A stretch of DNA of 64,000 nucleotides from Rhodohalobacter halophilus (GTDB lineage Bacteria > Bacteroidota > Rhodothermia > Balneolales > Balneolaceae): contig NZ_MDWE01000005.1 in assembly GCF_001715195.1 (NCBI RefSeq), positions 1-64,000 on the forward strand, given 5' to 3'. Positions 1-64,000 of this stretch are shown here, one piece after another; the stretch's first letter is position 1; each line of letters opens with the position of its first letter. The notes under the pieces were generated by a model, which was not told the DNA's origin, did no database searches, and saw only the letters and a program-made list of their open reading frames with translations. The translations under genes were made by a program, and so were the position numbers.

Positions 1-1362
1 ATATCGTATCAAATCCTGGTTCATTCCATCGGGATCGATGGCGTCTACCTTATATTCAAATGGCTCACCAATTGGTATGGAGATCGGCCGTGCTGAAGAG
101 AATCGTGGAGGAGCATTAAAGGGTCGGAGATCAATCATAAACTCCTGGCTGTCGCTCTGTCCTGCCGAATTTGTAGCTGTAATGGTTACCCGGTGTCTGC
201 CGGTTTGTGTGGCTGACGGTTGCCAGTAGAAGGTGTTTCCGCGAATACGAGCATTGTTGAATGATGCCGAATAACTAAACGAAACATCACCGAGTCCATT
301 ACCTCCATCAAGCTTGATAGGAAGGATTAACGGTCGCGGAAATGGCAAAATTATATCATCAATAGCCTGAAGAGACAGTCTGCGTGCGGTTGTCCGGGTT
401 TCGGAATCATCGGCAGTTGAGATTACTACCGGAGACAGTTGATTAAATTCAGCTACCCACAATTGATCTTCCGTTACTGTAAAATAGTTCCCCGCACGGC
501 TTTCCGACTTCCATTCTGTTAATTCATCCCCCAACTCTCCAATCCATAGATTTCCTTCCTGAGTTCGCACTACCAGCTGATTGTTCCAGATTCTTAGTTT
601 GTCAATTTCACCATTTACGGTGGCTGTACGTCGGGTTCTTCCATCGGAATTTACCAGATAGATATTACCACCCCGATCTGAACCGATAAGCTCACTGTCA
701 GTCAGGAAGATTTTATCAAACCGCTGATCGGTGTTTACTTGCTCTTCGTGTTGCAGAACAGGTTCGTCTGAATCTTCAGAAGAGAGAGAAAAAATATCAA
801 TTCGGTCGTTGTTGCTCAGCACGTAAAGTGTCTGATTTTTATCTGTGGCCAGGCTTTGGACCCGGGTTCCTTCAAAAAGGTGTTCAAAAGGGTAATCTAC
901 TTCAGAGTCTACGGATTCCGGAGTATTTAGGCTGAGTCTGCCAAGGCCATCGTTGCCGAGTGCCAGATAGAGATCATTTGCAATTCTTTTAACCGCCAAT
1001 GGTTGTGCCGGCAGAACGGTAGATGAATAAACTCCCAGAACAGATGTCGGTTCTACAACCGTCAGTCGACGATTATCGCCGAAGATATAGGCAAAGCGGA
1101 TGTCACTGTCAATTTTGTGTCCGCGCTGCTGCATACCTGTCGAGGAATAGAGCCACTGCAAAGAGTTGTTGTAGGCGCGAAAAACTACCAGTCCCTCACT
1201 TTCTGAAAGTACATAGAGATGAGTTTCGGAACTGTTTACATTGATAATTTCCGGAATGTCCAGTCGATGTCTGAAATCGTGGGCATATTGGGCAAGAATT
1301 GTGTTTGCCGAATCGGCGATAAAGAGCAGTGAAAACAGTAGCGGTAAAATTTTTGAAGTCAT
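1..1362 (-). CDS. Secreted beta-propeller protein with Ig-like C-terminal part (truncated by window edge)
   Basis: An open frame of 454 codons starts at the ATG 1362-1360 and runs off the left edge without a stop, so the C-terminus is missing. The N-terminus (MTSKILPLLFSLLFIADS, then a hydrophobic stretch ending near AQ) looks like a signal peptide. The middle has repeating short beta-strand phrases such as LYVLSES, LYLALGNDGLGRLSL and LYVLSNNDRIDIF, which resemble blades of a beta-propeller. From about residue 330 the style changes to PFPRPLILPIKLDGG and PPRFSSARPISIPIGEPFEY followed by DPDG, typical of cadherin-like or putative-Ig repeats. It begins 4 bases after the stop of the upstream SDR gene, so the two are probably cotranscribed and coupled. 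The role is unknown; it may be a cell-surface or type IX-exported protein. Confidence 0.75.
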   Translation of the reverse strand, partial: MTSKILPLLFSLLFIADSANTILAQYAHDFRHRLDIPEIINVNSSETHLYVLSESEGLVVFRAYNNSLQWLYSSTGMQQRGHKIDSDIRFAYIFGDNRRLTVVEPTSVLGVYSSTVLPAQPLAVKRIANDLYLALGNDGLGRLSLNTPESVDSEVDYPFEHLFEGTRVQSLATDKNQTLYVLSNNDRIDIFSLSSEDSDEPVLQHEEQVNTDQRFDKIFLTDSELIGSDRGGNIYLVNSDGRTRRTATVNGEIDKLRIWNNQLVVRTQEGNLWIGELGDELTEWKSESRAGNYFTVTEDQLWVAEFNQLSPVVISTADDSETRTTARRLSLQAIDDIILPFPRPLILPIKLDGGNGLGDVSFSYSASFNNARIRGNTFYWQPSATQTGRHRVTITATNSAGQSDSQEFMIDLRPFNAPPRFSSARPISIPIGEPFEYKVDAIDPDGMNQDLIRY

Positions 1363-1366
1363 TCTG

Positions 1367-2341
1367 CTATAGCCATCCATTTTGTTTATACCATCTCAAT
1401 GTTCTGGAAATCCCTTCTTCGAGAGTGTATTCCGGTTTGTAATGAAGCTCCTTTCTTGCTTTATGGTCAGAGCAAGTCCACTCAAGAATCATTTCCTTCG
1501 CTTTTTCCCGGTTTATAACGGGATACAACCCGAAAAATGATGCAGATGTTTCAATAGCACCGGAAATCTTCTTTACCCAATTGGGATTTAATTTAATCGG
1601 AATATTTTTCTTTCCAAGAACTGTTGTCACGATATTTCGAATGATGTTCCAGTTTGCTATTCGGTCTCCATCAATAAAGTAGGAGTGAACGCCCGGCTCT
1701 TTTTGCTTCGCTGCTTTCAGAATAGCCTGGATCACATCCTTTACATACACGATGGAGAGTTCGGGATGATATCCATCGCCAACGATGGGGGCAACTCCGT
1801 ATTTCATCATTTTAAAGAGCGTAAAAATTTGATCTTCCCTCGGCCCGTATACGGCAGGAGGCCGCAAAATAGTAATCGACATATCTGCCGGTGCCACTTC
1901 GCGAATCATCTCTTCCATTTTCTTTTTGGACTCCCCATACATGCTCACCGGTTCCATCGGGTCATCTTCTGTTTTAGGTGAACCATTACTGGGGCCTGCC
2001 GCAGCGAGAGAGGAGAGGATGACCATTTTTTTAATTCCCTTCTTGATGGCAAGGCGAAGCAGATTTTCAGTTGCTTCTACATTCGCATAGTCAAACTCTG
2101 CTTGTGTAGGAGCTTTAACAATTGCAGCTATATGAAAAATAACGTCTACATCATCCAGAGCAAGATCAATCTTTTTGATGGAGTGTAAATCGCCTTTTAT
2201 CTTTTCATAGCTTTTATTTTCGAGCCACTTTTCCCGGCTTCGTACCAGACACTTTACTTTTCGGTAATCGGGATGATCGAGCAGGGAGTCTACAAGATGG
2301 CTGCCAATAAAACCGGTTCCTCCGGTAACAAATGCGTTCAT
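1367..2341 (-). CDS. NAD(P)-dependent epimerase/dehydratase, extended SDR; candidate sphingolipid keto-reductase (CerR-like)
   Basis: The 324-residue protein starts with a Rossmann motif (TGGTGFIGSHLVD, residues 6-18), has an SS-LAA serine region and the YGESK catalytic YxxxK motif near residue 136, and carries the 3beta-HSD-like C-terminal part of extended SDRs. On sequence alone it is only a sugar-epimerase or steroid-dehydrogenase-type oxidoreductase. Its position, divergent from two glycosyltransferases, serine palmitoyltransferase and a GNAT acyltransferase, suggests the ceramide reductase role assigned to an epimerase-like protein (CerR) in Caulobacter. There it reduces the 3-keto group left by serine palmitoyltransferase. 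The family call is firm; the CerR role is inference. A nucleotide-sugar epimerase serving the glycosyltransferases is the main alternative. Confidence 0.88.
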   Translation of the reverse strand: MNAFVTGGTGFIGSHLVDSLLDHPDYRKVKCLVRSREKWLENKSYEKIKGDLHSIKKIDLALDDVDVIFHIAAIVKAPTQAEFDYANVEATENLLRLAIKKGIKKMVILSSLAAAGPSNGSPKTEDDPMEPVSMYGESKKKMEEMIREVAPADMSITILRPPAVYGPREDQIFTLFKMMKYGVAPIVGDGYHPELSIVYVKDVIQAILKAAKQKEPGVHSYFIDGDRIANWNIIRNIVTTVLGKKNIPIKLNPNWVKKISGAIETSASFFGLYPVINREKAKEMILEWTCSDHKARKELHYKPEYTLEEGISRTLRWYKQNGWL

Positions 2342-2427
2342 ATAATTCTTATATTCTGTGCTTTACATGAGATAACTCAAACTGGGCTGAGATGAAGATA
2401 CAAAGTTGCCCACTGCATTAAAACTTT

Positions 2428-3561
2428 ATGAGCAGGTTCAAGGTCGTTCTATTTACCGGAAATTATAATCATATACGAGATGGTGTATCGCTTACGCTGA
2501 ACAGACTAGTCCGGTTTTTACTGGATCATGATGTGGATGTAAGGGTTTTTGGACCTACGATTGATGAACCGGCACTGGACCATGAAGGTACGTTTATTGC
2601 CGTGCCTTCGCTCAGTCTTCCCGGGCGCCCGGAGTACAGGATGTCAACATCACTCTCGTCAGAAGCAAAACGTCATCTAAGAGATTTTAAACCGGACCTG
2701 GTTCACATAGCCACACCCGATGTACTCGGCTATAAAGCATTGCGCTGGGCAATGGATCACAAGATTCCGGTTGTTTCATCTTATCACACACATTTTCCCA
2801 GTTATTTGAAGTACTATAAGCTCTCAGTGCTTGAGCCGCTGCTCTGGAAGTATCTGAATTGGTTTTACAGCCATTGTGAGCAGCTCTATGTGCCCACACA
2901 ATCTATGGCAGAGTGGCTGCAGGAGCAGGGTGTTCAGACAGACTTAAAGATCTGGGCACGTGGAATTGAAACCGATCGTTTTGGCCCCTCCAAAAGAGAT
3001 GAAGCCTGGAGGGAATCGCACGGCATTAACCCGGGTGAAGTTGTCATTACATTTATTTCGCGGCTCGTTTGGGAGAAAAATCTGGAACTGTATGCGGATG
3101 TTGTCAAGATGATTCAACAAAAACATGATCACGTAAAGGCACTGGTTGTGGGCGAGGGGCCGGCCGGTGAGGGACTGAAACAGATGCTGCCCGATGCAGT
3201 TTACACAGGATTTTTAACGGGTGAAGATTTGTCGAAGGCGTATGCCAGCAGTGATGTCTTTTTCTTTCCATCAGATACGGAGACGTTTGGAAATGTAACC
3301 CTTGAAGCGATGGCCAGCGGCTTGCCTTGTGTGGTAGCTGATGCCGTGGGAAGTAAATCGTTGGTAGATCACGAAGAGAATGGATATCTTGCGCCGGTCG
3401 ATAAAACTGATCTTTTTTACTCTTATATTGAAAAGTTGGTTCTCAATCCCGATTTGAGAAAAAAGATGGCTGATGCTTCCCTTCAAAAAGCAAAGAAGTA
3501 CAGTTGGCAAAACATAAATGGAAATCTGCTCAGCTATTATGAGCAAGTGTTAGGATTATAA
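2428..3561 (+). CDS. Glycosyltransferase family 4 (MgtA/diglucosyl-lipid type)
   Basis: This 377-residue GT-B glycosyltransferase has the GT4 layout. The N-terminal acceptor domain contains GVSLTLNRLVRFLL and the phrase KPDLVHIATPDVLG. The C-terminal nucleotide-sugar domain contains FISRLVWEKNLEL, VVGEGP and an E-x7-E-like segment at FFFPSDTETFGNVTLEAMASG. It resembles GDP-mannose- or UDP-sugar-dependent enzymes that glycosylate membrane lipids (MgtA and diacylglycerol glucosyltransferase type). It is cytoplasmic and probably membrane-associated. It is followed after 9 bases by a second GT4 and then by serine palmitoyltransferase, so a ceramide or long-chain-base acceptor is plausible. Donor and acceptor cannot be read from the sequence. 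Confidence 0.9.
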   Translation: MSRFKVVLFTGNYNHIRDGVSLTLNRLVRFLLDHDVDVRVFGPTIDEPALDHEGTFIAVPSLSLPGRPEYRMSTSLSSEAKRHLRDFKPDLVHIATPDVLGYKALRWAMDHKIPVVSSYHTHFPSYLKYYKLSVLEPLLWKYLNWFYSHCEQLYVPTQSMAEWLQEQGVQTDLKIWARGIETDRFGPSKRDEAWRESHGINPGEVVITFISRLVWEKNLELYADVVKMIQQKHDHVKALVVGEGPAGEGLKQMLPDAVYTGFLTGEDLSKAYASSDVFFFPSDTETFGNVTLEAMASGLPCVVADAVGSKSLVDHEENGYLAPVDKTDLFYSYIEKLVLNPDLRKKMADASLQKAKKYSWQNINGNLLSYYEQVLGL

Positions 3562-3570
3562 GCAGTTAGC

Positions 3571-4680
3571 GTGCGAATACTTTATATATCACATTTACAC
3601 CCGCCCAAAGATGAGCCGCTGGAGAATGTTGGCGGTATGCAAAATGTCAGTGTTCAGATGGTCCATGCAATGAAGCGGAGGGATGATGTTGAGATGGAGA
3701 CGATTATTCTGAACACCTCCTGGAAATTGATTGGCATAAAAACATTCTTTTTTTTAGTAAGCTTATTGTGGCGAATTCCCGCCACAGCTAAAAAATTTAA
3801 CCCGGATGTAATTCTCTTCTCCTCGATGGTTACAGCCGGAGTTCTGCCATTTATGATAAGGCAGCCAAAGGCTCCATGTGTAACCATTAATCACGGGCAG
3901 GATGTTACCCTTCCGTTTTTTATTTATCAATGGTACATAAAATATGTATTTCGGAAACTTCAGGGTGTTATTTCAGTATCATCTGCTACCCGTCAGGCTT
4001 GCATTGATCGAGGAATGGATCCTGAGATCGGTGTTGCGCTGCCAAATGGTTTTGATATGAGCGTGTTGAAAAAGCTTCCTGAGAAAGAAGAGGCCAGGAA
4101 AATTCTTGAGGAAGAATTTAATGTTGACCTCTCTGATAAAAAATTATTGCTCACTGTTGGACGACAGGTGAAACGGAAAGGCCACCAATGGTTTATAGAT
4201 GAGGTATTCCACAAGATTGATAAGAATACAATCTATTTGATAATTGGTGATGGACCTGAAAATCAAAATATTCAAAAAGCCAGAGAACGATCATCAGAAA
4301 AAGAACGAATAATTATTGCGGGGAAACAGCCGGAATCAATTTTGAATGCTGCCTACGCAGGATCGGACTTGTTTATAATGCCCAACATACCTGTTGAAGG
4401 AGATATGGAAGGATTTGGGATTGTATTGCTGGAGGCCAATCGAGCAGGTGTTCCGGCCATCACCGCAGATCTCGAGGGCATGAAGGATGTGATAGAACCG
4501 GGTGTAAACGGCTACAGAGTTCCTCACAGTGATGCAGAATCTTTTTCAAAAAAAGTGAATGATGTTTTGAAAAATAACCTTCAGGAGTTATCAATTTCTG
4601 CAGAGAAATATGTAAGAGAAAATTTTAACTGGGATACCGTTGTAAACAGGTATATCAGCTTCCTTAAGAGTGTACACTAA
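3571..4680 (+). CDS. Glycosyltransferase family 4
   Basis: The 369-residue protein begins at a GTG (MRILYISHLHPP) 9 bases after the preceding GT4 stop, so the two form a transcriptional pair. The N-terminal part has the GT4 glycine-rich loop (ENVGGMQNVSVQM) and a short hydrophobic stretch around residues 50-70 (TFFFLVSLLWRI) that could dip into the membrane. The donor domain has LLTVGRQVKRKG, IIGDGPE and an EGFGIVLLEANRAGVPA segment, the usual E-x7-E region. It probably adds a second sugar to the same lipid or oligosaccharide acceptor as its neighbour. Substrates are unknown; glyco-sphingolipid synthesis is suggested only by the adjacent spt gene. Confidence 0.9.
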   Translation: MRILYISHLHPPKDEPLENVGGMQNVSVQMVHAMKRRDDVEMETIILNTSWKLIGIKTFFFLVSLLWRIPATAKKFNPDVILFSSMVTAGVLPFMIRQPKAPCVTINHGQDVTLPFFIYQWYIKYVFRKLQGVISVSSATRQACIDRGMDPEIGVALPNGFDMSVLKKLPEKEEARKILEEEFNVDLSDKKLLLTVGRQVKRKGHQWFIDEVFHKIDKNTIYLIIGDGPENQNIQKARERSSEKERIIIAGKQPESILNAAYAGSDLFIMPNIPVEGDMEGFGIVLLEANRAGVPAITADLEGMKDVIEPGVNGYRVPHSDAESFSKKVNDVLKNNLQELSISAEKYVRENFNWDTVVNRYISFLKSVH

Positions 4681-4706
4681 AAAGGTAACACTCGGGTTAC
4701 TATAAT

Positions 4707-4736
4707 TTGATAGAAGCGTAATACTCGGTATATTTA
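4707..4736 (+). promoter_or_regulatory. Bacteroidota-type promoter of the spt operon
   Basis: TTG at 4707-4709 is followed after exactly 19 bases by TATATTTA (4729-4736), matching the Bacteroidota sigma-A pattern TTG-N19-TAnnTTTG except for the last base. It lies 30 bases before the spt ATG, so spt can be transcribed independently of the upstream glycosyltransferases. Confidence 0.65.
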
Positions 4737-4765
4737 CCCGATTAATGAAAATGTAATTTGTTAGC

Positions 4766-6016
4766 ATGGCCGATTCGAAAGCCGATTCAGTTCAAAGGAA
4801 AATATTTAAGAAAGCATACGACTTTACCAAAGCCGATGAAATCAAGGAGCAGGGGCTCTATCCGTACTTTAAACCCTTGCAGGCAACCGATGGTACAACT
4901 GTTCAGATTGAAGGACGCGAAGTAATCATGGCGGGTTCCAACAACTATTTGGGACTGACCAACGATCCGAGAGTAATCAAAGCAGCACAAGATGTAATTG
5001 GAACGTACGGTACAGGCTGTACCGGTTCCCGATATTTAAACGGAACGCTCGATCTGCATCTTGAACTTGAAGAGAAGCTCGCAAAGTTTATGAACAAGGA
5101 AGCCTGTGTACTTTTTAGTACCGGCTATCAAACCAATGAAGGTTCCATTCAGACCATCGCCGGCCGGAATGATATCATTTTTTCTGACCGCGATAACCAC
5201 GCATGTATTGTAGTAGGTACACAGGTATCAAACGCTAAGACCGTGCGGTATCGCCACAACGACATGGAGCATTTACGAACCATGCTTGAGAAGGCAGATC
5301 CCGATGCGGGTAAAATTATTATCAGTGACGGAGTTTTCTCCATGTCCGGCACACTGGCTAAAGTGCCCGAATTGGTCGCACTGGCCAAAGAGTTTGGTGC
5401 TGCACTCTACCTTGATGACGCCCACGCTGTAGGAGTTGTGGGGGATGGGGGACGCGGAACCGCCTCAGTTTTTGGGTTGTCTGATGATGTTGATCTAATT
5501 AGCGGAACGTTTTCTAAATCATTTGCATCACTCGGTGGGTTTATCGTTGGAGACCGTGCCGTGATAGAGTTTATACGCCATCAGTCACCCGCGCATATTT
5601 TTAGTGCGAGCATGCCGCCGGCCAACGTGGCTACGGTTCTAAAATCGCTCGAAATTTTACAGGAAGAGACGTGGAGACTTGAGCGATTGGAAGAGATTTC
5701 AAACTATATGCGAAGAGAGCTTCGTAATCTTGGGTTCAACGTTTGGTCCAGCCAGACGCCCATTATTCCGGTTGTGATCGGGGAGATGTACGACTGTTTC
5801 CGTTTCTGGAAAGATCTGTTCGAAGAGGGTGTTTATGTGAATGCTGTGGTGCCGCCGGCTGTTCCGCGCGGTCAGGCCCTTGTTCGTACAAGCTACATGG
5901 CAACCCATACGGATGAACATCTCGATAAAATTTTGAGTGCATTCAGAACGGTTGGCATAAAACACGGAATAATTGATAAAAACGGCCGCTCACTTATCGA
6001 CGCTGACGTAGAATAA
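4766..6016 (+). CDS. spt: Serine palmitoyltransferase (alpha-oxoamine synthase family)
   Basis: The 416-residue PLP enzyme belongs to the alpha-oxoamine synthase family, which includes serine palmitoyltransferase, KBL and BioF. Visible signatures are AGSNNYLGL (residue 56 on), TGSRYLNGT (86 on), the cofactor-stacking histidine in DRDNH (144), LDDAHAVG (217 on) and the Schiff-base lysine in GTFSKSFASLGG at about K251. The unusual N-terminus (FTKADEIKEQGLYPYFKP) is characteristic of bacterial SPT rather than BioF. SPT condenses L-serine with palmitoyl-CoA or acyl-ACP to 3-ketosphinganine, the committed step of sphingolipid synthesis. No biotin genes are nearby; a GNAT acyltransferase follows after 11 bases and an epimerase-like reductase lies upstream, which supports SPT over BioF. 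Confidence 0.85.
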   Translation: MADSKADSVQRKIFKKAYDFTKADEIKEQGLYPYFKPLQATDGTTVQIEGREVIMAGSNNYLGLTNDPRVIKAAQDVIGTYGTGCTGSRYLNGTLDLHLELEEKLAKFMNKEACVLFSTGYQTNEGSIQTIAGRNDIIFSDRDNHACIVVGTQVSNAKTVRYRHNDMEHLRTMLEKADPDAGKIIISDGVFSMSGTLAKVPELVALAKEFGAALYLDDAHAVGVVGDGGRGTASVFGLSDDVDLISGTFSKSFASLGGFIVGDRAVIEFIRHQSPAHIFSASMPPANVATVLKSLEILQEETWRLERLEEISNYMRRELRNLGFNVWSSQTPIIPVVIGEMYDCFRFWKDLFEEGVYVNAVVPPAVPRGQALVRTSYMATHTDEHLDKILSAFRTVGIKHGIIDKNGRSLIDADVE

Positions 6017-6027
6017 TTGATCGAATA

Positions 6028-7161
6028 GTGGAAAGTACTCCTAAGAGCAACACGGTTACCTACATCACTTCCGATTCAGAAAAGAAGGAGTTTATCAACT
6101 TTCCCTATTCCCATTACGAGGATGAAAAATATTGGGTGCCGCCACTCTTGATTGAGCAGAAAAAACTGCTTAACACTTCAAAAAACCCGTTCTACAACAA
6201 TGCTGAAATTGCCCTGTTTAACGCAGAGCACAATGGGAAACCGGCAGGCAGGATTGCTGCCATCATCGATCACCGGTATAACGATTTTCATCAGACAAAA
6301 ACCGGGTTTTTTGGTTTTTTCGAGTGTATTGATCGCCAATCTACGGCAGACCTTCTTTTTCGTGTAGCTGAAGATTGGTTACGGGAAAAAGGGATGAAAG
6401 ATGTTCTGGGGCCTTCTAACCCAAGCATGATGGACGAATTGGGAATTTTGGTTGAAGGATTTGATAAATATCCGACCATCCTGATGCCGTATCATAAACC
6501 CTACTATGATAAGTTGCTGAGCGGTGCAGGCTATGAAAAAGCGATGGACTTGCTGGCATACCTGGTTACGCAGGACAGTGTTGATCGCGACCGGGCCAAC
6601 CGAGCCATGGAGATTGTAAAAAAACGTCTGCCGGGAATTTCAATTCGGAAGATCAGGCTGAAAAAAATCAAGGAGGAGGTTAAAATCATCCGGGAAATTT
6701 TCAATTCAGCCTGGAAAAATAATTGGGGTTTTATTCCACTTTCTGAAGATGAATTTGATGCACTTGCCAAAGATTTAAAAACCATTGTTGATCCGGATTT
6801 TGCTCACATTGCAGAAATTGACGGAAAGCCGGTGGGTTTTTCAGTAGCTCTGCCCAACTACAACCAGATTCTGAAAGATATGAACGGTAAGCTGTTGCCG
6901 TTTGGCTGGTTGAAGATTTTATTGAACAAAAAAAAGATCAATAAAATACGTACCGCATTGATGGGAGTGATTCCGGAATATCAAGGGCGTGGAATTGATG
7001 TATTACTCCATCGGGAAGCGATTGAAAATGGTCTCGAAAAAGATGTCTACTCTTCTGAAGTGGGATGGATCCTGGAAACTAACGTGCAGATGGTACGCGT
7101 AGCCGAAAAAATTGGCGGCACACTCGATAAGCGATATCGAATGTATCGCAAAGATTTATAG
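6028..7161 (+). CDS. GNAT-fold acyltransferase; candidate bacterial ceramide synthase (CerS-like)
   Basis: The 377-residue protein starts at GTG 6028, 11 bases after spt. It is about twice the length of a simple GNAT domain. The C-terminal part has the acyl-CoA binding motif A (IPEYQGRGIDVLLHREA, about residue 315 on) followed by SEVGWILETNVQMVRVAEKIGG, the family's closing strand-helix. The N-terminal half (FINFPYSHYEDEKYWVPPLL, LGPSNPSMMDELGIL) is typical of large uncharacterised GNATs found beside bacterial sphingolipid genes. In Caulobacter a GNAT-superfamily protein is the ceramide synthase that N-acylates the long-chain base. The fold call is firm; the ceramide synthase role rests on the spt neighbourhood. 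Confidence 0.8.
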   Translation: MESTPKSNTVTYITSDSEKKEFINFPYSHYEDEKYWVPPLLIEQKKLLNTSKNPFYNNAEIALFNAEHNGKPAGRIAAIIDHRYNDFHQTKTGFFGFFECIDRQSTADLLFRVAEDWLREKGMKDVLGPSNPSMMDELGILVEGFDKYPTILMPYHKPYYDKLLSGAGYEKAMDLLAYLVTQDSVDRDRANRAMEIVKKRLPGISIRKIRLKKIKEEVKIIREIFNSAWKNNWGFIPLSEDEFDALAKDLKTIVDPDFAHIAEIDGKPVGFSVALPNYNQILKDMNGKLLPFGWLKILLNKKKINKIRTALMGVIPEYQGRGIDVLLHREAIENGLEKDVYSSEVGWILETNVQMVRVAEKIGGTLDKRYRMYRKDL

Positions 7162-7306
7162 TACATCCTCTTCTCCAATATTTAATTGTTGCGGATCGTA
7201 ATCGCTGCCAAATCACCACTCAAAGTGGAAGCGCTTCCCTTCAAATTTTGAGCAAAATACCCTACCTTAAGAGCAGATTATTCTAACTAATTAAAGATTT
7301 AAAATT

Positions 7307-8680
7307 ATGAGTGAATTCCGCATTGAAAGAGACTCTATGGGCGAAGTGAAAGTACCCAAAAACGCATATTATGGAGCACAAACACAGCGTGCTTTTGATA
7401 ACTTTCCAATCAGTAAAATCCGGTTTAACAGAGATTTTATTTCGGCACTTGGCCGGGTGAAGCATTCTGCCGCAAAGGTGAATGCCGATCTCGGTTTACT
7501 GGATGAGAAAGTTGCAACTGCTATTCAGGCTGCAGCACAAGAGGTGATCGAAGGTAAATTTGATTCTGATTTTGTGCTCGATATTTTTCAGACCGGTTCA
7601 GGTACCTCCACAAATATGAACTCGAATGAGATCATTTCTAAACGAGCAAATGAACTGAAAGAGGATACGGATGTAACCATCCACCCAAACGACCATGTGA
7701 ACTACGGACAGAGTTCAAATGATGTGATTCCTACCACCATCCGGATTTCTGCTGTACTTGCCGTTCGTCATAATTTATTGCCTGCGCTAAAGCATCTTCA
7801 TCAAACCATTCTGGAGAAAGGGGAGGAGCTGAAAGATGTGGTGAAAACCGGAAGAACTCATCTGATGGATGCTATGCCTGTAACCATTCAACAGGAATTT
7901 AGTGGTTATGCTCGCCAGATTGAACTTGGAATCAAGCGTGTTGAATCAGCTCTTGAGCGAATGCTTGAGCTTCCGCAGGGTGGAACAGCCGTGGGAACGG
8001 GGATCAACACTCATGAAGAGTTTGGTGCTAAGTTTGCCGCTGAGGTCGCGAATGCTACAGGAGAAAAATTTCGGGAAGCAGAGAACCATTTTGAAGCGCA
8101 GGCCACTGTGGATGCCCCTGTTGAGCTTAGCGGTCAATTGAAAACAATTGCAGTTGGATTAATGAAAATCGGAAACGATTTCAGGTGGATGAACTCCGGA
8201 CCTAACGGAGGATTGGGTGAGGTTCAGCTTAAAGCCCTTCAGCCGGGATCGTCCATCATGCCGGGTAAAGTAAATCCGGTGATTGAGGAGTCGCTAACGA
8301 TGGTTTGCGCCCAGGTAATCGGAAATGATGCAACAATCACAGTGGCGGGGCAATCCGGGAATTTTGAACTGAACGTGATGCTGCCTGTGGTTGCTCATAA
8401 CTTGCTTCAGTCGATCGAAATTTTGGCAAACGCTGCCCGTAATTTTGCAGACAGATCCGTGAGCGGACTTGAAGCAAGACGAGAAGTAATCAGTCAGATG
8501 GTAGGTAAGAATCCAATTCTGGTTACGGCATTAAATCCTCTGATTGGGTACGATAAGGCAGCGAAAATAGCGAAGAAAGCTTTTGCTGAAAACCGATCTG
8601 TAATGGATGTTGCTAAAGAGATGACAGACCTTTCGGTTGAAGAGCTTGAAAAAGCACTCGACCCTATTAACATGACTTAA
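7307..8680 (+). CDS. fumC: Class II fumarate hydratase
   Basis: The 457-residue protein is the normal length for FumC and starts with the family hallmark RIERDSMGEVKVPKNAYYGAQTQRA. It carries GSGTSTNMNSNE, the TGRTHLMDAMPVT active-site region and the lyase signature GSSIMPGKVNPV with its mobile catalytic loop at about residue 317. It interconverts fumarate and malate in the citric acid cycle and needs no iron-sulfur cluster. It stands alone, with a hairpin terminator about 30 bases downstream; the next gene, also in central metabolism, has its own leader. Argininosuccinate lyase and aspartase share the signature but lack this N-terminus. Confidence 0.97.
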   Translation: MSEFRIERDSMGEVKVPKNAYYGAQTQRAFDNFPISKIRFNRDFISALGRVKHSAAKVNADLGLLDEKVATAIQAAAQEVIEGKFDSDFVLDIFQTGSGTSTNMNSNEIISKRANELKEDTDVTIHPNDHVNYGQSSNDVIPTTIRISAVLAVRHNLLPALKHLHQTILEKGEELKDVVKTGRTHLMDAMPVTIQQEFSGYARQIELGIKRVESALERMLELPQGGTAVGTGINTHEEFGAKFAAEVANATGEKFREAENHFEAQATVDAPVELSGQLKTIAVGLMKIGNDFRWMNSGPNGGLGEVQLKALQPGSSIMPGKVNPVIEESLTMVCAQVIGNDATITVAGQSGNFELNVMLPVVAHNLLQSIEILANAARNFADRSVSGLEARREVISQMVGKNPILVTALNPLIGYDKAAKIAKKAFAENRSVMDVAKEMTDLSVEELEKALDPINMT

Positions 8681-8706
8681 AAAGTGTTAATGATAACTTG
8701 ATAATT

Positions 8707-8737
8707 GGCCGGTAAAGTGATTTTGCCGGTCAGTTTT
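8707..8737 (+). terminator. Terminator of fumC
   Basis: A GGCCGGTAAA / TTTTGCCGGTC stem with a short GTGA loop lies just downstream of fumC and is followed by a weak T-rich tract (CAGTTTT). The T-run is short, so termination may be partial. Confidence 0.5.
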
Positions 8738-8980
8738 AAGTTAATTTGTAACTCCCTCTCATACGTTTGGAAGGGGAGATAAAGAGCCTGATACAATAAA
8801 CCATCAAGGAAAGTAAATCGGTCGAATTTTGATCGATCACCGATTCATTTTTGTTCAAAAAGTAGCTGATTCTGATGTAGATAGATTCAGTTTCACTCTT
8901 TTTTGAAAATTAAACACAGGGCCGTATTATTCCGCCGCCCGAATTTTGCGCAAGAAACGTTAAGTAAACTTTTGAGACTT
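8738..8980. other. Leader region upstream of the E1 fusion gene
   Basis: About 240 bases without a convincing gene. An in-frame TTG at 8903 would extend the next protein by 26 residues, but the added sequence (KIKHRAVLFRRPNFAQETL) is not like family N-termini. The region more likely holds the promoter and untranslated leader. No strong promoter match or riboswitch fold was recognised by eye. Confidence 0.4.
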
Positions 8981-11386
8981 ATGAGCAAGCAAGCAACGAA
9001 AGAAAAGAAGAATAAAAAGACCGATAATATTCTAAATGACTACAAACTTGTTTGCATGAGTCGTGAAATGTCGCTTCTGGGCCGAAAAGAGGTGCTGACG
9101 GGCAAAGCAAAATTTGGAATTTTTGGTGACGGAAAAGAGCTTCCGCAGCTTGCACTTTCCAAACATTTTAAAAATGGGGATTTTCGATCGGGATACTATC
9201 GCGATCAAACCATTATGATGGCAATTGGTGAACTGACGGTTGAACAGTTTTTTGCACAGCTCTATGCCAATCCGGATACAGAGAAAGATCCGAATTCGGG
9301 AGGACGACAGATGAACGCTCACTTTGCCACACGCCTGATAGATGATGAGGGAAACTGGATCGATCAAACTGCCCAAAAAAATACATCTGCAGATATGTCG
9401 CCAACCGCGGGACAAATGGCGCGGCTATTGGGATTGGCACAGGCATCCAAAGTGTATCGAGAGAATGATCTACTGAACGACTGGAAGCAGTTTTCAGATA
9501 ACGGGAATGAGATTGCCTGGGGCACCATCGGGGATGCCAGTACATCGGAGGGAATTTTCTGGGAAACGATCAACGCGGCCGGAGTACTTCAGGTGCCAAT
9601 GGTCATTTCGGTTTGGGATGATGGCTATGGTATTTCTGTCTCCAAAAAGTATCAGACTACAAAGGAGAGCATCTCTTCAGTTTTACGCGGTTTCAAGCGT
9701 ACGAAGAAACAGCCGGGCTTTGAAATCATTAACGTGAAGGCGTGGGACTATCAGGCACTTCTTGATGCGTACGCTGAAGCATCAAAAATTGCTCGAGAAG
9801 AGCATGTCCCCGTTCTGGTTCATGTAGAGGAGGTGACACAGCCGCAAGGGCACTCAACGTCCGGTTCACACGAGCGTTACAAAGACGAAGACCGGCTGAA
9901 TTGGGAGGAGGAGTACTGCTGTATCAATCAATTCAGAAAGTGGATTGAGAAGGAGAAACTGGCAAAGTCTGATGAGCTGGATAAAATTGAGGAGGAAGCG
10001 AAAAAAGAAGTTCGCGAGGCTCAGAAGAAAGCTTGGAAAGAGTATCAGGATCCGATCAAACAGCAGAGAGATGAAATGTTGGCGCTCATCGACCGTTTGA
10101 TCTCCAATCACAGTGATGTGACGAAACTGGAGGAGATCAAAAAAGGGTTAAGCAGGAAAAATAATGTGATCCGAAAGGATGTGATTTCAGTCGGGCGACA
10201 GGTACTATTTGCTCTTAGAGGCAAAGAGTCCGGAGCAAAAAGCGATCTGATCAAATGGCTCGATCACCAGCAGGAGGAAAATCAGCAACGTTTCAATTCA
10301 AATCTGCTAAGCGAAACCCCTAACTCTCCGCTTACTGTTGATGAGGTAGAGCCGTCCTACTCTGATGATGCAAAGAATGTAGACGGCCGTGTTGTTCTGC
10401 GCAACAATTTCGACAAGATTTTTGAGAAATATCCGAATGCACTCGTTTTTGGTGAGGATGTTGGTCAGCTCGGGGATGTAAACCTCGGCCTGGAAGGCAT
10501 GCAGGAGAAGTACGGAGAGTTGCGTGTGAGTGACACCGGTATTCGGGAAGCAACCATTTTGGGGCAAGGAATCGGCATGTCGCTGCGAGGTTTGCGACCG
10601 ATTGCTGAAATTCAATATCTGGATTACCTGCTCTACTGCTTTCAGGGTTTGAGTGATGATGTTGCCACTGTTCGATACAGAACGAGCGGCGGCCAGGCCT
10701 ATCCGCTGATTGTGCGTACACGCGGACATCGATTGGAAGGGATCTGGCACTCCGGCTCGCCGATGGGAATGATTATCAACGGAGTGCGCGGGGTTCATGT
10801 ATGCGTGCCCCGAAATCTGACGCATGCTGCAGGATTTTATAACACGCTTTTCCAGGGTGACGACCCGGCGCTCATTGTAGAGCCGCTCAATGCCTATAGG
10901 CTGAAAGAGAAATTGCCTGATAATCTTGGGGAATTTACACTTCCACTTGGAATCCCTGAGGTGGTACAGGAAGGGGAGGATATTACGGTAGTGTCTTACG
11001 GATCTACTTTTAACCTCGCAGAGTCGGTGCTTCCGCAGTTTGAGGAAGCCGGTATTTCAGTTGAACTAATTGATGCCAGAACTCTCCTTCCATTCGATCG
11101 AAACGGAATGATTTTGGAATCCCTGAAAAAGACCAATCGAATTCTTTTTGTGGATGAGGACGTTCCTGGAGGAGCAACCGGTTATATGATGCAGCAGGTG
11201 ATAGACGAACAGGGGGGCTATCGCTACCTCGACTCAGAAGTGAAGTGCCTGACTGCACAACCTCACCGTCCGGCCTACGCTACTGATGGGGATTACTTTT
11301 CAAAACCGAATGCTGAAGATATCTTTGAGACAGTTTATGAAATCATGCATGAGGCGAATCCGGGAAAATATCCGGCTATTCGGTAA
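8981..11386 (+). CDS. 2-oxoacid dehydrogenase E1, fused alpha and beta subunits
   Basis: The 801-residue protein from ATG 8981 joins both halves of a thiamine-diphosphate E1. The alpha part (about residues 20-340) has the SGYYRDQT substrate region and the ThDP motif GDASTSEGIFWE through WDDGYGISVS. After a charged coiled-coil linker rich in Lys and Glu, the beta part (about 465-801) has FGEDVGQLGDVN, IAEIQYLDY, GIWHSGSP and LPFDRNGMILESLKKTNRILFVDED. It decarboxylates a 2-oxoacid and passes the acyl group to the lipoyl E2. Fused E1 proteins of this type occur in Bacteroidota and are annotated as branched-chain or pyruvate dehydrogenase E1; substrate cannot be decided here. No E2 or E3 gene is adjacent. 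The TTG at 8903 is a less likely start. Confidence 0.93.
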   Translation: MSKQATKEKKNKKTDNILNDYKLVCMSREMSLLGRKEVLTGKAKFGIFGDGKELPQLALSKHFKNGDFRSGYYRDQTIMMAIGELTVEQFFAQLYANPDTEKDPNSGGRQMNAHFATRLIDDEGNWIDQTAQKNTSADMSPTAGQMARLLGLAQASKVYRENDLLNDWKQFSDNGNEIAWGTIGDASTSEGIFWETINAAGVLQVPMVISVWDDGYGISVSKKYQTTKESISSVLRGFKRTKKQPGFEIINVKAWDYQALLDAYAEASKIAREEHVPVLVHVEEVTQPQGHSTSGSHERYKDEDRLNWEEEYCCINQFRKWIEKEKLAKSDELDKIEEEAKKEVREAQKKAWKEYQDPIKQQRDEMLALIDRLISNHSDVTKLEEIKKGLSRKNNVIRKDVISVGRQVLFALRGKESGAKSDLIKWLDHQQEENQQRFNSNLLSETPNSPLTVDEVEPSYSDDAKNVDGRVVLRNNFDKIFEKYPNALVFGEDVGQLGDVNLGLEGMQEKYGELRVSDTGIREATILGQGIGMSLRGLRPIAEIQYLDYLLYCFQGLSDDVATVRYRTSGGQAYPLIVRTRGHRLEGIWHSGSPMGMIINGVRGVHVCVPRNLTHAAGFYNTLFQGDDPALIVEPLNAYRLKEKLPDNLGEFTLPLGIPEVVQEGEDITVVSYGSTFNLAESVLPQFEEAGISVELIDARTLLPFDRNGMILESLKKTNRILFVDEDVPGGATGYMMQQVIDEQGGYRYLDSEVKCLTAQPHRPAYATDGDYFSKPNAEDIFETVYEIMHEANPGKYPAIR

Positions 11387-11433
11387 ACAAGAACTGCAAA
11401 ATTTTAAAAGTTCTTAGCTTTAAAATTGACGAA

Positions 11434-11463
11434 AGGTTCGGCAGAGATGTCGAGCCTTTTTTT
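11434..11463 (+). terminator. Rho-independent terminator of the E1 fusion gene
   Basis: AGGTTCG and CGAGCCT (one G-T pair) form a stem around GCAGAGATGT and run into a seven-T tract at 11457-11463. It sits about 48 bases after the stop codon and 15 bases before the 3' end of the convergent ctaB. Confidence 0.75.
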
Positions 11464-11477
11464 GTATGATCAGTGAA

Positions 11478-12386
11478 TTAAACAATCATCCAGTCCAGGA
11501 AAACGAAAATCCATACGAGAGGCAGGTAGATGAATGAGGCAAACATCAGTGACTTTGCAGTGGGGATATCCCTTTTAACAGCGAATTTGAGCCCATACCA
11601 AAGGAAACCAACTGTAGTGATCATGGCTCCGGTTAAAAATAGCCATCCCATCAACTCCATGACATAAAGTTTAAATACGGTTGGGATCAAAATGATTAAC
11701 GGAAGCAGTACCCAAAGTACGGCTTTGTATCCTTTGGGGTCATTTTTAGGCAGCATTTTAAATCCGGCGTGATCATAATCTTTTTCACAAACCCATGCAA
11801 TGGCAATCACGTGAGGTATTTGCCAGCAGTAGATAATTCCGAACAGAATCCACATGCCGTGCTCAAAAATTGTGCCGGTAGATGCAGCCCATCCTCCCAC
11901 AACCGGCAGGGCACCGGGTACTGCTCCCACAAATACATTGAGGGCAGAAATCCGCTTCAGCGGAGTGTACATGAAAAGGTAAATAACGGCCGTGGCCAAA
12001 GATACAGCTCCGGCAACAGGATTGACTACAAAGCTCAGGTAGAGGAGACCGGCAAATATAAGAGACAGGGAGAATATCACACCGTGCTTGGGAGGAATTC
12101 GCGAATCGGGCAGCGGTCGTTTGCTGGTTCGCTTCATCAGTCCGTCGTATCGATGTTCAAGGAACATATTATGTGCTGCGGTGCCGGCAGCTACAAAGTA
12201 GGTTCCAATCAAAGCGTGAACCATTAGAACATAGTCCATACTTCCGGACGATCCCATCAGAAAACCGATAAGCATACTGGCCAGTACGGTAAAAGTAATT
12301 CCCGGCTTGGTCAACTCATAGTAATCGCTGATCGTACCCTGGAGAGACTGCAGTAAACCGGCTTGAACGTTTGTGTTATTCATCAC
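11478..12386 (-). CDS. ctaB: Protoheme IX farnesyltransferase (heme O synthase)
   Basis: This 302-residue integral membrane prenyltransferase of the UbiA superfamily has the first aspartate-containing motif as NMFLEHRYDGLMKRTSKRPLP (near residue 73) and the family phrases YELTKPGITF, NVFVGAVPGALPVVGGWAA and FGIIYCWQIPHVIAIAW. Hydrophobic segments fit the usual seven to nine membrane helices. It adds a farnesyl group to protoheme to make heme O. CtaA, encoded divergently 160 bases away, then oxidises heme O to heme A for aa3-type cytochrome oxidase. The N-terminus has two consecutive Met codons; the first is used here. Confidence 0.97.
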   Translation of the reverse strand: MMNNTNVQAGLLQSLQGTISDYYELTKPGITFTVLASMLIGFLMGSSGSMDYVLMVHALIGTYFVAAGTAAHNMFLEHRYDGLMKRTSKRPLPDSRIPPKHGVIFSLSLIFAGLLYLSFVVNPVAGAVSLATAVIYLFMYTPLKRISALNVFVGAVPGALPVVGGWAASTGTIFEHGMWILFGIIYCWQIPHVIAIAWVCEKDYDHAGFKMLPKNDPKGYKAVLWVLLPLIILIPTVFKLYVMELMGWLFLTGAMITTVGFLWYGLKFAVKRDIPTAKSLMFASFIYLPLVWIFVFLDWMIV

Positions 12387-12547
12387 TGTGATTAGAATTA
12401 TAGCAGGCCAAAATTAACGAATTTGAAGATGATATGTTACCTTAATATCCGCTTCAAATAAAAGGTATACTATAGGAACGTTTGTAGACTATAACTGAAT
12501 TTATTTGCTATAACACAGGCAACTAACCCATTTTTTGTGAACTGAGA

Positions 12548-13480
12548 ATGAAACTGAATCTTTATCAAAAAACGGCTATTACAACAGTCATTGCTACCAT
12601 TGTACTCATTTTTGTTGGAGGACTGGTTCGTGCATCCGGTGCCGGCCTCGGTTGTCCCGACTGGCCACAATGTTTCGGTATGTGGATTCCGCCAACGGAC
12701 GTTGCGGATCTACCGACTCAATATGATGCTTCACAGTTTAACCCGGTTCATACCTGGCTGGAATATATAAATAGATTGGTGGGAGTTCTGATCGGATTTT
12801 TAATCACGCTGACATTTTTGATTTCATTTAAGTACCGAAAGAAAGATCCGATTGTGACGATGGCATCAGGTGCGGCGTTTGTTCTGGTTCTGTTTCAAGG
12901 CTGGTTAGGGGGGCAGGTTGTACGAAGTGGGCTAAGTGCCGGAATGATAACCCTGCATATGATTTTGGCGATGATTATACTCTCCACTCTTCTATACGCT
13001 TCGTTTCGTGCGATGAACTCGCGTATTAAAATTCAACTCTCGGCTAATCAGCGAAAAACACTGTTGTGGGCATCTTTATCAGTTTTAGCACTCACGCTCA
13101 TCCAGATGGTAATTGGCACACAAGTTCGAGAATCGATTGATGTGGCAAAAAATGTGATGGAGTTGCCGAGAAGTGAATGGATTGAATCTGTCGGTACTCT
13201 CTACCCGATTCATAGAAGTTTTTCCTGGTTGGTGGTAGTTCCTGCAGGATTGATTCTGTTTTATAACAAAAAGTTTGAGGCCGGATCACTTTTGAACCGG
13301 TTGGGCTGGGCAATTGCCCTGTTGATTTTGCTTCAAGTGGTGGTAGGTGTAACGCTGGAGCGATTTGGAATGCCCGGAACAGCTCAGGTGCTCCATCTTA
13401 CCGGAGTTGCTGTGCTGATATGTGCGGAGCTATTATATATTCTTGTAGTACGATTTTCCGGAAAGGCAGATGCAGTTTAA
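12548..13480 (+). CDS. ctaA: Heme A synthase (COX15/CtaA family)
   Basis: The 310-residue polytopic membrane protein begins KTAITTVIATIVLIFVGGLVRASGAGLGCPDWPQC, the conserved first helix and loop of CtaA/COX15. Conserved histidines occur in HTWLEYINRLVG, LHMILAM, PIHRSFSWLVV and LHLTGVAV, the four positions expected for heme ligands. About eight hydrophobic segments are visible. It converts heme O to heme A. Its stop codon overlaps the stop of the convergent MerR gene by four bases, leaving no room for an intergenic terminator. It is divergent from ctaB, giving a compact heme A module, though no cytochrome oxidase genes are in the window. Confidence 0.96.
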   Translation: MKLNLYQKTAITTVIATIVLIFVGGLVRASGAGLGCPDWPQCFGMWIPPTDVADLPTQYDASQFNPVHTWLEYINRLVGVLIGFLITLTFLISFKYRKKDPIVTMASGAAFVLVLFQGWLGGQVVRSGLSAGMITLHMILAMIILSTLLYASFRAMNSRIKIQLSANQRKTLLWASLSVLALTLIQMVIGTQVRESIDVAKNVMELPRSEWIESVGTLYPIHRSFSWLVVVPAGLILFYNKKFEAGSLLNRLGWAIALLILLQVVVGVTLERFGMPGTAQVLHLTGVAVLICAELLYILVVRFSGKADAV

Positions 13481-13809
13481 AGTTTCTCTTTCAGCTTTTC
13501 CAGGAAGAGTTTCACCTCCTTTAAATCTTTCTGTACTTCGGCCGAAAGTGGTTTAGCTTTCTCCTTACCGGGTTCGGGTTCTTCCCCTTCAATAATTTTC
13601 TTTGCACCTGCAGTACTATACTTTTTCTCTTGGATGAGCTCCTTCAGCTTAAGAATCAGCGTAATATCATTCTCTTTATACGTTCGATTCCCCGCCTTGT
13701 TTTTCCTTGGGGTCAGGTCGGTAAATATTGTTTCCCAATATCGTAGTACATGAGGTTCAATGTCGGTTATTTCACTAACCTCTCCGATGGAGTAATACAA
13801 TTTCTTCAT
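13477..13809 (-). CDS. MerR-family transcriptional regulator
   Basis: From the ATG at 13809-13807 the 110-residue protein starts MKKLYYSIGEVSEITDIEPHVLRYWET, the winged-helix DNA-binding domain of MerR proteins, followed by the wing (NRTYKENDITLILKLKELI) and a helix through residue 70. After an acidic stretch it ends in a short coiled coil (KDLKEVKLFLEKLKEKL) for dimerisation. There is no cysteine cluster or large ligand domain, so it belongs to the short group of MerR proteins widely found in Bacteroidota, with unknown signal. A start 16 codons upstream (13857) is possible, but it would lie inside a palindrome that may be an operator, so the downstream start is preferred. Confidence 0.88.
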   Translation of the reverse strand: MKKLYYSIGEVSEITDIEPHVLRYWETIFTDLTPRKNKAGNRTYKENDITLILKLKELIQEKKYSTAGAKKIIEGEEPEPGKEKAKPLSAEVQKDLKEVKLFLEKLKEKL

Positions 13810-13850
13810 GGCGTGGAAATATTTTATTTTCAGCGTATCATAAAAAATAG

Positions 13851-13867
13851 CGGTCATTCAATGACCG
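13851..13867. promoter_or_regulatory. Perfect palindrome between merR-type gene and GT2 gene (possible operator)
   Basis: CGGTCATT and AATGACCG form a perfect 8-base inverted repeat around a single C. It lies 42 bases upstream of the preferred MerR start and 25 bases upstream of the divergent glycosyltransferase, where a MerR-type operator controlling both could sit. Function is inferred from position only. Confidence 0.4.
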
Positions 13868-13891
13868 TTAAATTAATGAATTTGTAAACCA

Positions 13892-14872
13892 TTGCAGGAA
13901 AAAAATATAGATTCGCAAAAAAACAGAAATCTGGCACAACCTGACGTCTCTATTGTCGTCCCGCTGCTGAATGAGGATCAGTCTTTGAAAGAGCTGACCG
14001 ATCAGATTCAACATGCATTGGCGAATTCAGCCTATAGCTATGAAATCCTGTTTGTGGATGATGGTTCAACAGACGGGTCCTGGGATATAATAAGTAAGCT
14101 TGCCACCGAGATAAATGAGGTTAAAGGAGTAAGACTCAGAAGAAACTACGGGAAGAGTGATGCCCTGCAGACAGGTTTTGAGCGATCAACCGGACGATTT
14201 GTTGTGACAATGGATGCCGACCTCCAGGACGATCCATTGGAAATTCCTGCAATGATTGAAAAACTTCAGAACGGAGCTGACTTGGTAAGCGGCTGGAAGA
14301 AAAAACGTCATGATCCCATTTCTAAAACAATACCATCCCGCTTTTTTAACGCAGTGACTCGGTGGGTTACCGGAATTAAGCTTCATGATTTTAATTGCGG
14401 GCTGAAAGCGTATCGAAAGGAAGTGGTGGATAATATTAATCTGTATGGCGAGATGCACCGTTATGTACCGCTTCTTGCAAAATGGGAAGGGTTTGGCAAT
14501 ATAGAAGAGCAGGTAGTTAAACACCATCCGCGCAAGTATGGTAAGACCAAATTTGGGATTTCCCGATTTTTGAATGGTTTTCTGGACCTGGTAACCCTTC
14601 TATTTATTAATAGATACATCAACCGTCCGATGCACTTTTTCGGGCTGTTTGGCGTGCTGTTTCTATTTGTAGGTATTGCGATCAATCTTTATCTGGCTTA
14701 CATCAAAATCTTTTTGGGTGAACCGCTGGCAAATCGTCCATTGCTTTTCCTTGGCCTTTTACTTGTAATGGTTGGTGTTCAATTCTTTTCTATCGGGTTT
14801 CTGGGGGAGTTGTTGAATCGAGGCGATGAAAGAAGTCAGAAACCGAATGTAGCTGAAGAGACCAAATCATGA
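13892..14872 (+). CDS. GT2 polyprenyl-phosphate glycosyltransferase (DPM1/GtrB-like)
   Basis: The 326-residue protein starts at TTG 13892, the only plausible start after an in-frame stop at 13877. The GT-A domain has VSIVVPLLNEDQSL, the DDGSTDGSW donor site, LRRNYGKSDALQTGF and MDADLQDDP (the DXD-type metal motif). KHHPRKYGKTKFGISR marks the polyprenyl-phosphate (dolichyl-phosphate mannose synthase) group. Two C-terminal membrane helices (about 245-270 and 285-310) anchor it, as in GtrB and ArnC. It likely loads a sugar onto undecaprenyl phosphate for use outside the membrane. Its TGA overlaps the ATG of the methyltransferase (ATGA), so the two are translationally coupled. Confidence 0.92.
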   Translation: MQEKNIDSQKNRNLAQPDVSIVVPLLNEDQSLKELTDQIQHALANSAYSYEILFVDDGSTDGSWDIISKLATEINEVKGVRLRRNYGKSDALQTGFERSTGRFVVTMDADLQDDPLEIPAMIEKLQNGADLVSGWKKKRHDPISKTIPSRFFNAVTRWVTGIKLHDFNCGLKAYRKEVVDNINLYGEMHRYVPLLAKWEGFGNIEEQVVKHHPRKYGKTKFGISRFLNGFLDLVTLLFINRYINRPMHFFGLFGVLFLFVGIAINLYLAYIKIFLGEPLANRPLLFLGLLLVMVGVQFFSIGFLGELLNRGDERSQKPNVAEETKS

Positions 14873-15690
14873 GCAGAATTGCGTACGATCCCGTTAAGGA
14901 CCGGTTTGCGAGTATTGTTCGAAATTCAAGGCTTTTGAGACGAATTTTTTATTTCTTGCTGGACCTCTTTTTTTTGCGAAGCTGGCATATTCGCAGATTG
15001 CTGAAAAAAGCTGGCAGGGAGCTGGATGAGAAAGGGGGTTGGAATTTGTTGGATGCCGGATCAGGATTTGGTCAGTATGATCGGTTTATCCTTTCAACCT
15101 TCAAGAATGTGAACATTACCGCTGTGGATGTGAAAGAGGATTATCTTCTAGACTCTGCCCACTATTTTGAAAGCTGGGTAAAGCAGAAGAAAATCCGGTT
15201 TGAAAAAGCAGATCTGCTCGATTTGTCGCTCGAAGAGAAATTTCATGTAATTATCTGCATTGATGTACTTGAGCATATTGAACAAGATGTTCAGGTGATG
15301 AAAAATCTCTCAAATGTTCTAGTACCCGGCGGATACTTTTTGATGCATTCACCTTCTCATTATTCCGAGGAGGATGCAGGGGACGAAGAGTCTTTCGTTG
15401 ATGAACACGCCCGGCCGGGATATTCTAAAGAGGATATTAAACACAAACTTCAACTGGCCGGATTTACACCCGAAAAAATTCACTATACTTATGGTTTTTG
15501 GGGGCATAAAGCGTGGGTATTATCGGTAAAATGGCCGATGCTGTGGTTCAATAAACTTGGGATGGTTGCAGTGTTGCCGCTTCTGCTTTACTACCCGATT
15601 ACCTTACCGTTTACTCTATTGATGAACGCAGCAGATTTAGTGACCTCAAACCCGAAAGGAAATGGGATTTACGCGTTAGCGAGAAAATAA
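14869..15690 (+). CDS. Class I SAM-dependent methyltransferase with hydrophobic C-terminus
   Basis: The 273-residue protein has the SAM-binding motif I (NLLDAGSGFGQYDRF, about residue 59), an acidic motif II (ITAVDVKEDYL), and the post-core IICIDVLEHIEQDVQVMKNLSNVLVPGGYFLM typical of the methyltransferase-11 group. Near the end, around 220-250, is a hydrophobic segment (MVAVLPLLLYYPITLPFTLLMNA) suggesting membrane association. It overlaps the preceding GT2 gene by four bases, so it probably methylates the glycolipid or polyprenyl-linked product of that pathway, for example a lipid-bound sugar. Substrate is unknown. Confidence 0.88.
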   Translation: MSRIAYDPVKDRFASIVRNSRLLRRIFYFLLDLFFLRSWHIRRLLKKAGRELDEKGGWNLLDAGSGFGQYDRFILSTFKNVNITAVDVKEDYLLDSAHYFESWVKQKKIRFEKADLLDLSLEEKFHVIICIDVLEHIEQDVQVMKNLSNVLVPGGYFLMHSPSHYSEEDAGDEESFVDEHARPGYSKEDIKHKLQLAGFTPEKIHYTYGFWGHKAWVLSVKWPMLWFNKLGMVAVLPLLLYYPITLPFTLLMNAADLVTSNPKGNGIYALARK

Positions 15691-15715
15691 TTTTCATAGA
15701 GATATAGTTTCTATC

Positions 15716-16873
15716 ATGAGTTCAATTGATTCCAAAAAGATCAAAGACGAGATTCATAATCATAAAGAGTGGTTTGTGAACCGTTTAAAAAAATATGTAG
15801 AAGTTGAGTCACCAACGGATGATATCATCCAAAACAGAAAATTACTCCATTCAATTGCTGACGACTTCAGGGAGTTGGGGTTTGATGTGGAGTGGAAAGA
15901 GTCGGTTCTCAGTGCGGGACAATTAGTTTGCATACTCAACTCGGTGGAATCGGAGCATGATCAGCTCATGATTGGGCATGCTGACACAGTCTGGCCGGTT
16001 GGTACGATGGAGCAGATGCCTTGGAGTATGGATGAGAATGTGATTCGCGGGCCCGGAGTCTATGATATGAAGGCCGGAATAGTAATGATGCAGCTCGCCG
16101 TCAAAGTTGCTAATGAGCTTGATATAAAACCTTTCCTGAGGCCGGTTGTTATGATTACATCCGATGAAGAAACAGGTAGTAAAGATTCCTGGAATGAAAT
16201 TGAGGAGATAGCCAAATCTGTGAAACGGGTGTTGGTTCCTGAACCGTCGATGGGTTTAGATGGTAAAATTAAAACGGAGCGAAAGGGTTCCGGGCGCTAT
16301 CATATAACAGTTAAAGGTAGAGAAGCGCACTCAGGTGTGGAGCCTGAAAAGGGAGTGAGTGCTATTGTGGAAATGGCACATATTATCCGGAAACTTGATG
16401 AGCTGAATGATTATAACCAAGGCATTTCTTTAAACGTAGGGTTAATCACAGGTGGAAAAGCGGTGAATATCGTTCCGGGGGAGTGCTCAATAGAGGTCGA
16501 TCTAAGGTATCTGAATCATTCAGATGGAGAAGAGATAAATAAGTCGATTAAACGTTTAGAAACAGAATTAGCAGGTGCTTCTATTACGGTTGAGGGTGGC
16601 CTGCGACGGCCTCCTTTGGTTAAAAACGATAGAAATCAAAATTTATGGGAACTCGCTCAGACTTGTGCAGAGGAGTTAGACCTGAAGATTGAGGAGGGAC
16701 TTAGTGGAGGAGGATCGGATGGAAGTATCACGAGTCAATTTACGGCAACTCTAGATGGTATGGGTGCAGTAGGAGAGGGGGCTCACAGTCCATCAGAAAA
16801 GATACTTTTAAATGAAACGCTGGATCGGGCTGCACTGCTCACAGCTTTACTTTTGGCTGACGATGTTGGTTGA
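15716..16873 (+). CDS. M20-family metallopeptidase (carboxypeptidase G2-like)
   Basis: The 385-residue protein has the M20 two-domain layout. Zinc ligands appear as the histidine in IGHADTVWPVG, the aspartate in GVYDMKAG, the catalytic and ligand glutamates in TSDEETGS, and the histidine in GEGAHSPSE near the C-terminus. The dimerisation or lid domain is inserted at about residues 185-300, beginning ERKGSGRYHITVKGREAHSG. No signal peptide is seen, so it is probably cytoplasmic. The closest type is glutamate carboxypeptidase or acyl-amino-acid hydrolase; the true substrate is not evident. It follows the methyltransferase by 25 bases but need not share its pathway. Confidence 0.9.
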   Translation: MSSIDSKKIKDEIHNHKEWFVNRLKKYVEVESPTDDIIQNRKLLHSIADDFRELGFDVEWKESVLSAGQLVCILNSVESEHDQLMIGHADTVWPVGTMEQMPWSMDENVIRGPGVYDMKAGIVMMQLAVKVANELDIKPFLRPVVMITSDEETGSKDSWNEIEEIAKSVKRVLVPEPSMGLDGKIKTERKGSGRYHITVKGREAHSGVEPEKGVSAIVEMAHIIRKLDELNDYNQGISLNVGLITGGKAVNIVPGECSIEVDLRYLNHSDGEEINKSIKRLETELAGASITVEGGLRRPPLVKNDRNQNLWELAQTCAEELDLKIEEGLSGGGSDGSITSQFTATLDGMGAVGEGAHSPSEKILLNETLDRAALLTALLLADDVG

Positions 16874-17144
16874 ACCGGGTCAGTTCCTTCGATAAACGTT
16901 TCTTTTGCACCTTTTGAAGGTAATCGGGCAGACGGGAGCAGCTTTTTTAATTTCGAAGGCTCTATCACCTATAATGTTGCGAATACTATAAAGTTTGCTG
17001 TGATGCCATCCCTCATCACGGCATTAAACAGTGACAACAGTACGATAGGTTTTTCATTCGGATTCATACTTTAATAGAACAGATACCAATCAACTGCCTC
17101 CGTACCGAATTCAAGCTAAACCAAAGTTACCTTACCAATAAAAA

Positions 17145-17186
17145 CCAAACTCCGATTGGAGTCCGGGTCTAAGAATTGGTACCGCG
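17145..17186 (-). pseudogene. Remnant of tRNA-Glu 3' end and terminator
   Basis: About 42 bases closely match 17417-17458, which contain the terminator stem of the tRNA cluster and the last bases plus CCA of tRNA-Glu. Beyond the CGCGGTACCA acceptor end the homology stops and a palindrome follows, so only a stub of the tRNA remains. Confidence 0.65.
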
Positions 17187-17205
17187 AAAGCACTGCTTTC
17201 GCAAC
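17181..17205. repeat. 25-base dispersed palindromic repeat, copy 1
   Basis: ACCGCGAAAGCACTGC and the following TTTCGCAAC contain the inverted repeat GCGAAAGCA-C-TGCTTTCGC. The same 25 bases, with one substitution, recur at 17845-17869. Both copies abut the 3' part of a broken tRNA copy. Confidence 0.7.
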
Positions 17206-17343
17206 ATAGATCAAAGACTTGTTCCAGAAACAGTACTCCAATCTATGAAGTCGAGAATAGATGTTGCCGTATGAAGTCAACTCCGCTTTCGCAATATAGA
17301 TCAAAAAGTTTTTTCCAGGAACGGTACTCTAATCTGTAAAGCG
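17196..17343. repeat. Two imperfect direct repeats, period 90
   Basis: Segments of about 58 bases beginning CTTTCGCAACATAGATCAAA (17196) and CTTTCGCAATATAGATCAAA (17286) align along their length with roughly four fifths identity, including TTCCAGAAACAGTACTCCAA versus TTCCAGGAACGGTACTCTAA. They carry no recognisable gene. Confidence 0.65.
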
Positions 17344-17405
17344 ATTAAAAAATGGTTTATTCTCTACCTACCAACTGAATGTAGAAGTAATAGACCTTTT
17401 CAAAA

Positions 17406-17440
17406 CAAAAAAAATCCCAAACTCCGATTGGAGTCCGGGA
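17406..17440 (-). terminator. Terminator of the tRNA cluster
   Basis: On the minus strand ACTCC-AATC-GGAGT, extended by CCC/GGG, runs into an eight-T tract just after tRNA-Glu. It would end a Pro-Arg-Cys-Glu transcript. Confidence 0.7.
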
Positions 17441-17448
17441 TTAAGATT

Positions 17449-17524
17449 TGGTACCGCGTACGGGATTCGAACCCGTGTTACCGCCGTGAAAGGGCGGCGT
17501 CCTAAACCCCTAGACGAACGCGGC
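17449..17524 (-). tRNA. tRNA-Glu (TTC)
   Basis: The minus strand folds with acceptor GCCGCGT/ACGCGGT (G1-U72 wobble), anticodon stem CCGCC/GGCGG with loop CTTTCAC (anticodon TTC) and T-arm ACGGGTTCGAATCCCGT. The 3' CCA is encoded (17449-17451). Confidence 0.95.
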
Positions 17525-17548
17525 AGGGTAAAATACTTCAATAAAAAG

Positions 17549-17619
17549 AGGCGACAGGCGGATTCGAACCGCCGTACGAGGTTTTGCAGACCTCTGCCTA
17601 ACCACTCGGCCATGTCGCC
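17549..17619 (-). tRNA. tRNA-Cys (GCA)
   Basis: Acceptor GGCGACA/TGTCGCC, anticodon stem GAGGT/ACCTC with loop CTGCAAA (anticodon GCA), T-loop GTTCGAATC and a U73 discriminator as usual for cysteine tRNA. CCA is not encoded. Confidence 0.95.
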
Positions 17620-17680
17620 ATTAATGTCGCCCAAAAAATTGAACTCAGAATGTCTATATAATACGTCAAAAAAACTGTTG

Positions 17681-17754
17681 TACGCCCGACAGGAATCGAA
17701 CCTGTAACCTACTGCTTAGAAGGCAGTTGCTCTATCCAGTTGAGCTACGGGCGC
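17681..17754 (-). tRNA. tRNA-Arg (TCT)
   Basis: Acceptor GCGCCCG/CGGGCGT, D-arm AGCTCAACTGGATAGAGC, anticodon stem ACTGC/GCAGT with loop CTTCTAA (anticodon TCT) and T-arm ACAGGTTCGATTCCTGT. The genome shows ACA after the stem, so CCA must be added post-transcriptionally. Confidence 0.95.
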
Positions 17755-17826
17755 CCGAATACCATTCAATAAAATCAACTGTCGGGTAAAAAATGCTTTA
17801 AATAGCATGACCCAAAAGATAAAAGT

Positions 17827-17847
17827 CGGGGAGACAGGATTTGAACC
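17827..17847 (-). pseudogene. Remnant of tRNA-Pro 3' half
   Basis: The 3' acceptor strand and T-arm of tRNA-Pro (as at 17949-17969) are repeated here, but the copy breaks off where the T-stem should close and continues into the 25-base palindromic repeat. It cannot fold as a tRNA. Confidence 0.7.
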
Positions 17848-17869
17848 GTGAAAGCACTGCTTTCGCAAC
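17845..17869. repeat. 25-base dispersed palindromic repeat, copy 2
   Basis: Identical to the repeat at 17181-17205 except for one C-to-T change in the left arm. It directly adjoins the tRNA-Pro remnant. Confidence 0.7.
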
Positions 17870-17947
17870 CTGGTGCTGCCTGTCTCGCCAAAATACAGAG
17901 CTCTGAATGCTGACTCTGCGATTTCTTACGTCAATCAGTAATATCTG

Positions 17948-18021
17948 TCGGGGAGACAGGATTTGAACCTGCGACCCTTCGCTCCCAAAGCGAATGCGCT
18001 ACCGGACTGCGCTACTCCCCG
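17948..18021 (-). tRNA. tRNA-Pro (TGG)
   Basis: Acceptor CGGGGAG/CTCCCCG, D-arm with AGCGCAGTCCGGTAGCGC, anticodon stem TTCGC/GCGAA with loop TTTGGGA (anticodon TGG) and T-arm GCAGGTTCAAATCCTGT. CCA is not encoded. Confidence 0.95.
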
Positions 18022-18125
18022 TTATGTAAATCAGTATATCAAAAGTAGTTTTACCGAGAGTTCCCAAAGCGAATGGGCTACTCCCGATGTAATAATCAGT
18101 AAATCAAAAGTAGTTTTGAGCATCT
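18022..18125 (-). pseudogene. Decayed tandem copy of tRNA-Pro 5' half and flank
   Basis: TTCCCAAAGCGAATGGGCTA followed by CTCCCG (18061-18086) repeats the anticodon arm and the 5' end of tRNA-Pro with the D-arm deleted. The flank ATCAAAAGTAGTTTT occurs at both 18037-18052 and 18103-18117, indicating a tandem duplication of about 66 bases that has since degraded. Confidence 0.6.
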
Positions 18126-18311
18126 ATTTCCAACGTATATTGGAAACTACATTTGTGCATCAAAACGGCTGACTTTAAATAGATTCAGTACTTCAAATAT
18201 GATGAAAAACGAATTGAATTTGCCCTTGTGTTGAATGAGCAGTGATGTGTTTTTCAAAAGAATTCAAAGATAAAAGATTTAGATTCTGAATGCAATTTAT
18301 ATCCGGAGATT

Positions 18312-19277
18312 TTAGGTACTTTTTTTGATGTCACTCCAAAGTTCAGATAGAAAACCGACTCCGTATGCTGTTAATTGAACAAAACCTGCAATCATACCCA
18401 ACCCGGCAACATTCAGGTTTTTTTCAGATCTATATGCATTCATAAACAAGATAAGAGCATAAGCAGGGTAAATGAAAATCAAATTTGAAAGATATCCGCT
18501 TGTGAATATTGCGAATAGAATGAATAGTGGGAAGCCTATCAAAAAAAATACGGGAAAGAGGTGTACAAGCTTGAGCTCTGTCGGGTAGAACCTGGCAATG
18601 TTGATGCGAGCACGCCCGAAAAATTTCAACTGTTTATAAAACTGTTTGAAATCAGTGCGCCGTTTGTGATAAACATATGCATCTTCAATTAAACCGGTTT
18701 TAAATCCATTTTGAATAATTCTGATTGAAAACTCGATATCTTCTCCCATTCGGGTAATTTTGTATCCACCGGTTTTCTCGTACACCTCTTTTGAAATTCC
18801 CATGTTAAAACTTCGGGGATGAAAAGATCCGACATGGTTCTTCTTCCCTCGAATACCGCCGGTTGTAAAAAAGGAGGTCATGCTATAGCTAATCGCTTTC
18901 TGAATCGGTGTAAAGGAGGGATGTGAACGATCAGGCCCTCCCCAGGCATCCAGTCTGTGAAATGTGAGGGCTCGGTTTACAGTTTCAAAATAATGTGGCG
19001 GTATTAAGCAGTCGGAATCAAAAACGACCAGAAATTCACCATTGGCTTTTTCAAATCCAAAATTGCGGGAAAATCCCTGCCCACTGTTCTGCTTGTAATA
19101 GTATCGGATATTTAGTGTATCGGAGTACTGTTCAACAACATGATCACACCGCATGTCTGAACCATCTTCGATAATAAGGACCTCAAAGTTTTTATAGGTC
19201 TGCTTTGTCAGACTGTTTAAAAGCTCATCGATTTCATCAGGTCGATTAAAAACAGGAACAATTACTGAATAATACAT
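18312..19277 (-). CDS. Glycosyltransferase family 2, membrane-anchored
   Basis: The 321-residue protein begins YYSVIVPVFNRPDEIDELLNSL, with the GT-A donor site LIIEDGSDMRC, the FDSDCLIPPHYFE metal motif (about residue 91) and a later GGYKITRMGEDIEFSIRI acceptor or catalytic region. C-terminal hydrophobic segments (about 240-265 and 270-315) suggest two to three membrane helices. It resembles inverting enzymes that extend surface polysaccharides or glycolipids, but the sugar and acceptor are unknown. It is monocistronic: minus-strand tRNAs follow downstream and a plus-strand secreted protein gene starts on its other side. Confidence 0.9.
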   Translation of the reverse strand: MYYSVIVPVFNRPDEIDELLNSLTKQTYKNFEVLIIEDGSDMRCDHVVEQYSDTLNIRYYYKQNSGQGFSRNFGFEKANGEFLVVFDSDCLIPPHYFETVNRALTFHRLDAWGGPDRSHPSFTPIQKAISYSMTSFFTTGGIRGKKNHVGSFHPRSFNMGISKEVYEKTGGYKITRMGEDIEFSIRIIQNGFKTGLIEDAYVYHKRRTDFKQFYKQLKFFGRARINIARFYPTELKLVHLFPVFFLIGFPLFILFAIFTSGYLSNLIFIYPAYALILFMNAYRSEKNLNVAGLGMIAGFVQLTAYGVGFLSELWSDIKKST

Positions 19278-19345
19278 GTATGCATTTCATAGAGAAATTA
19301 TCGTTCTTTAGAGCCAACAATATAACAACATTATTACACGATTTG

Positions 19346-20452
19346 ATGAAGTATCCTCAACTACTACTGATTACACTCCTAACCCTGATTCTCGGCACAA
19401 CTCTGCAGGCAAGACAATTAACGATACAGGCAGCACCCGATCACTCCGGTTATACAGCACAACAATTCCCTCTGGATGATGGTCTTCTTGAAATTGATCG
19501 CGGCTACTACACAGTTGGTGAAACCGAAGTCTTTAACCCCGAAGCGTGGAGTATCTCATTCTCCGGAAACAAAGTGTCTTTTATAGAAAATAGGGACGGT
19601 GCTGTTTATCTCTCTAACCTGACACCAACAGGACGGAAATCAGCTGAAGAAAACCTGGAATTTTTTAATGCTCAGGATGAGACGATGAAGGTTTATGCTT
19701 TTGATGACGGCCGCACCGTGACAAGAGATAATGTAGCCAATTTCACATTTTTTGACCCCGCCGGTGAAGTTCTTTTTTCTCAATCCAACTCATCGCAAAG
19801 CAGTGATGGTGAACGAGAGTCGCAGCTGGCTGCTGATGCCTTCGGACAAACTATCGTACTCTACAATCCGGTTATATCATATGGCAGTACAAGAGGGTCG
19901 CAGGCGAGAGTGATTTTTAATGAGGAGGAATCAAATCGATTTTTTAACAGCCAGTCATCGGAGATCAAAAATTTGAGTGTCAGTAAAAACGGATCCTTTA
20001 TAACAATACTCACTTCAGACAACACCCTGTTTCTTTTTGACCGTTTTGGAAATGAGTTGAATCAAATTAGTTTTGATGACGACCAGATCGGAGTTTCACT
20101 TACCGATGACGCAGAATATGTGACTGTTTTTTCAAGCAGCAGGGCCCAGGTGATCGATGCACTTTCCGGTGAACGTCTTGGAAGTACAAGCTCAAGGTCT
20201 CCGGTTGTATATGCTTCCTACATCCCCGAAGATGATACGATTCTGATCTTAGGTGGTGCGGTTCAGGGGAATCAAATTAATGACCCAATGATGACCGCTG
20301 TCAATATCTCGCAGCGTCAGATCGACCGGGAAGAGATATCCATGCCTTTGGCCGTACATGATATGCAGAAGGTTCGAATCAGTCGCGAGAGGGCCAGTCA
20401 TTACCGCTTGGACGGATTGAATCGATCGTTGATTATTACAGCCTCCTTCTGA
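19346..20452 (+). CDS. Secreted protein of unknown function, probable beta-propeller
   Basis: From ATG 19346 the protein has 368 residues and begins with a clear signal peptide (MKYPQLLLITLLTLILGTTLQA). The longer frame from 19280 would bury this signal behind 22 residues, so the inner start is preferred. The mature part has repeating strand phrases such as WSISFSGNKVSFIENRDGAVYLS, KNLSVSKNGSFITILTSDNTLFLFD and VSLTDDAEYVTVFSS, each about 45 residues apart, consistent with a WD40/PQQ-like propeller. No catalytic motif or sorting domain was recognised. The intergenic gap to the divergent GT2 gene is short. Confidence 0.75.
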   Translation: MKYPQLLLITLLTLILGTTLQARQLTIQAAPDHSGYTAQQFPLDDGLLEIDRGYYTVGETEVFNPEAWSISFSGNKVSFIENRDGAVYLSNLTPTGRKSAEENLEFFNAQDETMKVYAFDDGRTVTRDNVANFTFFDPAGEVLFSQSNSSQSSDGERESQLAADAFGQTIVLYNPVISYGSTRGSQARVIFNEEESNRFFNSQSSEIKNLSVSKNGSFITILTSDNTLFLFDRFGNELNQISFDDDQIGVSLTDDAEYVTVFSSSRAQVIDALSGERLGSTSSRSPVVYASYIPEDDTILILGGAVQGNQINDPMMTAVNISQRQIDREEISMPLAVHDMQKVRISRERASHYRLDGLNRSLIITASF

Positions 20453-20471
20453 TTCAACAGTTATCGCAAAC

Positions 20472-20506
20472 AAAAAAAGCCTTCAACAAAAATTGAAGGC
20501 TTTTTT
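20472..20506. terminator. Bidirectional terminator between the secreted protein gene and clpC
   Basis: AGCCTTCAA and TTGAAGGCT form a perfect stem, preceded by a run of seven A and followed by a run of six T, so it can stop transcription from both converging genes. Confidence 0.85.
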
Positions 20507-20522
20507 GGGTAAAAAGTAGAGA

Positions 20523-23108
20523 CTACGCTTTTTGTTCAGACTCAGACTTGGTCTCGCTGTTTTCGTCTTTTGAATCGGATTCGCTGTCCGTGCTTTTCTC
20601 AGCATCGGTCCAATCAAATTCAAGACCGTCTCTGGACTTATTCATCTTAATCTTAATGACTGAGCCTTCAGGGTGTTCACCCGTGAGGAGCTCTTCAGCC
20701 AGAGGATCTTCGACATATTTTTGGATGGCTCGTTTCAAGGGTCTGGCCCCGTATTTTTGATCAAACCCTTTCTCAGAGATGAAATCCTTTGCACCTTTGG
20801 TAATCTCAATTTCGTAACCGAGATTGCGTATGCGGCTAAACAGCTCATCACCAATAATATCGATGATCTTGAAGATGTGCTCTTTTTCCAATGGGTGGAA
20901 TGTCAGTACGTCATCAATACGGTTCAGGAACTCCGGGTTGAACACTTTTTTCAGTGCATCCTGTATTGTGGACTTCATTTGAGCATAGTCAAAATCACCG
21001 TCACCGGCAGAAAATCCGATTCCTTTACCCATATTTCGAATATCACGCGCCCCGATGTTCGAGGTCATAATGATGATCGTATTTCTGAAGTCAACCTTTC
21101 GGCCGAGGCTATCGGTCAAAATCCCATCATCCAATACCTGGAGAAGTATGTTGAACACATCCGGGTGAGCTTTTTCAATTTCATCCAGAAGTACAACACT
21201 GTACGGTTTTCTTCTAACTTTCTCAGTAAGAATTCCACCTTCTTCATATCCTACATATCCCGGAGGCGCACCTACCAGGCGAGACACACTGAATTTCTCC
21301 ATGTACTCACTCATATCAATACGAATGAGAGCTTCTTCTTTATCGAAGAGATATTTAGCCAATACTTTCGCCATCTCGGTTTTACCAACACCGGTTGGTC
21401 CGAGAAAGATAAAAGAACCGATTGGACGTGAAGGATCTTTCAGCCCGGCACGGGTACGCTGAATAGCCTTTGTAAGTTTATTGATCGCTTCATCTTGCCC
21501 GATCACTTTCTTGCCAAGCTTCTCCCGCATTTTTAGTAGCTTCTGACCTTCTTTTTGGCTGATTTTGTTAACCGGAACACCACTCATCATGGCTACGACT
21601 GAAGCTACGTCCTCTTCATCTACATCGTAAACAATGTGTTCAGACTCTTTTTCCCACTCTTTCTGGGCCTGTTCGAGCTCTTCAATCAGACGTTTTTCTG
21701 TGTCTCTCAAACGGGCAGCTTCTTCAAACCGCTGCTTTTTCACCATTGAGTTTTTCTCATTGCTGGTCTTTTCAATCTCCTCTTCCAGTTCAATGATATG
21801 ATCGGGAACCGTAATGTTTGAGAGATGAACCCGGGCACCGACCTCATCCAGTGCGTCAATTGCCTTGTCAGGCAGGAAGTGATCTGTTACATATCGATCT
21901 GTGAGCTTAACACAGGCATCAATTGCTTCCGGAGTATACCGTACGCTGTGATGCTTTTCATATTTACCTTTAATCTGATTGAGTATTTCGAGTGTTTCAT
22001 CAACAGAAGTCGGTTCCACCATAATCTTCTGGAAACGTCGTTCCAGAGCGCCGTCTTTCTCAATAAACTGTCGATATTCATTGAGTGTGGTAGCTCCGAT
22101 TGCCTGAACCTCTCCACGAGCAAGGGCCGGTTTCAGCATGTTCGATGCATCCAGCGAACCGCTTGCACCTCCAGCACCAACAATTGTATGGAGCTCGTCA
22201 ATAAACAAAATAACGTTATCTGTCTTTTCAAGTTCGCTCATCACGGCTTTCATCCGCTCCTCGAACTGTCCTCTATATTTTGTACCTGCTACCAGTGCGG
22301 CCAAATCGAGAGCAATAACGCGTTTGTCGTACAATACACGGGATACTTTTTTCTCAACAATCCGCGAGGCGAGTCCTTCGGCAATGGCAGTTTTACCAAC
22401 ACCGGGTTCTCCAATCAGAACCGGATTGTTCTTTTTACGGCGGCTCAATACCTGAGCTACACGCTCAATCTCTTTTTCACGACCAATAATTGGGTCGAGT
22501 TTTCCATCTTCGGCCAGCTGTGTTAGGTCACGGCCAAAGTTGTCCAGGACTGGTGTTTTAGATTTTTCCATTTTCTTTTCCCTCGAACTTCCTGATGACT
22601 GAGATCCTTTGGGAGATTGCGGAATGTTTGAACTTGTTGTTCGGCTATCTTCCCGGTCGGTATCTCGAGTATTTCCTGATATGATCATATCCAGTTCTTC
22701 TCGTACAGCATCATAAGAGACATTGAACTGTTGTAAAATTTGAGCAGCAATATTCTCTTCATCACGTAAAAGAGAGAGTAGAAGATGCTCTGTACCAATG
22801 GTATCACTTTTGTAAAGTTTGGCTTCGAGGTAGGTGATGCGAAGAACCTTTTCAGCCTGCTTTGTTAGGGGGATATTCCCAACCGTAACCGTTCCGCCGG
22901 TACCTCGAACGGTATCTTCAATCGTTTTTTTGAGTTTAAATAGATCACAATCAAGATTTTTTAAAATCCGGATTGCAACACCGTCACCCAGGCGAACGAT
23001 GCCTAAAATTAAATGTTCTGTTCCTATGTAATCGTGGCCGAGCCGAAGTGCTTCTTCTCGGCTAAACTGAATTACATCTCTTACTTTACTTGAGAAATTA
23101 CCCTCCAT
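20523..23108 (-). CDS. clpC: ATP-dependent Clp protease ATP-binding subunit ClpC
   Basis: The 861-residue Hsp100 protein has two Clp_N repeats ([13 protein letters not shown] near 25 and [13 protein letters not shown] near 102) and AAA1 with Walker [10 protein letters not shown] and Walker [11 protein letters not shown] middle coiled coil with a UVR motif ([13 protein letters not shown]) follows, then AAA2 with [12 protein letters not shown] and [11 protein letters not shown], and the D2-small C-terminal domain. It ends in an acidic Ser/Glu-rich tail. The UVR-containing middle domain distinguishes ClpC from ClpA and ClpB. It unfolds substrates for ClpP and usually needs adaptor proteins. It is monocistronic with its own promoter; no mcsB or ctsR is adjacent. 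Confidence 0.97.
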
Positions 23109-23201
23109 AACGGGACCTACAAAAAGATTTGGCTTTCAATGATTGCTGAAAAATGTAACGAGTGATGACTGCTTTTAGTTCACACTCAATGCCTGTATTG
23201 A

Positions 23202-23232
23202 CGAAAGTAGTGTGGCGTTCTGCGAAATGCAA
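23202..23232 (-). promoter_or_regulatory. Bacteroidota-type promoter of clpC
   Basis: On the minus strand TTG (23232-23230) is separated by 20 bases from TACTTTCG (23209-23202), close to TTG-N19-TAnnTTTG, about 90 bases upstream of the clpC start. Confidence 0.5.
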
Positions 23233-23276
23233 ACACTTTACATCTTTCAATAAAAATAACGAGAAAATTGGACTTT

Positions 23277-24800
23277 TTAGAACAACGGTTTACCGGTCAT
23301 CTCTTCCGGTTGATCCAGCCCTATCATTTTAAGCAGGGTTGGAGCTACATCGGCCAGGATTCCGTTTCTCAAGGATCCGTTAAATAAGTCACTGACTAAA
23401 ATAACAGGTACCGGAGCGGTTGTGTGAGAGGTGTGCGGACTGCCATCGGGCTGAACCATACAGTCGGCATTTCCGTGATCTGCAATAATCAACACTTCGT
23501 AGTTGTGCTCCCTGGCAGATTCTACCACTTCTTTCAGTTTACGGTCGATCATCTCAACCGCGTGAATGGTTGCTTCCATATCACCGGTATGGCCAACCAT
23601 GTCCGGATTGGCAAAATTTAAAATGGCCAGATCAAATTTCTCTTTGCTGAGTTCTTCGCAAAGTTTTTCGGTAACCGCTTGCGCGCTCATTTCGGGTTGA
23701 AGGTCATACGTTGCCACCTTTGGGCTTGGAATCATCACACGAATTTCTCCGCTGTTGGATGTCTCTTCACCGCCATTAAAGAAGTATGTTACATGCGGAT
23801 ATTTTTCAGTCTCGGCAATTCTCAGCTGATCGAGTCCATTACGACTAACATATTCACCCAAAGTATTTTTCAGGCGTACCGGTGGAAATGCAACATGTAC
23901 AAAATTGTCGAATGTTTCGTCGTACGAAGTAAATGTTACGTAGTGCAGGTTCAGCGGTTCAGTTTTGAATGGAATCTCCTTTTTTTGAAAGAACGCTTTT
24001 GTTATTTGCCGCGCCCGGTCTCCCCGGATATTGTAGAAAACCACAACATCGCCTTTTTGAATCCGGCTGTTGGTATCAGTTTCAATGATGTGGGGAAGAA
24101 TAAATTCATCAGTGACATCTGAGGCATAACTTTGTTCAAAAGCACTTGCGGCGGAAGCTACTTTCTCACCTTTATCGTGTACCAGGAGGTCGTACGCTTT
24201 TTGAGTACGTTCCCAGCGGTTATCACGATCCATTGCATAATATCTGCCAATGACTGAGGCAATGGACCCGGTGCCAATTTCAGAAGCTTTATCTTCAAAC
24301 TGCTTCAGATATTCGGCTCCACCATGAGGTGAGGTATCTCGTCCATCGGTAAATGCGTGAACAAAAACATCATTTAAGTTAAACTTCTTGGCCATTTTAA
24401 GGAGAGCGTAGAGGTGTTCGTTGTGACTGTGAACACCTCCATCTGAAAAAAGACCCATGAAATGAATTCGCCCAGTCGCTTTCGCTTTATCAAACGCTTC
24501 AGTTAAAACAGGATTCTTATAAAAATCCCCCTCTCTGATCGACTTATTAATTCTGGAAAGCTCTTGCCAGACAATCCGTCCTGCGCCGATATTCAAATGG
24601 CCCACTTCTGAGTTTCCGAACTGTCCTTCAGGCAGCCCTACATCCTCGCCGCTGGCCGACAAGCGGGCATTTGGATGTTCTTTTATGAGCGAGTCGAAAA
24701 ATGGAGTGTCGGCCTTGTCGATAGCACTGACTTCAGGATTATCAGCAATCCCAAAGCCGTCCAGTATAACAAGGAGTGCTTTTCGGGTAGATTTGGTCAA
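23277..24800 (-). CDS. gpmI: 2,3-bisphosphoglycerate-independent phosphoglycerate mutase
   Basis: The 507-residue protein is the standard length for GpmI, an alkaline-phosphatase-superfamily enzyme with two manganese ions. It starts ALLVILDGFGIADNPE (first metal aspartate) and has the catalytic serine in GQFGNSEVGHLNIGAG (about residue 63). It also has FTDGRDTSPHG, the RYYAMDRDNRWERT phosphate-binding stretch, FANPDMVGHTGD and IIADHGNADCM with the remaining metal ligands. It interconverts 3- and 2-phosphoglycerate in glycolysis and gluconeogenesis. It is 6 bases downstream of rpsT on the same strand, an arrangement that may tie it to growth-rate-linked transcription. Confidence 0.97.
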   Translation of the reverse strand: MTKSTRKALLVILDGFGIADNPEVSAIDKADTPFFDSLIKEHPNARLSASGEDVGLPEGQFGNSEVGHLNIGAGRIVWQELSRINKSIREGDFYKNPVLTEAFDKAKATGRIHFMGLFSDGGVHSHNEHLYALLKMAKKFNLNDVFVHAFTDGRDTSPHGGAEYLKQFEDKASEIGTGSIASVIGRYYAMDRDNRWERTQKAYDLLVHDKGEKVASAASAFEQSYASDVTDEFILPHIIETDTNSRIQKGDVVVFYNIRGDRARQITKAFFQKKEIPFKTEPLNLHYVTFTSYDETFDNFVHVAFPPVRLKNTLGEYVSRNGLDQLRIAETEKYPHVTYFFNGGEETSNSGEIRVMIPSPKVATYDLQPEMSAQAVTEKLCEELSKEKFDLAILNFANPDMVGHTGDMEATIHAVEMIDRKLKEVVESAREHNYEVLIIADHGNADCMVQPDGSPHTSHTTAPVPVILVSDLFNGSLRNGILADVAPTLLKMIGLDQPEEMTGKPLF

Positions 24801-24806
24801 ACTATC

Positions 24807-25058
24807 TTATAGATTATTGACGTGGTTCGTCAATTTAGACTTCTTGCGCGCGGCATTATTTTTGTGAATAATTCCTTTTACGGAAAGACGGTCGATAAAG
24901 CTTACAGCATCATTCAGGTACTCTTGTGCTTTCTCTTTATCCGATTCATTCAGCACCTTCTTAGTCAGCGTTCTCATTTTAGAACGGCGAGTGTTGTTAT
25001 GCTTTTTTCTCTTTTCGCTTTGGCGAAGCCTTTTGATTGCAGATTTATGCTGTGGCAT
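24807..25058 (-). CDS. rpsT: 30S ribosomal protein S20
   Basis: The 83-residue, very basic protein starts PQHKSAIKRLRQSEKRKKHN, the hallmark of S20, and continues with the three-helix pattern including NNAARKKSKLTN at the C-terminus. S20 binds the 5' domain of 16S rRNA early in 30S assembly. It is followed after 6 bases by gpmI on the same strand and is divergent from cmk. The length is normal and the start is fixed by the family N-terminus. Confidence 0.97.
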   Translation of the reverse strand: MPQHKSAIKRLRQSEKRKKHNNTRRSKMRTLTKKVLNESDKEKAQEYLNDAVSFIDRLSVKGIIHKNNAARKKSKLTNHVNNL

Positions 25059-25185
25059 AATTATTGGTTATTACGGTTAAATCATCATTATCTTAAACAG
25101 TTCCCAAAATTAAGGGTTCTTCATTCAACTTACAAGAATGGATTGATAGTTAGACTTAAAAAATTTATTTTAACCAGTCTCTGAA

Positions 25186-25848
25186 ATGATCATAGTCATA
25201 GATGGGCCGGCAGGGTCCGGAAAAAGCTCAACAGCCAAAACCATTGCCAATCGCCTTGGAATTCAATTTCTGGATTCCGGAGCACTTTACAGGGCAATTA
25301 CATATTTATGGTTGAAGGGGGGTAAACCGGACAAAGCTGAATTCTTTGAAAATTTGCCAAAAGTTCAATTACAAACTGAGTATAGAGATCAGACGTTTTT
25401 TGTGCAAGCTGACGGAGAAGATCTTACAGATCAAATTCGTACACAACATGTAGCTGATCACGTAAGTGAGATTGCATCTTATAAAGAGGCACGATCATTT
25501 GTGAACCGTTATATGCGAAATCTTGTTACGGAAGGTGCATATATAGCGGATGGCCGAGATTTGGGAACGGCTGTTTTTCCGGATGCAGACCTTAAGTTTT
25601 ACATGGATGCATCACTGGAAGAGCGCGCGAACCGCCGATTTCTTGAAATGAGAGAAACGGATCAGTCGGTTTCGCTCGAAGATGTAATGAAAAATTTGCG
25701 ATCCAGAGATCAAAAAGATCAAAGCCGCGAAAATGATCCGCTTAAAAAGGCAAACGATGCAGTGGTAATTGACACAACAGGTAAATCATTCGATGAACAG
25801 GTTTCAGAAATGATTCAGGTCATCAAAGGGAAAACAACATTAAACTAA
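25186..25848 (+). CDS. cmk: Cytidylate kinase
   Basis: The 220-residue P-loop kinase starts IVIDGPAGSGKSSTAKTIANRLGIQFLDSGALYRA, giving the Walker A loop and the CMP-binding region. Later motifs are YIADGRDLGTAVFPDADLKFYMDAS and the LID-type RSRDQKDQSRENDPLKKA. It phosphorylates CMP and dCMP. It is followed 61 bases later by rpsA, the classic cmk-rpsA pair conserved across bacteria, so the two are likely cotranscribed. Confidence 0.97.
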   Translation: MIIVIDGPAGSGKSSTAKTIANRLGIQFLDSGALYRAITYLWLKGGKPDKAEFFENLPKVQLQTEYRDQTFFVQADGEDLTDQIRTQHVADHVSEIASYKEARSFVNRYMRNLVTEGAYIADGRDLGTAVFPDADLKFYMDASLEERANRRFLEMRETDQSVSLEDVMKNLRSRDQKDQSRENDPLKKANDAVVIDTTGKSFDEQVSEMIQVIKGKTTLN

Positions 25849-25909
25849 AATTTAAACTCTAATCCCGCTTCGAAAGTCGAAGTGAGGCTTTACTTTTAAC
25901 AGGTATATA

Positions 25910-27811
25910 ATGACAGAAGAAACAAAAAACGAAAACGTAAACGAAGAAATCGAAACTGCTTCTGAAGAAGTAGAACAGGTGGAAACTGCCGAAGAAACAA
26001 AAGCAGAAGAGAGCAACGGCAAGGCAGAAGAACTGCCGACCTTTACCGGTGAAGTAGACGGTAAAACGTACACACTGGAAGAGTTGCAGGCCGCATCTGA
26101 AGATTATACGGATGAAGAGTTTCACGAGCTTGCAGGAATGTACGAGAATACGCTCAGTGAAATTGAAGAGAAAGAGATTGTTACCGGTATTGTCGTTTCA
26201 GTTGATGAGAAATATGTAATTGTAGATATCGGATTTAAGTCTGAAGGTATTGTACCTGCTAACGAATTTTCTGATAAAGTACTTGATAACCTTCAGCCGG
26301 GCGATGAAGTAGAAGTATTCCTGGACAGAGTTGAAGATCGTGAGGGTCAATTAATTCTATCCAGAAAGAAAGCAGACATTCTGCAAGCCTGGGAGAATAT
26401 TGAAAAAGCACACGAAACCGGAGAAGTTATTGAAGGTTTCATTCAACGCAGAATTAAAGGCGGTATGGTTGTCGATATTTTTGGAATCGACGCATTCCTG
26501 CCCGGATCGCAAATTGATGTAAGACCTGTTCGTGATTTCGACGCCTATGTTGGTAAGACCATGGAGTTCCAGGTTGTGAAGCTCAACATGCAGGCAGAAA
26601 ATGTTGTTGTATCTCACAGAGCACTTATTGAGAGCGATCTTGAAGATCAGCGTCAGGAAATTCTCGAAACGATCGAAGCCGGTCAGGTTCTTGAGGGAAT
26701 CGTTAAAAACATTACAGATTTCGGTGTGTTTATCGATCTGGGTGGTGTTGACGGTCTGTTGCACATTACCGACCTATCATGGGGACGTGTGGAGCATCCG
26801 GAAGAGATTGTGAAACTCGATCAGCGTATGAACGTTGCTGTTATCGACTTTGACGAAGACTCCAAGCGAGTTTCTCTCGGTCTGAAGCAGTTGCAGCCGC
26901 ATCCTTGGGAAGATATTGACATCAAATATCCTGAGGGAATGAGAGTTCAGGGTCGTGTGGTATCCATTGCTGATTACGGTGCATTTATTGAGCTGGAGAA
27001 AGGCGTTGAAGGTCTGATCCACATTAGCGAAATGAGCTGGACACAGCACATCAAGCATCCGTCTCAGCTGGTTCAGAAAGATGACATTATTGAATGTGTT
27101 GTTCTGAACATTAACGAAGATGAGAAGAAAATTTCTCTCGGAGTGAAGCAGCTTGAGAAAGATCCTTGGGAAGATCTTGGTGAAAGATACCCAATCGGTT
27201 CAACCCACAAGGGAATTGTTCGAAATCTCACCAACTTTGGTGTGTTTATCGAGCTTGAGCCGGGAATCGACGGATTGGTTCACGTTTCTGATCTGAGTTG
27301 GACAGAGAATGTTGAGCATCCAAATGAGATTGTTGACAAGGGCGAAGAGCTGGAAGTTGTAATTCTGGCCATCGACTACGACAACAGACGAATTACACTG
27401 GGCCACAAGCAAGTAGAAGACAACCCTTGGGAGAAATATGCTGAGGAGTACGGACTTGGCGCCAAAGTAGAAGGCGAAGTATCCAAGATTACCGATAAGG
27501 GCATGTTCATCAAACTTCCACTGGGAGTAGATGCATTTCTGCCGGGCGATAAGCTTGCTGAGCCTGTTGAAGACCTGAAAGAAGCATTCAGCGATGGTGA
27601 CAAAGTTGAAGGTTTTGTAATTGAGTTCGATGAGCCAAGCAAAACCATTGAAATCTCACAGGTTGAAGACGAAGTGAAAAAGTCTAAATCTAAAGCGAAA
27701 AAGCAGCCTAAGAAGAGTCAAAATGTTGAAACCGGCACACCTACACTGGGTGAGGTTTCCGGGCTGGCTGAAAAGCTGAAAGAGAAAGAGGAGAACGACA
27801 AAGAGAACTAA
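25910..27811 (+). CDS. rpsA: 30S ribosomal protein S1
   Basis: The 633-residue protein has an acidic N-terminal extension of about 80 residues and then six S1/OB-fold repeats. Clear repeats begin near EIVTGIVVSVDEKYVIVDIGF, GFIQRRIKGGMVVDIFGIDAFLPGS, GIVKNITDFGVFIDLGGVDGLLHITDLSW, GRVVSIADYGAFIELEKGVEGLIHIS, GIVRNLTNFGVFIELEPGIDG and GEVSKITDKGMFIKLPLGVDAFL. The tail is Lys-rich then charged. S1 brings mRNA to the 30S subunit, which matters in a lineage with weak Shine-Dalgarno use. A short hairpin (CTTCGA/TCGAAG at 25868-25882) in the leader could take part in autoregulation. Confidence 0.97.
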   Translation: MTEETKNENVNEEIETASEEVEQVETAEETKAEESNGKAEELPTFTGEVDGKTYTLEELQAASEDYTDEEFHELAGMYENTLSEIEEKEIVTGIVVSVDEKYVIVDIGFKSEGIVPANEFSDKVLDNLQPGDEVEVFLDRVEDREGQLILSRKKADILQAWENIEKAHETGEVIEGFIQRRIKGGMVVDIFGIDAFLPGSQIDVRPVRDFDAYVGKTMEFQVVKLNMQAENVVVSHRALIESDLEDQRQEILETIEAGQVLEGIVKNITDFGVFIDLGGVDGLLHITDLSWGRVEHPEEIVKLDQRMNVAVIDFDEDSKRVSLGLKQLQPHPWEDIDIKYPEGMRVQGRVVSIADYGAFIELEKGVEGLIHISEMSWTQHIKHPSQLVQKDDIIECVVLNINEDEKKISLGVKQLEKDPWEDLGERYPIGSTHKGIVRNLTNFGVFIELEPGIDGLVHVSDLSWTENVEHPNEIVDKGEELEVVILAIDYDNRRITLGHKQVEDNPWEKYAEEYGLGAKVEGEVSKITDKGMFIKLPLGVDAFLPGDKLAEPVEDLKEAFSDGDKVEGFVIEFDEPSKTIEISQVEDEVKKSKSKAKKQPKKSQNVETGTPTLGEVSGLAEKLKEKEENDKEN

Positions 27812-27840
27812 ACTCTTCGTTACGTTTAACCCTGAAAATT

Positions 27841-27877
27841 AAAAAAGCTTCTGGATGGAAACATTCAGAAGCTTTTT
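27841..27877 (+). terminator. Rho-independent terminator of cmk-rpsA
   Basis: AAAAAAGCTTCTG and CAGAAGCTTTTTTT form a stem around an 11-12 base loop 30 bases after the rpsA stop; the A- and T-runs make it potentially bidirectional with the convergent small gene. Confidence 0.8.
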
Positions 27878-27919
27878 TTATGTCTGTAATTTCTATGATT
27901 ATTCGGTAAAGTTGCCGAA

Positions 27920-28171
27920 TTACTTCTCCATGTAGAAGAAAATGACATTATTGGAAGGGTTGGAACTGCTTCTGATCCGAGTATCATGCTCTTTGTTGTA
28001 AGCATAGGCAATGTTACGGATAGAGTTCAGCTCTTTCTTATCAGAAAACTTAACCCGTAAAGCTTCACCGCCTGGCTTGAGCTCACTCATAGACTCTTTA
28101 ACCTTATCATATTTGGATTTACTTTTTCTGGATACACGAATTTTGGAACGCGGAACTATTCGAACTTTCAT
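27920..28171 (-). CDS. Small basic protein of unknown function
   Basis: The 83-residue frame starts MKVRIVPRSKIRVSRKSKSKY and ends NNVIFFYMEK. It is rich in Lys, Arg and Ser with a pI that must be high. It has no signal peptide, membrane segment or cysteine. The alternation of strand-like (MKVRIVPRSKIRV, ALRVKFSD, NVIFFYME) and helix-like (KELNSIRNIAYAYNKEH) stretches suggests a compact alpha-beta domain rather than a chance frame. It is isolated between the rpsA terminator and a 370-base gap. Function is not recognised; a nucleic-acid-binding role is possible given the charge. Confidence 0.65.
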   Translation of the reverse strand: MKVRIVPRSKIRVSRKSKSKYDKVKESMSELKPGGEALRVKFSDKKELNSIRNIAYAYNKEHDTRIRSSSNPSNNVIFFYMEK

Positions 28172-28480
28172 ATTCTTGATTATGAATTAAGAGACTTTAA
28201 AAATGTAATTAAATGCATGATGAGTATTAGAAACTTTAGTGTTTTCTAACACTCAATCATTCAATGAGCTAAAGATTGTCAGTTCTCTTAATCTGCAGAT
28301 TAGATTGGAGCTTAAAATTGCCTATCAAGATGCTAACAACTTATACGAACACAAATAATGAACTGCAACAATATATAAAAATCAGACAAATAAAATATTA
28401 TTATGGTTGATTGGAGAGAAGCGAGCTTTTCTGAGATAAATTATACGCACACAGTAAGCTATTCTGTTAACGTCCGGAAT
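28172..28480. other. AT-rich gene-free gap
   Basis: About 310 bases with no supported gene. The only structure noted is the 14-base perfect palindrome TAATCTGCAGATTA (28289-28302). The promoter of the small basic protein gene is presumably here but was not identified with confidence. Confidence 0.5.
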
Positions 28481-28510
28481 TAAAAAGAGCCCACGATTTA
28501 TGAGCTCTTA
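28481..28510 (-). terminator. Terminator of the MoxR ATPase gene
   Basis: On the minus strand AAGAGC and GCTCTT pair across a 13-base loop and run into TTTTTA, about 32 bases after the MoxR stop. Confidence 0.6.
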
Positions 28511-28541
28511 AACATGAAATGGATTTTTTTTAAAACAGATT

Positions 28542-29540
28542 TTATGGGACCTGAACGGTCATAAGTATCTTCTCGATGATATTTTCCGGCGTGATATCTT
28601 CAGCTTCGGCTTCAAATGTTGGTATGATCCTGTGGCGAAGTACATCCATTGCAATAGTTCGTACGTCATCCGGTGTAACATAGGCTCTGTGTTCCATAAA
28701 GGCGTGCGCTCTGGCAGCGAGGTTCAGATTGATGGATGCCCGTGGAGATGCCCCAAAACTGATGAGATCTTTCAGCTCGGAGAGTTCATAATTTTCGGGA
28801 TAGCGTGTCGCAAAAATTAAATCTACAATATATTTTTCTACTTTTTCATCAACATAGATTTCATTGATAACTTTACGGGCATCTAGAATATTTTCCGAAT
28901 TTGTAACAGGTTTAAGTTCTGCTTTATCTCCCGTTTTTGCCATTCGCCTCATGATTTCAAGCTCTTCGGACTCAGACGGGTAGCCAATTTTTAATTTTAA
29001 CATAAATCGATCAACCTGTGCTTCCGGAAGTGTATAGGTTCCTTCCTGTTCAACCGGGTTTTGGGTTGCCAGAACGAGAAACGGTTTGTCTAAAGGAAAG
29101 GTAGTTTCGCTGATCGTAACCTGTTTCTCTTGCATTGCCTCAAGCAGCGCACTTTGAACTTTAGCCGGTGAACGGTTGATCTCATCAGCAAGCACAATGT
29201 TTGAAAAAATAGGTCCTTTTTTAACCTTAAACTCAGCTTCTTTCTGGTTATAGATCAGTGTACCGATCAAATCGGCCGGGAGTAAATCGGGAGTAAACTG
29301 TATGCGCTGGAATTTGGTGTCGATAACTTTGGCAAGAGAAGACACTGTCAATGTTTTCGCAAGTCCGGGCACCCCTTCAAGCAGAACATGGCCATCAGCA
29401 AGTAATCCGATCAGCAACCGGTCGATCATATACTTTTGCCCAACAATTACTTTTTCGAGTTCCTGATGAATGTCATCAATAAATGCACTGTGGAATTCAA
29501 TTTTTTCGCCCAGTGCTTGCATATCAACTTCCATATTCAT
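28542..29540 (-). CDS. MoxR-family AAA+ ATPase
   Basis: The 332-residue AAA+ protein has Walker A GVPGLAKTLTV (about residue 56), Walker B IVLADEINRSPAKVQ, the sensor segment LATQNPVEQEGTY with PEAQVDRFMLKL, and a C-terminal lid ending FGASPRASINLNLAARAHA. This is the MRP/MoxR group, chaperone ATPases that usually work with von Willebrand factor A-domain proteins and a DUF58 protein on periplasmic or membrane targets. None of these usual partners lies next to it here, where it is followed by a terminator and preceded by divergent uppP. The first Met is used, though the Met at codon 3 or 7 is equally possible. Confidence 0.93.
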   Translation of the reverse strand: MNMEVDMQALGEKIEFHSAFIDDIHQELEKVIVGQKYMIDRLLIGLLADGHVLLEGVPGLAKTLTVSSLAKVIDTKFQRIQFTPDLLPADLIGTLIYNQKEAEFKVKKGPIFSNIVLADEINRSPAKVQSALLEAMQEKQVTISETTFPLDKPFLVLATQNPVEQEGTYTLPEAQVDRFMLKLKIGYPSESEELEIMRRMAKTGDKAELKPVTNSENILDARKVINEIYVDEKVEKYIVDLIFATRYPENYELSELKDLISFGASPRASINLNLAARAHAFMEHRAYVTPDDVRTIAMDVLRHRIIPTFEAEAEDITPENIIEKILMTVQVP

Positions 29541-29704
29541 TTTGCAATCCGATTAAAATATTGATGTTCAATTTGGTATCTTTGGTTCCTCGAGACGGCC
29601 TGTAAAGAACGAATAAATACAATTAGCTGCAAAATCATTCATTCCGCACTGCTCAGGCTGATTCAAAAATATCATTTTATATAAAAAGTAAGAACTGATA
29701 ACAG

Positions 29705-30520
29705 ATGGATTTATTACAGGCTATTCTTTTAGGTCTGCTACAGGGGATTACGGAATTTTTACCGGTAAGCAGTTCCGGTCATCTGGCACTTGCAAGAGCA
29801 TTTTTTGGCAATGATATCATGCCGGGAATCACCTTTGAAATTGTGGTGCATTTTGGGTCATTCTGCAGTATTGCCGTTTACTACAGAAAAAAATTGATCG
29901 CTATTATCTCCGATATTTTTAAAAGTTTTTCCCCACAGGGAATTCGCGAGAAAAGATTTGTAACCGATTCAAACACGAAACTTTCCTATATCATCTTATT
30001 GAGTATGATTCCGGTCATGGTTGTAGGGTTTACATTGAAGGATCCGGTTGAGAAACTTTTTTTAAACCCATTTTTTGTATCAACAATGCTGTTAGTTACC
30101 GGTACTCTGCTCTTTTCCACAAGATTTGTTGGCAGACCTGAAAAAGAAGTAACTGCAGTTAAAGGATTTATTATGGGAATTGCTCAGTCTTTGGCGATTT
30201 TACCGGGAATTAGCCGGTCGGGATCTACAATTTCTGTCGGACTTTTCTCAGGCATTAACCGGGAGAGTGTAGCCAACTTCTCTTTTTTGATGGTGCTGCC
30301 GGTGCTTGCGGGAGCTATGCTCCTGGAATTGCTGGAAATTATGGAAAACGGAATTGAAGCTGCAGCAGCCATTTCATTAATTGCCGGTTTTCTGACTTCA
30401 TTTCTTTCGGGTTATTTTGCCCTGAAATATTTAATTATTTTACTGAAAAAGGAAAAATTCCACTATTTTGCATACTACTGCTGGGGACTTGGAATCTTCG
30501 GAATTTTCTACTTTATCTAA
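29705..30520 (+). CDS. uppP: Undecaprenyl-diphosphatase (BacA/UppP family)
   Basis: The 271-residue polytopic protein has both BacA signature loops. The first is LLQGITEFLPVSSSGHLALA (residues 14-33) with the Glu-rich and PVSSSGH motifs. The second is AILPGISRSGSTISVGLFSGI (about 161-181) with the catalytic PGxSRSG segment. About eight hydrophobic helices are visible. It dephosphorylates undecaprenyl pyrophosphate to recycle the lipid carrier used for peptidoglycan and surface glycans; the same carrier is probably used by the GT2 enzyme encoded at 13892-14872. It is followed by nuoJK behind a separate promoter. Confidence 0.97.
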   Translation: MDLLQAILLGLLQGITEFLPVSSSGHLALARAFFGNDIMPGITFEIVVHFGSFCSIAVYYRKKLIAIISDIFKSFSPQGIREKRFVTDSNTKLSYIILLSMIPVMVVGFTLKDPVEKLFLNPFFVSTMLLVTGTLLFSTRFVGRPEKEVTAVKGFIMGIAQSLAILPGISRSGSTISVGLFSGINRESVANFSFLMVLPVLAGAMLLELLEIMENGIEAAAAISLIAGFLTSFLSGYFALKYLIILLKKEKFHYFAYYCWGLGIFGIFYFI

Positions 30521-30543
30521 ATGATAAAAGTGATGCAATACGG

Positions 30544-30574
30544 TTGAAGCCATTTTTAAATTTGGCTACCTTTA
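30544..30574 (+). promoter_or_regulatory. Bacteroidota-type promoter of nuoJK
   Basis: TTG (30544-30546) and TACCTTTA (30567-30574) are 20 bases apart, 25 bases before the nuoJ ATG, so the pair does not depend on readthrough from uppP. Confidence 0.55.
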
Positions 30575-30598
30575 AAGCCGTAAAAATAAAAGCACAGA

Positions 30599-31120
30599 AT
30601 GGAAACATATTTATTCGTACTACTCGCTGTAATTGCTATTGCCTCTGCTCTGGGGATGATTTTAAATAAGAGTACTGTAAACAGTGCTCTGATGCTTGTC
30701 ATTAACCTGGTTACACTATCCGGAATTTACCTTCTTCTTAATGCTCAGTTTTTAGCATTGATTCAGATTTTGGTGTACGCCGGAGCCATTATGGTACTCT
30801 TTCTCTTTGTTATTATGTTACTGAACGTAGATGATGAAGAGAGTCTGTTCGCCAAGTTCAGGCTAAAATACTTTTTAGCTTTTCTACTTGGCAGTGTAAT
30901 ATTTGCTCAGATTTTATACAGTCTTGGAGGAGTAACTGATATACTTCCGGAAATTTCATCTGATATGGTTGAGGCGGGGACAGTTGAAGCCCTGGGGGAT
31001 GTTCTCTATACAGATTATCTATTCACATTTGAAATGACTGCCGTTCTGCTTACAGCTGCAGTGGTCGGTGCTCTGATGATTGCACAATACAAAGCTAAAA
31101 AAGAAGGAGATTCTGAATAA
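30599..31120 (+). CDS. nuoJ: NADH-quinone oxidoreductase subunit J
   Basis: The 173-residue membrane protein has five hydrophobic helices and the NuoJ core: [46 protein letters not shown], where the third helix carries the [16 protein letters not shown] signature with the pi-bulge. It belongs to the proton-pumping membrane arm of complex I and sits between NuoH and NuoK. Its stop overlaps the nuoK start by one base (TAATG), so they are coupled. No other nuo gene is nearby, so the rest of complex I must be encoded elsewhere. Confidence 0.95.
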
Positions 31121-31422
31121 TGATAGGAATTGATTGGTATCTGGCCTTAAGCGCTGTACTTTTCACAATTGGTGCGATCGGTGTTTTAATACGAAGAAAT
31201 GCGATTGTTGTTTTTATGTGCATCGAGATGATGCTCAATGCTGTAAATTTATCACTGATTTCATTCAGTGCATTTCACGGTGATGTAACCGGACAAATTC
31301 TGGTTTTCTTCTCTCTGTCTGTTGCAGCAGCTGAAGCCGTAGTTGGATTGGCAATCATCATTGCAATATTCAGAAATAACCTCTCTGTTGATATTACCAA
31401 AGTTAATCTGTTGCGTTGGTAA
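31120..31422 (+). CDS. nuoK: NADH-quinone oxidoreductase subunit K
   Basis: The 100-residue protein has the three-helix NuoK pattern: [22 protein letters not shown], then the [16 protein letters not shown] helix with the conserved membrane glutamate (E36 region), then [17 protein letters not shown] with the second conserved glutamate. These glutamates lie on the proton path of complex I. The length and N-terminus match the family exactly. It is coupled to nuoJ and followed by a strong terminator, so nuoJK is a two-gene unit. Confidence 0.96.
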
Positions 31423-31453
31423 GTTCAACGGAATGAAACCAAATGTTTTTATA

Positions 31454-31485
31454 AAGCCTTCCTCAAGTCGGGGAAGGCTTTTTTT
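31454..31485 (+). terminator. Rho-independent terminator of nuoJK
   Basis: AAGCCTTCC and GGAAGGCTT form a perfect nine-pair stem over a TCAAGTCGG loop, followed by a T-run to 31485. Confidence 0.88.
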
Positions 31486-31499
31486 CTATTGGTAACTAA

Positions 31500-33135
31500 A
31501 TGACGATTATCTTTAAAAATAGTATCTGTTTTAGCTTGGTGCTGCTGCTTCAAGTAATATCGGCAGATCTTTTTGCACAGAGTGAAAGAGATCAGAAGCT
31601 GATTTTAATTCATGTGGATGGGCTCTCCCTGCCACATTTTCTGGATGAGAAAGAGAGAGGTAATCTTCCAAATCTGACCGCCTACTTTGGTGTTGAGGGG
31701 ATTATCAAAAACACGGTTACCTACTTTCCCAGTAAAACACCCACGGTTATTTCTTCAGTAAAAGATGGCGTTACTCCGGATAATGCCGCACTTGCCGGCT
31801 GGATTCAAACAGACGAAAATGGGAACAACGTCAGGGGAATGGTTAGTACTTTCCTGCAAATGGCATTTTCCAAGCCGAGAATGGCTACAACGAACCTGAT
31901 TTACGGAATCCCGATTCTGGATAACCTCGCGGGACCAGCCATGCAAAACATACCAACATATCTGCGTGATTACGATGTCATTCAGTTTTTTTGGTATAAA
32001 ACAGATACTCATGCCCATTTTTATGGTGAAGAACGCTACTTAAAGCAACTGCAAGTATTTGACCGCGAGTTTGGCAAGTTAATTCGAAGATTACCTGATG
32101 ACGTAAATGTAGTTATCTATTCAGATCATGGACTTACATTTGGTGAGGGGATTGACCTTGGCAATGAAGTGGAGGCAATTGTTGGAGACGATCTACTGGC
32201 ATACTCTTTTCCAACACTATATCTGAATGACCCTGACAGAGCTGCTACCCATGCTAAGAACCTGGTTGATCACACTGCGATTGCCGTTACTTTTTACAGG
32301 GGGGGATGATGTGACAGTGAAGGGGATACACAAAGACGGGGAGATTCTATTTACAGAACATGAAAATAAGATCCGGTACTCTTACAGTGGGGCGGAGCTG
32401 CTAGGTTATGACGACTTGGGATACGATGGCTCATTCCTGGATGTTGAAAGCTGGCTGGATCTTACTCACAGTTCAGAATACCCAATGGCCCCGGTTAACA
32501 TCTTTTACTTTATGCAAAACCGATCCGCCGGCCATATTATCACACTGTTAGAGCCGGGTCAGTACAACCAAACAGGGTACAGCAGCAAGGCAAATCACGG
32601 TGGGTTTCATAGTAGTGACATGCTTTCCCCCATGTTTGTGAAAGGAGAAGCGGTAGAGTCGCTCAGGGGCCGAGATTCATTTTGGCTGCCAAATCTTTTT
32701 AACGAATTCCAGGGCTTTGTGGTGGATGCAGAACCACAACGTGATCGCCACTATATTACAGCTCATTATAATGTTCAATCCGGTGTTAAAGTAACTGAAT
32801 TTGCGCTTTCTCCCACGTACCGGGTTTATTATGGCGCGACCCTTTATTGGGATCAGGACCTCCGCAGAGATGAACTGGACATTTGGGGACAAGTCGATCT
32901 ATTCAGGTCGTTTATTTCAAGACTATGGATGGGTGGGGGTGTTGAAGCTGAGCGTGAGGGAGAGATTAACCCATTTTTTAAACTCCGGTACGACATCCAT
33001 TTAAGAAAACTGGTTTTGCAAAACTACTACATTTCTAACCGAAGTTTCCGATTTAAAATTTCATACGAAGTAACACCCGCCGTGGCATTTGAGCTCGAAA
33101 ATTTCCGCTCTCTCGGTCTTCGTATCGATTTTTAA
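31500..33135 (+). pseudogene. Secreted alkaline-phosphatase-superfamily protein with C-terminal beta-barrel-like part, frameshifted
   Basis: The first frame (31500-32309) starts with a signal peptide (ICFSLVLLLQVISADLFAQ) and continues as an alkaline-phosphatase-superfamily domain: LILIHVDGLSL (metal Asp), PSKTPTVISS (nucleophile region), YKTDTHAHFYG and VIYSDHGLTFG (further metal ligands). It stops right after a seven-G run at 32299-32305. Removing one G joins it to the second frame, which continues with GDDVTVKGIHKDGEILF through 33135, giving about 544 residues. The last 150 or so residues alternate in beta-strand fashion (FALSPTYRVYYGATLYW, PFFKLRYDIHL, FRFKISYEV) and end in Phe, like an outer-membrane strand. 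Possible causes are true inactivation, phase variation at the G tract, or a sequencing error. Confidence 0.82.
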
Positions 33136-33218
33136 AAAAATCTGACTTTTGATTAGGGGAACACCCCGCCTTCATCTGTACTATCAACAGAACAACCCAT
33201 AACCAAATAATAGAAGTC

Positions 33219-33935
33219 ATGAAGAATTCAATTTTTAAACTATTTAATGTAATTCTGGTCATCGGTGTGATAGCTGTTGGCTGTGATTTAACCGAATCAT
33301 CAACTGACGGACCATCCGACGTTCAGGTTCAAATGAAGGTGAACACCGGAGCTGCTGCTAAAGCAATGCTTTCTGGTAGTAATGAACATTCAAATACTTT
33401 GGAGATCTCAGAAGTGAAAATGTTCATAGAAGAGATGGAACTTGGGAGCGTTATGGATGATTCCCTCGATTTTGAAATCGAGTATTTCATCGCAAATCTT
33501 CCTTTAGACGGTTCGCCGTTGGTAATTACGGAAAAACAGATTCCGGCTGGTCTTTACGATGAATTTGAACTTGAAATTGAAAAACCTGACGATGACGATG
33601 TAGAGGTCAATGATCCTGACTTTAGAGACGAAACAGGAAGCTACTCTCTGGTAGTGAAAGGCTTATTCAATGGTGAAGAATTTACGTTTAGAAGCAGAGA
33701 AGATTTTGAGATCGATATCGATCTGAATCCACCCCTTGAGGTGACAGAAAACGAGAGTTCAACATTGGTAATCTCAATAGATGTCAACTCTTGGTTCAAA
33801 GACCGAAATGGAGAGTACCTTGATCCAAAAGACTACTCAAATACAGAACGCATCAACGAAACCATTGAGAACTCTTTCGAAGGGTTTGAAGATGAGTTCG
33901 ATGACGACGATGACGATGATGACGATGATGATTAA
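33219..33935 (+). CDS. Lipoprotein with DUF4382-like domain and poly-aspartate tail
   Basis: The 238-residue protein has a lipoprotein signal (FNVILVIGVIAVGC, lipobox cysteine at about 22). The mature domain runs VQVQMKVNTGAAAKA, LEISEVKMFIEEMEL, PLVITEKQIPAGLYDEFELEIEKP, SLVVKGLFNGEEFTFRSREDF and STLVISIDVNSWFKD, a layout like DUF4382 proteins of Bacteroidota. It ends in eleven consecutive aspartates encoded by alternating GAT/GAC codons (about 33900-33932), preceded by further acidic residues. Such a tail could bind calcium or basic surfaces. It stands alone between two broken genes and has its own terminator. Function is unknown. Confidence 0.82.
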   Translation: MKNSIFKLFNVILVIGVIAVGCDLTESSTDGPSDVQVQMKVNTGAAAKAMLSGSNEHSNTLEISEVKMFIEEMELGSVMDDSLDFEIEYFIANLPLDGSPLVITEKQIPAGLYDEFELEIEKPDDDDVEVNDPDFRDETGSYSLVVKGLFNGEEFTFRSREDFEIDIDLNPPLEVTENESSTLVISIDVNSWFKDRNGEYLDPKDYSNTERINETIENSFEGFEDEFDDDDDDDDDDD

Positions 33936-33963
33936 TCAATTGTAAGGATTCCCTATACCCCAC

Positions 33964-33998
33964 AAGCCCTGTTGCAGATAGCGCAGGGCTTTTCTTTT
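33964..33998 (+). terminator. Rho-independent terminator after the poly-Asp lipoprotein
   Basis: AAGCCCTG and CAGGGCTT pair around TTGCAGATAGCG and run into TTTTCTTTT. Confidence 0.8.
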
Positions 33999-34026
33999 AT
34001 CAGCATCTTTATAGTTACATTTATCT

Positions 34027-35475
34027 ATGAAGAACAAACTATTCAAACCGGTTCGGGCTGAAAGTCTGGCAGCATTCAGAATCCTATTCGGGATCATTAT
34101 GCTTTGGGAAGTTTACAGATACTTCGACTATGGCTGGATAGAGCGTTATTGGGTCAGACCCGCATTGAATTTTACGTATGAGGGCTTTTCTTGGGTGAGT
34201 CCACTCTCTGCAGACGGTATGGTTCTGGTATTTATCATCATGGGGGTGCTCGCTCTCTTTATTACGATTGGGTTTTTATACAGAATCAGTATTACGATAT
34301 TTTTTTTGCTCTTTACGTACACGTTTCTGCTTGAGCAAGCCCGCTACCTGAACCACTTCTATCTTGTTGTTTTGATCAGCTTTCTGCTGATATTTCTGCC
34401 GGCTCATCAATCATATTCAATCGACTCAAAACTATTTTCAAATTTAAAGAGCAGCTGGATTCCTAAATGGTCCGTATGGATCCTTCAGTTTCAGATTGGA
34501 ATTGTTTACCTGTTTGGAGGAGTTGCAAAACTGAATCAGGACTGGCTATCCGGTTCACCGATGGATATGTGGCTGCCAAGGAGGTCCGACTTTCCAGTTA
34601 TTGGCTCACTTTTTGAGCACTATGAGACTGCGGTTGCGATGAGCTACTCCGGTTTGATCCTCGATTTAGCAGCCTTTCCGCTGTTGATGATCCGCAAAAC
34701 TCGTCCGTGGATCTTTCTTGCACTGATCTTTTTCCATCTGATGAACGACCGAATTTTTACAATCGGGATATTTCCGTGGTTTATGATCGGTGCCCTTACG
34801 ATTTACTTACCCACATCCTGGCCAAAAGATCTCTACAGCTATTTTTCAAAATTTACTCCTACTCAGAAACAGATGTGGATTACAGCCTCTATTTTTGCCG
34901 GACTTGCCGGAAGCTGGTTTCATGAGTAGATCAGTATCGTACCGTTTATGATTTCAGCTTTCATATTTGTTGTTCTTATTTGGGATTTTCACATCAATCC
35001 GGATGAGGAGACTTACCTTAAGCTCGATAATCCAAAAATCAGTAAATCAAACTGGATTGTTGCAGGTGTTGCTGTGTGGATAATCATTCAAGTGGCGGTG
35101 CCGTTGCGTCATTATACAATACCCGGTGATCCAAGCTGGACTGAGGAGGGACACAGATTTGCATGGCACATGAAGCTGAGATCAAAAAGTTGCATTGAGC
35201 AGTTATACGTGGAGAACCGGGAAAGCGGAGAACTGCAAGAAGTGAACGGCATGCCGTTTCTTGAAAGCTGGCAGCGCGATAAAGTATCGGCAAGGCCTCA
35301 AATGGTTATTCAGTATGCATCTTATTTAAGCAGATTATTTGACGATCAGCCTGTTTACGCAGATATTCAGTGCTCACTGAATGGAGGAGAAGAGAGGACT
35401 TTACTGGATCCCGGTGTTGATTTGACTCAAGTTACGTTTAAGGATTGGAAACAGAATGATTGGATAAAAAGATAG
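34027..35475 (+). pseudogene. HTTM-domain (vitamin K-dependent gamma-carboxylase-like) membrane protein with in-frame TAG
   Basis: The first part (34027-34929, 300 residues) has the multi-helix HTTM domain: SLAAFRILFGIIMLWEVYRY, a helix followed by LEQARYLNHFYLVV, GIVYLFGGVAKLNQDWLSG and FFHLMNDRIFTIGIFPWFMI, all typical of bacterial gamma-carboxylase homologues. Translation halts at TAG 34927-34929. Without any frame change the reading continues ISIVPFMISAFIFVV and then VAVPLRHYTIPGDPSWTEEG and HRFAWHMKLRSK, the conserved second half of the same family. The full product would be about 482 residues, the family's length. The lesion is therefore a single nonsense codon in the linker between the two parts, either real decay or a base error. 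Confidence 0.85.
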
Positions 35476-35525
35476 AAACACCTGAAGAGTATCTATCATC
35501 CATTCAAAAGGTTGGTTTTAAAACT

Positions 35526-38171
35526 TTAAAAAGTGTATTTAACCGAAAACGACGGCTGAAAACCGAGATCCAAAACGTCGACCGGTACCGGCGTCAGTCT
35601 TGGCACAGACCGAGTTTCATCAAAAGAGAAGGCGTAGTTTCTGTACCAGACATTCTCCCGATCGAGCAGGTTGAAAACTGAAAGGGTGGCTTCAAACTTG
35701 TTTTGGTTTTGGAACTGATGAGAATAGCTCAACGTCGCATCCAGTCGCTGATAAGAATCCAGGCGCTCTACTGTATCATCCTGAAAAATATTCAATTTAT
35801 TCGGAGCACCGCTCATCATCAGCCATGAGAGGTATAGGTTCAACCCGTGCCACAGGTTTGTTTCCAAAATGGCATTATAGCTGTGTCGACGATCCCAATC
35901 CGCGTAAAAGTCCTCTCCGTCCAACAAAAATGGATTGCTGAAGGTCATCTCAGAAAGTGTATAGGTTTGTGAAATAACTAAGCGCCCAAAGTAGTTTCGA
36001 AGCAGAAATTCAATCCCCGATGCTTTTCCACTGTTTTGATAAAACCAGGGAGTTTGAGAAAATGTGTTGGCCAGCGACTGTGTGTTCAATTCGTGGCTTC
36101 TCAGATTTTTATACTCTTTTTGATAAGCTTCCACCTGCAGAAGTACTCGGTTTGAAGGGGTGAACTGAATTCCGGCGGTAATCTGCTTAGCCTCAGCCGG
36201 CTGTTGATTTTCCGGCGTCAGAATCCAAACATCTGAAGTGGCACTGTTTTCGATCGTTATTCGATGCAGAAACTGTTGATTAATCGAGTACCCCCCGGTG
36301 AACCGAAAGCTCTCGATCGGTTTTATGACAACCTTGCCACGAGGGGAAAAGTAGAATTCGTTGTTCAGTGTGTAGTAAGTTGAGCGAAGCCCGGCATGTA
36401 GCTCTATGAAATCAAAAGGTTCATATCGGTTTTGCAGGTAGGCCTGAACCATGTGAGAGCCAACATTCTGAAAGTAGGAGGGGCGGTCGAAAGAGAATTC
36501 GCTATACTCGCCCAGGTAATATTTCCAACCGGCTCCGCCAATCGTCTTTAAATTCGAGAAGCTATACTCGAACTCCTGGTTTACCTTAAACTCGTTCATT
36601 GTACTTCTGTTTTGGAACGGATAGGTGAAAACCGAAATGTTATCTGTTTCATCTGAAGTGTTCAGGCGGGTATAGACATAATCCTCTTTGTTAAAATCTG
36701 TTCTATAGGAGCTAAAACCGGCCTGAGATGTGCTGAATATACGATTAGAGAACTCTTTATCATGCTGAATACTGAACGAAACATTTCCCCACTCGTTGGT
36801 TGTTTGAACGGGCTGAAAAGTGAAGCTGCTTCCAGACTCCGGAGTTCGGGCTCGTCGTTCTGCTTCTTGCCGGGTATAGTCACCGCCAAAGTAGCCGCTG
36901 AATATCCACCTCGTGGCATCACGATTTTCAAGATAAATTTTGGTATGAATATCACCGAAGAAAGCGCTCGACTCACCGGGATTTAGTACCAGATCTGTAA
37001 AATCTTGAAAGTCTCCTGCAATCTTTTTGGGTCGATCAATATCGAGTCCCCAACGGATCATTCTGGAATTGTTAAACCAGGGTAGCTGATCCATCAAAGA
37101 AGCGCGTCCGGAAATCAGCCAGCTACCTCTTGTGCCGAGAGGCCCCTCAAATGTACTGTTTATAGCCGTATTGCTTAAGCCTGCACTGCCCCGTATTTCG
37201 TTTAAAGATCCTGTTCTCGTAATCAGATGAAGAGAGCCGCCGGTTGGAGTATCGATTTGAGCAGGTGAAATTCCATAGTAATAACCGGCATTCTGAATGG
37301 CATCAGGATTAAAACTATCAAGCAGACCAAAAAGGTGGCTTTGGTTAAATACACTCAGGCCGTCGAGCTGTACCATGAATCCGTCCGGTGTACTGCCCCT
37401 GACATTAATTCCATTGTTGATGGCAGTGCCGGACGTGACGGAAGGGTGAGACTGAAGAGCCCGAATTGAATTGGACTCACCCAGCGGACTGAAACGGGCG
37501 GCATCCATAAGCCGGTTTGAAAGGGTATCGGCAGGATTGTAACCTATATTTCCTGAAATTACAATTTCGTTGCTTTGTACAGGTTCAGGTTCAAGGCGTA
37601 TAGTTATGCCGGCAGACTGCTTTAAATCAGTGGTTTGAAGCCGGACCCATTTCGATTCAAACCCAAGGTATGATACGTTCAATTCTATCGAATCACCGGA
37701 TGATTTTGTAACTATAGAAAATTGGCCGGAGTGATTCGATGCAACTCCTTTTCGCTTTCCGGATTCAATCCAGGTAATGGTTGCAAATGGAAGGCGCTCT
37801 CCCGATTGGTTATCCACTACTTGGCCACTAATCACATAATTTTGAACCTCTCTACGATCTGTATCGGTGAGATGAGTGATCAAAACCTGCTTTCTGTTGT
37901 GATCCGTTGTAAGTGATATCCCAAATTCAGCCAGGTAGATATTTAAATCATCAAAAATGGCTGTTTCATCCGAATTCAGCGTAACATCGATATCCCGAAT
38001 TAAAGACTCCCGATAGAGAAAGAAATAGCCGGTCTCTTCACGGACTTCAGAAATGACTTTTTTCAGAGGGGTGTTAGAAAAAGAGAAATCGGCAGCCCGA
38101 AGAGACTCCGATAAGAGTGTGAGGGATAAACCCACTAACAAAAATAAAAAACGCCTCCCCGGTGCCTTCAT
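35526..38171 (-). CDS. TonB-dependent outer-membrane receptor with N-terminal STN signalling domain
   Basis: The 881-residue protein has a signal peptide, then an STN/secretin-like domain (about 28-95: FSFSNTPLKKVISEVREETGYFFLYRES) that contacts FecR in FecA-type transducers. Next come a carboxypeptidase-regulatory-like domain (YVISGQVVDNQSGERLPFATI, about 115-200), a plug (NGINVRGSTPDGFMVQLDGLSVFN) and a long beta-barrel ending ...VKYTF with a terminal Phe. It is the last gene of an ECF sigma/lipoprotein/FecR/receptor operon, 19 bases after fecR. It probably imports a ligand and signals its presence across the outer membrane. The ligand is unknown; no SusD partner follows, so a siderophore, vitamin or small oligomer is as likely as a polysaccharide. 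Confidence 0.9.
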   Translation of the reverse strand: MKAPGRRFLFLLVGLSLTLLSESLRAADFSFSNTPLKKVISEVREETGYFFLYRESLIRDIDVTLNSDETAIFDDLNIYLAEFGISLTTDHNRKQVLITHLTDTDRREVQNYVISGQVVDNQSGERLPFATITWIESGKRKGVASNHSGQFSIVTKSSGDSIELNVSYLGFESKWVRLQTTDLKQSAGITIRLEPEPVQSNEIVISGNIGYNPADTLSNRLMDAARFSPLGESNSIRALQSHPSVTSGTAINNGINVRGSTPDGFMVQLDGLSVFNQSHLFGLLDSFNPDAIQNAGYYYGISPAQIDTPTGGSLHLITRTGSLNEIRGSAGLSNTAINSTFEGPLGTRGSWLISGRASLMDQLPWFNNSRMIRWGLDIDRPKKIAGDFQDFTDLVLNPGESSAFFGDIHTKIYLENRDATRWIFSGYFGGDYTRQEAERRARTPESGSSFTFQPVQTTNEWGNVSFSIQHDKEFSNRIFSTSQAGFSSYRTDFNKEDYVYTRLNTSDETDNISVFTYPFQNRSTMNEFKVNQEFEYSFSNLKTIGGAGWKYYLGEYSEFSFDRPSYFQNVGSHMVQAYLQNRYEPFDFIELHAGLRSTYYTLNNEFYFSPRGKVVIKPIESFRFTGGYSINQQFLHRITIENSATSDVWILTPENQQPAEAKQITAGIQFTPSNRVLLQVEAYQKEYKNLRSHELNTQSLANTFSQTPWFYQNSGKASGIEFLLRNYFGRLVISQTYTLSEMTFSNPFLLDGEDFYADWDRRHSYNAILETNLWHGLNLYLSWLMMSGAPNKLNIFQDDTVERLDSYQRLDATLSYSHQFQNQNKFEATLSVFNLLDRENVWYRNYAFSFDETRSVPRLTPVPVDVLDLGFQPSFSVKYTF

Positions 38172-38190
38172 GCCCTGTTTTTTAAGTTAA

Positions 38191-39177
38191 TTACCGTTTT
38201 CTGAATCGGTATCTGTTTTCATCAATTTGTATAAATTCTCCGTCAAGCACTACTTGCAGATCACGTAAACTTTGGGTTACATTTTCGAGTGTAATAGATC
38301 CACCTAAAATCTCAGATCTTGCCGATTCGTTCATTTCGATTTCGATACCATAGTGAAATTCGAGCTCATTAACGATAGACCCGGCAGACCGATCACTGAA
38401 TGTCAATCTGTTTTGAGTCCATGATGTAACCAGCATCTCTTCAAAGTTGAACGGTTCGGATAGCTGAAGATCGCGAATGGTTGCTGCTTCTCCTGCCAAA
38501 AGTGTGACGGATTGATTGAGATCCGCAGTTTCAAATGCAATACGTCCTTCAATCAGGTAAACACTCGTTTCATTGTTTCTTTCGCTCAAGTTGAATGTGG
38601 TGCCTAATACACGCACCCGGCCTTCTGTAGTCTTAACCACGAATTTGCGATCCGGATTATGGGTCACTTCGAATAGTGCTTCTCCGGAAAGTGAATAGCT
38701 CAACTGTTCCTCTGCAGTTTCATTTTGATATAGCCGAGAGTTTGGGCGCAGCGTAACCGTTGATCCATCCTGCAATTCAATAGAGGTGATGCTTTCAGTA
38801 GCTTCTGCCAAAAGCGATGGTTCATTCTGTAAAGTTTGACGGAGTAAAAAGATGGATGTAAACAAAATCAAAGATACTGCAGCGGCTGCCCATACCCATT
38901 TTTTTCGTGTTAGTGTATAAATATTGGCTCTTTCCGAGTTAACCTGGTTTTGTTCTGCCTGATTGATTTGTTCAAAAATGGACTGTCTTGCCTCATCCTT
39001 GTCTCTAACGGAAATATTCCGGGCACTTTCTTGCTGATACACTTTAGCTTCCTGAAGCAGTTTAAAAAGCGGGTCGTCAATCTGAGATAGTTCAAGTTGA
39101 CCATTCACAACCATTTCATAAGCCCGGCTCAGCTGAAGGTCTTGGTCATTTTCCGGTATGTTGTTCGTTTTTGCCAT
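38191..39177 (-). CDS. FecR-family anti-sigma factor/signal transducer
   Basis: The 328-residue protein has a cytoplasmic N-terminal part of about 90 residues, one membrane helix (KKWVWAAAAVSLILFTSIFLL, about 92-112), and the periplasmic FecR domain. The latter has SITSIELQDGSTVTLRPNSRLY, GEALFEVTHNPDRKFVVKTTEGRVRVLGTTFNL and VTLLAGEAATI, followed by the C-terminal DUF4974-like segment (NRLTFSDRSAGSIVNELEFHYGIEI). It should hold the ECF sigma factor encoded two genes upstream until the TonB receptor's STN domain signals. The start at 39177 gives a normal length. It follows the DUF5666-like lipoprotein gene by 9 bases. Confidence 0.92.
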   Translation of the reverse strand: MAKTNNIPENDQDLQLSRAYEMVVNGQLELSQIDDPLFKLLQEAKVYQQESARNISVRDKDEARQSIFEQINQAEQNQVNSERANIYTLTRKKWVWAAAAVSLILFTSIFLLRQTLQNEPSLLAEATESITSIELQDGSTVTLRPNSRLYQNETAEEQLSYSLSGEALFEVTHNPDRKFVVKTTEGRVRVLGTTFNLSERNNETSVYLIEGRIAFETADLNQSVTLLAGEAATIRDLQLSEPFNFEEMLVTSWTQNRLTFSDRSAGSIVNELEFHYGIEIEMNESARSEILGGSITLENVTQSLRDLQVVLDGEFIQIDENRYRFRKR

Positions 39178-39186
39178 GGTTTACTA

Positions 39187-40791
39187 TCAGTCAACTTCAA
39201 ACTTAACGCTGTAGACAATCCAGATTGCATCGGTAGAGCTGTAGTAATATTCACCGTCTGCTTCAATTTCTTCACCATCTTCTAAAGCTTGAACAACTTC
39301 CTCGAGCGATATTAAATCACCTTCAGCATCAATAATGGTCTCATCTGTTATTAGAATTTGTCGCCCATTGATCAGTGTGATGATCTGATTCTCAAGATCA
39401 ACGGATTGAATGAGCTCTTCAAATTCGCTCAGCTCAAGCTCAAAGTCCACGTCTGTCAAAATATAGCGGTCTGTCTCCGGATCTATATAGAAATCGCCTT
39501 CTGCGAATACGGGTAAGTTTAGGTTGAGCGCATCCGCCACGTCTTGAAGGGATTCGAATCCGTCATCAAACTCAATATCCGTTTTAGCTGTAAAATAGAA
39601 GGTTTCATTGGTGGCAAGAGTTAATGTACTGTCATTCGGATTCAAACTAAGTACAAAATCTTCAAATTCATTCTCTTCTATTTCAAACTCCATCTCTGTG
39701 GCAATCCAAAGGTTCACACCGTCTTCTGGACGATAGTAGTCGCCTTCAGCTACAATTCGCTGACCATTTGAAATGGCGGAGGCCACATCCTCAAGTGAAA
39801 AATAGTCAGAATCATCATCGATCTCGGTTTCATCAGTGAGATGTATGATCTGTCCGTTGGAGATTCTAAACGTCTGATCCTCTGTGTTGACCTCCATCAC
39901 CAAACCTTCAAATTCGTCATCATCAAATACATCACCGTTTTCCAGGCGGATGCGAAAAGTGTTAAACGTCTGTTGAAATTTTAATAACGCGGTTCCATCT
40001 CCGTTAAAATCGAGGGTGCCGTTAACAATCTTGGATTCCGGGTTGCTTCCATTCTGATTGGATTGAATGGTTGATTCGTAACTAACGGCTCCATTCACTC
40101 CTTTTCGAAAGCTTCGGTTTTGTTCAACAATTCCCTTTTCAATTCGCACGTCCAGAAAATTGATCTCAAGAAGATAATCCCGTTCAACCCGATTATTGAG
40201 CTCATTTCTGACAAACCGACCTTCACCGGTGTGTGAACCGTCCAGTTTGAGTGTAGCAGATTGATCTGAAATTCCATCCAGTATAAAACGGTCTTTTCGA
40301 TTATATACGGAGGATTTAGCGGCAGTTTCTATTTGTCCGGTTCGATGCCCCGTGAATTCCAGAGATTCAATCTGTTGGCTGTTTTGGTTTGGAAACTCAA
40401 TAAACTCTCCGTTGCTGTTTCGAAAGATATATTCCAGGTTAAAATCGGTGGCTGCTCCGGTAATGGCGTCTATCCGGCTGAACTGTACAAGATGTTTCCC
40501 CTCAGCAGGGTTGTATTCGTAGCTGTAATTTTGAAGATTTCTAAAACTTCCGGTAGAGAGAACGGAATTGCCGGAAGCAAGACCGTTGTTGGTTGGAATT
40601 GCAAACGCTTCTGAAAAACTGGAAAGAAGGCCGGCTTCATTTTCTGAGACCGACTCTCCAATAATTTGGCCGGTTATTCGAAGTTCATCCTCATTAAGTA
40701 CAGATCTGTTTTCATCAAAGCTGTCAATGGTACATCCATGCAGCAGAAATCCAGCACATATTAATATTCCCAGAAGGATCTTACTTTTCAT
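39187..40791 (-). CDS. Lipoprotein with three C-terminal DUF5666-like repeats, inside a sigma/FecR operon
   Basis: The 534-residue protein has a lipoprotein signal (ILLGILICAGFLLHGC). Residues about 30-290 are a strand-rich region with no recognised family (SSVYNRKDRFILDGISDQSA, GTLDFNGDGTALLKFQQTF). The last 240 residues are three tandem repeats of about 80, each running as FE-x-V-x(2)-x-x-N-x(6)-I-NG, DETEID, SLEDVA-x-AL, GEGDYY and a closing E-x-E-FE. This is the style of DUF5666 (OB-like) domains. Pro and Cys are rare, and acidic residues dominate. It lies between the ECF sigma gene and fecR, an unusual place for a lipoprotein, so it may be an accessory ligand-binding or sensing protein of the same system. 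Function is unknown. Confidence 0.8.
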   Translation of the reverse strand: MKSKILLGILICAGFLLHGCTIDSFDENRSVLNEDELRITGQIIGESVSENEAGLLSSFSEAFAIPTNNGLASGNSVLSTGSFRNLQNYSYEYNPAEGKHLVQFSRIDAITGAATDFNLEYIFRNSNGEFIEFPNQNSQQIESLEFTGHRTGQIETAAKSSVYNRKDRFILDGISDQSATLKLDGSHTGEGRFVRNELNNRVERDYLLEINFLDVRIEKGIVEQNRSFRKGVNGAVSYESTIQSNQNGSNPESKIVNGTLDFNGDGTALLKFQQTFNTFRIRLENGDVFDDDEFEGLVMEVNTEDQTFRISNGQIIHLTDETEIDDDSDYFSLEDVASAISNGQRIVAEGDYYRPEDGVNLWIATEMEFEIEENEFEDFVLSLNPNDSTLTLATNETFYFTAKTDIEFDDGFESLQDVADALNLNLPVFAEGDFYIDPETDRYILTDVDFELELSEFEELIQSVDLENQIITLINGRQILITDETIIDAEGDLISLEEVVQALEDGEEIEADGEYYYSSTDAIWIVYSVKFEVD

Positions 40792-40855
40792 ATCAATGCA
40801 TCAATTACTTTCATTGTTCACTCTTACTACAGATCAAGAGGGGGTAAACCCCTAA

Positions 40856-41422
40856 TCATTTATTTGATTTTTGAAAATCGGTCAATAAACTCTCACCGTA
40901 CATTTGAGTTAATTTTTTTCGAAGATCTTTAAATGCGAGAGCCATGTGATTTTCTATCGTTTTCGGACTCACATCCATTGCATCCGCTGCTTCCTTATAG
41001 GAAAACTCCTGCATAAAACAGAGATCAAACACCATTCCGCGTTTCTCAGGCATTTGAGATATAATTTGCCTGATAACATTCACTAACTCTTTAAAATCAA
41101 TAGAATGATCTGTATTGAGTGCCGGAGAGTGGTTATCTGCAGGATCTTCATCACTGAATTTTGATCTGTACTCCACATGATTGAGCATCCGGGAGTATGC
41201 GATGGTAAAGAGGTAGGAGCGAAGAGATTTGGTTTCGTCTATGCCTTGGCGCTTTTCCCATATCATCACAAATGCTTTCTGGGCTAGATCTCGCGCTTCT
41301 TCATGCTCCATTCTCCGACTGATTAAAAATCTGTAAAGAGGATCGTAATGACGATTGAAGAACTCCTCAAATGCTTTTTGATCTCCGTTTTTAATAGCCA
41401 GGGAGAGGGCTGTGTCATCCAT
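40856..41422 (-). CDS. ECF-type RNA polymerase sigma factor
   Basis: From ATG 41422 the protein has 188 residues, the usual ECF length, and is preceded by an AGGGTG-type ribosome site. Region 2 reads GDQKAFEEFFNRHYDPLYRFLISR, then EARDLAQKAFVMIWEKR and SLRSYLFTIAYSRMLNH. Region 4 reads MPEKRGMVFDLCFMQEFSYKEAADAMDVSPKTIENHMALAFKDLRKKL. This is the Bacteroidota sigma-70 group paired with FecR proteins. A longer frame from 41485 adds 21 hydrophobic residues and is less likely. It heads the operon with the lipoprotein, FecR and TonB receptor genes and probably drives that operon itself. Confidence 0.92.
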   Translation of the reverse strand: MDDTALSLAIKNGDQKAFEEFFNRHYDPLYRFLISRRMEHEEARDLAQKAFVMIWEKRQGIDETKSLRSYLFTIAYSRMLNHVEYRSKFSDEDPADNHSPALNTDHSIDFKELVNVIRQIISQMPEKRGMVFDLCFMQEFSYKEAADAMDVSPKTIENHMALAFKDLRKKLTQMYGESLLTDFQKSNK

Positions 41423-41656
41423 ATCACCCTCTTTAGAGAGGGCAAGAACCAGTAAGACGATTTCCGGAGTTAATAGAAGTATCATTCAGAATTCAGCTTT
41501 TTTGTTTGAACACGATCAGTAGGGTAATCATTGCTCTTGTGAAAGTGCGAAAAGTTTAATTTATCAGGATCAATTTAATCTAAATTTTTCGTTTTTGATG
41601 CATTAGAACTGTATTTTCATCATCCAAAATAACATTTGAATTTAACGGTTAGTGCA

Positions 41657-43330
41657 TTGAGCGATCAGAAGATTATATTTTCGATGGTTGGGGTCAGTAA
41701 AGTTTATAAGCCCAACAAAACTGTTTTGAAGGACATCTACCTCTCTTTCTTTTATGGTGCCAAAATTGGGGTGCTGGGATTAAACGGTGCCGGTAAGAGT
41801 ACACTGTTGAGAATCATTGCCGGAGAGGATGATAATTACATAGGTGATATTTCCCGCCAGAAGGGTATAACATTCGGTTACCTTCCTCAGGAGCCTGAGC
41901 TAGATCCGGAAAAGACCGTGAAGGAGATTGTTCAGGAAGGTGTTCAGGAGACGATGGATCTGATCAAAGAGTACGAAGCGGTCAATGAAGGGTTCAGTGA
42001 CCCGGATGCAGATTTTGAGGCTCTGATTGAGAAGCAGACCAAACTTCAGGAAAAGATTGATCGAATTGGTGCCTGGGATATTGATTCCAAACTGGAGCAG
42101 GCAATGGATGCACTGCGAACACCTCCGGGAAATGCCAAAATTGAAGTGCTGTCAGGTGGTGAAAAACGTCGTGTAGCACTATGCCGGCTGCTGCTTCAAA
42201 AACCGGATGTGTTGCTGCTGGATGAGCCGACCAACCACCTGGATGCAGAGTCAGTTGGCTGGCTGGAACAGCACCTTGCCCGATATGAGGGGACTGTCAT
42301 CGCCGTTACTCACGATCGTTACTTCCTCGACAATGTTGCCGGATGGATCCTTGAGCTGGATCGCGGTGAGGGTATTCCATTTGAAGGGAATTATTCATCC
42401 TGGCTGGAACAGAAGAAGAAGAGACTCGAACAAGAGGAGAAGGAAGAGTCCAAGAGGCAAAAAACGTTGCAGCAGGAGCTGGAGTGGATTCGTCAGAATC
42501 CAAAAGGCCGCCGTAAGAAGAGTAAGGCACGGATTAACTCATATGAAAAACTGCTTTCTGAAGAGAATCAGAAACGACGGGAAGAGATGGAGATTTACAT
42601 TCCGGCCGGACCTCGTTTGGGTGATAAGGTAATTGTAGCCGAGCATGTGTCGAAAGGATTTGGTGACAAATTGCTGATGGAAGACATGAGTTTTGATTTG
42701 CCGCCTGGTGGAATTGTGGGTGTGATTGGCCCGAACGGTGCCGGTAAAACTACACTTTTTAAAATGATAACCGGAGAAGAAGAACCGGACAACGGTAATT
42801 TTGAAACAGGTGATACAGTGAAATTGGGTTATGTGGATCAGAAGCGTCCGCTTGATCCGCAAAAGAGTATTTGGGAAGAGATTTCCGGCGGACAGGATAT
42901 TGTGAAGCTGGGCAACCGGGAGATGAATTCCCGTGCATATGTAGCTCGATTTAATTTCAGCGGAAGTGATCAGCAGAAGAAAGTGAGTGAAATTTCGGGG
43001 GGTGAGCGAAACAGAGTTCACCTTGCCAAAATACTGAAAGAGGGAGCGAATGTACTGCTGCTGGATGAGCCGACCAACGATTTGGATGTAAATACATTAC
43101 GAGCTCTTGAAGAAGCGCTGCTGGAGTTTGCAGGGTGCGCCGTAGTAATTTCGCACGACCGTTGGTTCCTGGATCGTGTGGCTACGCACATACTTGCTTT
43201 TGAAGGCAACAGTCAGGTTTACTGGTTTGAAGGAAACTATGAGGAGTACGAGGCCAATCGGCGAGAGCGTTTGGGAATATCAGAAGATCAGCCCACACGT
43301 ATTCAGTATAAAAAGTTGATGCGGGATTAA
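41657..43330 (+). CDS. ettA: ABC-F protein EttA, energy-dependent translational throttle
   Basis: From TTG 41657 the protein has 557 residues, as in known EttA, and starts SDQKIIFSMVGVSKVY, matching the family N-terminus. A TTG seven codons earlier is also possible. The first ATPase domain has Walker A GLNGAGKSTLL, signature LSGGEKRR and Walker B VLLLDEPTNHLD. An arm/linker rich in Lys and Glu (KKKRLEQEEKEESKRQKTL) and KGRRKKSKARINSYEKLLSE follow. The second domain has GPNGAGKTTLF, ISGGERNRVHLAK and LLLDEPTNDLD. There are no membrane segments. EttA binds the ribosomal E site and gates the first elongation steps by ATP level. It precedes a metalloprotease gene by 7 bases. Confidence 0.96.
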   Translation: MSDQKIIFSMVGVSKVYKPNKTVLKDIYLSFFYGAKIGVLGLNGAGKSTLLRIIAGEDDNYIGDISRQKGITFGYLPQEPELDPEKTVKEIVQEGVQETMDLIKEYEAVNEGFSDPDADFEALIEKQTKLQEKIDRIGAWDIDSKLEQAMDALRTPPGNAKIEVLSGGEKRRVALCRLLLQKPDVLLLDEPTNHLDAESVGWLEQHLARYEGTVIAVTHDRYFLDNVAGWILELDRGEGIPFEGNYSSWLEQKKKRLEQEEKEESKRQKTLQQELEWIRQNPKGRRKKSKARINSYEKLLSEENQKRREEMEIYIPAGPRLGDKVIVAEHVSKGFGDKLLMEDMSFDLPPGGIVGVIGPNGAGKTTLFKMITGEEEPDNGNFETGDTVKLGYVDQKRPLDPQKSIWEEISGGQDIVKLGNREMNSRAYVARFNFSGSDQQKKVSEISGGERNRVHLAKILKEGANVLLLDEPTNDLDVNTLRALEEALLEFAGCAVVISHDRWFLDRVATHILAFEGNSQVYWFEGNYEEYEANRRERLGISEDQPTRIQYKKLMRD

Positions 43331-43337
43331 GCTATCC

Positions 43338-44051
43338 ATGTCATCAAAACAGACCATTCAGATTTGGGATATTGAGGTTGAAGTGACGCGTAAACGAGTC
43401 AAAAATCTCAATATCCGAATCTATCCATCTGCCGGCAGGGTGGCGATGTCAATTCCGAGACGGTGCAGCCTGAGAACCGCAGAGTTATTTGCCAAAAAAA
43501 AGTACAAATGGATCAAAAAGCATCTGAATAAGAGAGATTCAACTGACAGGCAGAAAGTTCATAAGAGTAGATTTATAAGTGGTGAAACTCACAACATTTG
43601 GGGAACCCAGATGCCAATGAGAGTTGAACTGATTGAGGAGAAGCCGGGAGTGATTCTATCTGAAGAGGAGATATTGCTACACACAAGGCCGGGTAGCTCC
43701 AGAGAAAAACGTGAATCGGTACTGAATGAGTGGTATCGCTCCGAGTTGAAAAAGCGTATTCCCGTTCTGATAAAGAAATGGGAGAAACCAATGGGTGTTA
43801 ACGTAAATGAGTTTGGCGTAAAGCGAATGAAAACCCGATGGGGAACCTGCAACATCCGGGCAAAACGAATTTGGTTAAACCTGGAACTTGCAAAACGAGA
43901 TCCTGCTTGTTTGGAATATGTTGTTGTACATGAGATGGTTCATCTGCTTGAGCGTCTGCATAGTAAACGATTCTATCGGTTGATGGATCACTTTCTACCT
44001 GACTGGAGAGAACGTGATCTTTTATTAAAAGGGAAGAGGCTTACATGCTGA
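43338..44051 (+). CDS. YgjP-like zinc metallopeptidase (DUF45)
   Basis: The 237-residue protein has the YgjP/SprT-like layout: an N-terminal strand-rich half (IEVEVTRKRVKNLNIRIYPSAGRVAMSIP) and a C-terminal zinc-binding half. The latter includes MKTRWGTCNIRAKRIWLNLELAKRDPACLEYVVVHEMVHLLERLHSKRFYRLM, split here by HEMVH (the HExxH zinc motif, about residue 200) with a further histidine in ERLHSKRF. No signal peptide is seen. Members are assumed to be cytoplasmic metallopeptidases of unknown substrate. It begins 7 bases after ettA, so the two are probably cotranscribed, though no functional link is known. Confidence 0.9.
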   Translation: MSSKQTIQIWDIEVEVTRKRVKNLNIRIYPSAGRVAMSIPRRCSLRTAELFAKKKYKWIKKHLNKRDSTDRQKVHKSRFISGETHNIWGTQMPMRVELIEEKPGVILSEEEILLHTRPGSSREKRESVLNEWYRSELKKRIPVLIKKWEKPMGVNVNEFGVKRMKTRWGTCNIRAKRIWLNLELAKRDPACLEYVVVHEMVHLLERLHSKRFYRLMDHFLPDWRERDLLLKGKRLTC

Positions 44052-44605
44052 ACTTTCATTCTAGATCGGCAATGGAATGATATGATCACAAAAAGTATAG
44101 ATAAAAAAATAGAGGATTTTGGGTGTCCGCCAAAATCCTCTGTTGGTGTGTTGAGAAACGCTGCTCACACGCTTCTCAGATGTTCTCCAATCTTATCTCT
44201 GATTTATCAACTCTCTTAATATCGGATTAAAGATTGCTCTCTATTGTATAAGGAACAGATTTCATCAATTCCTTACAGCTTTTCTCAAATTTAAAAGTAG
44301 CGGGTCAAAATAAATAATAGAGTTATCTAACTTCATTTGAATTAGTTGGATACGTAGATATACTTAGAGCCTGATTATTTCAAATAATTAAAGAAATTTA
44401 TACCGGAAGGGTAGAAAAATCAGCCCGGCTGTTCGTGAACTGAGAACCGGGCATTGAGTGAGTCTGGGAAAGTTTGAAACGGAGTGCAAATCAGACGATG
44501 ATTAACGGTCAGAGAAATTCACAAGCGACTTCATTAGATCAAATCTGAGAAGCAAACCTCGAAAAAAGCGTTCAATTTATATTGAATGAAGTAAAATCTC
44601 CTTTT
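44052..44605. other. Gene-free region with a strong minus-strand terminator, possible ncRNA or long 3' UTR
   Basis: No protein gene is supported in 554 bases. Near its left end a perfect minus-strand terminator is preceded by another hairpin, TGAGAAGCG/CGTTTCTCA on the minus strand (about 44152-44178). The intervening 400 bases are AT-rich with a GC-richer patch near 44405-44470. It may be a long 3' UTR of the universal stress gene or a separate small RNA. Confidence 0.45.
44102..44141 (-). terminator. Strong minus-strand terminator
   Basis: AGAGGATTTTGG and CCAAAATCCTCT are perfect 12-base arms around a 7-base loop; on the minus strand the stem runs into ATTTTTTTAT. It lies 465 bases downstream of the universal stress gene. 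Confidence 0.85.
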
Positions 44606-45481
44606 TTATTTTTTATCTCGTTTTGGGTTGATGCTCAGTACAGCAGTTTTGACATGTCGAACAAGATTTGCCGTAGTACTTCCCATCATCAAATAGTTAA
44701 TACCGGTACGCCCAACGGTGGCCATTACAATTAAATTATATTCGTTATCATTCACGTGATTGAAAATGGCTTCGTGAGGGGAGTCTTGCGAAATAATCAC
44801 CATTGAGTTAACCTCTCCTTTCAACGAATGGAAATACTCTTTTTCCACTAATTTGATCCGTTTTTCCCGAATATCTGAAATTGAGATGCTCTCCTCATCC
44901 TCTTCTTCAAACTGATCAAAACTTACCACATGTACGAGATCTAAATCAGCACCGGATTTCTCTGCAATTTGTCGGGCATAAGGATAGGCACTGGCTGCAT
45001 TGTCCGAAAAGTCGGTTGTTACCAGAATTTTCTTGAAATCATCAACCTCTGACTCATTCTCAACTATAAGAACCGGTGTGTGGGCTAATCGAAGAACTTT
45101 TTCAGCAACAGATCCTAATAAAAATCTGCTGAATCCGGTACGACCGTGTGTACTCATTACAATGTAATCGAACTCTTCAGATGTATCGACAATACTTTGA
45201 GCCGGGTTTCCCATCATAACGATCGGTTTTTTAAGTATTCCTTTATCCACGTGCTCCTCAGCCAACTGCTTTAGCCGATCGGTAAGCGAATTTTCAATTT
45301 CTTCGAAGTCTTGATACATCTGCGAACTCATACCGAGAGCATAAGGCTCGTCAAGTTCAGAAATTGGGATGTGTGAGTGGAATGGAGTAACAGTTCCACC
45401 CATCAGTTTTGCAAATTTGTTAGCAACGGCAAGTGCTTTCTCACTCAGTTCAGAAAAATCGGTAGGAACAAGTATTTTCAT
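44606..45481 (-). CDS. Universal stress protein with tandem UspA domains
   Basis: The 291-residue protein consists of two UspA domains. Domain one (1-145) has ILVPTDFSELSEKALAVANKFA and the ATP-binding end VMSTHGRTGFSRFLLGSVAEKVLRLAHTPVLIV with the G-x2-G-x9-G-S pattern. Domain two (about 150-291) has ILVTTDFSDNAASAYPYARQIA and VMATVGRTGINYLMMGSTTANLVRHVKTAVLSI. Both keep the nucleotide loop, so both may bind ATP. Such proteins are induced by starvation or stress and act in the cytoplasm. It is monocistronic, with a strong terminator far downstream. Target and signal are unknown. Confidence 0.95.
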   Translation of the reverse strand: MKILVPTDFSELSEKALAVANKFAKLMGGTVTPFHSHIPISELDEPYALGMSSQMYQDFEEIENSLTDRLKQLAEEHVDKGILKKPIVMMGNPAQSIVDTSEEFDYIVMSTHGRTGFSRFLLGSVAEKVLRLAHTPVLIVENESEVDDFKKILVTTDFSDNAASAYPYARQIAEKSGADLDLVHVVSFDQFEEEDEESISISDIREKRIKLVEKEYFHSLKGEVNSMVIISQDSPHEAIFNHVNDNEYNLIVMATVGRTGINYLMMGSTTANLVRHVKTAVLSINPKRDKK

Positions 45482-45605
45482 GACTCTAATGGTTAAATGG
45501 ATTTGAATGTAAGTTCATCAAAAATGCGGAAAGCACAAAGAGATAGGGGGTCGGGCTTACTCTGATTTACCCCTGCTCCAAATCCCTATGATTTAAAAAT
45601 ATCAG

Positions 45606-46382
45606 TTATTGATTTCGATTCAAAACTCTTCGTAAAAGAATAAAGAATAGAATTCCTGATGAATACCAGATAAAAAACGGCAAAATCCATTCAATGAGTC
45701 CAATGGACAAAAAGAGGGCGATTAGTAATAACTGAAACCCAAGACCGTACACAGAGAGGAGCGTCATAAACCATTTTGGAAGTGTGTTACTGGTTGATGC
45801 ACTTTTGTCTATTATATAGATCACTTGATCAAAAATTGAATAGAAAAATTTATATGCAATATATAGTGCGGTAACCGATTTCTGACTTTCTCCGGGCAGA
45901 GCTTGCGGAACCTCTTTCTCAAAAACACGACTCGTTCTATCCCCACCGGCAGCTTTATGACGTAATATTACATAGTAATAGTTGTAGAGGGTTCCCTGTA
46001 GCTGAACACCCGCGAATGCAGTAACAAACATCCAGGCCGGTTGACCGGTAACGTTGAAAATAGTTCCGAGTATGATGAAGTTAAGTATGATGTCAAAAAC
46101 CGAATCCAGATAACGACCGGTATAAGAAGGAGTTTTTTTGAGGCGGGCAAGTTCACCGTCTGCAGCATCAAGGATCGATTTCAGAATCAAAAATAGTCCT
46201 GCCGTAACGTAGTACTCCCGAATGATCAGTAGGGAGGCTATAAGTCCGGATATTCCGAAAAGGAGTGTGACATGTACCGGTGTAACGGCTGTTTTTGAAA
46301 AAGCACAAGCGATGCGCAGAGCCAGCGGACGACCATAGTCGGAGAGATCAATAAATTTCTCCTCAGCAGAGAGTTTCGACAT
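45606..46382 (-). CDS. CDP-alcohol phosphatidyltransferase family protein
   Basis: The 258-residue membrane protein contains the full CDP-alcohol motif DAADGELARLKKTPSYTGRY followed by LDSVFD, that is D-x2-DG-x2-AR-x8-G-x3-D-x3-D, at about residues 73-98. Five to six hydrophobic helices are visible. Enzymes of this class move a phosphatidyl or phosphoryl group from a CDP-activated donor to an alcohol (serine, glycerol phosphate, inositol phosphate). The acceptor cannot be told from the sequence. It stands between unlinked genes. Because the organism appears to make sphingolipids, a role in sphingolipid head-group addition is conceivable but not supported by context. Confidence 0.92.
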   Translation of the reverse strand: MSKLSAEEKFIDLSDYGRPLALRIACAFSKTAVTPVHVTLLFGISGLIASLLIIREYYVTAGLFLILKSILDAADGELARLKKTPSYTGRYLDSVFDIILNFIILGTIFNVTGQPAWMFVTAFAGVQLQGTLYNYYYVILRHKAAGGDRTSRVFEKEVPQALPGESQKSVTALYIAYKFFYSIFDQVIYIIDKSASTSNTLPKWFMTLLSVYGLGFQLLLIALFLSIGLIEWILPFFIWYSSGILFFILLRRVLNRNQ

Positions 46383-46487
46383 AACGGCTTTTGATGAACA
46401 GTACTAAAAAAATCTGAAAATTCAATCAGAATCAGTTGATAATTGGTTTATCCAACGAAAACCGGGTATCGAAACGTTCAGATTATT

Positions 46488-47276
46488 TTAATCAGAAAAA
46501 TGATTGTTCAAGAATTTGAATAGGGAGTCATCGTAGGGGGTTACTTCCAGCGATCGTTGCACCTGAGTGCCATCCTCATTACTGTTGTTGATAACCTTTC
46601 CAATCAAAATAACTGTAGAGTCTTTTGGTTCGCCCTCGATTGTTATATCAAAATCTGAATAGTTCGCATCATAAGATGAGAGTTTATTTAATGCAAATGA
46701 TTCACCTCTTTCCGGCGCAAACGTTCCCCCACCGCCGCCGGCTTCCTGAGGAAGTATCCACCATTCAGCGGCATCAAAAGCTACGGATACCATATAAGAA
46801 CGAAGCTGGTCTAATGTACGGCTTGCTTCCAAACTTTGTTTGTTATTGGCCGAAACGTTTGTTTGTTGAAACAGTGAAAAAGAGGAGAGTAGAATTGCCA
46901 GACACAAAAAAGCTGCGGTAAAGTACCAATAGATTGGATATTCCTTTTCCTCTGATAGTGAGGTTAGCCTGCCTTTCAGAAAAAGCCATGGAAGAAACAC
47001 GAACAGTACAAGCATCCCTGCGACAATGATGAATGCCATCCGGTAAAAGGATGCCAAGGCTACGTCATTTCCGCCAAACCAATTGATTGCTTCGATAGTA
47101 ATGTGCTGCCGAATAAGGGAACCGGGTATCACAACTGAGTTGATAAAATAGTAGATCCACGAATTGTGAGGAAAAACACTGTAAACAGAAGTCAACAGAT
47201 ATTCTGCAAAAATCAAAACCACAATGATGAGTCCTACAATAATCCAGGGGGTGTAGGATTTAGTTCTGCCGTTCAT
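46488..47276 (-). CDS. Membrane protein of unknown function, pair member 2
   Basis: The 262-residue protein has three clear membrane helices in its first half: about residues 10-35 (WIIVGLIIVVLIFAEYLLT), 77-100 (FIIVAGMLVLFVFLPWLFL) and 115-135 (WYFTAAFLCLAILLSSFSLF). The soluble C-terminal half, probably outside the cytoplasm, includes a GGGGGTFAPERGESFALNKL stretch and strand-like segments (FDITIEGEPKDSTVILIGKV). It overlaps the preceding gene by 17 bases, so the two are translated together. I recognise no family. A membrane sensor or assembly factor is possible, but no motif supports either. Confidence 0.75.
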   Translation of the reverse strand: MNGRTKSYTPWIIVGLIIVVLIFAEYLLTSVYSVFPHNSWIYYFINSVVIPGSLIRQHITIEAINWFGGNDVALASFYRMAFIIVAGMLVLFVFLPWLFLKGRLTSLSEEKEYPIYWYFTAAFLCLAILLSSFSLFQQTNVSANNKQSLEASRTLDQLRSYMVSVAFDAAEWWILPQEAGGGGGTFAPERGESFALNKLSSYDANYSDFDITIEGEPKDSTVILIGKVINNSNEDGTQVQRSLEVTPYDDSLFKFLNNHFSD

Positions 47277-47904
47277 ATACCACTCCTTCTTTTGTTAATG
47301 TTGCTTTAGCTTCATACATACCTCGGTTGCCATTGCTGTTTTCAAAATTTGAATCATACCCAGGGGTGAAAACGGCCGAGACAGAAAGAACAATAGAATC
47401 GGGGTCTGCTACTTCATAAAGAAGAGGCATTTCTCTTTCCTCATCAGGATCTTCCGGTGATATTGTTCCATCTTCATTTAATCGTTCTGTAAAAAGAGTT
47501 CTGAAAGATTCCTCAAGAGTGGCATTTGATGGCTCAGACTCCTGATAGTAGTGCCTCAGAGTATATAAAAGTGTTTTTTCCATCTCTGTTTGTGAAATAC
47601 CATGAATTATGGTTGTGCGAATGGTTCTCAAGGTTTCTTTTTGGCGGTCAGAATTTATGTAGAACTGAATGGAAGCAAGTGCCTGAGTAACGATTAGCAG
47701 TAGAATAATGACCCGAAAACTGAATAGGGCAGCGCGACTTTCATTTTTAGAAGCTACTCTTTGATCCACAATTATCAACCAGATAACTGCAGTCATGAAT
47801 GCTGCCGTGTAGCCGATCCACAAATTTTGAAATAGAAATGCCGGGGAAAATGCAATCAGAACTGAAACGACTCCACCAATCAGCAGTTTACCTTGATTTT
47901 TCAT
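47260..47904 (-). CDS. Membrane protein of unknown function, pair member 1
   Basis: From ATG 47904 the protein has 214 residues, beginning MKNQGKLLIGGVVSVLIAFSP; a start at 47940 would add 12 residues. Three hydrophobic helices occupy about 6-25, 28-45 and 58-78. The rest (about 80-214) is soluble, with an acidic loop (EDPDEEREMPLLYEVADPD) and a terminal strand-rich portion (SIVLSVSAVFTPGYD, MYEAKATLTKEGVVYE). The layout mirrors the next gene: three N-terminal helices, then a soluble C-terminal domain ending in strands that mention an added or altered property. The two may form a complex. No family recognised. Confidence 0.72.
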   Translation of the reverse strand: MKNQGKLLIGGVVSVLIAFSPAFLFQNLWIGYTAAFMTAVIWLIIVDQRVASKNESRAALFSFRVIILLLIVTQALASIQFYINSDRQKETLRTIRTTIIHGISQTEMEKTLLYTLRHYYQESEPSNATLEESFRTLFTERLNEDGTISPEDPDEEREMPLLYEVADPDSIVLSVSAVFTPGYDSNFENSNGNRGMYEAKATLTKEGVVYERQN

Positions 47905-48013
47905 GAAACCCGAATTCGTTAATTTTAAAGTATTTAACAAAGTCAGGTAGAAAAAACAAAAATTTATCAGTTCAGGGTTTGATCATATTTAATGAAGGTT
48001 TGCAAGGAATTAT

Positions 48014-50410
48014 TTAATGCTTCTCATCATCGTCATCATTGACAATTCCAAGTCCTCTGCCTATCCGCTTAAAGATATTGCCCCTATTTTTTTTCTCGTC
48101 CTCATGATCAACCACACGAGGTTCATCACTGCTTTTACCGGTGAAAAAATCCCGGATTCTGTCGGTGATTCGGTCATTCCGAGTATCCCGGCACTCCATG
48201 GAGAACGGAGAATCGATCTGGTGGGAATAGAACTTTTCAGGAGGTGAACTCAAGGCGTTATCTTGACTCAATTTTTGTAGAAACAGACCGGCTATTGGCA
48301 GGGCGGTCTGTGAGGCATAAGCCGGATACTCACGAAATCGTACCCTGTGGTTCCATCCGCCTACCCGGGTTCCAAAAACCAGGTCCGGTGTAAAACCGAT
48401 AAACCAGCCGTCGGTAAAATTTTGGGTAGTTCCTGTTTTCCCACCTAATGCATGATTGATTTGAAAACGTGTACGCAACGGGTTGCCGGTTCCTTCATTC
48501 ACCGTTTTTTCGAGCATTGCAACCATTGTTGCCGCAGTCGCGTCTGAGATTCCATCCGGAGGTTGTGAAGAGAACGGGGTTTCAATTTTTAGACTACCGG
48601 AGACCGGGAGATGAATCTGATTGGATTCATTCTCTTTTTCTCCGCCTTCGTAGATGAGTTCTCCCTCATCGGTGTAGATTTTGGTGATGAAAATCGGTTC
48701 AACCGGTTTGCCCTCATTCAAAAAAGAGGTGTATGCCGTTGTTAACTCCATAAGTGACATTTGAGCCGTTCCAAGCGCAACGGATAAACCATCCGGCAGG
48801 GAGGTACGAATACCCATCTGTCTTGCTGTTTCACCGATTTGCTCCATTCCGGTTTCCGCCGCAAGCTGAACAGCTACGGTATTGACTGATTGTGCCAGTG
48901 CCGCCTGCAGGGAGTAGCGGCCGCCATACTCTTCATTGTTATTACGGGGTGTCCAGTCATCGTATGAGGCATATTGAGCCAAAATATTTCGCTGGTAGTC
49001 GCATGGTGTTCTGCCCGATTCGATTGCGGAGGCATAAAGAATCGGTTTAAACGCTGAACCCGGCTGACGAGAAGCAAGCACCTGGTCGTATGGGAAGTGA
49101 CGATAATCGATGCCGCCAACCCACGATTTCACATGTCCGGTTACAGGGTCTATGGCAAAGAACCCTGCGTTCAGAAAGGAGAGGTAGTAACGAATTTCAT
49201 TGTAGGGAGAAAGTTCAACCTGTCTGTATCCTTCCCATGAAAATAATAGGGATGGAGCAGGTTCATGCAGGATTACCTGAATCTCCTGTTCGCTTAATCC
49301 CTCAGCTTTTAGTTCTCTGAACTGCGCACTCTGTTCCCAAACTCTAATAATTTCCGGATCATCCTCACCAAATATGGGGTTGCGATCTACTTCACGATCA
49401 AAAATTTGCTGGAGCTCTTTCATTTGAGCTTTAACCGCTTCTTCTGCGGCATTCTGTATACGGGAATTGAGCGTAGTGTGTACGATAAGTCCCTGATCCG
49501 GTGATTCAACATTCAGATCACCTTTAATGTTGAGTGTGTCAAGAATGGTGCTCAGTTCTTTTCGGACCTGAACTTTAAAATATGGGGCGAGGTTTTGCAG
49601 ACCTGCAGATCGGTTGTACCTTGTAGCAAGAGGCTCTGTGATGGTCTCACTGGCAGTTTCTTCATCAATCAGGCTATATTTTTCCATCTGACGAATAACC
49701 AGATCTCTTCTTGCTTTTGCACGTTCCGGATTGCGATGCGGGTTGTAATAGGTGGTCGCTTTCAGTACTCCGGCCAGGGTTGCAGCTTCATTCAGTGAGA
49801 GGTCGGAAGACGACTTGCTAAAAAAACGGTAGGAAGCCATCTCAATTCCAAATGTGTCTTCACCGAATGAGACGTGATTCAGATAGAGTTCCAGTATTTC
49901 GTCTTTTGAGTAGACCGATTCAATCCTGCGCGCGATGATCATTTCGCGAAGCTTATCGGTAAATAGTGAAAAGCGTCCGTACTCCTCCCTCGGATAGAGG
50001 TTTTTGGCAAGCTGTTGTGTAATTGTACTTCCCCCGCCTGCGTTTTCACCAAGCAGGATGGTTTTAATGAAGACCCTGCCAAGCGCTTTATAATCAATAC
50101 CATTGTGTGATCTGAATCGAATGTCTTCAATAGCAAGAAGCGCGTTTAGAAATTTTGTGTCAACTTCATTCAGGGATATGTTCGAGACATTCTGATTCTG
50201 AAAACTTCCGATCTCTACTCCATCCGAGGAGATCAGTACGGTCGCATTGGCTTGATGAATATTACTGATCTCTTTTGTGCCGGGAACGTGACCGAATAGC
50301 CCCAAAAGTGTCAGTAGAAAAATGAACATAAATAGCAGGATCGGGGTGAGAACAGCTACCGATAGAACTTTTTTCCAATGCGGAAAAGGTGAAAGATGTT
50401 TTGATTTCAA
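48014..50410 (-). CDS. Class A penicillin-binding protein 1A (bifunctional transglycosylase/transpeptidase)
   Basis: The 798-residue protein has a short cytoplasmic tail, one membrane helix (about 15-37) and the GT51 glycosyltransferase domain: LAIEDIRFRSHNGID with the catalytic glutamate (about residue 96), GGSTITQQLAKNLYPRE and KDEILELYLNHVSFGEDTFG. The transpeptidase domain follows with the active-site SxxK in GSAFKPILYA (about 450), SVN in QSVNTVA and the KTGTT box in GGKTGTTQNFTDGWFIGFTP. The tail is Lys/Asp-rich and ends in an acidic stretch. It polymerises and cross-links peptidoglycan from lipid II on the outer side of the inner membrane. Symbol mrcA/ponA is used for homologues. Confidence 0.96.
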   Translation of the reverse strand: MKSKHLSPFPHWKKVLSVAVLTPILLFMFIFLLTLLGLFGHVPGTKEISNIHQANATVLISSDGVEIGSFQNQNVSNISLNEVDTKFLNALLAIEDIRFRSHNGIDYKALGRVFIKTILLGENAGGGSTITQQLAKNLYPREEYGRFSLFTDKLREMIIARRIESVYSKDEILELYLNHVSFGEDTFGIEMASYRFFSKSSSDLSLNEAATLAGVLKATTYYNPHRNPERAKARRDLVIRQMEKYSLIDEETASETITEPLATRYNRSAGLQNLAPYFKVQVRKELSTILDTLNIKGDLNVESPDQGLIVHTTLNSRIQNAAEEAVKAQMKELQQIFDREVDRNPIFGEDDPEIIRVWEQSAQFRELKAEGLSEQEIQVILHEPAPSLLFSWEGYRQVELSPYNEIRYYLSFLNAGFFAIDPVTGHVKSWVGGIDYRHFPYDQVLASRQPGSAFKPILYASAIESGRTPCDYQRNILAQYASYDDWTPRNNNEEYGGRYSLQAALAQSVNTVAVQLAAETGMEQIGETARQMGIRTSLPDGLSVALGTAQMSLMELTTAYTSFLNEGKPVEPIFITKIYTDEGELIYEGGEKENESNQIHLPVSGSLKIETPFSSQPPDGISDATAATMVAMLEKTVNEGTGNPLRTRFQINHALGGKTGTTQNFTDGWFIGFTPDLVFGTRVGGWNHRVRFREYPAYASQTALPIAGLFLQKLSQDNALSSPPEKFYSHQIDSPFSMECRDTRNDRITDRIRDFFTGKSSDEPRVVDHEDEKKNRGNIFKRIGRGLGIVNDDDDEKH

Positions 50411-50756
50411 AATGGTGAATGTTGCTAAGCGGTTGTGAGATTATGTTCAATTTATCATAAACTATATGCCGGGTGAAATGTTTCGTGAGGATTAAACAGC
50501 CTGGCAGCGTCCGGGAAATAGTTCAAAAGCTTTTTAGCATGCTCATTCACATAACGTTCCAAGAAATCAGACCTGCCAAGTTCTTTGAACGTTGACAGGT
50601 GTATCCATTACAACTGTTTGGTTAAACGCTTGAGCTCGAAATGCTAAACAAGGTATTCCTATGTAGCAGGAATTTCGGTAATCAGGTTTGAATGAGTTGG
50701 GGGAACGTCTAAGGCATGAAAGGGATAGAAATATCATGTTATTAGATAGGCAAATT
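50411..50756. other. Gene-free region holding a REP-like palindrome
   Basis: No gene is seen in about 350 bases. A 30-base imperfect hairpin lies at 50571-50600; the rest is unremarkable. Confidence 0.5.
50571..50600. repeat. REP-like imperfect palindrome
   Basis: ACCTGCCAAGTTC and GAACGTTGACAGGT are nearly complementary arms (one mismatch, one bulge) around TTT. The ACCTG...CAGGT ends resemble the CCTGTCAGGTTTT-type palindromes scattered in many Bacteroidota genomes. Only one copy is in the window. Confidence 0.5.
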
Positions 50757-51548
50757 TTAACCCTTTAAAATCGACTCATCGAGCATGTCATTCTCAAAGA
50801 AAACGGTTCGGTTGCATAGCTTGATGGCGAGATAAACGGAGAGAATCGTCCCGGAGAAGATGGCCAGCATAATCATTATCTGGTACTGGATGGCAGTCAT
50901 CGGGGAGCTTCCGCTCAGAATTTGACCGGTCATCATTCCCGGCAATGAAACCAGCCCGATCGTTGCCATAGAGGCCAGGGTAGGGTTTGCCGACTTTTTG
51001 AGTGCTGTCTGAAAAAACGGATAGAGCGCTTCACTTCTGCTGGCACCGCATGATAAGAAGAACTGAAACCGCTCCCGGTTCTCCTTCAGGCTGTAGTAAA
51101 AATCATTGATGCCAATCACGTTGCTGCGGAGGCAGTTGCCGAGTACCATCCCGGTTATGGGAATGGCGTACTGGGCTTCCAGCAGTTCGGGTAGCTGAAT
51201 TACCAGTTCAAGGAAAAAGAAATTGATGAGTACAATACCGAAAAAGGTGGCCGCGAAAACCGGAATTAACAATTCTTTCTTCCGGCTGAGCTCACTGCGG
51301 TCAATGGTGGCAAAATCGGCTACAATCACCATCACCATAATCCAAGCGAGGTTTACCCAGGCGTTGTCCAGCTCAAACAGGTATTCCAGATAGTATCCGA
51401 CAAAAATGAGCTGGAGCGTCATGCGTACAGTGGCGATTAGCATTTTGCTGTTCAGCCCGGTTTTGTAGTAACCCAGAATGGCAGCCGGGATCAACAGACT
51501 GATAAATGCGATTGATAACTGAAACCAACTGAGTTGAATAATATCCAC
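50757..51548 (-). CDS. fetB: FetB-type ABC transporter permease (UPF0014)
   Basis: The 263-residue protein has about seven membrane helices and the UPF0014/YbbM signatures: TVRMTLQLIFVGYYLEYLF, ATFFGIVLINFFFLELV, PITGMVLGNCLRSNVIGINDFY, GASRSEALYPFFQTALKKS and GLVSLPGMMTGQILSGSSP. In E. coli the FetAB system exports iron or protects from peroxide stress. The permease gene starts 10 bases after the ATPase gene ends, making an obvious transporter pair. The preceding amidase gene is on the same strand and may be cotranscribed. The cargo in this organism is not known. Confidence 0.93.
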   Translation of the reverse strand: MDIIQLSWFQLSIAFISLLIPAAILGYYKTGLNSKMLIATVRMTLQLIFVGYYLEYLFELDNAWVNLAWIMVMVIVADFATIDRSELSRKKELLIPVFAATFFGIVLINFFFLELVIQLPELLEAQYAIPITGMVLGNCLRSNVIGINDFYYSLKENRERFQFFLSCGASRSEALYPFFQTALKKSANPTLASMATIGLVSLPGMMTGQILSGSSPMTAIQYQIMIMLAIFSGTILSVYLAIKLCNRTVFFENDMLDESILKG

Positions 51549-51558
51549 TGTATTTCGT

Positions 51559-52200
51559 CTACGGATTTAAGTCTATAACTTTTTCACAACGTTCAACCCA
51601 AAACGGGTCGTGAGAGGTTGAGAGGAGTGTTCTTTTATTTTGGTTGAGCAGCAAATCGGCTGCTTTCGACTTGGAATCGTGATCCAGCGCTGAAGTGGGT
51701 TCATCTAAAAGAATAAAGGGCTGATTAAGTAAGACACAGATTGCCAGTCCGATTCGTTGTCGTTGACCGGTTGATAAATCTGAGTATGACTTTTGTAGAA
51801 TTTCATCCGGGGTTAAGCCAAAATTCTGTAGTGTAGCTTCGATTGCAGACTGATTGGGTTTAATCTTTTTGTGGGCTTGAAATGTGAACGGAAAGAGAAT
51901 AACATCTTCAACCAAACCCGTACCGATATTCAGATCTTGTGGAAGCCATGAGGAATTTTTCCTCAGATTTCGGATGGTTTCCGGATTCTTTAAAGATTCA
52001 CCCTGATATAAAATATCACCCTGCTGAAGAGACTCAAATCCAAGAATTAATCGAAAAAGAGTGGTTTTTCCGCTTCCCGATTCACCCTTCAGAACAACCT
52101 TGTCACCTTTATGGATGACGAAGTTGAAGTTTTCAAAAATTACTTCATCACCATAGCGAAAGTGGATGTTCCTGCCTTCAAGAAGCGGGGTTGAACTCAT
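51559..52200 (-). CDS. fetA: FetA-type ABC transporter ATP-binding protein
   Basis: The 213-residue ABC ATPase has Walker A LKGESGSGKTTLFRLI (about residue 38), the Q-loop in SWLPQDLNIGTG, signature DLSTGQRQRIGLAI, Walker B FILLDEPTSALD and the H-loop histidine in LLSTSHDPFW. The short length and lack of any fused domain fit FetA/YbbL. Together with the permease encoded next it would form an exporter, related in E. coli to iron homeostasis. It begins 28 bases after the amidase stop on the same strand. Confidence 0.92.
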   Translation of the reverse strand: MSSTPLLEGRNIHFRYGDEVIFENFNFVIHKGDKVVLKGESGSGKTTLFRLILGFESLQQGDILYQGESLKNPETIRNLRKNSSWLPQDLNIGTGLVEDVILFPFTFQAHKKIKPNQSAIEATLQNFGLTPDEILQKSYSDLSTGQRQRIGLAICVLLNQPFILLDEPTSALDHDSKSKAADLLLNQNKRTLLSTSHDPFWVERCEKVIDLNP

Positions 52201-52227
52201 CTGTTGTTTTGTGCCGATTGTTCTGTC

Positions 52228-53796
52228 TTAATTTCTGAATTCGGGAATGATACGATGTAATGTTGCCTGCTCATAGGCATAAGCGATTTCGAGCAGAATA
52301 GGTTCACTCCAAGGCCTGCCAAAAAACGAAACACCAACAGGTAATCCATCGAGTTCACCCATCGGAACCGTGATGATTGGGTAACCAGCGCGGGCTGAAG
52401 GTGAACTGGAGGAGAGGGCAAAGTTATCGCCCAATGTGAGGTCTGTTTTCCATGCAGGTGAACCGGTTGGGGAGACAAATGCGTCCAGATTTTGTTCATC
52501 CATCACCTTGTCAATTCCTTCATTACGGCTATGGCGCAGCATATTTTCGAGAGCTGCCTGATACTCTTCATTTTGCAGGTCTCCTTTTTCAGCAGCCATA
52601 AAGATCAGATTTCTGTCAAATCGCTCGGTCTCTTCGGGATTATTTCGGGTCATTTCAGCGAGCTCCTCAATACTGGAAACGGGAGCATCTTCACCCAGTG
52701 ATTCAAAATATTTATTTAGGCCGTCTTTAAATTCGTAAAGCAATACCTGAAATGCGTCGCCCCCTATGTTGGTCTCGGAGATTTGATCAATTTCAACGAC
52801 CTCTGCTCCAAGCTCCTCAAGTTTTTGAATGGTCTGATTCATCAAAGTATCAACCCGAAAATGATTTCCCATTGGCTGAGTGAAAAGTCCGATACGCTTA
52901 CCTTCCAGACCACCTTCATTCAAAAACTGTGTATAATCTTCGTGAATGTGTTCTTGGCTGTCTGATGTTTTAGCATCATCAGGGTCTACACCGGTGGCCG
53001 CACCCAGCAGAATGGCGGCATCGCGAACAGTACGCACCATAGGACCGGCACTGTCTGTGGTGTAGGAGATCGGGATAATTCCGCTTCGGCTCCAAAGCCC
53101 GACTGTTGGTTTAAACCCAACAATTCCGTTGGCGTTGGACGGACAGACGATTGACCCGTTGGTTTCGGTGCCAATTGTTAACGTTGCCAGATTTGCCGAT
53201 GCAGCCACACCGGACCCTGAACTTGAACCGCACGGATTTCGGGTGATATCGTAAGGATTGTTCACCTGTCCGCCCAAACCGCTCCATCCGCTGGAGGAGA
53301 GGTTACTGTGGAAGTTTGCCCATTCACTCAGGTTTGCTTTGGCCAGGATAATAGCCCCTTCTTCGCGTAATCGTTTGACGATATAAGCGTCTTCGGATGG
53401 AACCGATCCTTCCATAAAACGGGATCCTGCTGTTGTCTGCATATCCGTGGTATTGATATTGTCCTTCAGAATGATGGGAACTCCGTGCAGCGGTCCACGT
53501 ACGTTTCCATCACGCCGTTCACGGTCAAGTTCATCGGCAATTTCCAGAGCGTTGGGGTTTACGGTCAGGATGGAGTTTAAACCCGGTCCGTTACGATCAA
53601 TTGCTTCAATTCTATCCAGATAAGCTCGTGTTACCTGAGAAGCGGTTAAGTTTCCATTACTGTATCGTTCCTGCAGTTGATCTACCGTAATTTCTTCCAG
53701 GTCAAGCAGGTCGTAAAGAGATTCATTACCGGACTGTGAGCATGCAGAGATAAATAGAAAAACAAGTACCGAATAGATAAGCAGTCGAATATTCAT
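52228..53796 (-). CDS. Lipoprotein amidase (amidase-signature family)
   Basis: From ATG 53796 the 522-residue protein starts with a lipoprotein signal (MNIRLLIYSVLVFLFISAC); the longer frame from 53865 would hide it. The amidase-signature triad is visible: Lys in VPIILKDNINT (about 103), and the serines in the GSSSGSGVAASANLATLTIG loop (about 180-200) with TNGSIVCPS. It hydrolyses amides, ammonia or acylated amines outside the cytoplasm. The lipobox means it is membrane-anchored, unlike GatA, and there are no gatB/gatC genes. Many Bacteroidota carry such secreted amidases of unknown substrate. It precedes fetAB on the same strand by 28 bases. Confidence 0.92.
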   Translation of the reverse strand: MNIRLLIYSVLVFLFISACSQSGNESLYDLLDLEEITVDQLQERYSNGNLTASQVTRAYLDRIEAIDRNGPGLNSILTVNPNALEIADELDRERRDGNVRGPLHGVPIILKDNINTTDMQTTAGSRFMEGSVPSEDAYIVKRLREEGAIILAKANLSEWANFHSNLSSSGWSGLGGQVNNPYDITRNPCGSSSGSGVAASANLATLTIGTETNGSIVCPSNANGIVGFKPTVGLWSRSGIIPISYTTDSAGPMVRTVRDAAILLGAATGVDPDDAKTSDSQEHIHEDYTQFLNEGGLEGKRIGLFTQPMGNHFRVDTLMNQTIQKLEELGAEVVEIDQISETNIGGDAFQVLLYEFKDGLNKYFESLGEDAPVSSIEELAEMTRNNPEETERFDRNLIFMAAEKGDLQNEEYQAALENMLRHSRNEGIDKVMDEQNLDAFVSPTGSPAWKTDLTLGDNFALSSSSPSARAGYPIITVPMGELDGLPVGVSFFGRPWSEPILLEIAYAYEQATLHRIIPEFRN

Positions 53797-53964
53797 ACAA
53801 TTTTGATCAGTTAAAGTATGGATGGAATAAAGCGATAATCGTTGATTGTAGCAACAATTCAACAAAATTGAAGTGGATGGGAATCAACTTTTACTTCTTT
53901 CCTGAAAGTTTTGCATTATAAAAACAGGTACGTTTAATAATATCAGACTCAAAAAAACAGATCG

Positions 53965-54984
53965 GTGGGCAAAAAAGTTACCCTCAAACACATCGCTGAA
54001 GCTTTAGGTGTTTCAACCATGACAGTTTCGCGTGCTCTGAACAATCGCTCAAACGTGGATGGTAAAACACGCGAACGCATTTTGCGGAAAGCGGAGAACA
54101 TGGGATACACACCGAACCGGGTGGCCAAAAGTTTGGTGTCGAGCAAGACGCAAACCATTGGAGTGGTTATTCCCGAAATTACACACGCTTTCTTTCCGGA
54201 AGTCGTTCGTGGAATTGAAGAGATTACCTATCAAACCGATTACCAGCTGATTTTGACGAACGCAAATGAGCAGTTTGATCGTGAGAAACACGCTATTCAG
54301 ACACTCAGATCTCAACAGGTGGATGGGATTTTAATCTCTTCATCACTTACCGAGAAAGATTACTCTTTTTATGAATCGATACTGGAAACGGGAACCAGGC
54401 TGGTTTTTTTTGATCGCTGTATCCATGGATTGGGTGCAAGCTGTGTGCATGTGAATGACAGGGAAAGCTCGGAAGCGATTACCAACCACTTGATTGAAGA
54501 GCACGGATATCAAAAAATTGCGCATTTTTGTGGCCCTCGGCATGTGACCATCGGAAAAGAGCGATACCTTGGATATAAGAGAGCATTAGAAAATCACGGT
54601 ATTGTAATCAATGAAGATTGGATTATCGAGTCAGGATTTAAAGAAGAGGGTGGGTATAATGCCATGCAAAAACTTCTCGACTTACCGGTGTCAGCTCGAC
54701 CCGAAGCGGTTGTCTGTGTGAATGACCCGGCTGCATTTGGGGCGATGGAGGCAGCTACCGAATTGGGATTGAAAATTCCTGAGGACCTTGCCATTACCGG
54801 TTTTTCAGATGAGATCCGCGCTCCGCTTGTATCCGCTCCGCTTACAACGGTTCATCAGCCGGCATACGAAGTAGGTAAGCGGGCAGCCGAAAAACTATTA
54901 AAAATTATCGAGAACGAGGGTGAGCCTGCTGAAGATATAGAAATTGAAGCCACGTTGAAAATTCGTCGATCCTGTGGGTGTTAA
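53965..54984 (+). CDS. LacI-family transcriptional regulator of the galactan locus
   Basis: The 339-residue protein starts at GTG 53965 with the LacI helix-turn-helix and hinge: KKVTLKHIAEALGVSTMTVSRALNNRSNVDGKTRERIL, then YTPNRVAKSLVSSKT. The periplasmic-binding-protein-like domain runs from TIGVVIPEITHAFFPEVVRGIEE to the C-terminal IRRSCGC. A CysGlyCys end is common in Bacteroidota LacI proteins. It sits directly upstream of the GH53/GH2 genes, and a matching CG-centred palindrome overlies the expected start of their transcription. It probably represses them until a galactose-derived ligand binds. The ligand is inferred, not seen. Confidence 0.93.
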   Translation: MGKKVTLKHIAEALGVSTMTVSRALNNRSNVDGKTRERILRKAENMGYTPNRVAKSLVSSKTQTIGVVIPEITHAFFPEVVRGIEEITYQTDYQLILTNANEQFDREKHAIQTLRSQQVDGILISSSLTEKDYSFYESILETGTRLVFFDRCIHGLGASCVHVNDRESSEAITNHLIEEHGYQKIAHFCGPRHVTIGKERYLGYKRALENHGIVINEDWIIESGFKEEGGYNAMQKLLDLPVSARPEAVVCVNDPAAFGAMEAATELGLKIPEDLAITGFSDEIRAPLVSAPLTTVHQPAYEVGKRAAEKLLKIIENEGEPAEDIEIEATLKIRRSCGC

Positions 54985-55010
54985 TTCAGTAATCACTCAC
55001 CGATAAATTC

Positions 55011-55039
55011 TTGAAAGATTCACTATTTGTAGTATATTG
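55011..55039 (+). promoter_or_regulatory. Promoter of the galactan operon
   Basis: TTG (55011-55013) is followed by exactly 19 bases and TATATTG (55033-55039), near the Bacteroidota consensus. Transcription would start near 55045, inside the palindrome described next. Confidence 0.6.
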
Positions 55040-55044
55040 ATAGT

Positions 55045-55064
55045 AAATGTTAACGATAACATTT
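55045..55064. promoter_or_regulatory. LacI-type operator
   Basis: AAATGTTA-ACGA-TAACATTT is an almost perfect palindrome with the central CG typical of LacI-family sites. It lies between the promoter and the first structural gene, the right place for repression by the adjacent LacI protein. Confidence 0.75.
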
Positions 55065-55105
55065 TAGCGAAACAAAGTTCTTCAATTGCACTAACCGGTT
55101 GATTT

Positions 55106-56323
55106 ATGAGTCACTTACTATCGATAATCCTGCTATTGTTATCATTCAATGCATGTTCGTCTGATTCTTCCATTGGACCCCGGGTGAATGATGAAGGTCA
55201 GCCCGATGATTCAGATCCTGTTTTTTATTCTGCCGATGAATTTGTAATGGGGGCCGATCTCTCGTATGTGAATCAGGTATTGGATCACGGCGGAACTTAT
55301 TTTGTGGATGGTGAAGAGCAAAATCCATATCAGATTTTTGCCGACCACGGAACCAATACAGTTCGTCTGCGTCTGTGGCACAATCCCGAGTGGGTTCAAA
55401 CCGAAGTGTACAACGATGACGATAAACCTCTTTACAGCGGATTTGATGATGTGAAACGAAGTATGAAGGAGGCGAAAGCGCAGGGGATGGCAGTCAATCT
55501 CGATTTTCACTACTCCGATATCTGGGCCGATCCGTCGCACCAGGATATTCCTCAAGCCTGGATGGAGATAACGGATTTAGAGGTGTTGAGAGATTCAGTT
55601 TATAACTACACGTATGAAACTCTTTCAAAATTGAATGCTGAAGGGTTAATGCCGGAATTTGTTCAGGTTGGCAATGAGACCAATTGCGGGATGATGTACA
55701 CCAATTCTCCGGAAAATTTTCCACCGCTGAACGGATGTGATGGGCATTGGGAAAATCTCGGGGCCGTAATCAATAGCGGGATTGAGGCGGTTCGGGATGC
55801 AGGCGCAGAATCTGAAATCAATCCAAAGATTATTCTCCACATAGCTCAGCCCGAAAATACAGAGTGGTGGTTTGAAAACATTACCTCATCCGGGGGTGTT
55901 TCAGACTTTGATATAATCGGTCTATCATATTACAGTCAATTCTCTGATACTCCGCTAAATGAACTGAGCGGCTACATTCAATCTTTTCGAACCACGTTTG
56001 AAAAAGATGTCATGATTGTAGAGACGGCTTATCCGTGGACGCTTGAGAATGCCGACAACTACACCAATATTTTTGGGGAGGATTCGGTTGAGTCCGGCTA
56101 TCCCGCTACAAAAGAGGGTCAGCTTCAATACTTGGTTGATTTGACAAAAGCTGTAATTGAGGGAGGCGGAAGCGGCGTGATGGTTTGGGAGCCGGCCTGG
56201 ATCACATCCGACATGAAAGACCTCTGGGGAACGGGATCTTCTTGGGAAAACAACGCTTTCTTTGACTACGATGGAGATCTCCATCAGGGCATCAATTTTA
56301 TGACAAACGACTACGAACTGTAA
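55106..56323 (+). CDS. GH53 endo-beta-1,4-galactanase, lipoprotein
   Basis: The 405-residue protein has a lipoprotein signal (LLSIILLLLSFNAC). The mature domain is GH53: FVMGADLSYVNQVLDHGG, DHGTNTVRLRLWHNPEW, VNLDFHYSDIWADPSHQDIPQAW, the acid/base glutamate in FVQVGNETNCGMMY (about residue 190) and the nucleophile in VMIVETAYPWTL (about 300). The domain closes with a VMVWEPAWI strand. GH53 cleaves beta-1,4-galactan, the side chain of pectin type I. The lipoprotein anchor places it on the cell envelope, likely the surface. It is the first gene of the LacI-controlled operon. Confidence 0.95.
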   Translation: MSHLLSIILLLLSFNACSSDSSIGPRVNDEGQPDDSDPVFYSADEFVMGADLSYVNQVLDHGGTYFVDGEEQNPYQIFADHGTNTVRLRLWHNPEWVQTEVYNDDDKPLYSGFDDVKRSMKEAKAQGMAVNLDFHYSDIWADPSHQDIPQAWMEITDLEVLRDSVYNYTYETLSKLNAEGLMPEFVQVGNETNCGMMYTNSPENFPPLNGCDGHWENLGAVINSGIEAVRDAGAESEINPKIILHIAQPENTEWWFENITSSGGVSDFDIIGLSYYSQFSDTPLNELSGYIQSFRTTFEKDVMIVETAYPWTLENADNYTNIFGEDSVESGYPATKEGQLQYLVDLTKAVIEGGGSGVMVWEPAWITSDMKDLWGTGSSWENNAFFDYDGDLHQGINFMTNDYEL

Positions 56324-56334
56324 TCATACACGCT

Positions 56335-58722
56335 ATGCGAAACATCACCCTACTTTTTTCTCTCCTGTTACTAATTGCGGGATGCAGCGCCGAATCGGAT
56401 ACAACAGAATATTACGACCCGACAACCATCAATTTTAACAAAGACTGGGAGTTTGTAAAGGATATCGATCCGGAGGTTACTGAAGATTATTTCAATCGAA
56501 ATTCGCAGATTGCTTGGGAAGCGGTTTCTTTGCCACATACTGCCAACATCGAACCGCTGGTCATATCGGATCAACAGTGGCAGGGCGATGCGTTCTACCG
56601 AAAGTTTTTTGAGATCAATCAGGATCAGGCCGAAAAGCATATCGCACTTCGATTTCATGGCGCGATGCACGAGGCGGATGTGTGGCTGAACGGGGAGATG
56701 ATCCAAACTCACAAAGGCGGGTATCTTCCATTTGTGGTGGATATTACCGACAGAGTGGATGTGGACAGTGAAAATGTTCTTCTGGTCAAACTGAATAATG
56801 AAAACAATCCCACCATACCGCCCGGTAAACCGATAGAAACGCTCGATTTTAACTGGTTCAGCGGACTTTATCGGAATGTGGATTTGCTGGTGGATGAGAA
56901 ATTGCAAATTACCGATCCGATTGCAGCCGATCGGGTTTCAGCGGGCGGCGTCCGGGTAAACTACACGGATGTATCGGATGAATCTGCAGTAACGAATATT
57001 CAGGTTGATGTTGAGAATTTTGACCAGGCGGCCAGAAATGGAGTTATCAAAATTGTTCTAAAAGACAAAGAGGGAGAGATTGTAACGGAACGGGTCTCGG
57101 ATGAAGTGGAGATCGGGGCCGGAGATTATCATCTGTTTCAACAATCGATTACAATAGAGAATCCGGACTTATGGTCACCCGGCTCGCCCTCTCTTTACAC
57201 GCTTTCCATCGAGTTGTTTGAAGGTGGGGAAGCAATCGATTTCTGGCAGAAGCGGATCGGTATTCGTACGATCGAATTTACGGACGATCATCAGTTTGTG
57301 CTAAACGGGGAACCCCTTCAGCTGCGCGGCACCAACCGGCATCAATCGTATCCGTACATCGGATACGCGCTTTCAGAAAATGCTCAATTCCGGGATGCGT
57401 ATAAAATCAAAGAGGCCGGGTTCAACTTTATCAGGATTGCACACTATCCGCCGGATCCTGCATTTTTGGAAGCCGCCGATGAACTCGGGCTACTGTTTAT
57501 GAACGCCATCCCCGGCTGGCAGTTTTTCGGTGATGCGGAATTCCAGGAACTGGCTCTCCGTGATGTACGTGAGATGATTCGTCGCGACCGCAATCATCCA
57601 AGTATTATAATCTGGGAAGCCTCGCTGAATGAGTCGGATATGCCTGAATCGTTCATGGAAAAGGCGCACGACATTGTACATGAGGAGCTTCCCTTTGAGG
57701 ATACCTACAGCAGCGGCTGGATTGATCACGCCTACGACATCTTTATTCCGGCACGGCAGCACGCCTCACCACCGGAGTACTGGGCGAGTTATCCGCAGGA
57801 GAAACCGCTATTTATTGCCGAGTATGGCGATTGGGAATACTACGCTCACAATGCCGGATTTAACCAGGATGCCTATGAAGATCTTCAGGAAGAAGAGCGG
57901 AATTCACGACAGCTTCGGGGCGACGGACAGGTTCGGCTGGCTCAGCAGGCGCTCAACTTTCAGGAAGCGCACAACAGCAACCTTCAAGGCTGGGCGTTTG
58001 GTGATGCCAACTGGGTGATGTACGACTACAACCGCGGTTACGATGTGGATCTGGAAGCATCGGGAATTCGGGATATTTTCAGGCTGCCCAAGTTCACCAA
58101 CTACTTTTATCAGAGTCAGGTCGAACCCAGCATGGATCCGGCTGCAAAGTTCAACCGGCCGATGATCTATATCGCCAATTACTGGCATGATCCTGATTAT
58201 ACAACGGCTAAAATATACAGCAATACCGAGGAGGTTGAGCTGTTTTTGAACGGAGAATCCCTTGGGAGAAAATCACCGGACAGCGACCGGGTATCGACAC
58301 ATCTGAATCATCCGCCATTTACCTTTGATCTTGAAGAGTTCGAACCCGGCACATTACGGGCAGTGGGATACATTAACGGAGAGATTGTTACCGAAACAGA
58401 ACGATCTACGCCTGGAGAGCCGGCTACCGTTAAACTGGAGTACGATCGCAGCGGCAGAAATCTAACCGCAGGACAGAATGATGTTGTGTTCATATACGCC
58501 TCCATTGTGGATGAAAACGGCACAACAATTCCCATCACAGATCAGGAAGTACATTTTGAGGTGGAGGGAGACGCTGAGTTGATCGGGTACAATCCGATTA
58601 AAGCGGAGGCCGGAATCGCAACCATACTGCTTCGGGCCGGAGAAAGTTCAGGTATAGTGGCAGTTGAAGCGTACTCTGATGGATTAGCTTCCGCCCGTTT
58701 AGACATTGAAGTTGAAGAGTAA
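56335..58722 (+). CDS. GH2 beta-galactosidase, lipoprotein
   Basis: The 795-residue protein has a lipoprotein signal (LLFSLLLLIAGC). It follows the GH2 layout: the sugar-binding domain (VSLPHTANIEPL, DAFYRKFFEINQ, FHGAMHEADVWLNGEMIQTHKGGYLPF), the Ig-like middle, and a TIM barrel with RGTNRHQSYPYIGYAL and ESNDMPESF (acid/base glutamate in WEASLNESDMP). Its nucleophile region is FIAEYGDWEYYAHN. The C-terminus adds Ig-like domains (about 600-795). With GH53 it would release galactose from galacto-oligosaccharides. It starts 12 bases after the first GH53. Compared with E. coli LacZ it is shorter and secreted. Confidence 0.95.
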   Translation: MRNITLLFSLLLLIAGCSAESDTTEYYDPTTINFNKDWEFVKDIDPEVTEDYFNRNSQIAWEAVSLPHTANIEPLVISDQQWQGDAFYRKFFEINQDQAEKHIALRFHGAMHEADVWLNGEMIQTHKGGYLPFVVDITDRVDVDSENVLLVKLNNENNPTIPPGKPIETLDFNWFSGLYRNVDLLVDEKLQITDPIAADRVSAGGVRVNYTDVSDESAVTNIQVDVENFDQAARNGVIKIVLKDKEGEIVTERVSDEVEIGAGDYHLFQQSITIENPDLWSPGSPSLYTLSIELFEGGEAIDFWQKRIGIRTIEFTDDHQFVLNGEPLQLRGTNRHQSYPYIGYALSENAQFRDAYKIKEAGFNFIRIAHYPPDPAFLEAADELGLLFMNAIPGWQFFGDAEFQELALRDVREMIRRDRNHPSIIIWEASLNESDMPESFMEKAHDIVHEELPFEDTYSSGWIDHAYDIFIPARQHASPPEYWASYPQEKPLFIAEYGDWEYYAHNAGFNQDAYEDLQEEERNSRQLRGDGQVRLAQQALNFQEAHNSNLQGWAFGDANWVMYDYNRGYDVDLEASGIRDIFRLPKFTNYFYQSQVEPSMDPAAKFNRPMIYIANYWHDPDYTTAKIYSNTEEVELFLNGESLGRKSPDSDRVSTHLNHPPFTFDLEEFEPGTLRAVGYINGEIVTETERSTPGEPATVKLEYDRSGRNLTAGQNDVVFIYASIVDENGTTIPITDQEVHFEVEGDAELIGYNPIKAEAGIATILLRAGESSGIVAVEAYSDGLASARLDIEVEE

Positions 58723-58738
58723 ACCAATAGGAGATGGT

Positions 58739-59845
58739 ATGATGAGTAAAAGTAGAAGATTTGGGGCAGTGATCACGGTTATTTTCCTGCTGTCTGTACA
58801 AATAGCAAATGGCCAGGAACAGGTTGAGATCAAACAACAGGCAGACATCACTTACGCAATCGGAGCAGACCTTTCATTTTTGAAAATGGCCGAGGAACAG
58901 GGTGTGGAGTTTAGGGATGAGGGTGTGGTGAAACCGGGTTTGGAAATCTTTTCCGATCACGGTTACAACTGGATTCGTTTGCGACTGTTTCACACCCCCG
59001 ATGAACTCCCGAACGATTTAGAGTACACTATTGAACTGGCTCAGGAGGCGAAAGAGTATGGGTTTAAATTTCTGCTCGACTACCACTATGCCGATAGCTG
59101 GGCCGATCCCGGTAAACAACCGATTCCCGCTGCATGGGAGGGACTTTCGGTGGATGTATTGGCTGATTCTGTTTACGAATACACCAAAAATACCATCACT
59201 GCTTTCCGTGAAGCAGGAGTGATGCCGGAGATGGTTCAGATCGGGAATGAAACCCGGAACGGGATGCTTTGGCCAACCGGTAAACTGCCCGAAAACTGGG
59301 ACAACTACGCAAATCTGACCAAAGCCGGGATTGACGGGGTGGATGCCGGACGAGGTCAGGAGGCTCGTCCCATCATCATGATTCACTACGATCAGGGTGC
59401 GGATAAAGTGGGAGCCCGGGCTTTTTATGAGAAGTTTGAATCGTACAATATTCCTTACGACATGATCGGCCTCTCGTACTATCCGTGGTGGCATGGAAAT
59501 CTGCTTGAATTCAGAGCCAATCTTCTTTCACTTGACCGCCATTTTGATAAGGATATCATGCTGGTTGAAACGGCGTACAACTGGCGCCCCAGCGAGTATC
59601 AAAACGCCAGAGCTCCATACCCAGAGACTCCGGAAGGTCAGGTTGAATTTCTTGAGTCTGTGAATGAGACGATGCTCAGCATCAACAGTGAAAAAATTAA
59701 AGGAATCATGTGGTGGGAGCCGGCTGTGATGGGCGGATTGCGATCGCGGGGATTTTTTGATGATGACGGCAATGCGCTGCCGGTAATCAACGTGTTTGAT
59801 AAATACAGGCTGGGTCGACTGGATAACGAGGGGATGCCGGATTAA
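58739..59845 (+). CDS. GH53 endo-beta-1,4-galactanase, second copy
   Basis: From ATG 58739, just after an AGGAG ribosome site (58729-58733), the protein has 368 residues with a signal peptide (FGAVITVIFLLSVQIANG) but no lipobox. GH53 features are YAIGADLSFLKMAEEQG, DHGYNWIRLRLFHTPDE, FLLDYHYADSWADPGKQPIPAAW, the acid/base EMVQIGNETRNGMLW and nucleophile DIMLVETAYNWRP. An upstream in-frame ATG at 58706 lies inside the GH2 gene and is rejected. The first GH53 is a lipoprotein and this one looks free or periplasmic, so the pair may act on polymer and oligomers respectively. Confidence 0.95.
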   Translation: MMSKSRRFGAVITVIFLLSVQIANGQEQVEIKQQADITYAIGADLSFLKMAEEQGVEFRDEGVVKPGLEIFSDHGYNWIRLRLFHTPDELPNDLEYTIELAQEAKEYGFKFLLDYHYADSWADPGKQPIPAAWEGLSVDVLADSVYEYTKNTITAFREAGVMPEMVQIGNETRNGMLWPTGKLPENWDNYANLTKAGIDGVDAGRGQEARPIIMIHYDQGADKVGARAFYEKFESYNIPYDMIGLSYYPWWHGNLLEFRANLLSLDRHFDKDIMLVETAYNWRPSEYQNARAPYPETPEGQVEFLESVNETMLSINSEKIKGIMWWEPAVMGGLRSRGFFDDDGNALPVINVFDKYRLGRLDNEGMPD

Positions 59846-59862
59846 CATAAGAAGACTACTAA

Positions 59863-60849
59863 ATGAAAGATGATCTGTCCATAGAAAAAGAGGTTGGTTC
59901 GGCTCCGCTAAACCGTGAAATGGTTTTGGTGAACAGCCGACTTATTGTGACTGTGCTTCCCGAAATGGGTGGGAAAATCTCAGGGATTGTACGAAGAAAG
60001 TCCGGTACTCAATTTCTTCATCAGACAGATGAAAACTATCAAAATGTTGAACTCCCGGCGTATGGACAGGATTTTCAGCTACCTTATGCGGCCGGTTTTG
60101 ACGACTGCTTCCCAACCGTTGCTCCCTGTTTGATCTCTTTAAATGGAGAGACTATCGAACTGCCGGATCACGGTGAACTTTGGAATTCAAGATGGGAAGT
60201 GGAACAAGCAGGTGCGGGTATGAAATTGACCACTTATGGAAAAAAGCTGAACTATCGTTTTTCAAAGTGGGTTCAGCTCGATGGTGATTCGCTGATAATA
60301 CGATACCGGGCGGAGAATTTAGGGAATTTCGCTATTCCGTTTATCTGGTCGTCTCATCCATTGTTAAATGTAAATCCTGGGGATGAACTGGTGCTGCCTC
60401 TAGAGCTGAATGAGATTTTGGTGGATGGAATGTCGGAAGAGGGAATCGGCAAGTTTGGTGATCGATTGTCGTGGCATGAGTTAAAAACAAAAAAGCTCCC
60501 GTTTGATCTATCGGTAGTACAGCCAAAAGAGACTGAGTTTGCAGGGAAATTTTTTTCGGAAAAACTACATACCGGCCGGACAGGAATCTACCGCAAGCAG
60601 ACAGATGAATCCCTCATTTTCGATTTTGATACGAATGTCATTCCCAATCTGGGAATCTGGCTCTGTTACGGTGGCTGGCCGGAAGATTCAGATGAAAAAG
60701 ATCTGACCGTTGCACTGGAGCCGTGCATCGGTCGCCCCGATAGTTTAAATAAAGCGATGGAGTGGGGTGAACATCTGGAGATTCAACCATCGCAAATGCG
60801 AGAGTGGTCTCTGAAAATCTCAGTCCAAGACGGAAAATTTAAAATATAG
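59863..60849 (+). CDS. Aldose 1-epimerase-like protein (galactose mutarotase superfamily)
   Basis: The 328-residue protein has the beta-sandwich layout of the galactose mutarotase superfamily: MVLVNSRLIVTVLPEMGGKISGIVRRKSG at the N-terminus, AGFDDCFPTVAPCLI, FIWSSHPLLNVNPGDELVLP and LALEPCIGRPDSLNKAMEWG-like C-terminal strand with the catalytic-type glutamate. The sequence is less canonical than GalM: the HGxxHG histidine loop is not evident in full, though DHGELWNSRWE occupies that place. It has no signal peptide. The position between GH53 and the transporter suggests that it interconverts galactose anomers before galactokinase. An unrelated sugar-binding role remains possible. Confidence 0.82.
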   Translation: MKDDLSIEKEVGSAPLNREMVLVNSRLIVTVLPEMGGKISGIVRRKSGTQFLHQTDENYQNVELPAYGQDFQLPYAAGFDDCFPTVAPCLISLNGETIELPDHGELWNSRWEVEQAGAGMKLTTYGKKLNYRFSKWVQLDGDSLIIRYRAENLGNFAIPFIWSSHPLLNVNPGDELVLPLELNEILVDGMSEEGIGKFGDRLSWHELKTKKLPFDLSVVQPKETEFAGKFFSEKLHTGRTGIYRKQTDESLIFDFDTNVIPNLGIWLCYGGWPEDSDEKDLTVALEPCIGRPDSLNKAMEWGEHLEIQPSQMREWSLKISVQDGKFKI

Positions 60850-60868
60850 AAACTAACAAAATAAACTT

Positions 60869-62506
60869 ATGGAATTCGCCTTATTAGATACAATCGTTTT
60901 TGTGGCATATGCCCTGGCTATTGTGGGACTGGGTTTATGGGTGTCGCGGGAGAAAGAGGGATATCAAAAAAATGCGGAAGATTATTTCCTGGCGGGGAAG
61001 TCGCTTCCCTGGTGGGCCATTGGCGCTTCGCTCATCGCGGCCAATATATCGGCTGAACAGATTATCGGGATGTCGGGATCGGGTTTTGCGGTGGGGCTGG
61101 CGATTGCTTCCTACGAATGGATGGCTGCCGTTACGTTGATTATTGTGGGTAAGTATTTCTTGCCCATTTTCATCAAGAAAGAGCTTTTTACCATTCCTGA
61201 GTTTATTGAGTATCGATTTAATACCACGCTTAAAACCATTCTGGCGGTATTCTGGATTGCACTCTTTGTATTCGTCAATCTAACCACGGTGATGTACCTC
61301 GGTGCCCGAGCTATGGATACCATTATGGGAACCGGGGATGGAAGCCTGTTAATTCCCGCGTTGATTGGACTGGCTTTTATTGCTGCGGCTTATTCGTTGT
61401 ATGGAGGTTTGTCGGCAGTTGCCTGGACGGATGTTCTCCAGGTTGTTCTATTGATTATCGGGGGTACGGTTACAACCATTGCAGCCTTGAATCATGTAAC
61501 TCCCGACGGAGGAATTTTGAACGGCATGGTTCATATCTACGATGTTGCGGGCGAGAAGTTTAATATGATTTTGGATAAGTCGAATCCTGAATATTCAAAT
61601 CTGCCCGGAGTTGGAGTGTTAATTGGCGGTTTATGGGTTGCAAACCTCTACTACTGGGGATTTAATCAGTACATCATTCAGCGAACACTGGCTGCCAAAT
61701 CTTTACAGGAAGCTCAGAGAGGAATTATATTTGCAGGCTTTCTGAAACTGATCATCCCTCTGATTGTTGTGATTCCGGGAATCATCGTTTATGTACTCTA
61801 TGTACAGCCGGAAGGAACCACAATCATACCGGGTGTAGCGGATGTGTTTACCAACCCGGATGGGAGTATTGTTTACGATAATGCCTACCCGTGGTTAATC
61901 AGGGTATTTTTAACACCGGGCTTTAAGGGTTTGGTGGTAGCGGCGCTTGCGGCGGCGATTGTCTCCTCGCTGGCATCGATGCTCAATTCCATTGCCACGA
62001 TCTTTACAATGGACATTTATCGTCCATATTTCAACAAAAATGCAACCGATAAGCAAACAGTAAATACCGGTAGAATTACGGCTGCCGTTGCACTGCTTAT
62101 TGCCATTCTGATGGCGCCTCAGCTGGCCAATGTTCCACAGGTGTTTCAATATATCCAGGAGTATACGGGATTGGTGAGTCCCGGTATTTTGGCCGTGTTT
62201 ATTATGGGGCTTTTCTGGAAGAAAACGACGACAAAAGGAGCGATTTACGGTGTGCTTTCATCCATTGTTGTTGCCCTGCTGCTCAAGGTACCGGCGCTTG
62301 AGATGCCATTCCTCGATCAGATGTTCTACACACTCATCATCACCATTGTGATTATTGCAGGAGTAAGTTTGACTACCAATCCATCCGATGAGGATCCGAA
62401 AGCGATTCATACAACTTCAGAGATGTTTAAAACCGGCCCTGCGTTCAATATCGGTGCTTATGCAATATTGATCATTGTAGCGGTTCTCTACGCTGTATTC
62501 TGGTAA
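60869..62506 (+). CDS. Sodium/solute symporter, SSS family (SGLT-like galactose transporter)
   Basis: The 545-residue protein has about fourteen membrane helices. SSS signatures are DYFLAGKSLPWWAIGASLIAANISAEQIIGMSGSGF (residues about 37-72) and LYGGLSAVAWTDVLQ, and a later segment reads AALAAAIVSSLASMLNSIATIFTMDIYRP. The AANIS / GASLIA motif is the one seen in sodium-galactose (vSGLT) and related sugar carriers. Its location between the mutarotase and galK argues for galactose or a galactose-like sugar as substrate, imported with sodium as expected for a marine bacterium. It starts 19 bases after the epimerase gene. Confidence 0.93.
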   Translation: MEFALLDTIVFVAYALAIVGLGLWVSREKEGYQKNAEDYFLAGKSLPWWAIGASLIAANISAEQIIGMSGSGFAVGLAIASYEWMAAVTLIIVGKYFLPIFIKKELFTIPEFIEYRFNTTLKTILAVFWIALFVFVNLTTVMYLGARAMDTIMGTGDGSLLIPALIGLAFIAAAYSLYGGLSAVAWTDVLQVVLLIIGGTVTTIAALNHVTPDGGILNGMVHIYDVAGEKFNMILDKSNPEYSNLPGVGVLIGGLWVANLYYWGFNQYIIQRTLAAKSLQEAQRGIIFAGFLKLIIPLIVVIPGIIVYVLYVQPEGTTIIPGVADVFTNPDGSIVYDNAYPWLIRVFLTPGFKGLVVAALAAAIVSSLASMLNSIATIFTMDIYRPYFNKNATDKQTVNTGRITAAVALLIAILMAPQLANVPQVFQYIQEYTGLVSPGILAVFIMGLFWKKTTTKGAIYGVLSSIVVALLLKVPALEMPFLDQMFYTLIITIVIIAGVSLTTNPSDEDPKAIHTTSEMFKTGPAFNIGAYAILIIVAVLYAVFW

Positions 62507-62527
62507 CGAAAAAAATTCAACGCATAA

Positions 62528-63703
62528 ATGATTGAACAGATTGAATTTGAGTTTCAAAAAAGATTCGGTGATCAATATCTGATCATCGAAGCCCCCGGAC
62601 GGGTAAACCTGATTGGAGAGCATACCGATTATAATGACGGATTTGTACTCCCCGCCGCGATTGATAAGGCAATTTGGCTCGCCATGAATTTAAATGATAC
62701 AGGGCGAATTCGACTCTTTTCAGTGGATATGAATGAAGAGTATGATGTAGAACTTACTTCCAGTCTCCAAAAATCAGGAATGGGTTGGCCCGATTATATT
62801 CTGGGAGTAGTGGATCAGCTTCGAAAACATGGAATGAACAGCGTGGGGTTCGACTGCGTGTTTGGCGGAAATGTGCCAATCGGGGCCGGGCTTTCATCCT
62901 CAGCCGCTCTCGAGGGCGGGGTTCTCTATGGATTGGCTGAATTGAATGGATGGAAAATCTCTACCATGAATATGGCTCAGATAGCTCAAAAAGCTGAGAA
63001 TGAATTTGTGGGAGTCCAGTGCGGTATCATGGATCAATTTGCCAGTATAAATGGAAAAGAATCCCACGCCTTGAAGCTGGATTGCCGTACTCTGGAGTAT
63101 GATAAAATTCCATTTCGCGACCCCGATTTTAAAATTGTACTGTGCGATACCGGAGTTCGCCGTGAACTTACGGGCTCTGAGTATAATGTCCGCAGAACAC
63201 AGTGTGAGGAGGGAGTTTCTATTATTCAAAAGTCACACCCGCAAGTGAAAAAACTTCGGGATGTAACTATTGAAATGCTGGAAGAGTATATAGATCAGAT
63301 GGATGATGTTGTTTACAAGCGATGTAAATTTGTGATTGAAGAGAACCGGCGTGTGTTGGATGCATGTGATGATCTTGAGCAAGACAACATCGGTGCATTT
63401 GGGGAGAAGATGTTTCAGTCTCATCAAGGGTTGCAGCACAAATTTGAGGTAAGCTGCAAGGAGCTGGATATCTTGGTTGAGGTTGCAAAAAAAGTGGAAG
63501 GCGTGATCGGCTCAAGGATGATGGGCGGCGGATTTGGCGGCTGTACCATCAACCTGGTACGGACCAATACAGTAGAGCAGTTTAAGCAGGAAGTTTCGAG
63601 AGATTATTTGAAACAAACCGGGCTTAAGGTGGAAATATATGAGACAACCATTTCGGATGGAACGCGCGTCATCAAGTCAACAGAGAAACAAACGACCGAA
63701 TAA
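62528..63703 (+). CDS. galK: Galactokinase
   Basis: The 391-residue GHMP kinase has the galactokinase signature APGRVNLIGEHTDYNDGFVLPAAI (residues 22-45, split here as APGRVNLIGEHTDYND), the ATP loop GNVPIGAGLSSSAALEGG (about 118-135), and the catalytic-base region GVQCGIMDQFAS. MMGGGFGGCTINLV forms the C-terminal glycine motif. It phosphorylates galactose to galactose 1-phosphate. It begins 21 bases after the symporter gene and precedes galT by 12 bases, the normal Leloir order. Confidence 0.97.
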   Translation: MIEQIEFEFQKRFGDQYLIIEAPGRVNLIGEHTDYNDGFVLPAAIDKAIWLAMNLNDTGRIRLFSVDMNEEYDVELTSSLQKSGMGWPDYILGVVDQLRKHGMNSVGFDCVFGGNVPIGAGLSSSAALEGGVLYGLAELNGWKISTMNMAQIAQKAENEFVGVQCGIMDQFASINGKESHALKLDCRTLEYDKIPFRDPDFKIVLCDTGVRRELTGSEYNVRRTQCEEGVSIIQKSHPQVKKLRDVTIEMLEEYIDQMDDVVYKRCKFVIEENRRVLDACDDLEQDNIGAFGEKMFQSHQGLQHKFEVSCKELDILVEVAKKVEGVIGSRMMGGGFGGCTINLVRTNTVEQFKQEVSRDYLKQTGLKVEIYETTISDGTRVIKSTEKQTTE

Positions 63704-63715
63704 AATTAAAGAATT

Positions 63716-64000
63716 ATGAAGCTAGATCTGTCAAATCATCCGCATCGAAGGTACAATCCGTTAACCGGTGAGTGGGTTCAGGTTTCGCCACATCGCACCA
63801 AGCGACCGTGGCAGGGCAAGCAGGAGAATGTCCCTCAGGAGAAGAAACCGGAATATGATCCGAATTGTTATCTCTGTCCCGGAAATTCGCGTGCCGGAGG
63901 TGCACATAATGAGGACTACAAATCGACTTTTGTTTTTGATAACGATTTCAGCGCGCTTTTACCCAATACGCCAAATGAGGAGTACAACAAAAATGATCTG
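63716..64000 (+). CDS. galT: Galactose-1-phosphate uridylyltransferase (N-terminal part, truncated by window edge)
   Basis: The frame from ATG 63716 runs open for 95 codons to the window end. It starts [32 protein letters not shown] and has [12 protein letters not shown], the zinc-binding or structural loop of GalT, then [11 protein letters not shown]. GalT moves UMP from UDP-glucose to galactose 1-phosphate. The remaining two thirds, including the catalytic HxH histidines, lie beyond the window. It follows galK by 12 bases. Confidence 0.93.

Follow-up and report, generated by a model that had tools for sequence, protein, structure and literature searches.

Ceramide is familiar chiefly as a lipid of animals and fungi; a compact gene cluster in Rhodohalobacter halophilus, a bacterium of the order Balneolales, raises the question of whether this organism also makes it and, further, attaches sugars to it. 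The cluster lies near the start of the window, a stretch of 64,000 nucleotides (NZ_MDWE01000005.1, positions 1 to 64,000, forward strand), in which a first-pass annotation had recognized an SDR gene diverging from two GT4 glycosyltransferase genes, followed by spt and a GNAT gene; an ORF check of the window found all five reading frames where they had been placed. Comparisons of the predicted proteins and of gene neighbourhoods point to an affirmative answer on both counts, and the probability that the cluster serves both the synthesis of ceramide and its glycosylation is put at about three in four.

Pfam assigns Epimerase/3Beta_HSD to the SDR, Glyco_transf_4 together with Glycos_transf_1 to both glycosyltransferases (GTa and GTb), Aminotran_1_2 to the spt product and Acetyltransf_1 to the GNAT protein. 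The SDR gene and GTa are separated by a divergent intergenic region of 86 bp (2342..2427), and the same divergence was found in 39/39 loci, with a median gap of 98 bp. When neighbourhoods were compared across Balneolales, as had been suggested, the full order of an SDR gene diverging from GT4-GT4-spt-GNAT was kept in 33 of 40 loci drawn from 40 genomes of five families; the seven incomplete loci comprise six in which GTb is missing or replaced and one in which the SDR gene falls past the contig end. A second set, consisting of 65 loci taken from genome contigs, holds all five genes in 29, several of the others being contig-cut or from outside Balneolales. Cultured species with the locus include Fodinibius roseus, Gracilimonas mengyeensis and Rhodohalobacter sulfatireducens. 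Such conservation of the five-gene arrangement goes far beyond chance, and the earlier view that the GT4 pair is built into the cluster is borne out by the 40-locus comparison. Across the class as a whole, spt was found in 117/117 genomes; among 20 loci of class members outside Balneolales, spt-cerS stands alone in most, and the combination of a GT4 pair and a divergent cerR next to spt is absent. It is this combination that sets the Balneolales loci apart.

Central to any ceramide pathway is the PLP enzyme encoded by spt (4766..6016, + strand, 416 aa), which, as judged from its sequence, is a serine palmitoyltransferase and not the cysteate enzyme SulA, in line with the first-pass assignment and with the tree, the active-site residues and the nearest solved structure. 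That structure is the SPT of Sphingobacterium multivorum (3a2b/8guh, 429 bits); the PLP-site residues, including the predicted PLP lysine Lys251, are all kept and are shared with 3a2b (Tyr for Phe at one), as is Ala281. Position 281 is Lys in all four SulA/CFAT rows of the alignment, and Lys281 has been described as diagnostic of SulA (PMC9304779). In the tree, Spt groups with Rhodothermia SPTs, and SulA forms a separate clade (SH-aLRT 100). Spt differs from the Bacteroidetes acyl-CoA-type SPT in that it scores 504.5 bits against the NCBI equivalog NF047600 (CFB serine palmitoyltransferase), below the 640 cut-off, yet this is still the closest named model. The shortfall is one of the points that could be raised in favour of a cysteate (SulA/CapB) or other alpha-oxoamine synthase, in which case the locus would lead to sulfonolipids or another amino-lipid. 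SulA/CapB share the alpha-oxoamine synthase family with Spt, Bacteroidetes are known to contain sulfonolipids (PMC9304779), and a SulA-like protein is encoded in this very genome (contig C1). That protein, however, is the product of a different gene, and SPT is universal in the class whereas SulA is confined to one family of Balneolales. A SulA/CFAT identity for Spt was rejected on Ala281 and the separate clade, and the sulfonolipid reading of the locus as a whole is very improbable.

The gene that follows, cerS (6028..7161, + strand, 377 aa, GTG start), begins 11 bp after spt, and its product belongs, on sequence and predicted fold, to the CerS/YghO family. The earlier assignment to this family was confirmed, with comparison made via E. 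coli, Klebsiella and Sphingomonas homologues, by 39% identity over 373 residues to YghO of E. coli BL21, listed as a homologue of Caulobacter CC_1154 (PMC9386255); by its position as the genome's top match to a CerS profile (452 bits); and by a tree in which it clusters with spt-adjacent GNATs of several phyla. Its AlphaFold model (pLDDT 90.7) has a tandem-GNAT fold, matching the tandem GNAT 7q3a with Z 24.9 and rmsd 3.5 over 305 aligned residues, and also matches N-myristoyltransferases at Z about 16.

The third core function is attributed to the SDR (1367..2341, - strand, 324 aa), a predicted ceramide/3-ketosphinganine reductase, whose placement among CerR-type extended SDRs is by homology at 25-37% identity. 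A profile built from five CerR proteins of spt clusters picks it out as the best match in the genome (263 bits, the next scoring 70); it retains the TGGTGFIG, Ser and YxxxK motifs, and is 37% identical to the SDR beside spt in Aureispira and 25% to 'epi' of E. coli BL21. Profile, tree and identities thus uphold the CerR-type label it had been given, again with comparison via the E. coli, Klebsiella and Sphingomonas homologues. An extended SDR with Epimerase/GDP-mannose dehydratase Pfam matches, encoded divergently from glycosyltransferase genes, might instead be a nucleotide-sugar epimerase or reductase supplying the GT4 enzymes, the ceramide reductase lying elsewhere, for example as a Tsc10/BT_0972-like KDSR; BT_0972 of Bacteroides is indeed a different, Tsc10-like 3-ketosphinganine reductase (PMC9278070). 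This alternative is improbable, given that the SDR joins those beside spt-cerS in clusters free of glycosyltransferases (Aureispira, Rubrobacter, Streptomyces, Nitrospirae), that other SDRs of the genome fall outside the CerR-type group, and that no curated nucleotide-sugar model reaches its cut-off.

With the three core proteins assigned as candidate Spt, CerS and CerR, the locus can be set beside known ceramide systems. In Caulobacter crescentus the genes are aasR (CC_1165), cerR (CC_1164), acpR (CC_1163), spt (CC_1162) and cerS (CC_1154); homologous spt, cerR-type SDR and cerS-type GNAT genes share one neighbourhood there as here (compared through their counterparts in E. coli BL21, Klebsiella and Sphingomonas), but the window's cluster lacks acpR and aasR and has two GT4 genes. 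The E. coli BL21(DE3) cluster of yghO, fatty acyl-AMP ligase, epimerase, ACP and spt, source of the 39% identical GNAT and the 25% identical SDR, differs in its own ACP, acyl-ACP synthetase and Rhodobacteria-type SPT, and has no GT4 pair. Closer in composition are the trios of Aureispira, Rubrobacter and Streptomyces plasmids, which unite the spt, cerS and cerR families and are likewise devoid of ACP and acyl-ACP synthetase genes, the SDR gene of Aureispira also diverging from spt-GNAT; unlike the present locus, they have no GT4 pair between SDR and spt, and in Rubrobacter an LTA-synthase-family gene follows the SDR gene instead. The claim that the gene order is tighter than the known layout accordingly holds against Caulobacter but not against these trios, which show the same compact, ACP-free form. 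In Bacteroidota, the three ceramide genes have been reported as not clustered (PMC11334938).

Neither the dedicated ACP nor the dedicated acyl-ACP synthetase of the rhodobacterial tripartite SPT system (AcpR, AasR, SPT) was found here, as had been noted for the locus and now extends genome-wide: there is no dedicated ACP or acyl-ACP synthetase gene near the locus, the whole assembly has one PP-binding protein/ACP, a housekeeping one on a different contig, and no AasR orthologue was found in the assembly, where the BL21 protein matches no more than two AMP-ligases, each partially and at about 50 bits. Reports of the AcpR/AasR system concern alpha-, beta- and gamma-Proteobacteria, and SPTs of the Bacteroidetes type are stated to use acyl-CoA (PMC9386255, PMC11324152). 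Because of this reported use of acyl-CoA, the missing genes are not a sign of new donor chemistry, and ACP-free trios exist elsewhere; a new acyl donor, which the first-pass annotation had read from their absence, was therefore rejected in favour of the known state of a Bacteroidetes-type SPT.

Less straightforward is the role of the glycosyltransferases, GTa (2428..3561, + strand, 377 aa) and GTb (3571..4680, + strand, 369 aa, GTG start), each with an E-x7-E motif. Caulobacter has two sphingolipid glycosyltransferases, Sgt1 and Sgt2, and ceramide glycosyltransferases have been characterised in Sphingomonadales and Bacteroides. GTa was found in 40/40 Balneolales loci and a GTb orthologue in 34/40, GTb being absent from four sampled genomes of one family (f3) and replaced by another GT4 in two; PDB searches with GTa and GTb found no close solved relative. 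The conserved linkage suggests ceramide as the acceptor. The acceptor could, on sequence grounds, be another lipid, because the nearest curated models include those of GT4 enzymes with diacylglycerol or phosphatidylglycerol as acceptor: GTa comes closest to GlcNAc-phosphatidylglycerol synthase (158 bits, under the cut-off of 480), and glycosyl-diacylglycerol synthase models score too. Spt, CerS and CerR would then make ceramide while the GT4 pair, placed alongside only for the sake of co-regulation, acts on diacylglycerol, phosphatidylglycerol or an outer-membrane glycan carrier, an arrangement with which the retention of the core where GTb is lost or replaced (6/40 loci) and the spt-cerS loci without glycosyltransferases in the rest of the class would agree. 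All these model scores lie far under their cut-offs, however, and GTa stands beside spt in every one of the 40 loci, across five families, a tightness of linkage that unrelated glycosyltransferases would not need; separate lipid targets are accordingly considered unlikely, though less so than a nucleotide-sugar role for the SDR. Unidentified glycolipids have been seen by TLC in Fodinibius (Balneolaceae) (PMC12260241), whose genomes contain the five-gene locus; these glycolipids could be glycosyl-diacylglycerols instead.

For the favoured reading, synthesis of a glycosylated ceramide, we infer a scheme that extends to the acyl donor, the order of acylation and reduction, ceramide as the glycosyltransferase acceptor, the identity of the sugars and the membrane location. 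Spt would form 3-ketosphinganine by condensation of L-serine with a fatty acyl group, supplied as a thioester of CoA or of the one housekeeping ACP; CerS, the tandem-GNAT protein whose gene is probably co-transcribed with spt, would N-acylate this base; the CerR-type SDR, encoded divergently, would use NAD(P)H to reduce the keto group at position 3; and GTa would add one sugar and GTb, in most genomes, a second, giving a mono- or di-glycosyl ceramide probably destined for the outer membrane. As to expression, the proposal of a separate promoter for spt gains support from a predicted element, TTTGAT-N17-TATATT (4706..4734, + strand), about 60 bp upstream of spt, with the predicted spt start near 4740; the strict pattern precedes spt in 22/41 loci (the window counted) and has only 24 matches in total in the 40 relative loci (both strands, 1.46 Mb). 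The transcript of the GT4 pair could probably also read through into spt-cerS.

A further aspect concerns the SulA gene that accompanies the locus in some genomes, carried by 61/61 sampled Balneolaceae and 0/37 others. A second GNAT paralogue (GNAT2), for which full-length matches also come from Balneolaceae among the matches listed, was considered as a dedicated sulfonolipid acyltransferase; the shared family distribution speaks for this idea, but GNAT2 does not adjoin SulA, and 16 of the 61 SulA carriers, about a quarter, show one GNAT only. That several Balneolaceae combine SulA with a single GNAT, and that no gene for a reductase or an acyltransferase adjoins SulA, is the basis of a tentative and rather doubtful proposal in which Balneolaceae run two routes side by side, from SPT to (glycosyl)ceramide and from SulA to capnine and sulfonolipid, with one CerR/CerS pair from the cluster finishing both. 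If true, a single locus would allow tests of the order in which acylation, reduction and glycosylation take place, which is a matter of dispute, the GT4 genes being tied to the ceramide genes.

Altogether, the core of the locus corresponds to a ceramide pathway already known from bacteria, and the built-in GT4 genes are an order-wide variant of it; the literature searched yielded no description of this variant and no report of sphingolipids in Balneolales. Genomes of the order with two glycosyltransferases, with one, or with a swapped second enzyme constitute a natural experiment, and, judging from the locus, glycosylated ceramides are to be expected as a class of lipids throughout Balneolales, an order that includes many halophiles from saline sediments.

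The five open reading frames proposed by the first-pass annotation were borne out in coordinates and strand, and its family labels were matched by Pfam assignments: a divergent SDR reductase of the CerR type (P0001, 1367-2341, minus strand) is followed on the plus strand by two GT4 glycosyltransferases (GTa, 2428-3561; GTb, 3571-4680), Spt (P0004, 4766-6016) and a CerS-type GNAT protein (P0005, 6028-7161), with intergenic distances of 9 bp (GTa-GTb), 85 bp (GTb-spt) and 11 bp (spt-GNAT). The window covers positions 1-64000 of contig C45 in an assembly that spans 3.12 Mb and is 97.8% complete.

The neighbourhood comparison suggested earlier shows that this cluster is well conserved, beyond chance. 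The GNAT gene was detected in 97 of 98 sampled Balneolales genomes, and among 40 loci from GNAT-carrying genomes of five families, mostly about 19 kb each, the complete set occurs in identical relative order in 33, with GTb absent or replaced in six and the SDR lying past a contig end in one; all 39 loci that include the SDR have it transcribed divergently from GTa. Named contigs carry all five genes in 29 of 65 cases, many others being truncated by contig ends or non-Balneolales. Named relatives are mostly Balneolaceae, including Rhodohalobacter sulfatireducens (GNAT 75% against P0005), and the closest named copy (LKNA01000027.1; GNAT 88%, spt 94%) belongs to a metagenome-assembled genome deposited as Chitinophagaceae that is probably a mislabelled Balneolaceae. 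Across the class, SPT is universal (117/117 genomes) and spt adjoins the GNAT gene in 16 of 20 sampled loci outside Balneolales; neither the glycosyltransferase pair nor a divergent cerR was found in those 20 loci (one weak SDR match), which makes spt-cerS the older core and the GT4 pair with divergent cerR the Balneolales arrangement. The pathway is mostly known already, the new part being an order-wide five-gene variant that joins ceramide synthesis to a GT4 pair.

Comparison of P0005 with CerS was made through YghO of E. coli BL21 (39% identity across 373 residues), a homologue of Caulobacter CC_1154 (PMC9386255); NCBI family models assign P0005 no family. Homologous genes adjoin spt or sit in its vicinity in Rubrobacter, Aureispira, Streptomyces, Sphingomonas, Klebsiella and E. 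coli, as well as in Nitrospirae, Zixibacteria and KSB1 metagenome-assembled genomes. The AlphaFold model (pLDDT 90.7) is a tandem GNAT that aligns with 7q3a (Z 24.9, rmsd 3.5, 305 aligned) and with N-myristoyltransferases (Z about 16), a predicted fold consistent with a long-acyl-chain N-acyltransferase, although fold alone is no proof of function. Against a profile of five cluster-associated SDRs, P0001 ranks top in its own genome (263 bits; runner-up SDR, 70), with 37% identity to the Aureispira SDR, 25% to that of BL21, and intact nucleotide-binding and YxxxK motifs. P0001 has no obvious signal sequence, its Rossmann motif starting at residue 5; for Caulobacter CerR a periplasmic location has been reported (PMC11087976).

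The best solved-structure match of P0004 is Sphingobacterium multivorum SPT (429 bits). PLP-site residues are retained, and position 281, which is Lys in the cysteate acyltransferase SulA (PMC9304779), is Ala. The tree sets the SulA proteins apart in a clade of their own (SH-aLRT 100) and places P0004 with Rhodothermia SPTs. By tree and residues P0004 is assigned as an SPT; its 504.5 bits against the NCBI CFB SPT model fall below the 640-bit cut-off, placing it outside the formal equivalog.

About 60 bp upstream of spt lies the block TTTGAT-N17-TATATT (4706-4734), which resembles Bacteroidetes promoters (TTTG / TAnnTTTG). The strict pattern precedes spt in 22 of 41 loci, and in the 40 relative loci 21 of 24 matches, both strands summed, lie there; given this conservation, the annotated spt promoter is a plausible prediction.

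The lack of dedicated ACP and acyl-ACP synthetase genes had been read as a different acyl donor and as the main sign of novelty. The absence holds assembly-wide, with a single ACP and no AasR orthologue found, but the new donor is rejected: published descriptions of the AcpR/AasR system concern alpha-, beta- and gamma-Proteobacteria, acyl-CoA is the stated substrate of Bacteroidetes SPTs (PMC9386255, PMC11324152), and the compact spt-cerS-cerR trios of Aureispira, Rubrobacter and Streptomyces likewise lack an ACP, so the absence is the expected state. In Rubrobacter, an LTA-synthase-family gene after the trio (locus L005, 10227-12296) is a possible ceramide head-group transferase.

In the proposed pathway, Spt would form 3-ketosphinganine from serine and an acyl thioester, followed by N-acylation by CerS and reduction by CerR, whereupon GTa and GTb, working at the inner membrane with nucleotide-sugar donors, would add one or two sugar residues. 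Published accounts disagree on whether acylation precedes reduction (PMC11087976); acylation first would be in keeping with the apparent shared operon of spt and cerS.

Both glycosyltransferases carry the GT4 E-x7-E motif, and neither has a close relative among solved structures. GTa is present in all sampled loci; GTb is missing from four genomes sampled in a single family (f3), and two other genomes have another GT4 in its place, with only some 26% identity to GTa (L053, 6376-7545; L055, 6369-7535), which probably exchanges the second sugar. Because the linkage spans the whole order, we infer ceramide as the acceptor, and glycosylation of a glycerolipid instead appears rather unlikely; two unidentified glycolipids on TLC of Fodinibius alkaliphilus and glycolipids listed for further Fodinibius species (PMC12260241) are compatible with ceramide glycosylation, not specific to it.

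Downstream, a fumarase gene (7307-8680) is followed by a fused E1 alpha/beta 2-oxoacid dehydrogenase (8903-11386, plus strand), which, if active on branched-chain oxoacids, could provide iso-fatty acid primers. Elsewhere in the genome, a lone second CerS-family GNAT (contig C36; L012/L082, 136-1281, minus strand) is 32% identical to P0005; among the matches listed, such second GNATs (about 30% identical) come only from the SulA-carrying family, though not from every SulA carrier. Further paralogues occur in some Balneolaceae (L085, 9066-10187; L087, 9074-10195; both plus strand), one being 41% identical to P0005. A SulA/CapB-type cysteate acyltransferase with Lys281 (L003, 1357-2658; contig C1, 158542-159840; plus strand) reaches 475 bits against a cysteate-C-fatty acyltransferase of solved structure. 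Since SulA is found in 61/61 Balneolaceae genomes (0/37 from the other four families of the order) and SPT throughout the class, Balneolaceae probably possess both sphingolipid and sulfonolipid pathways.
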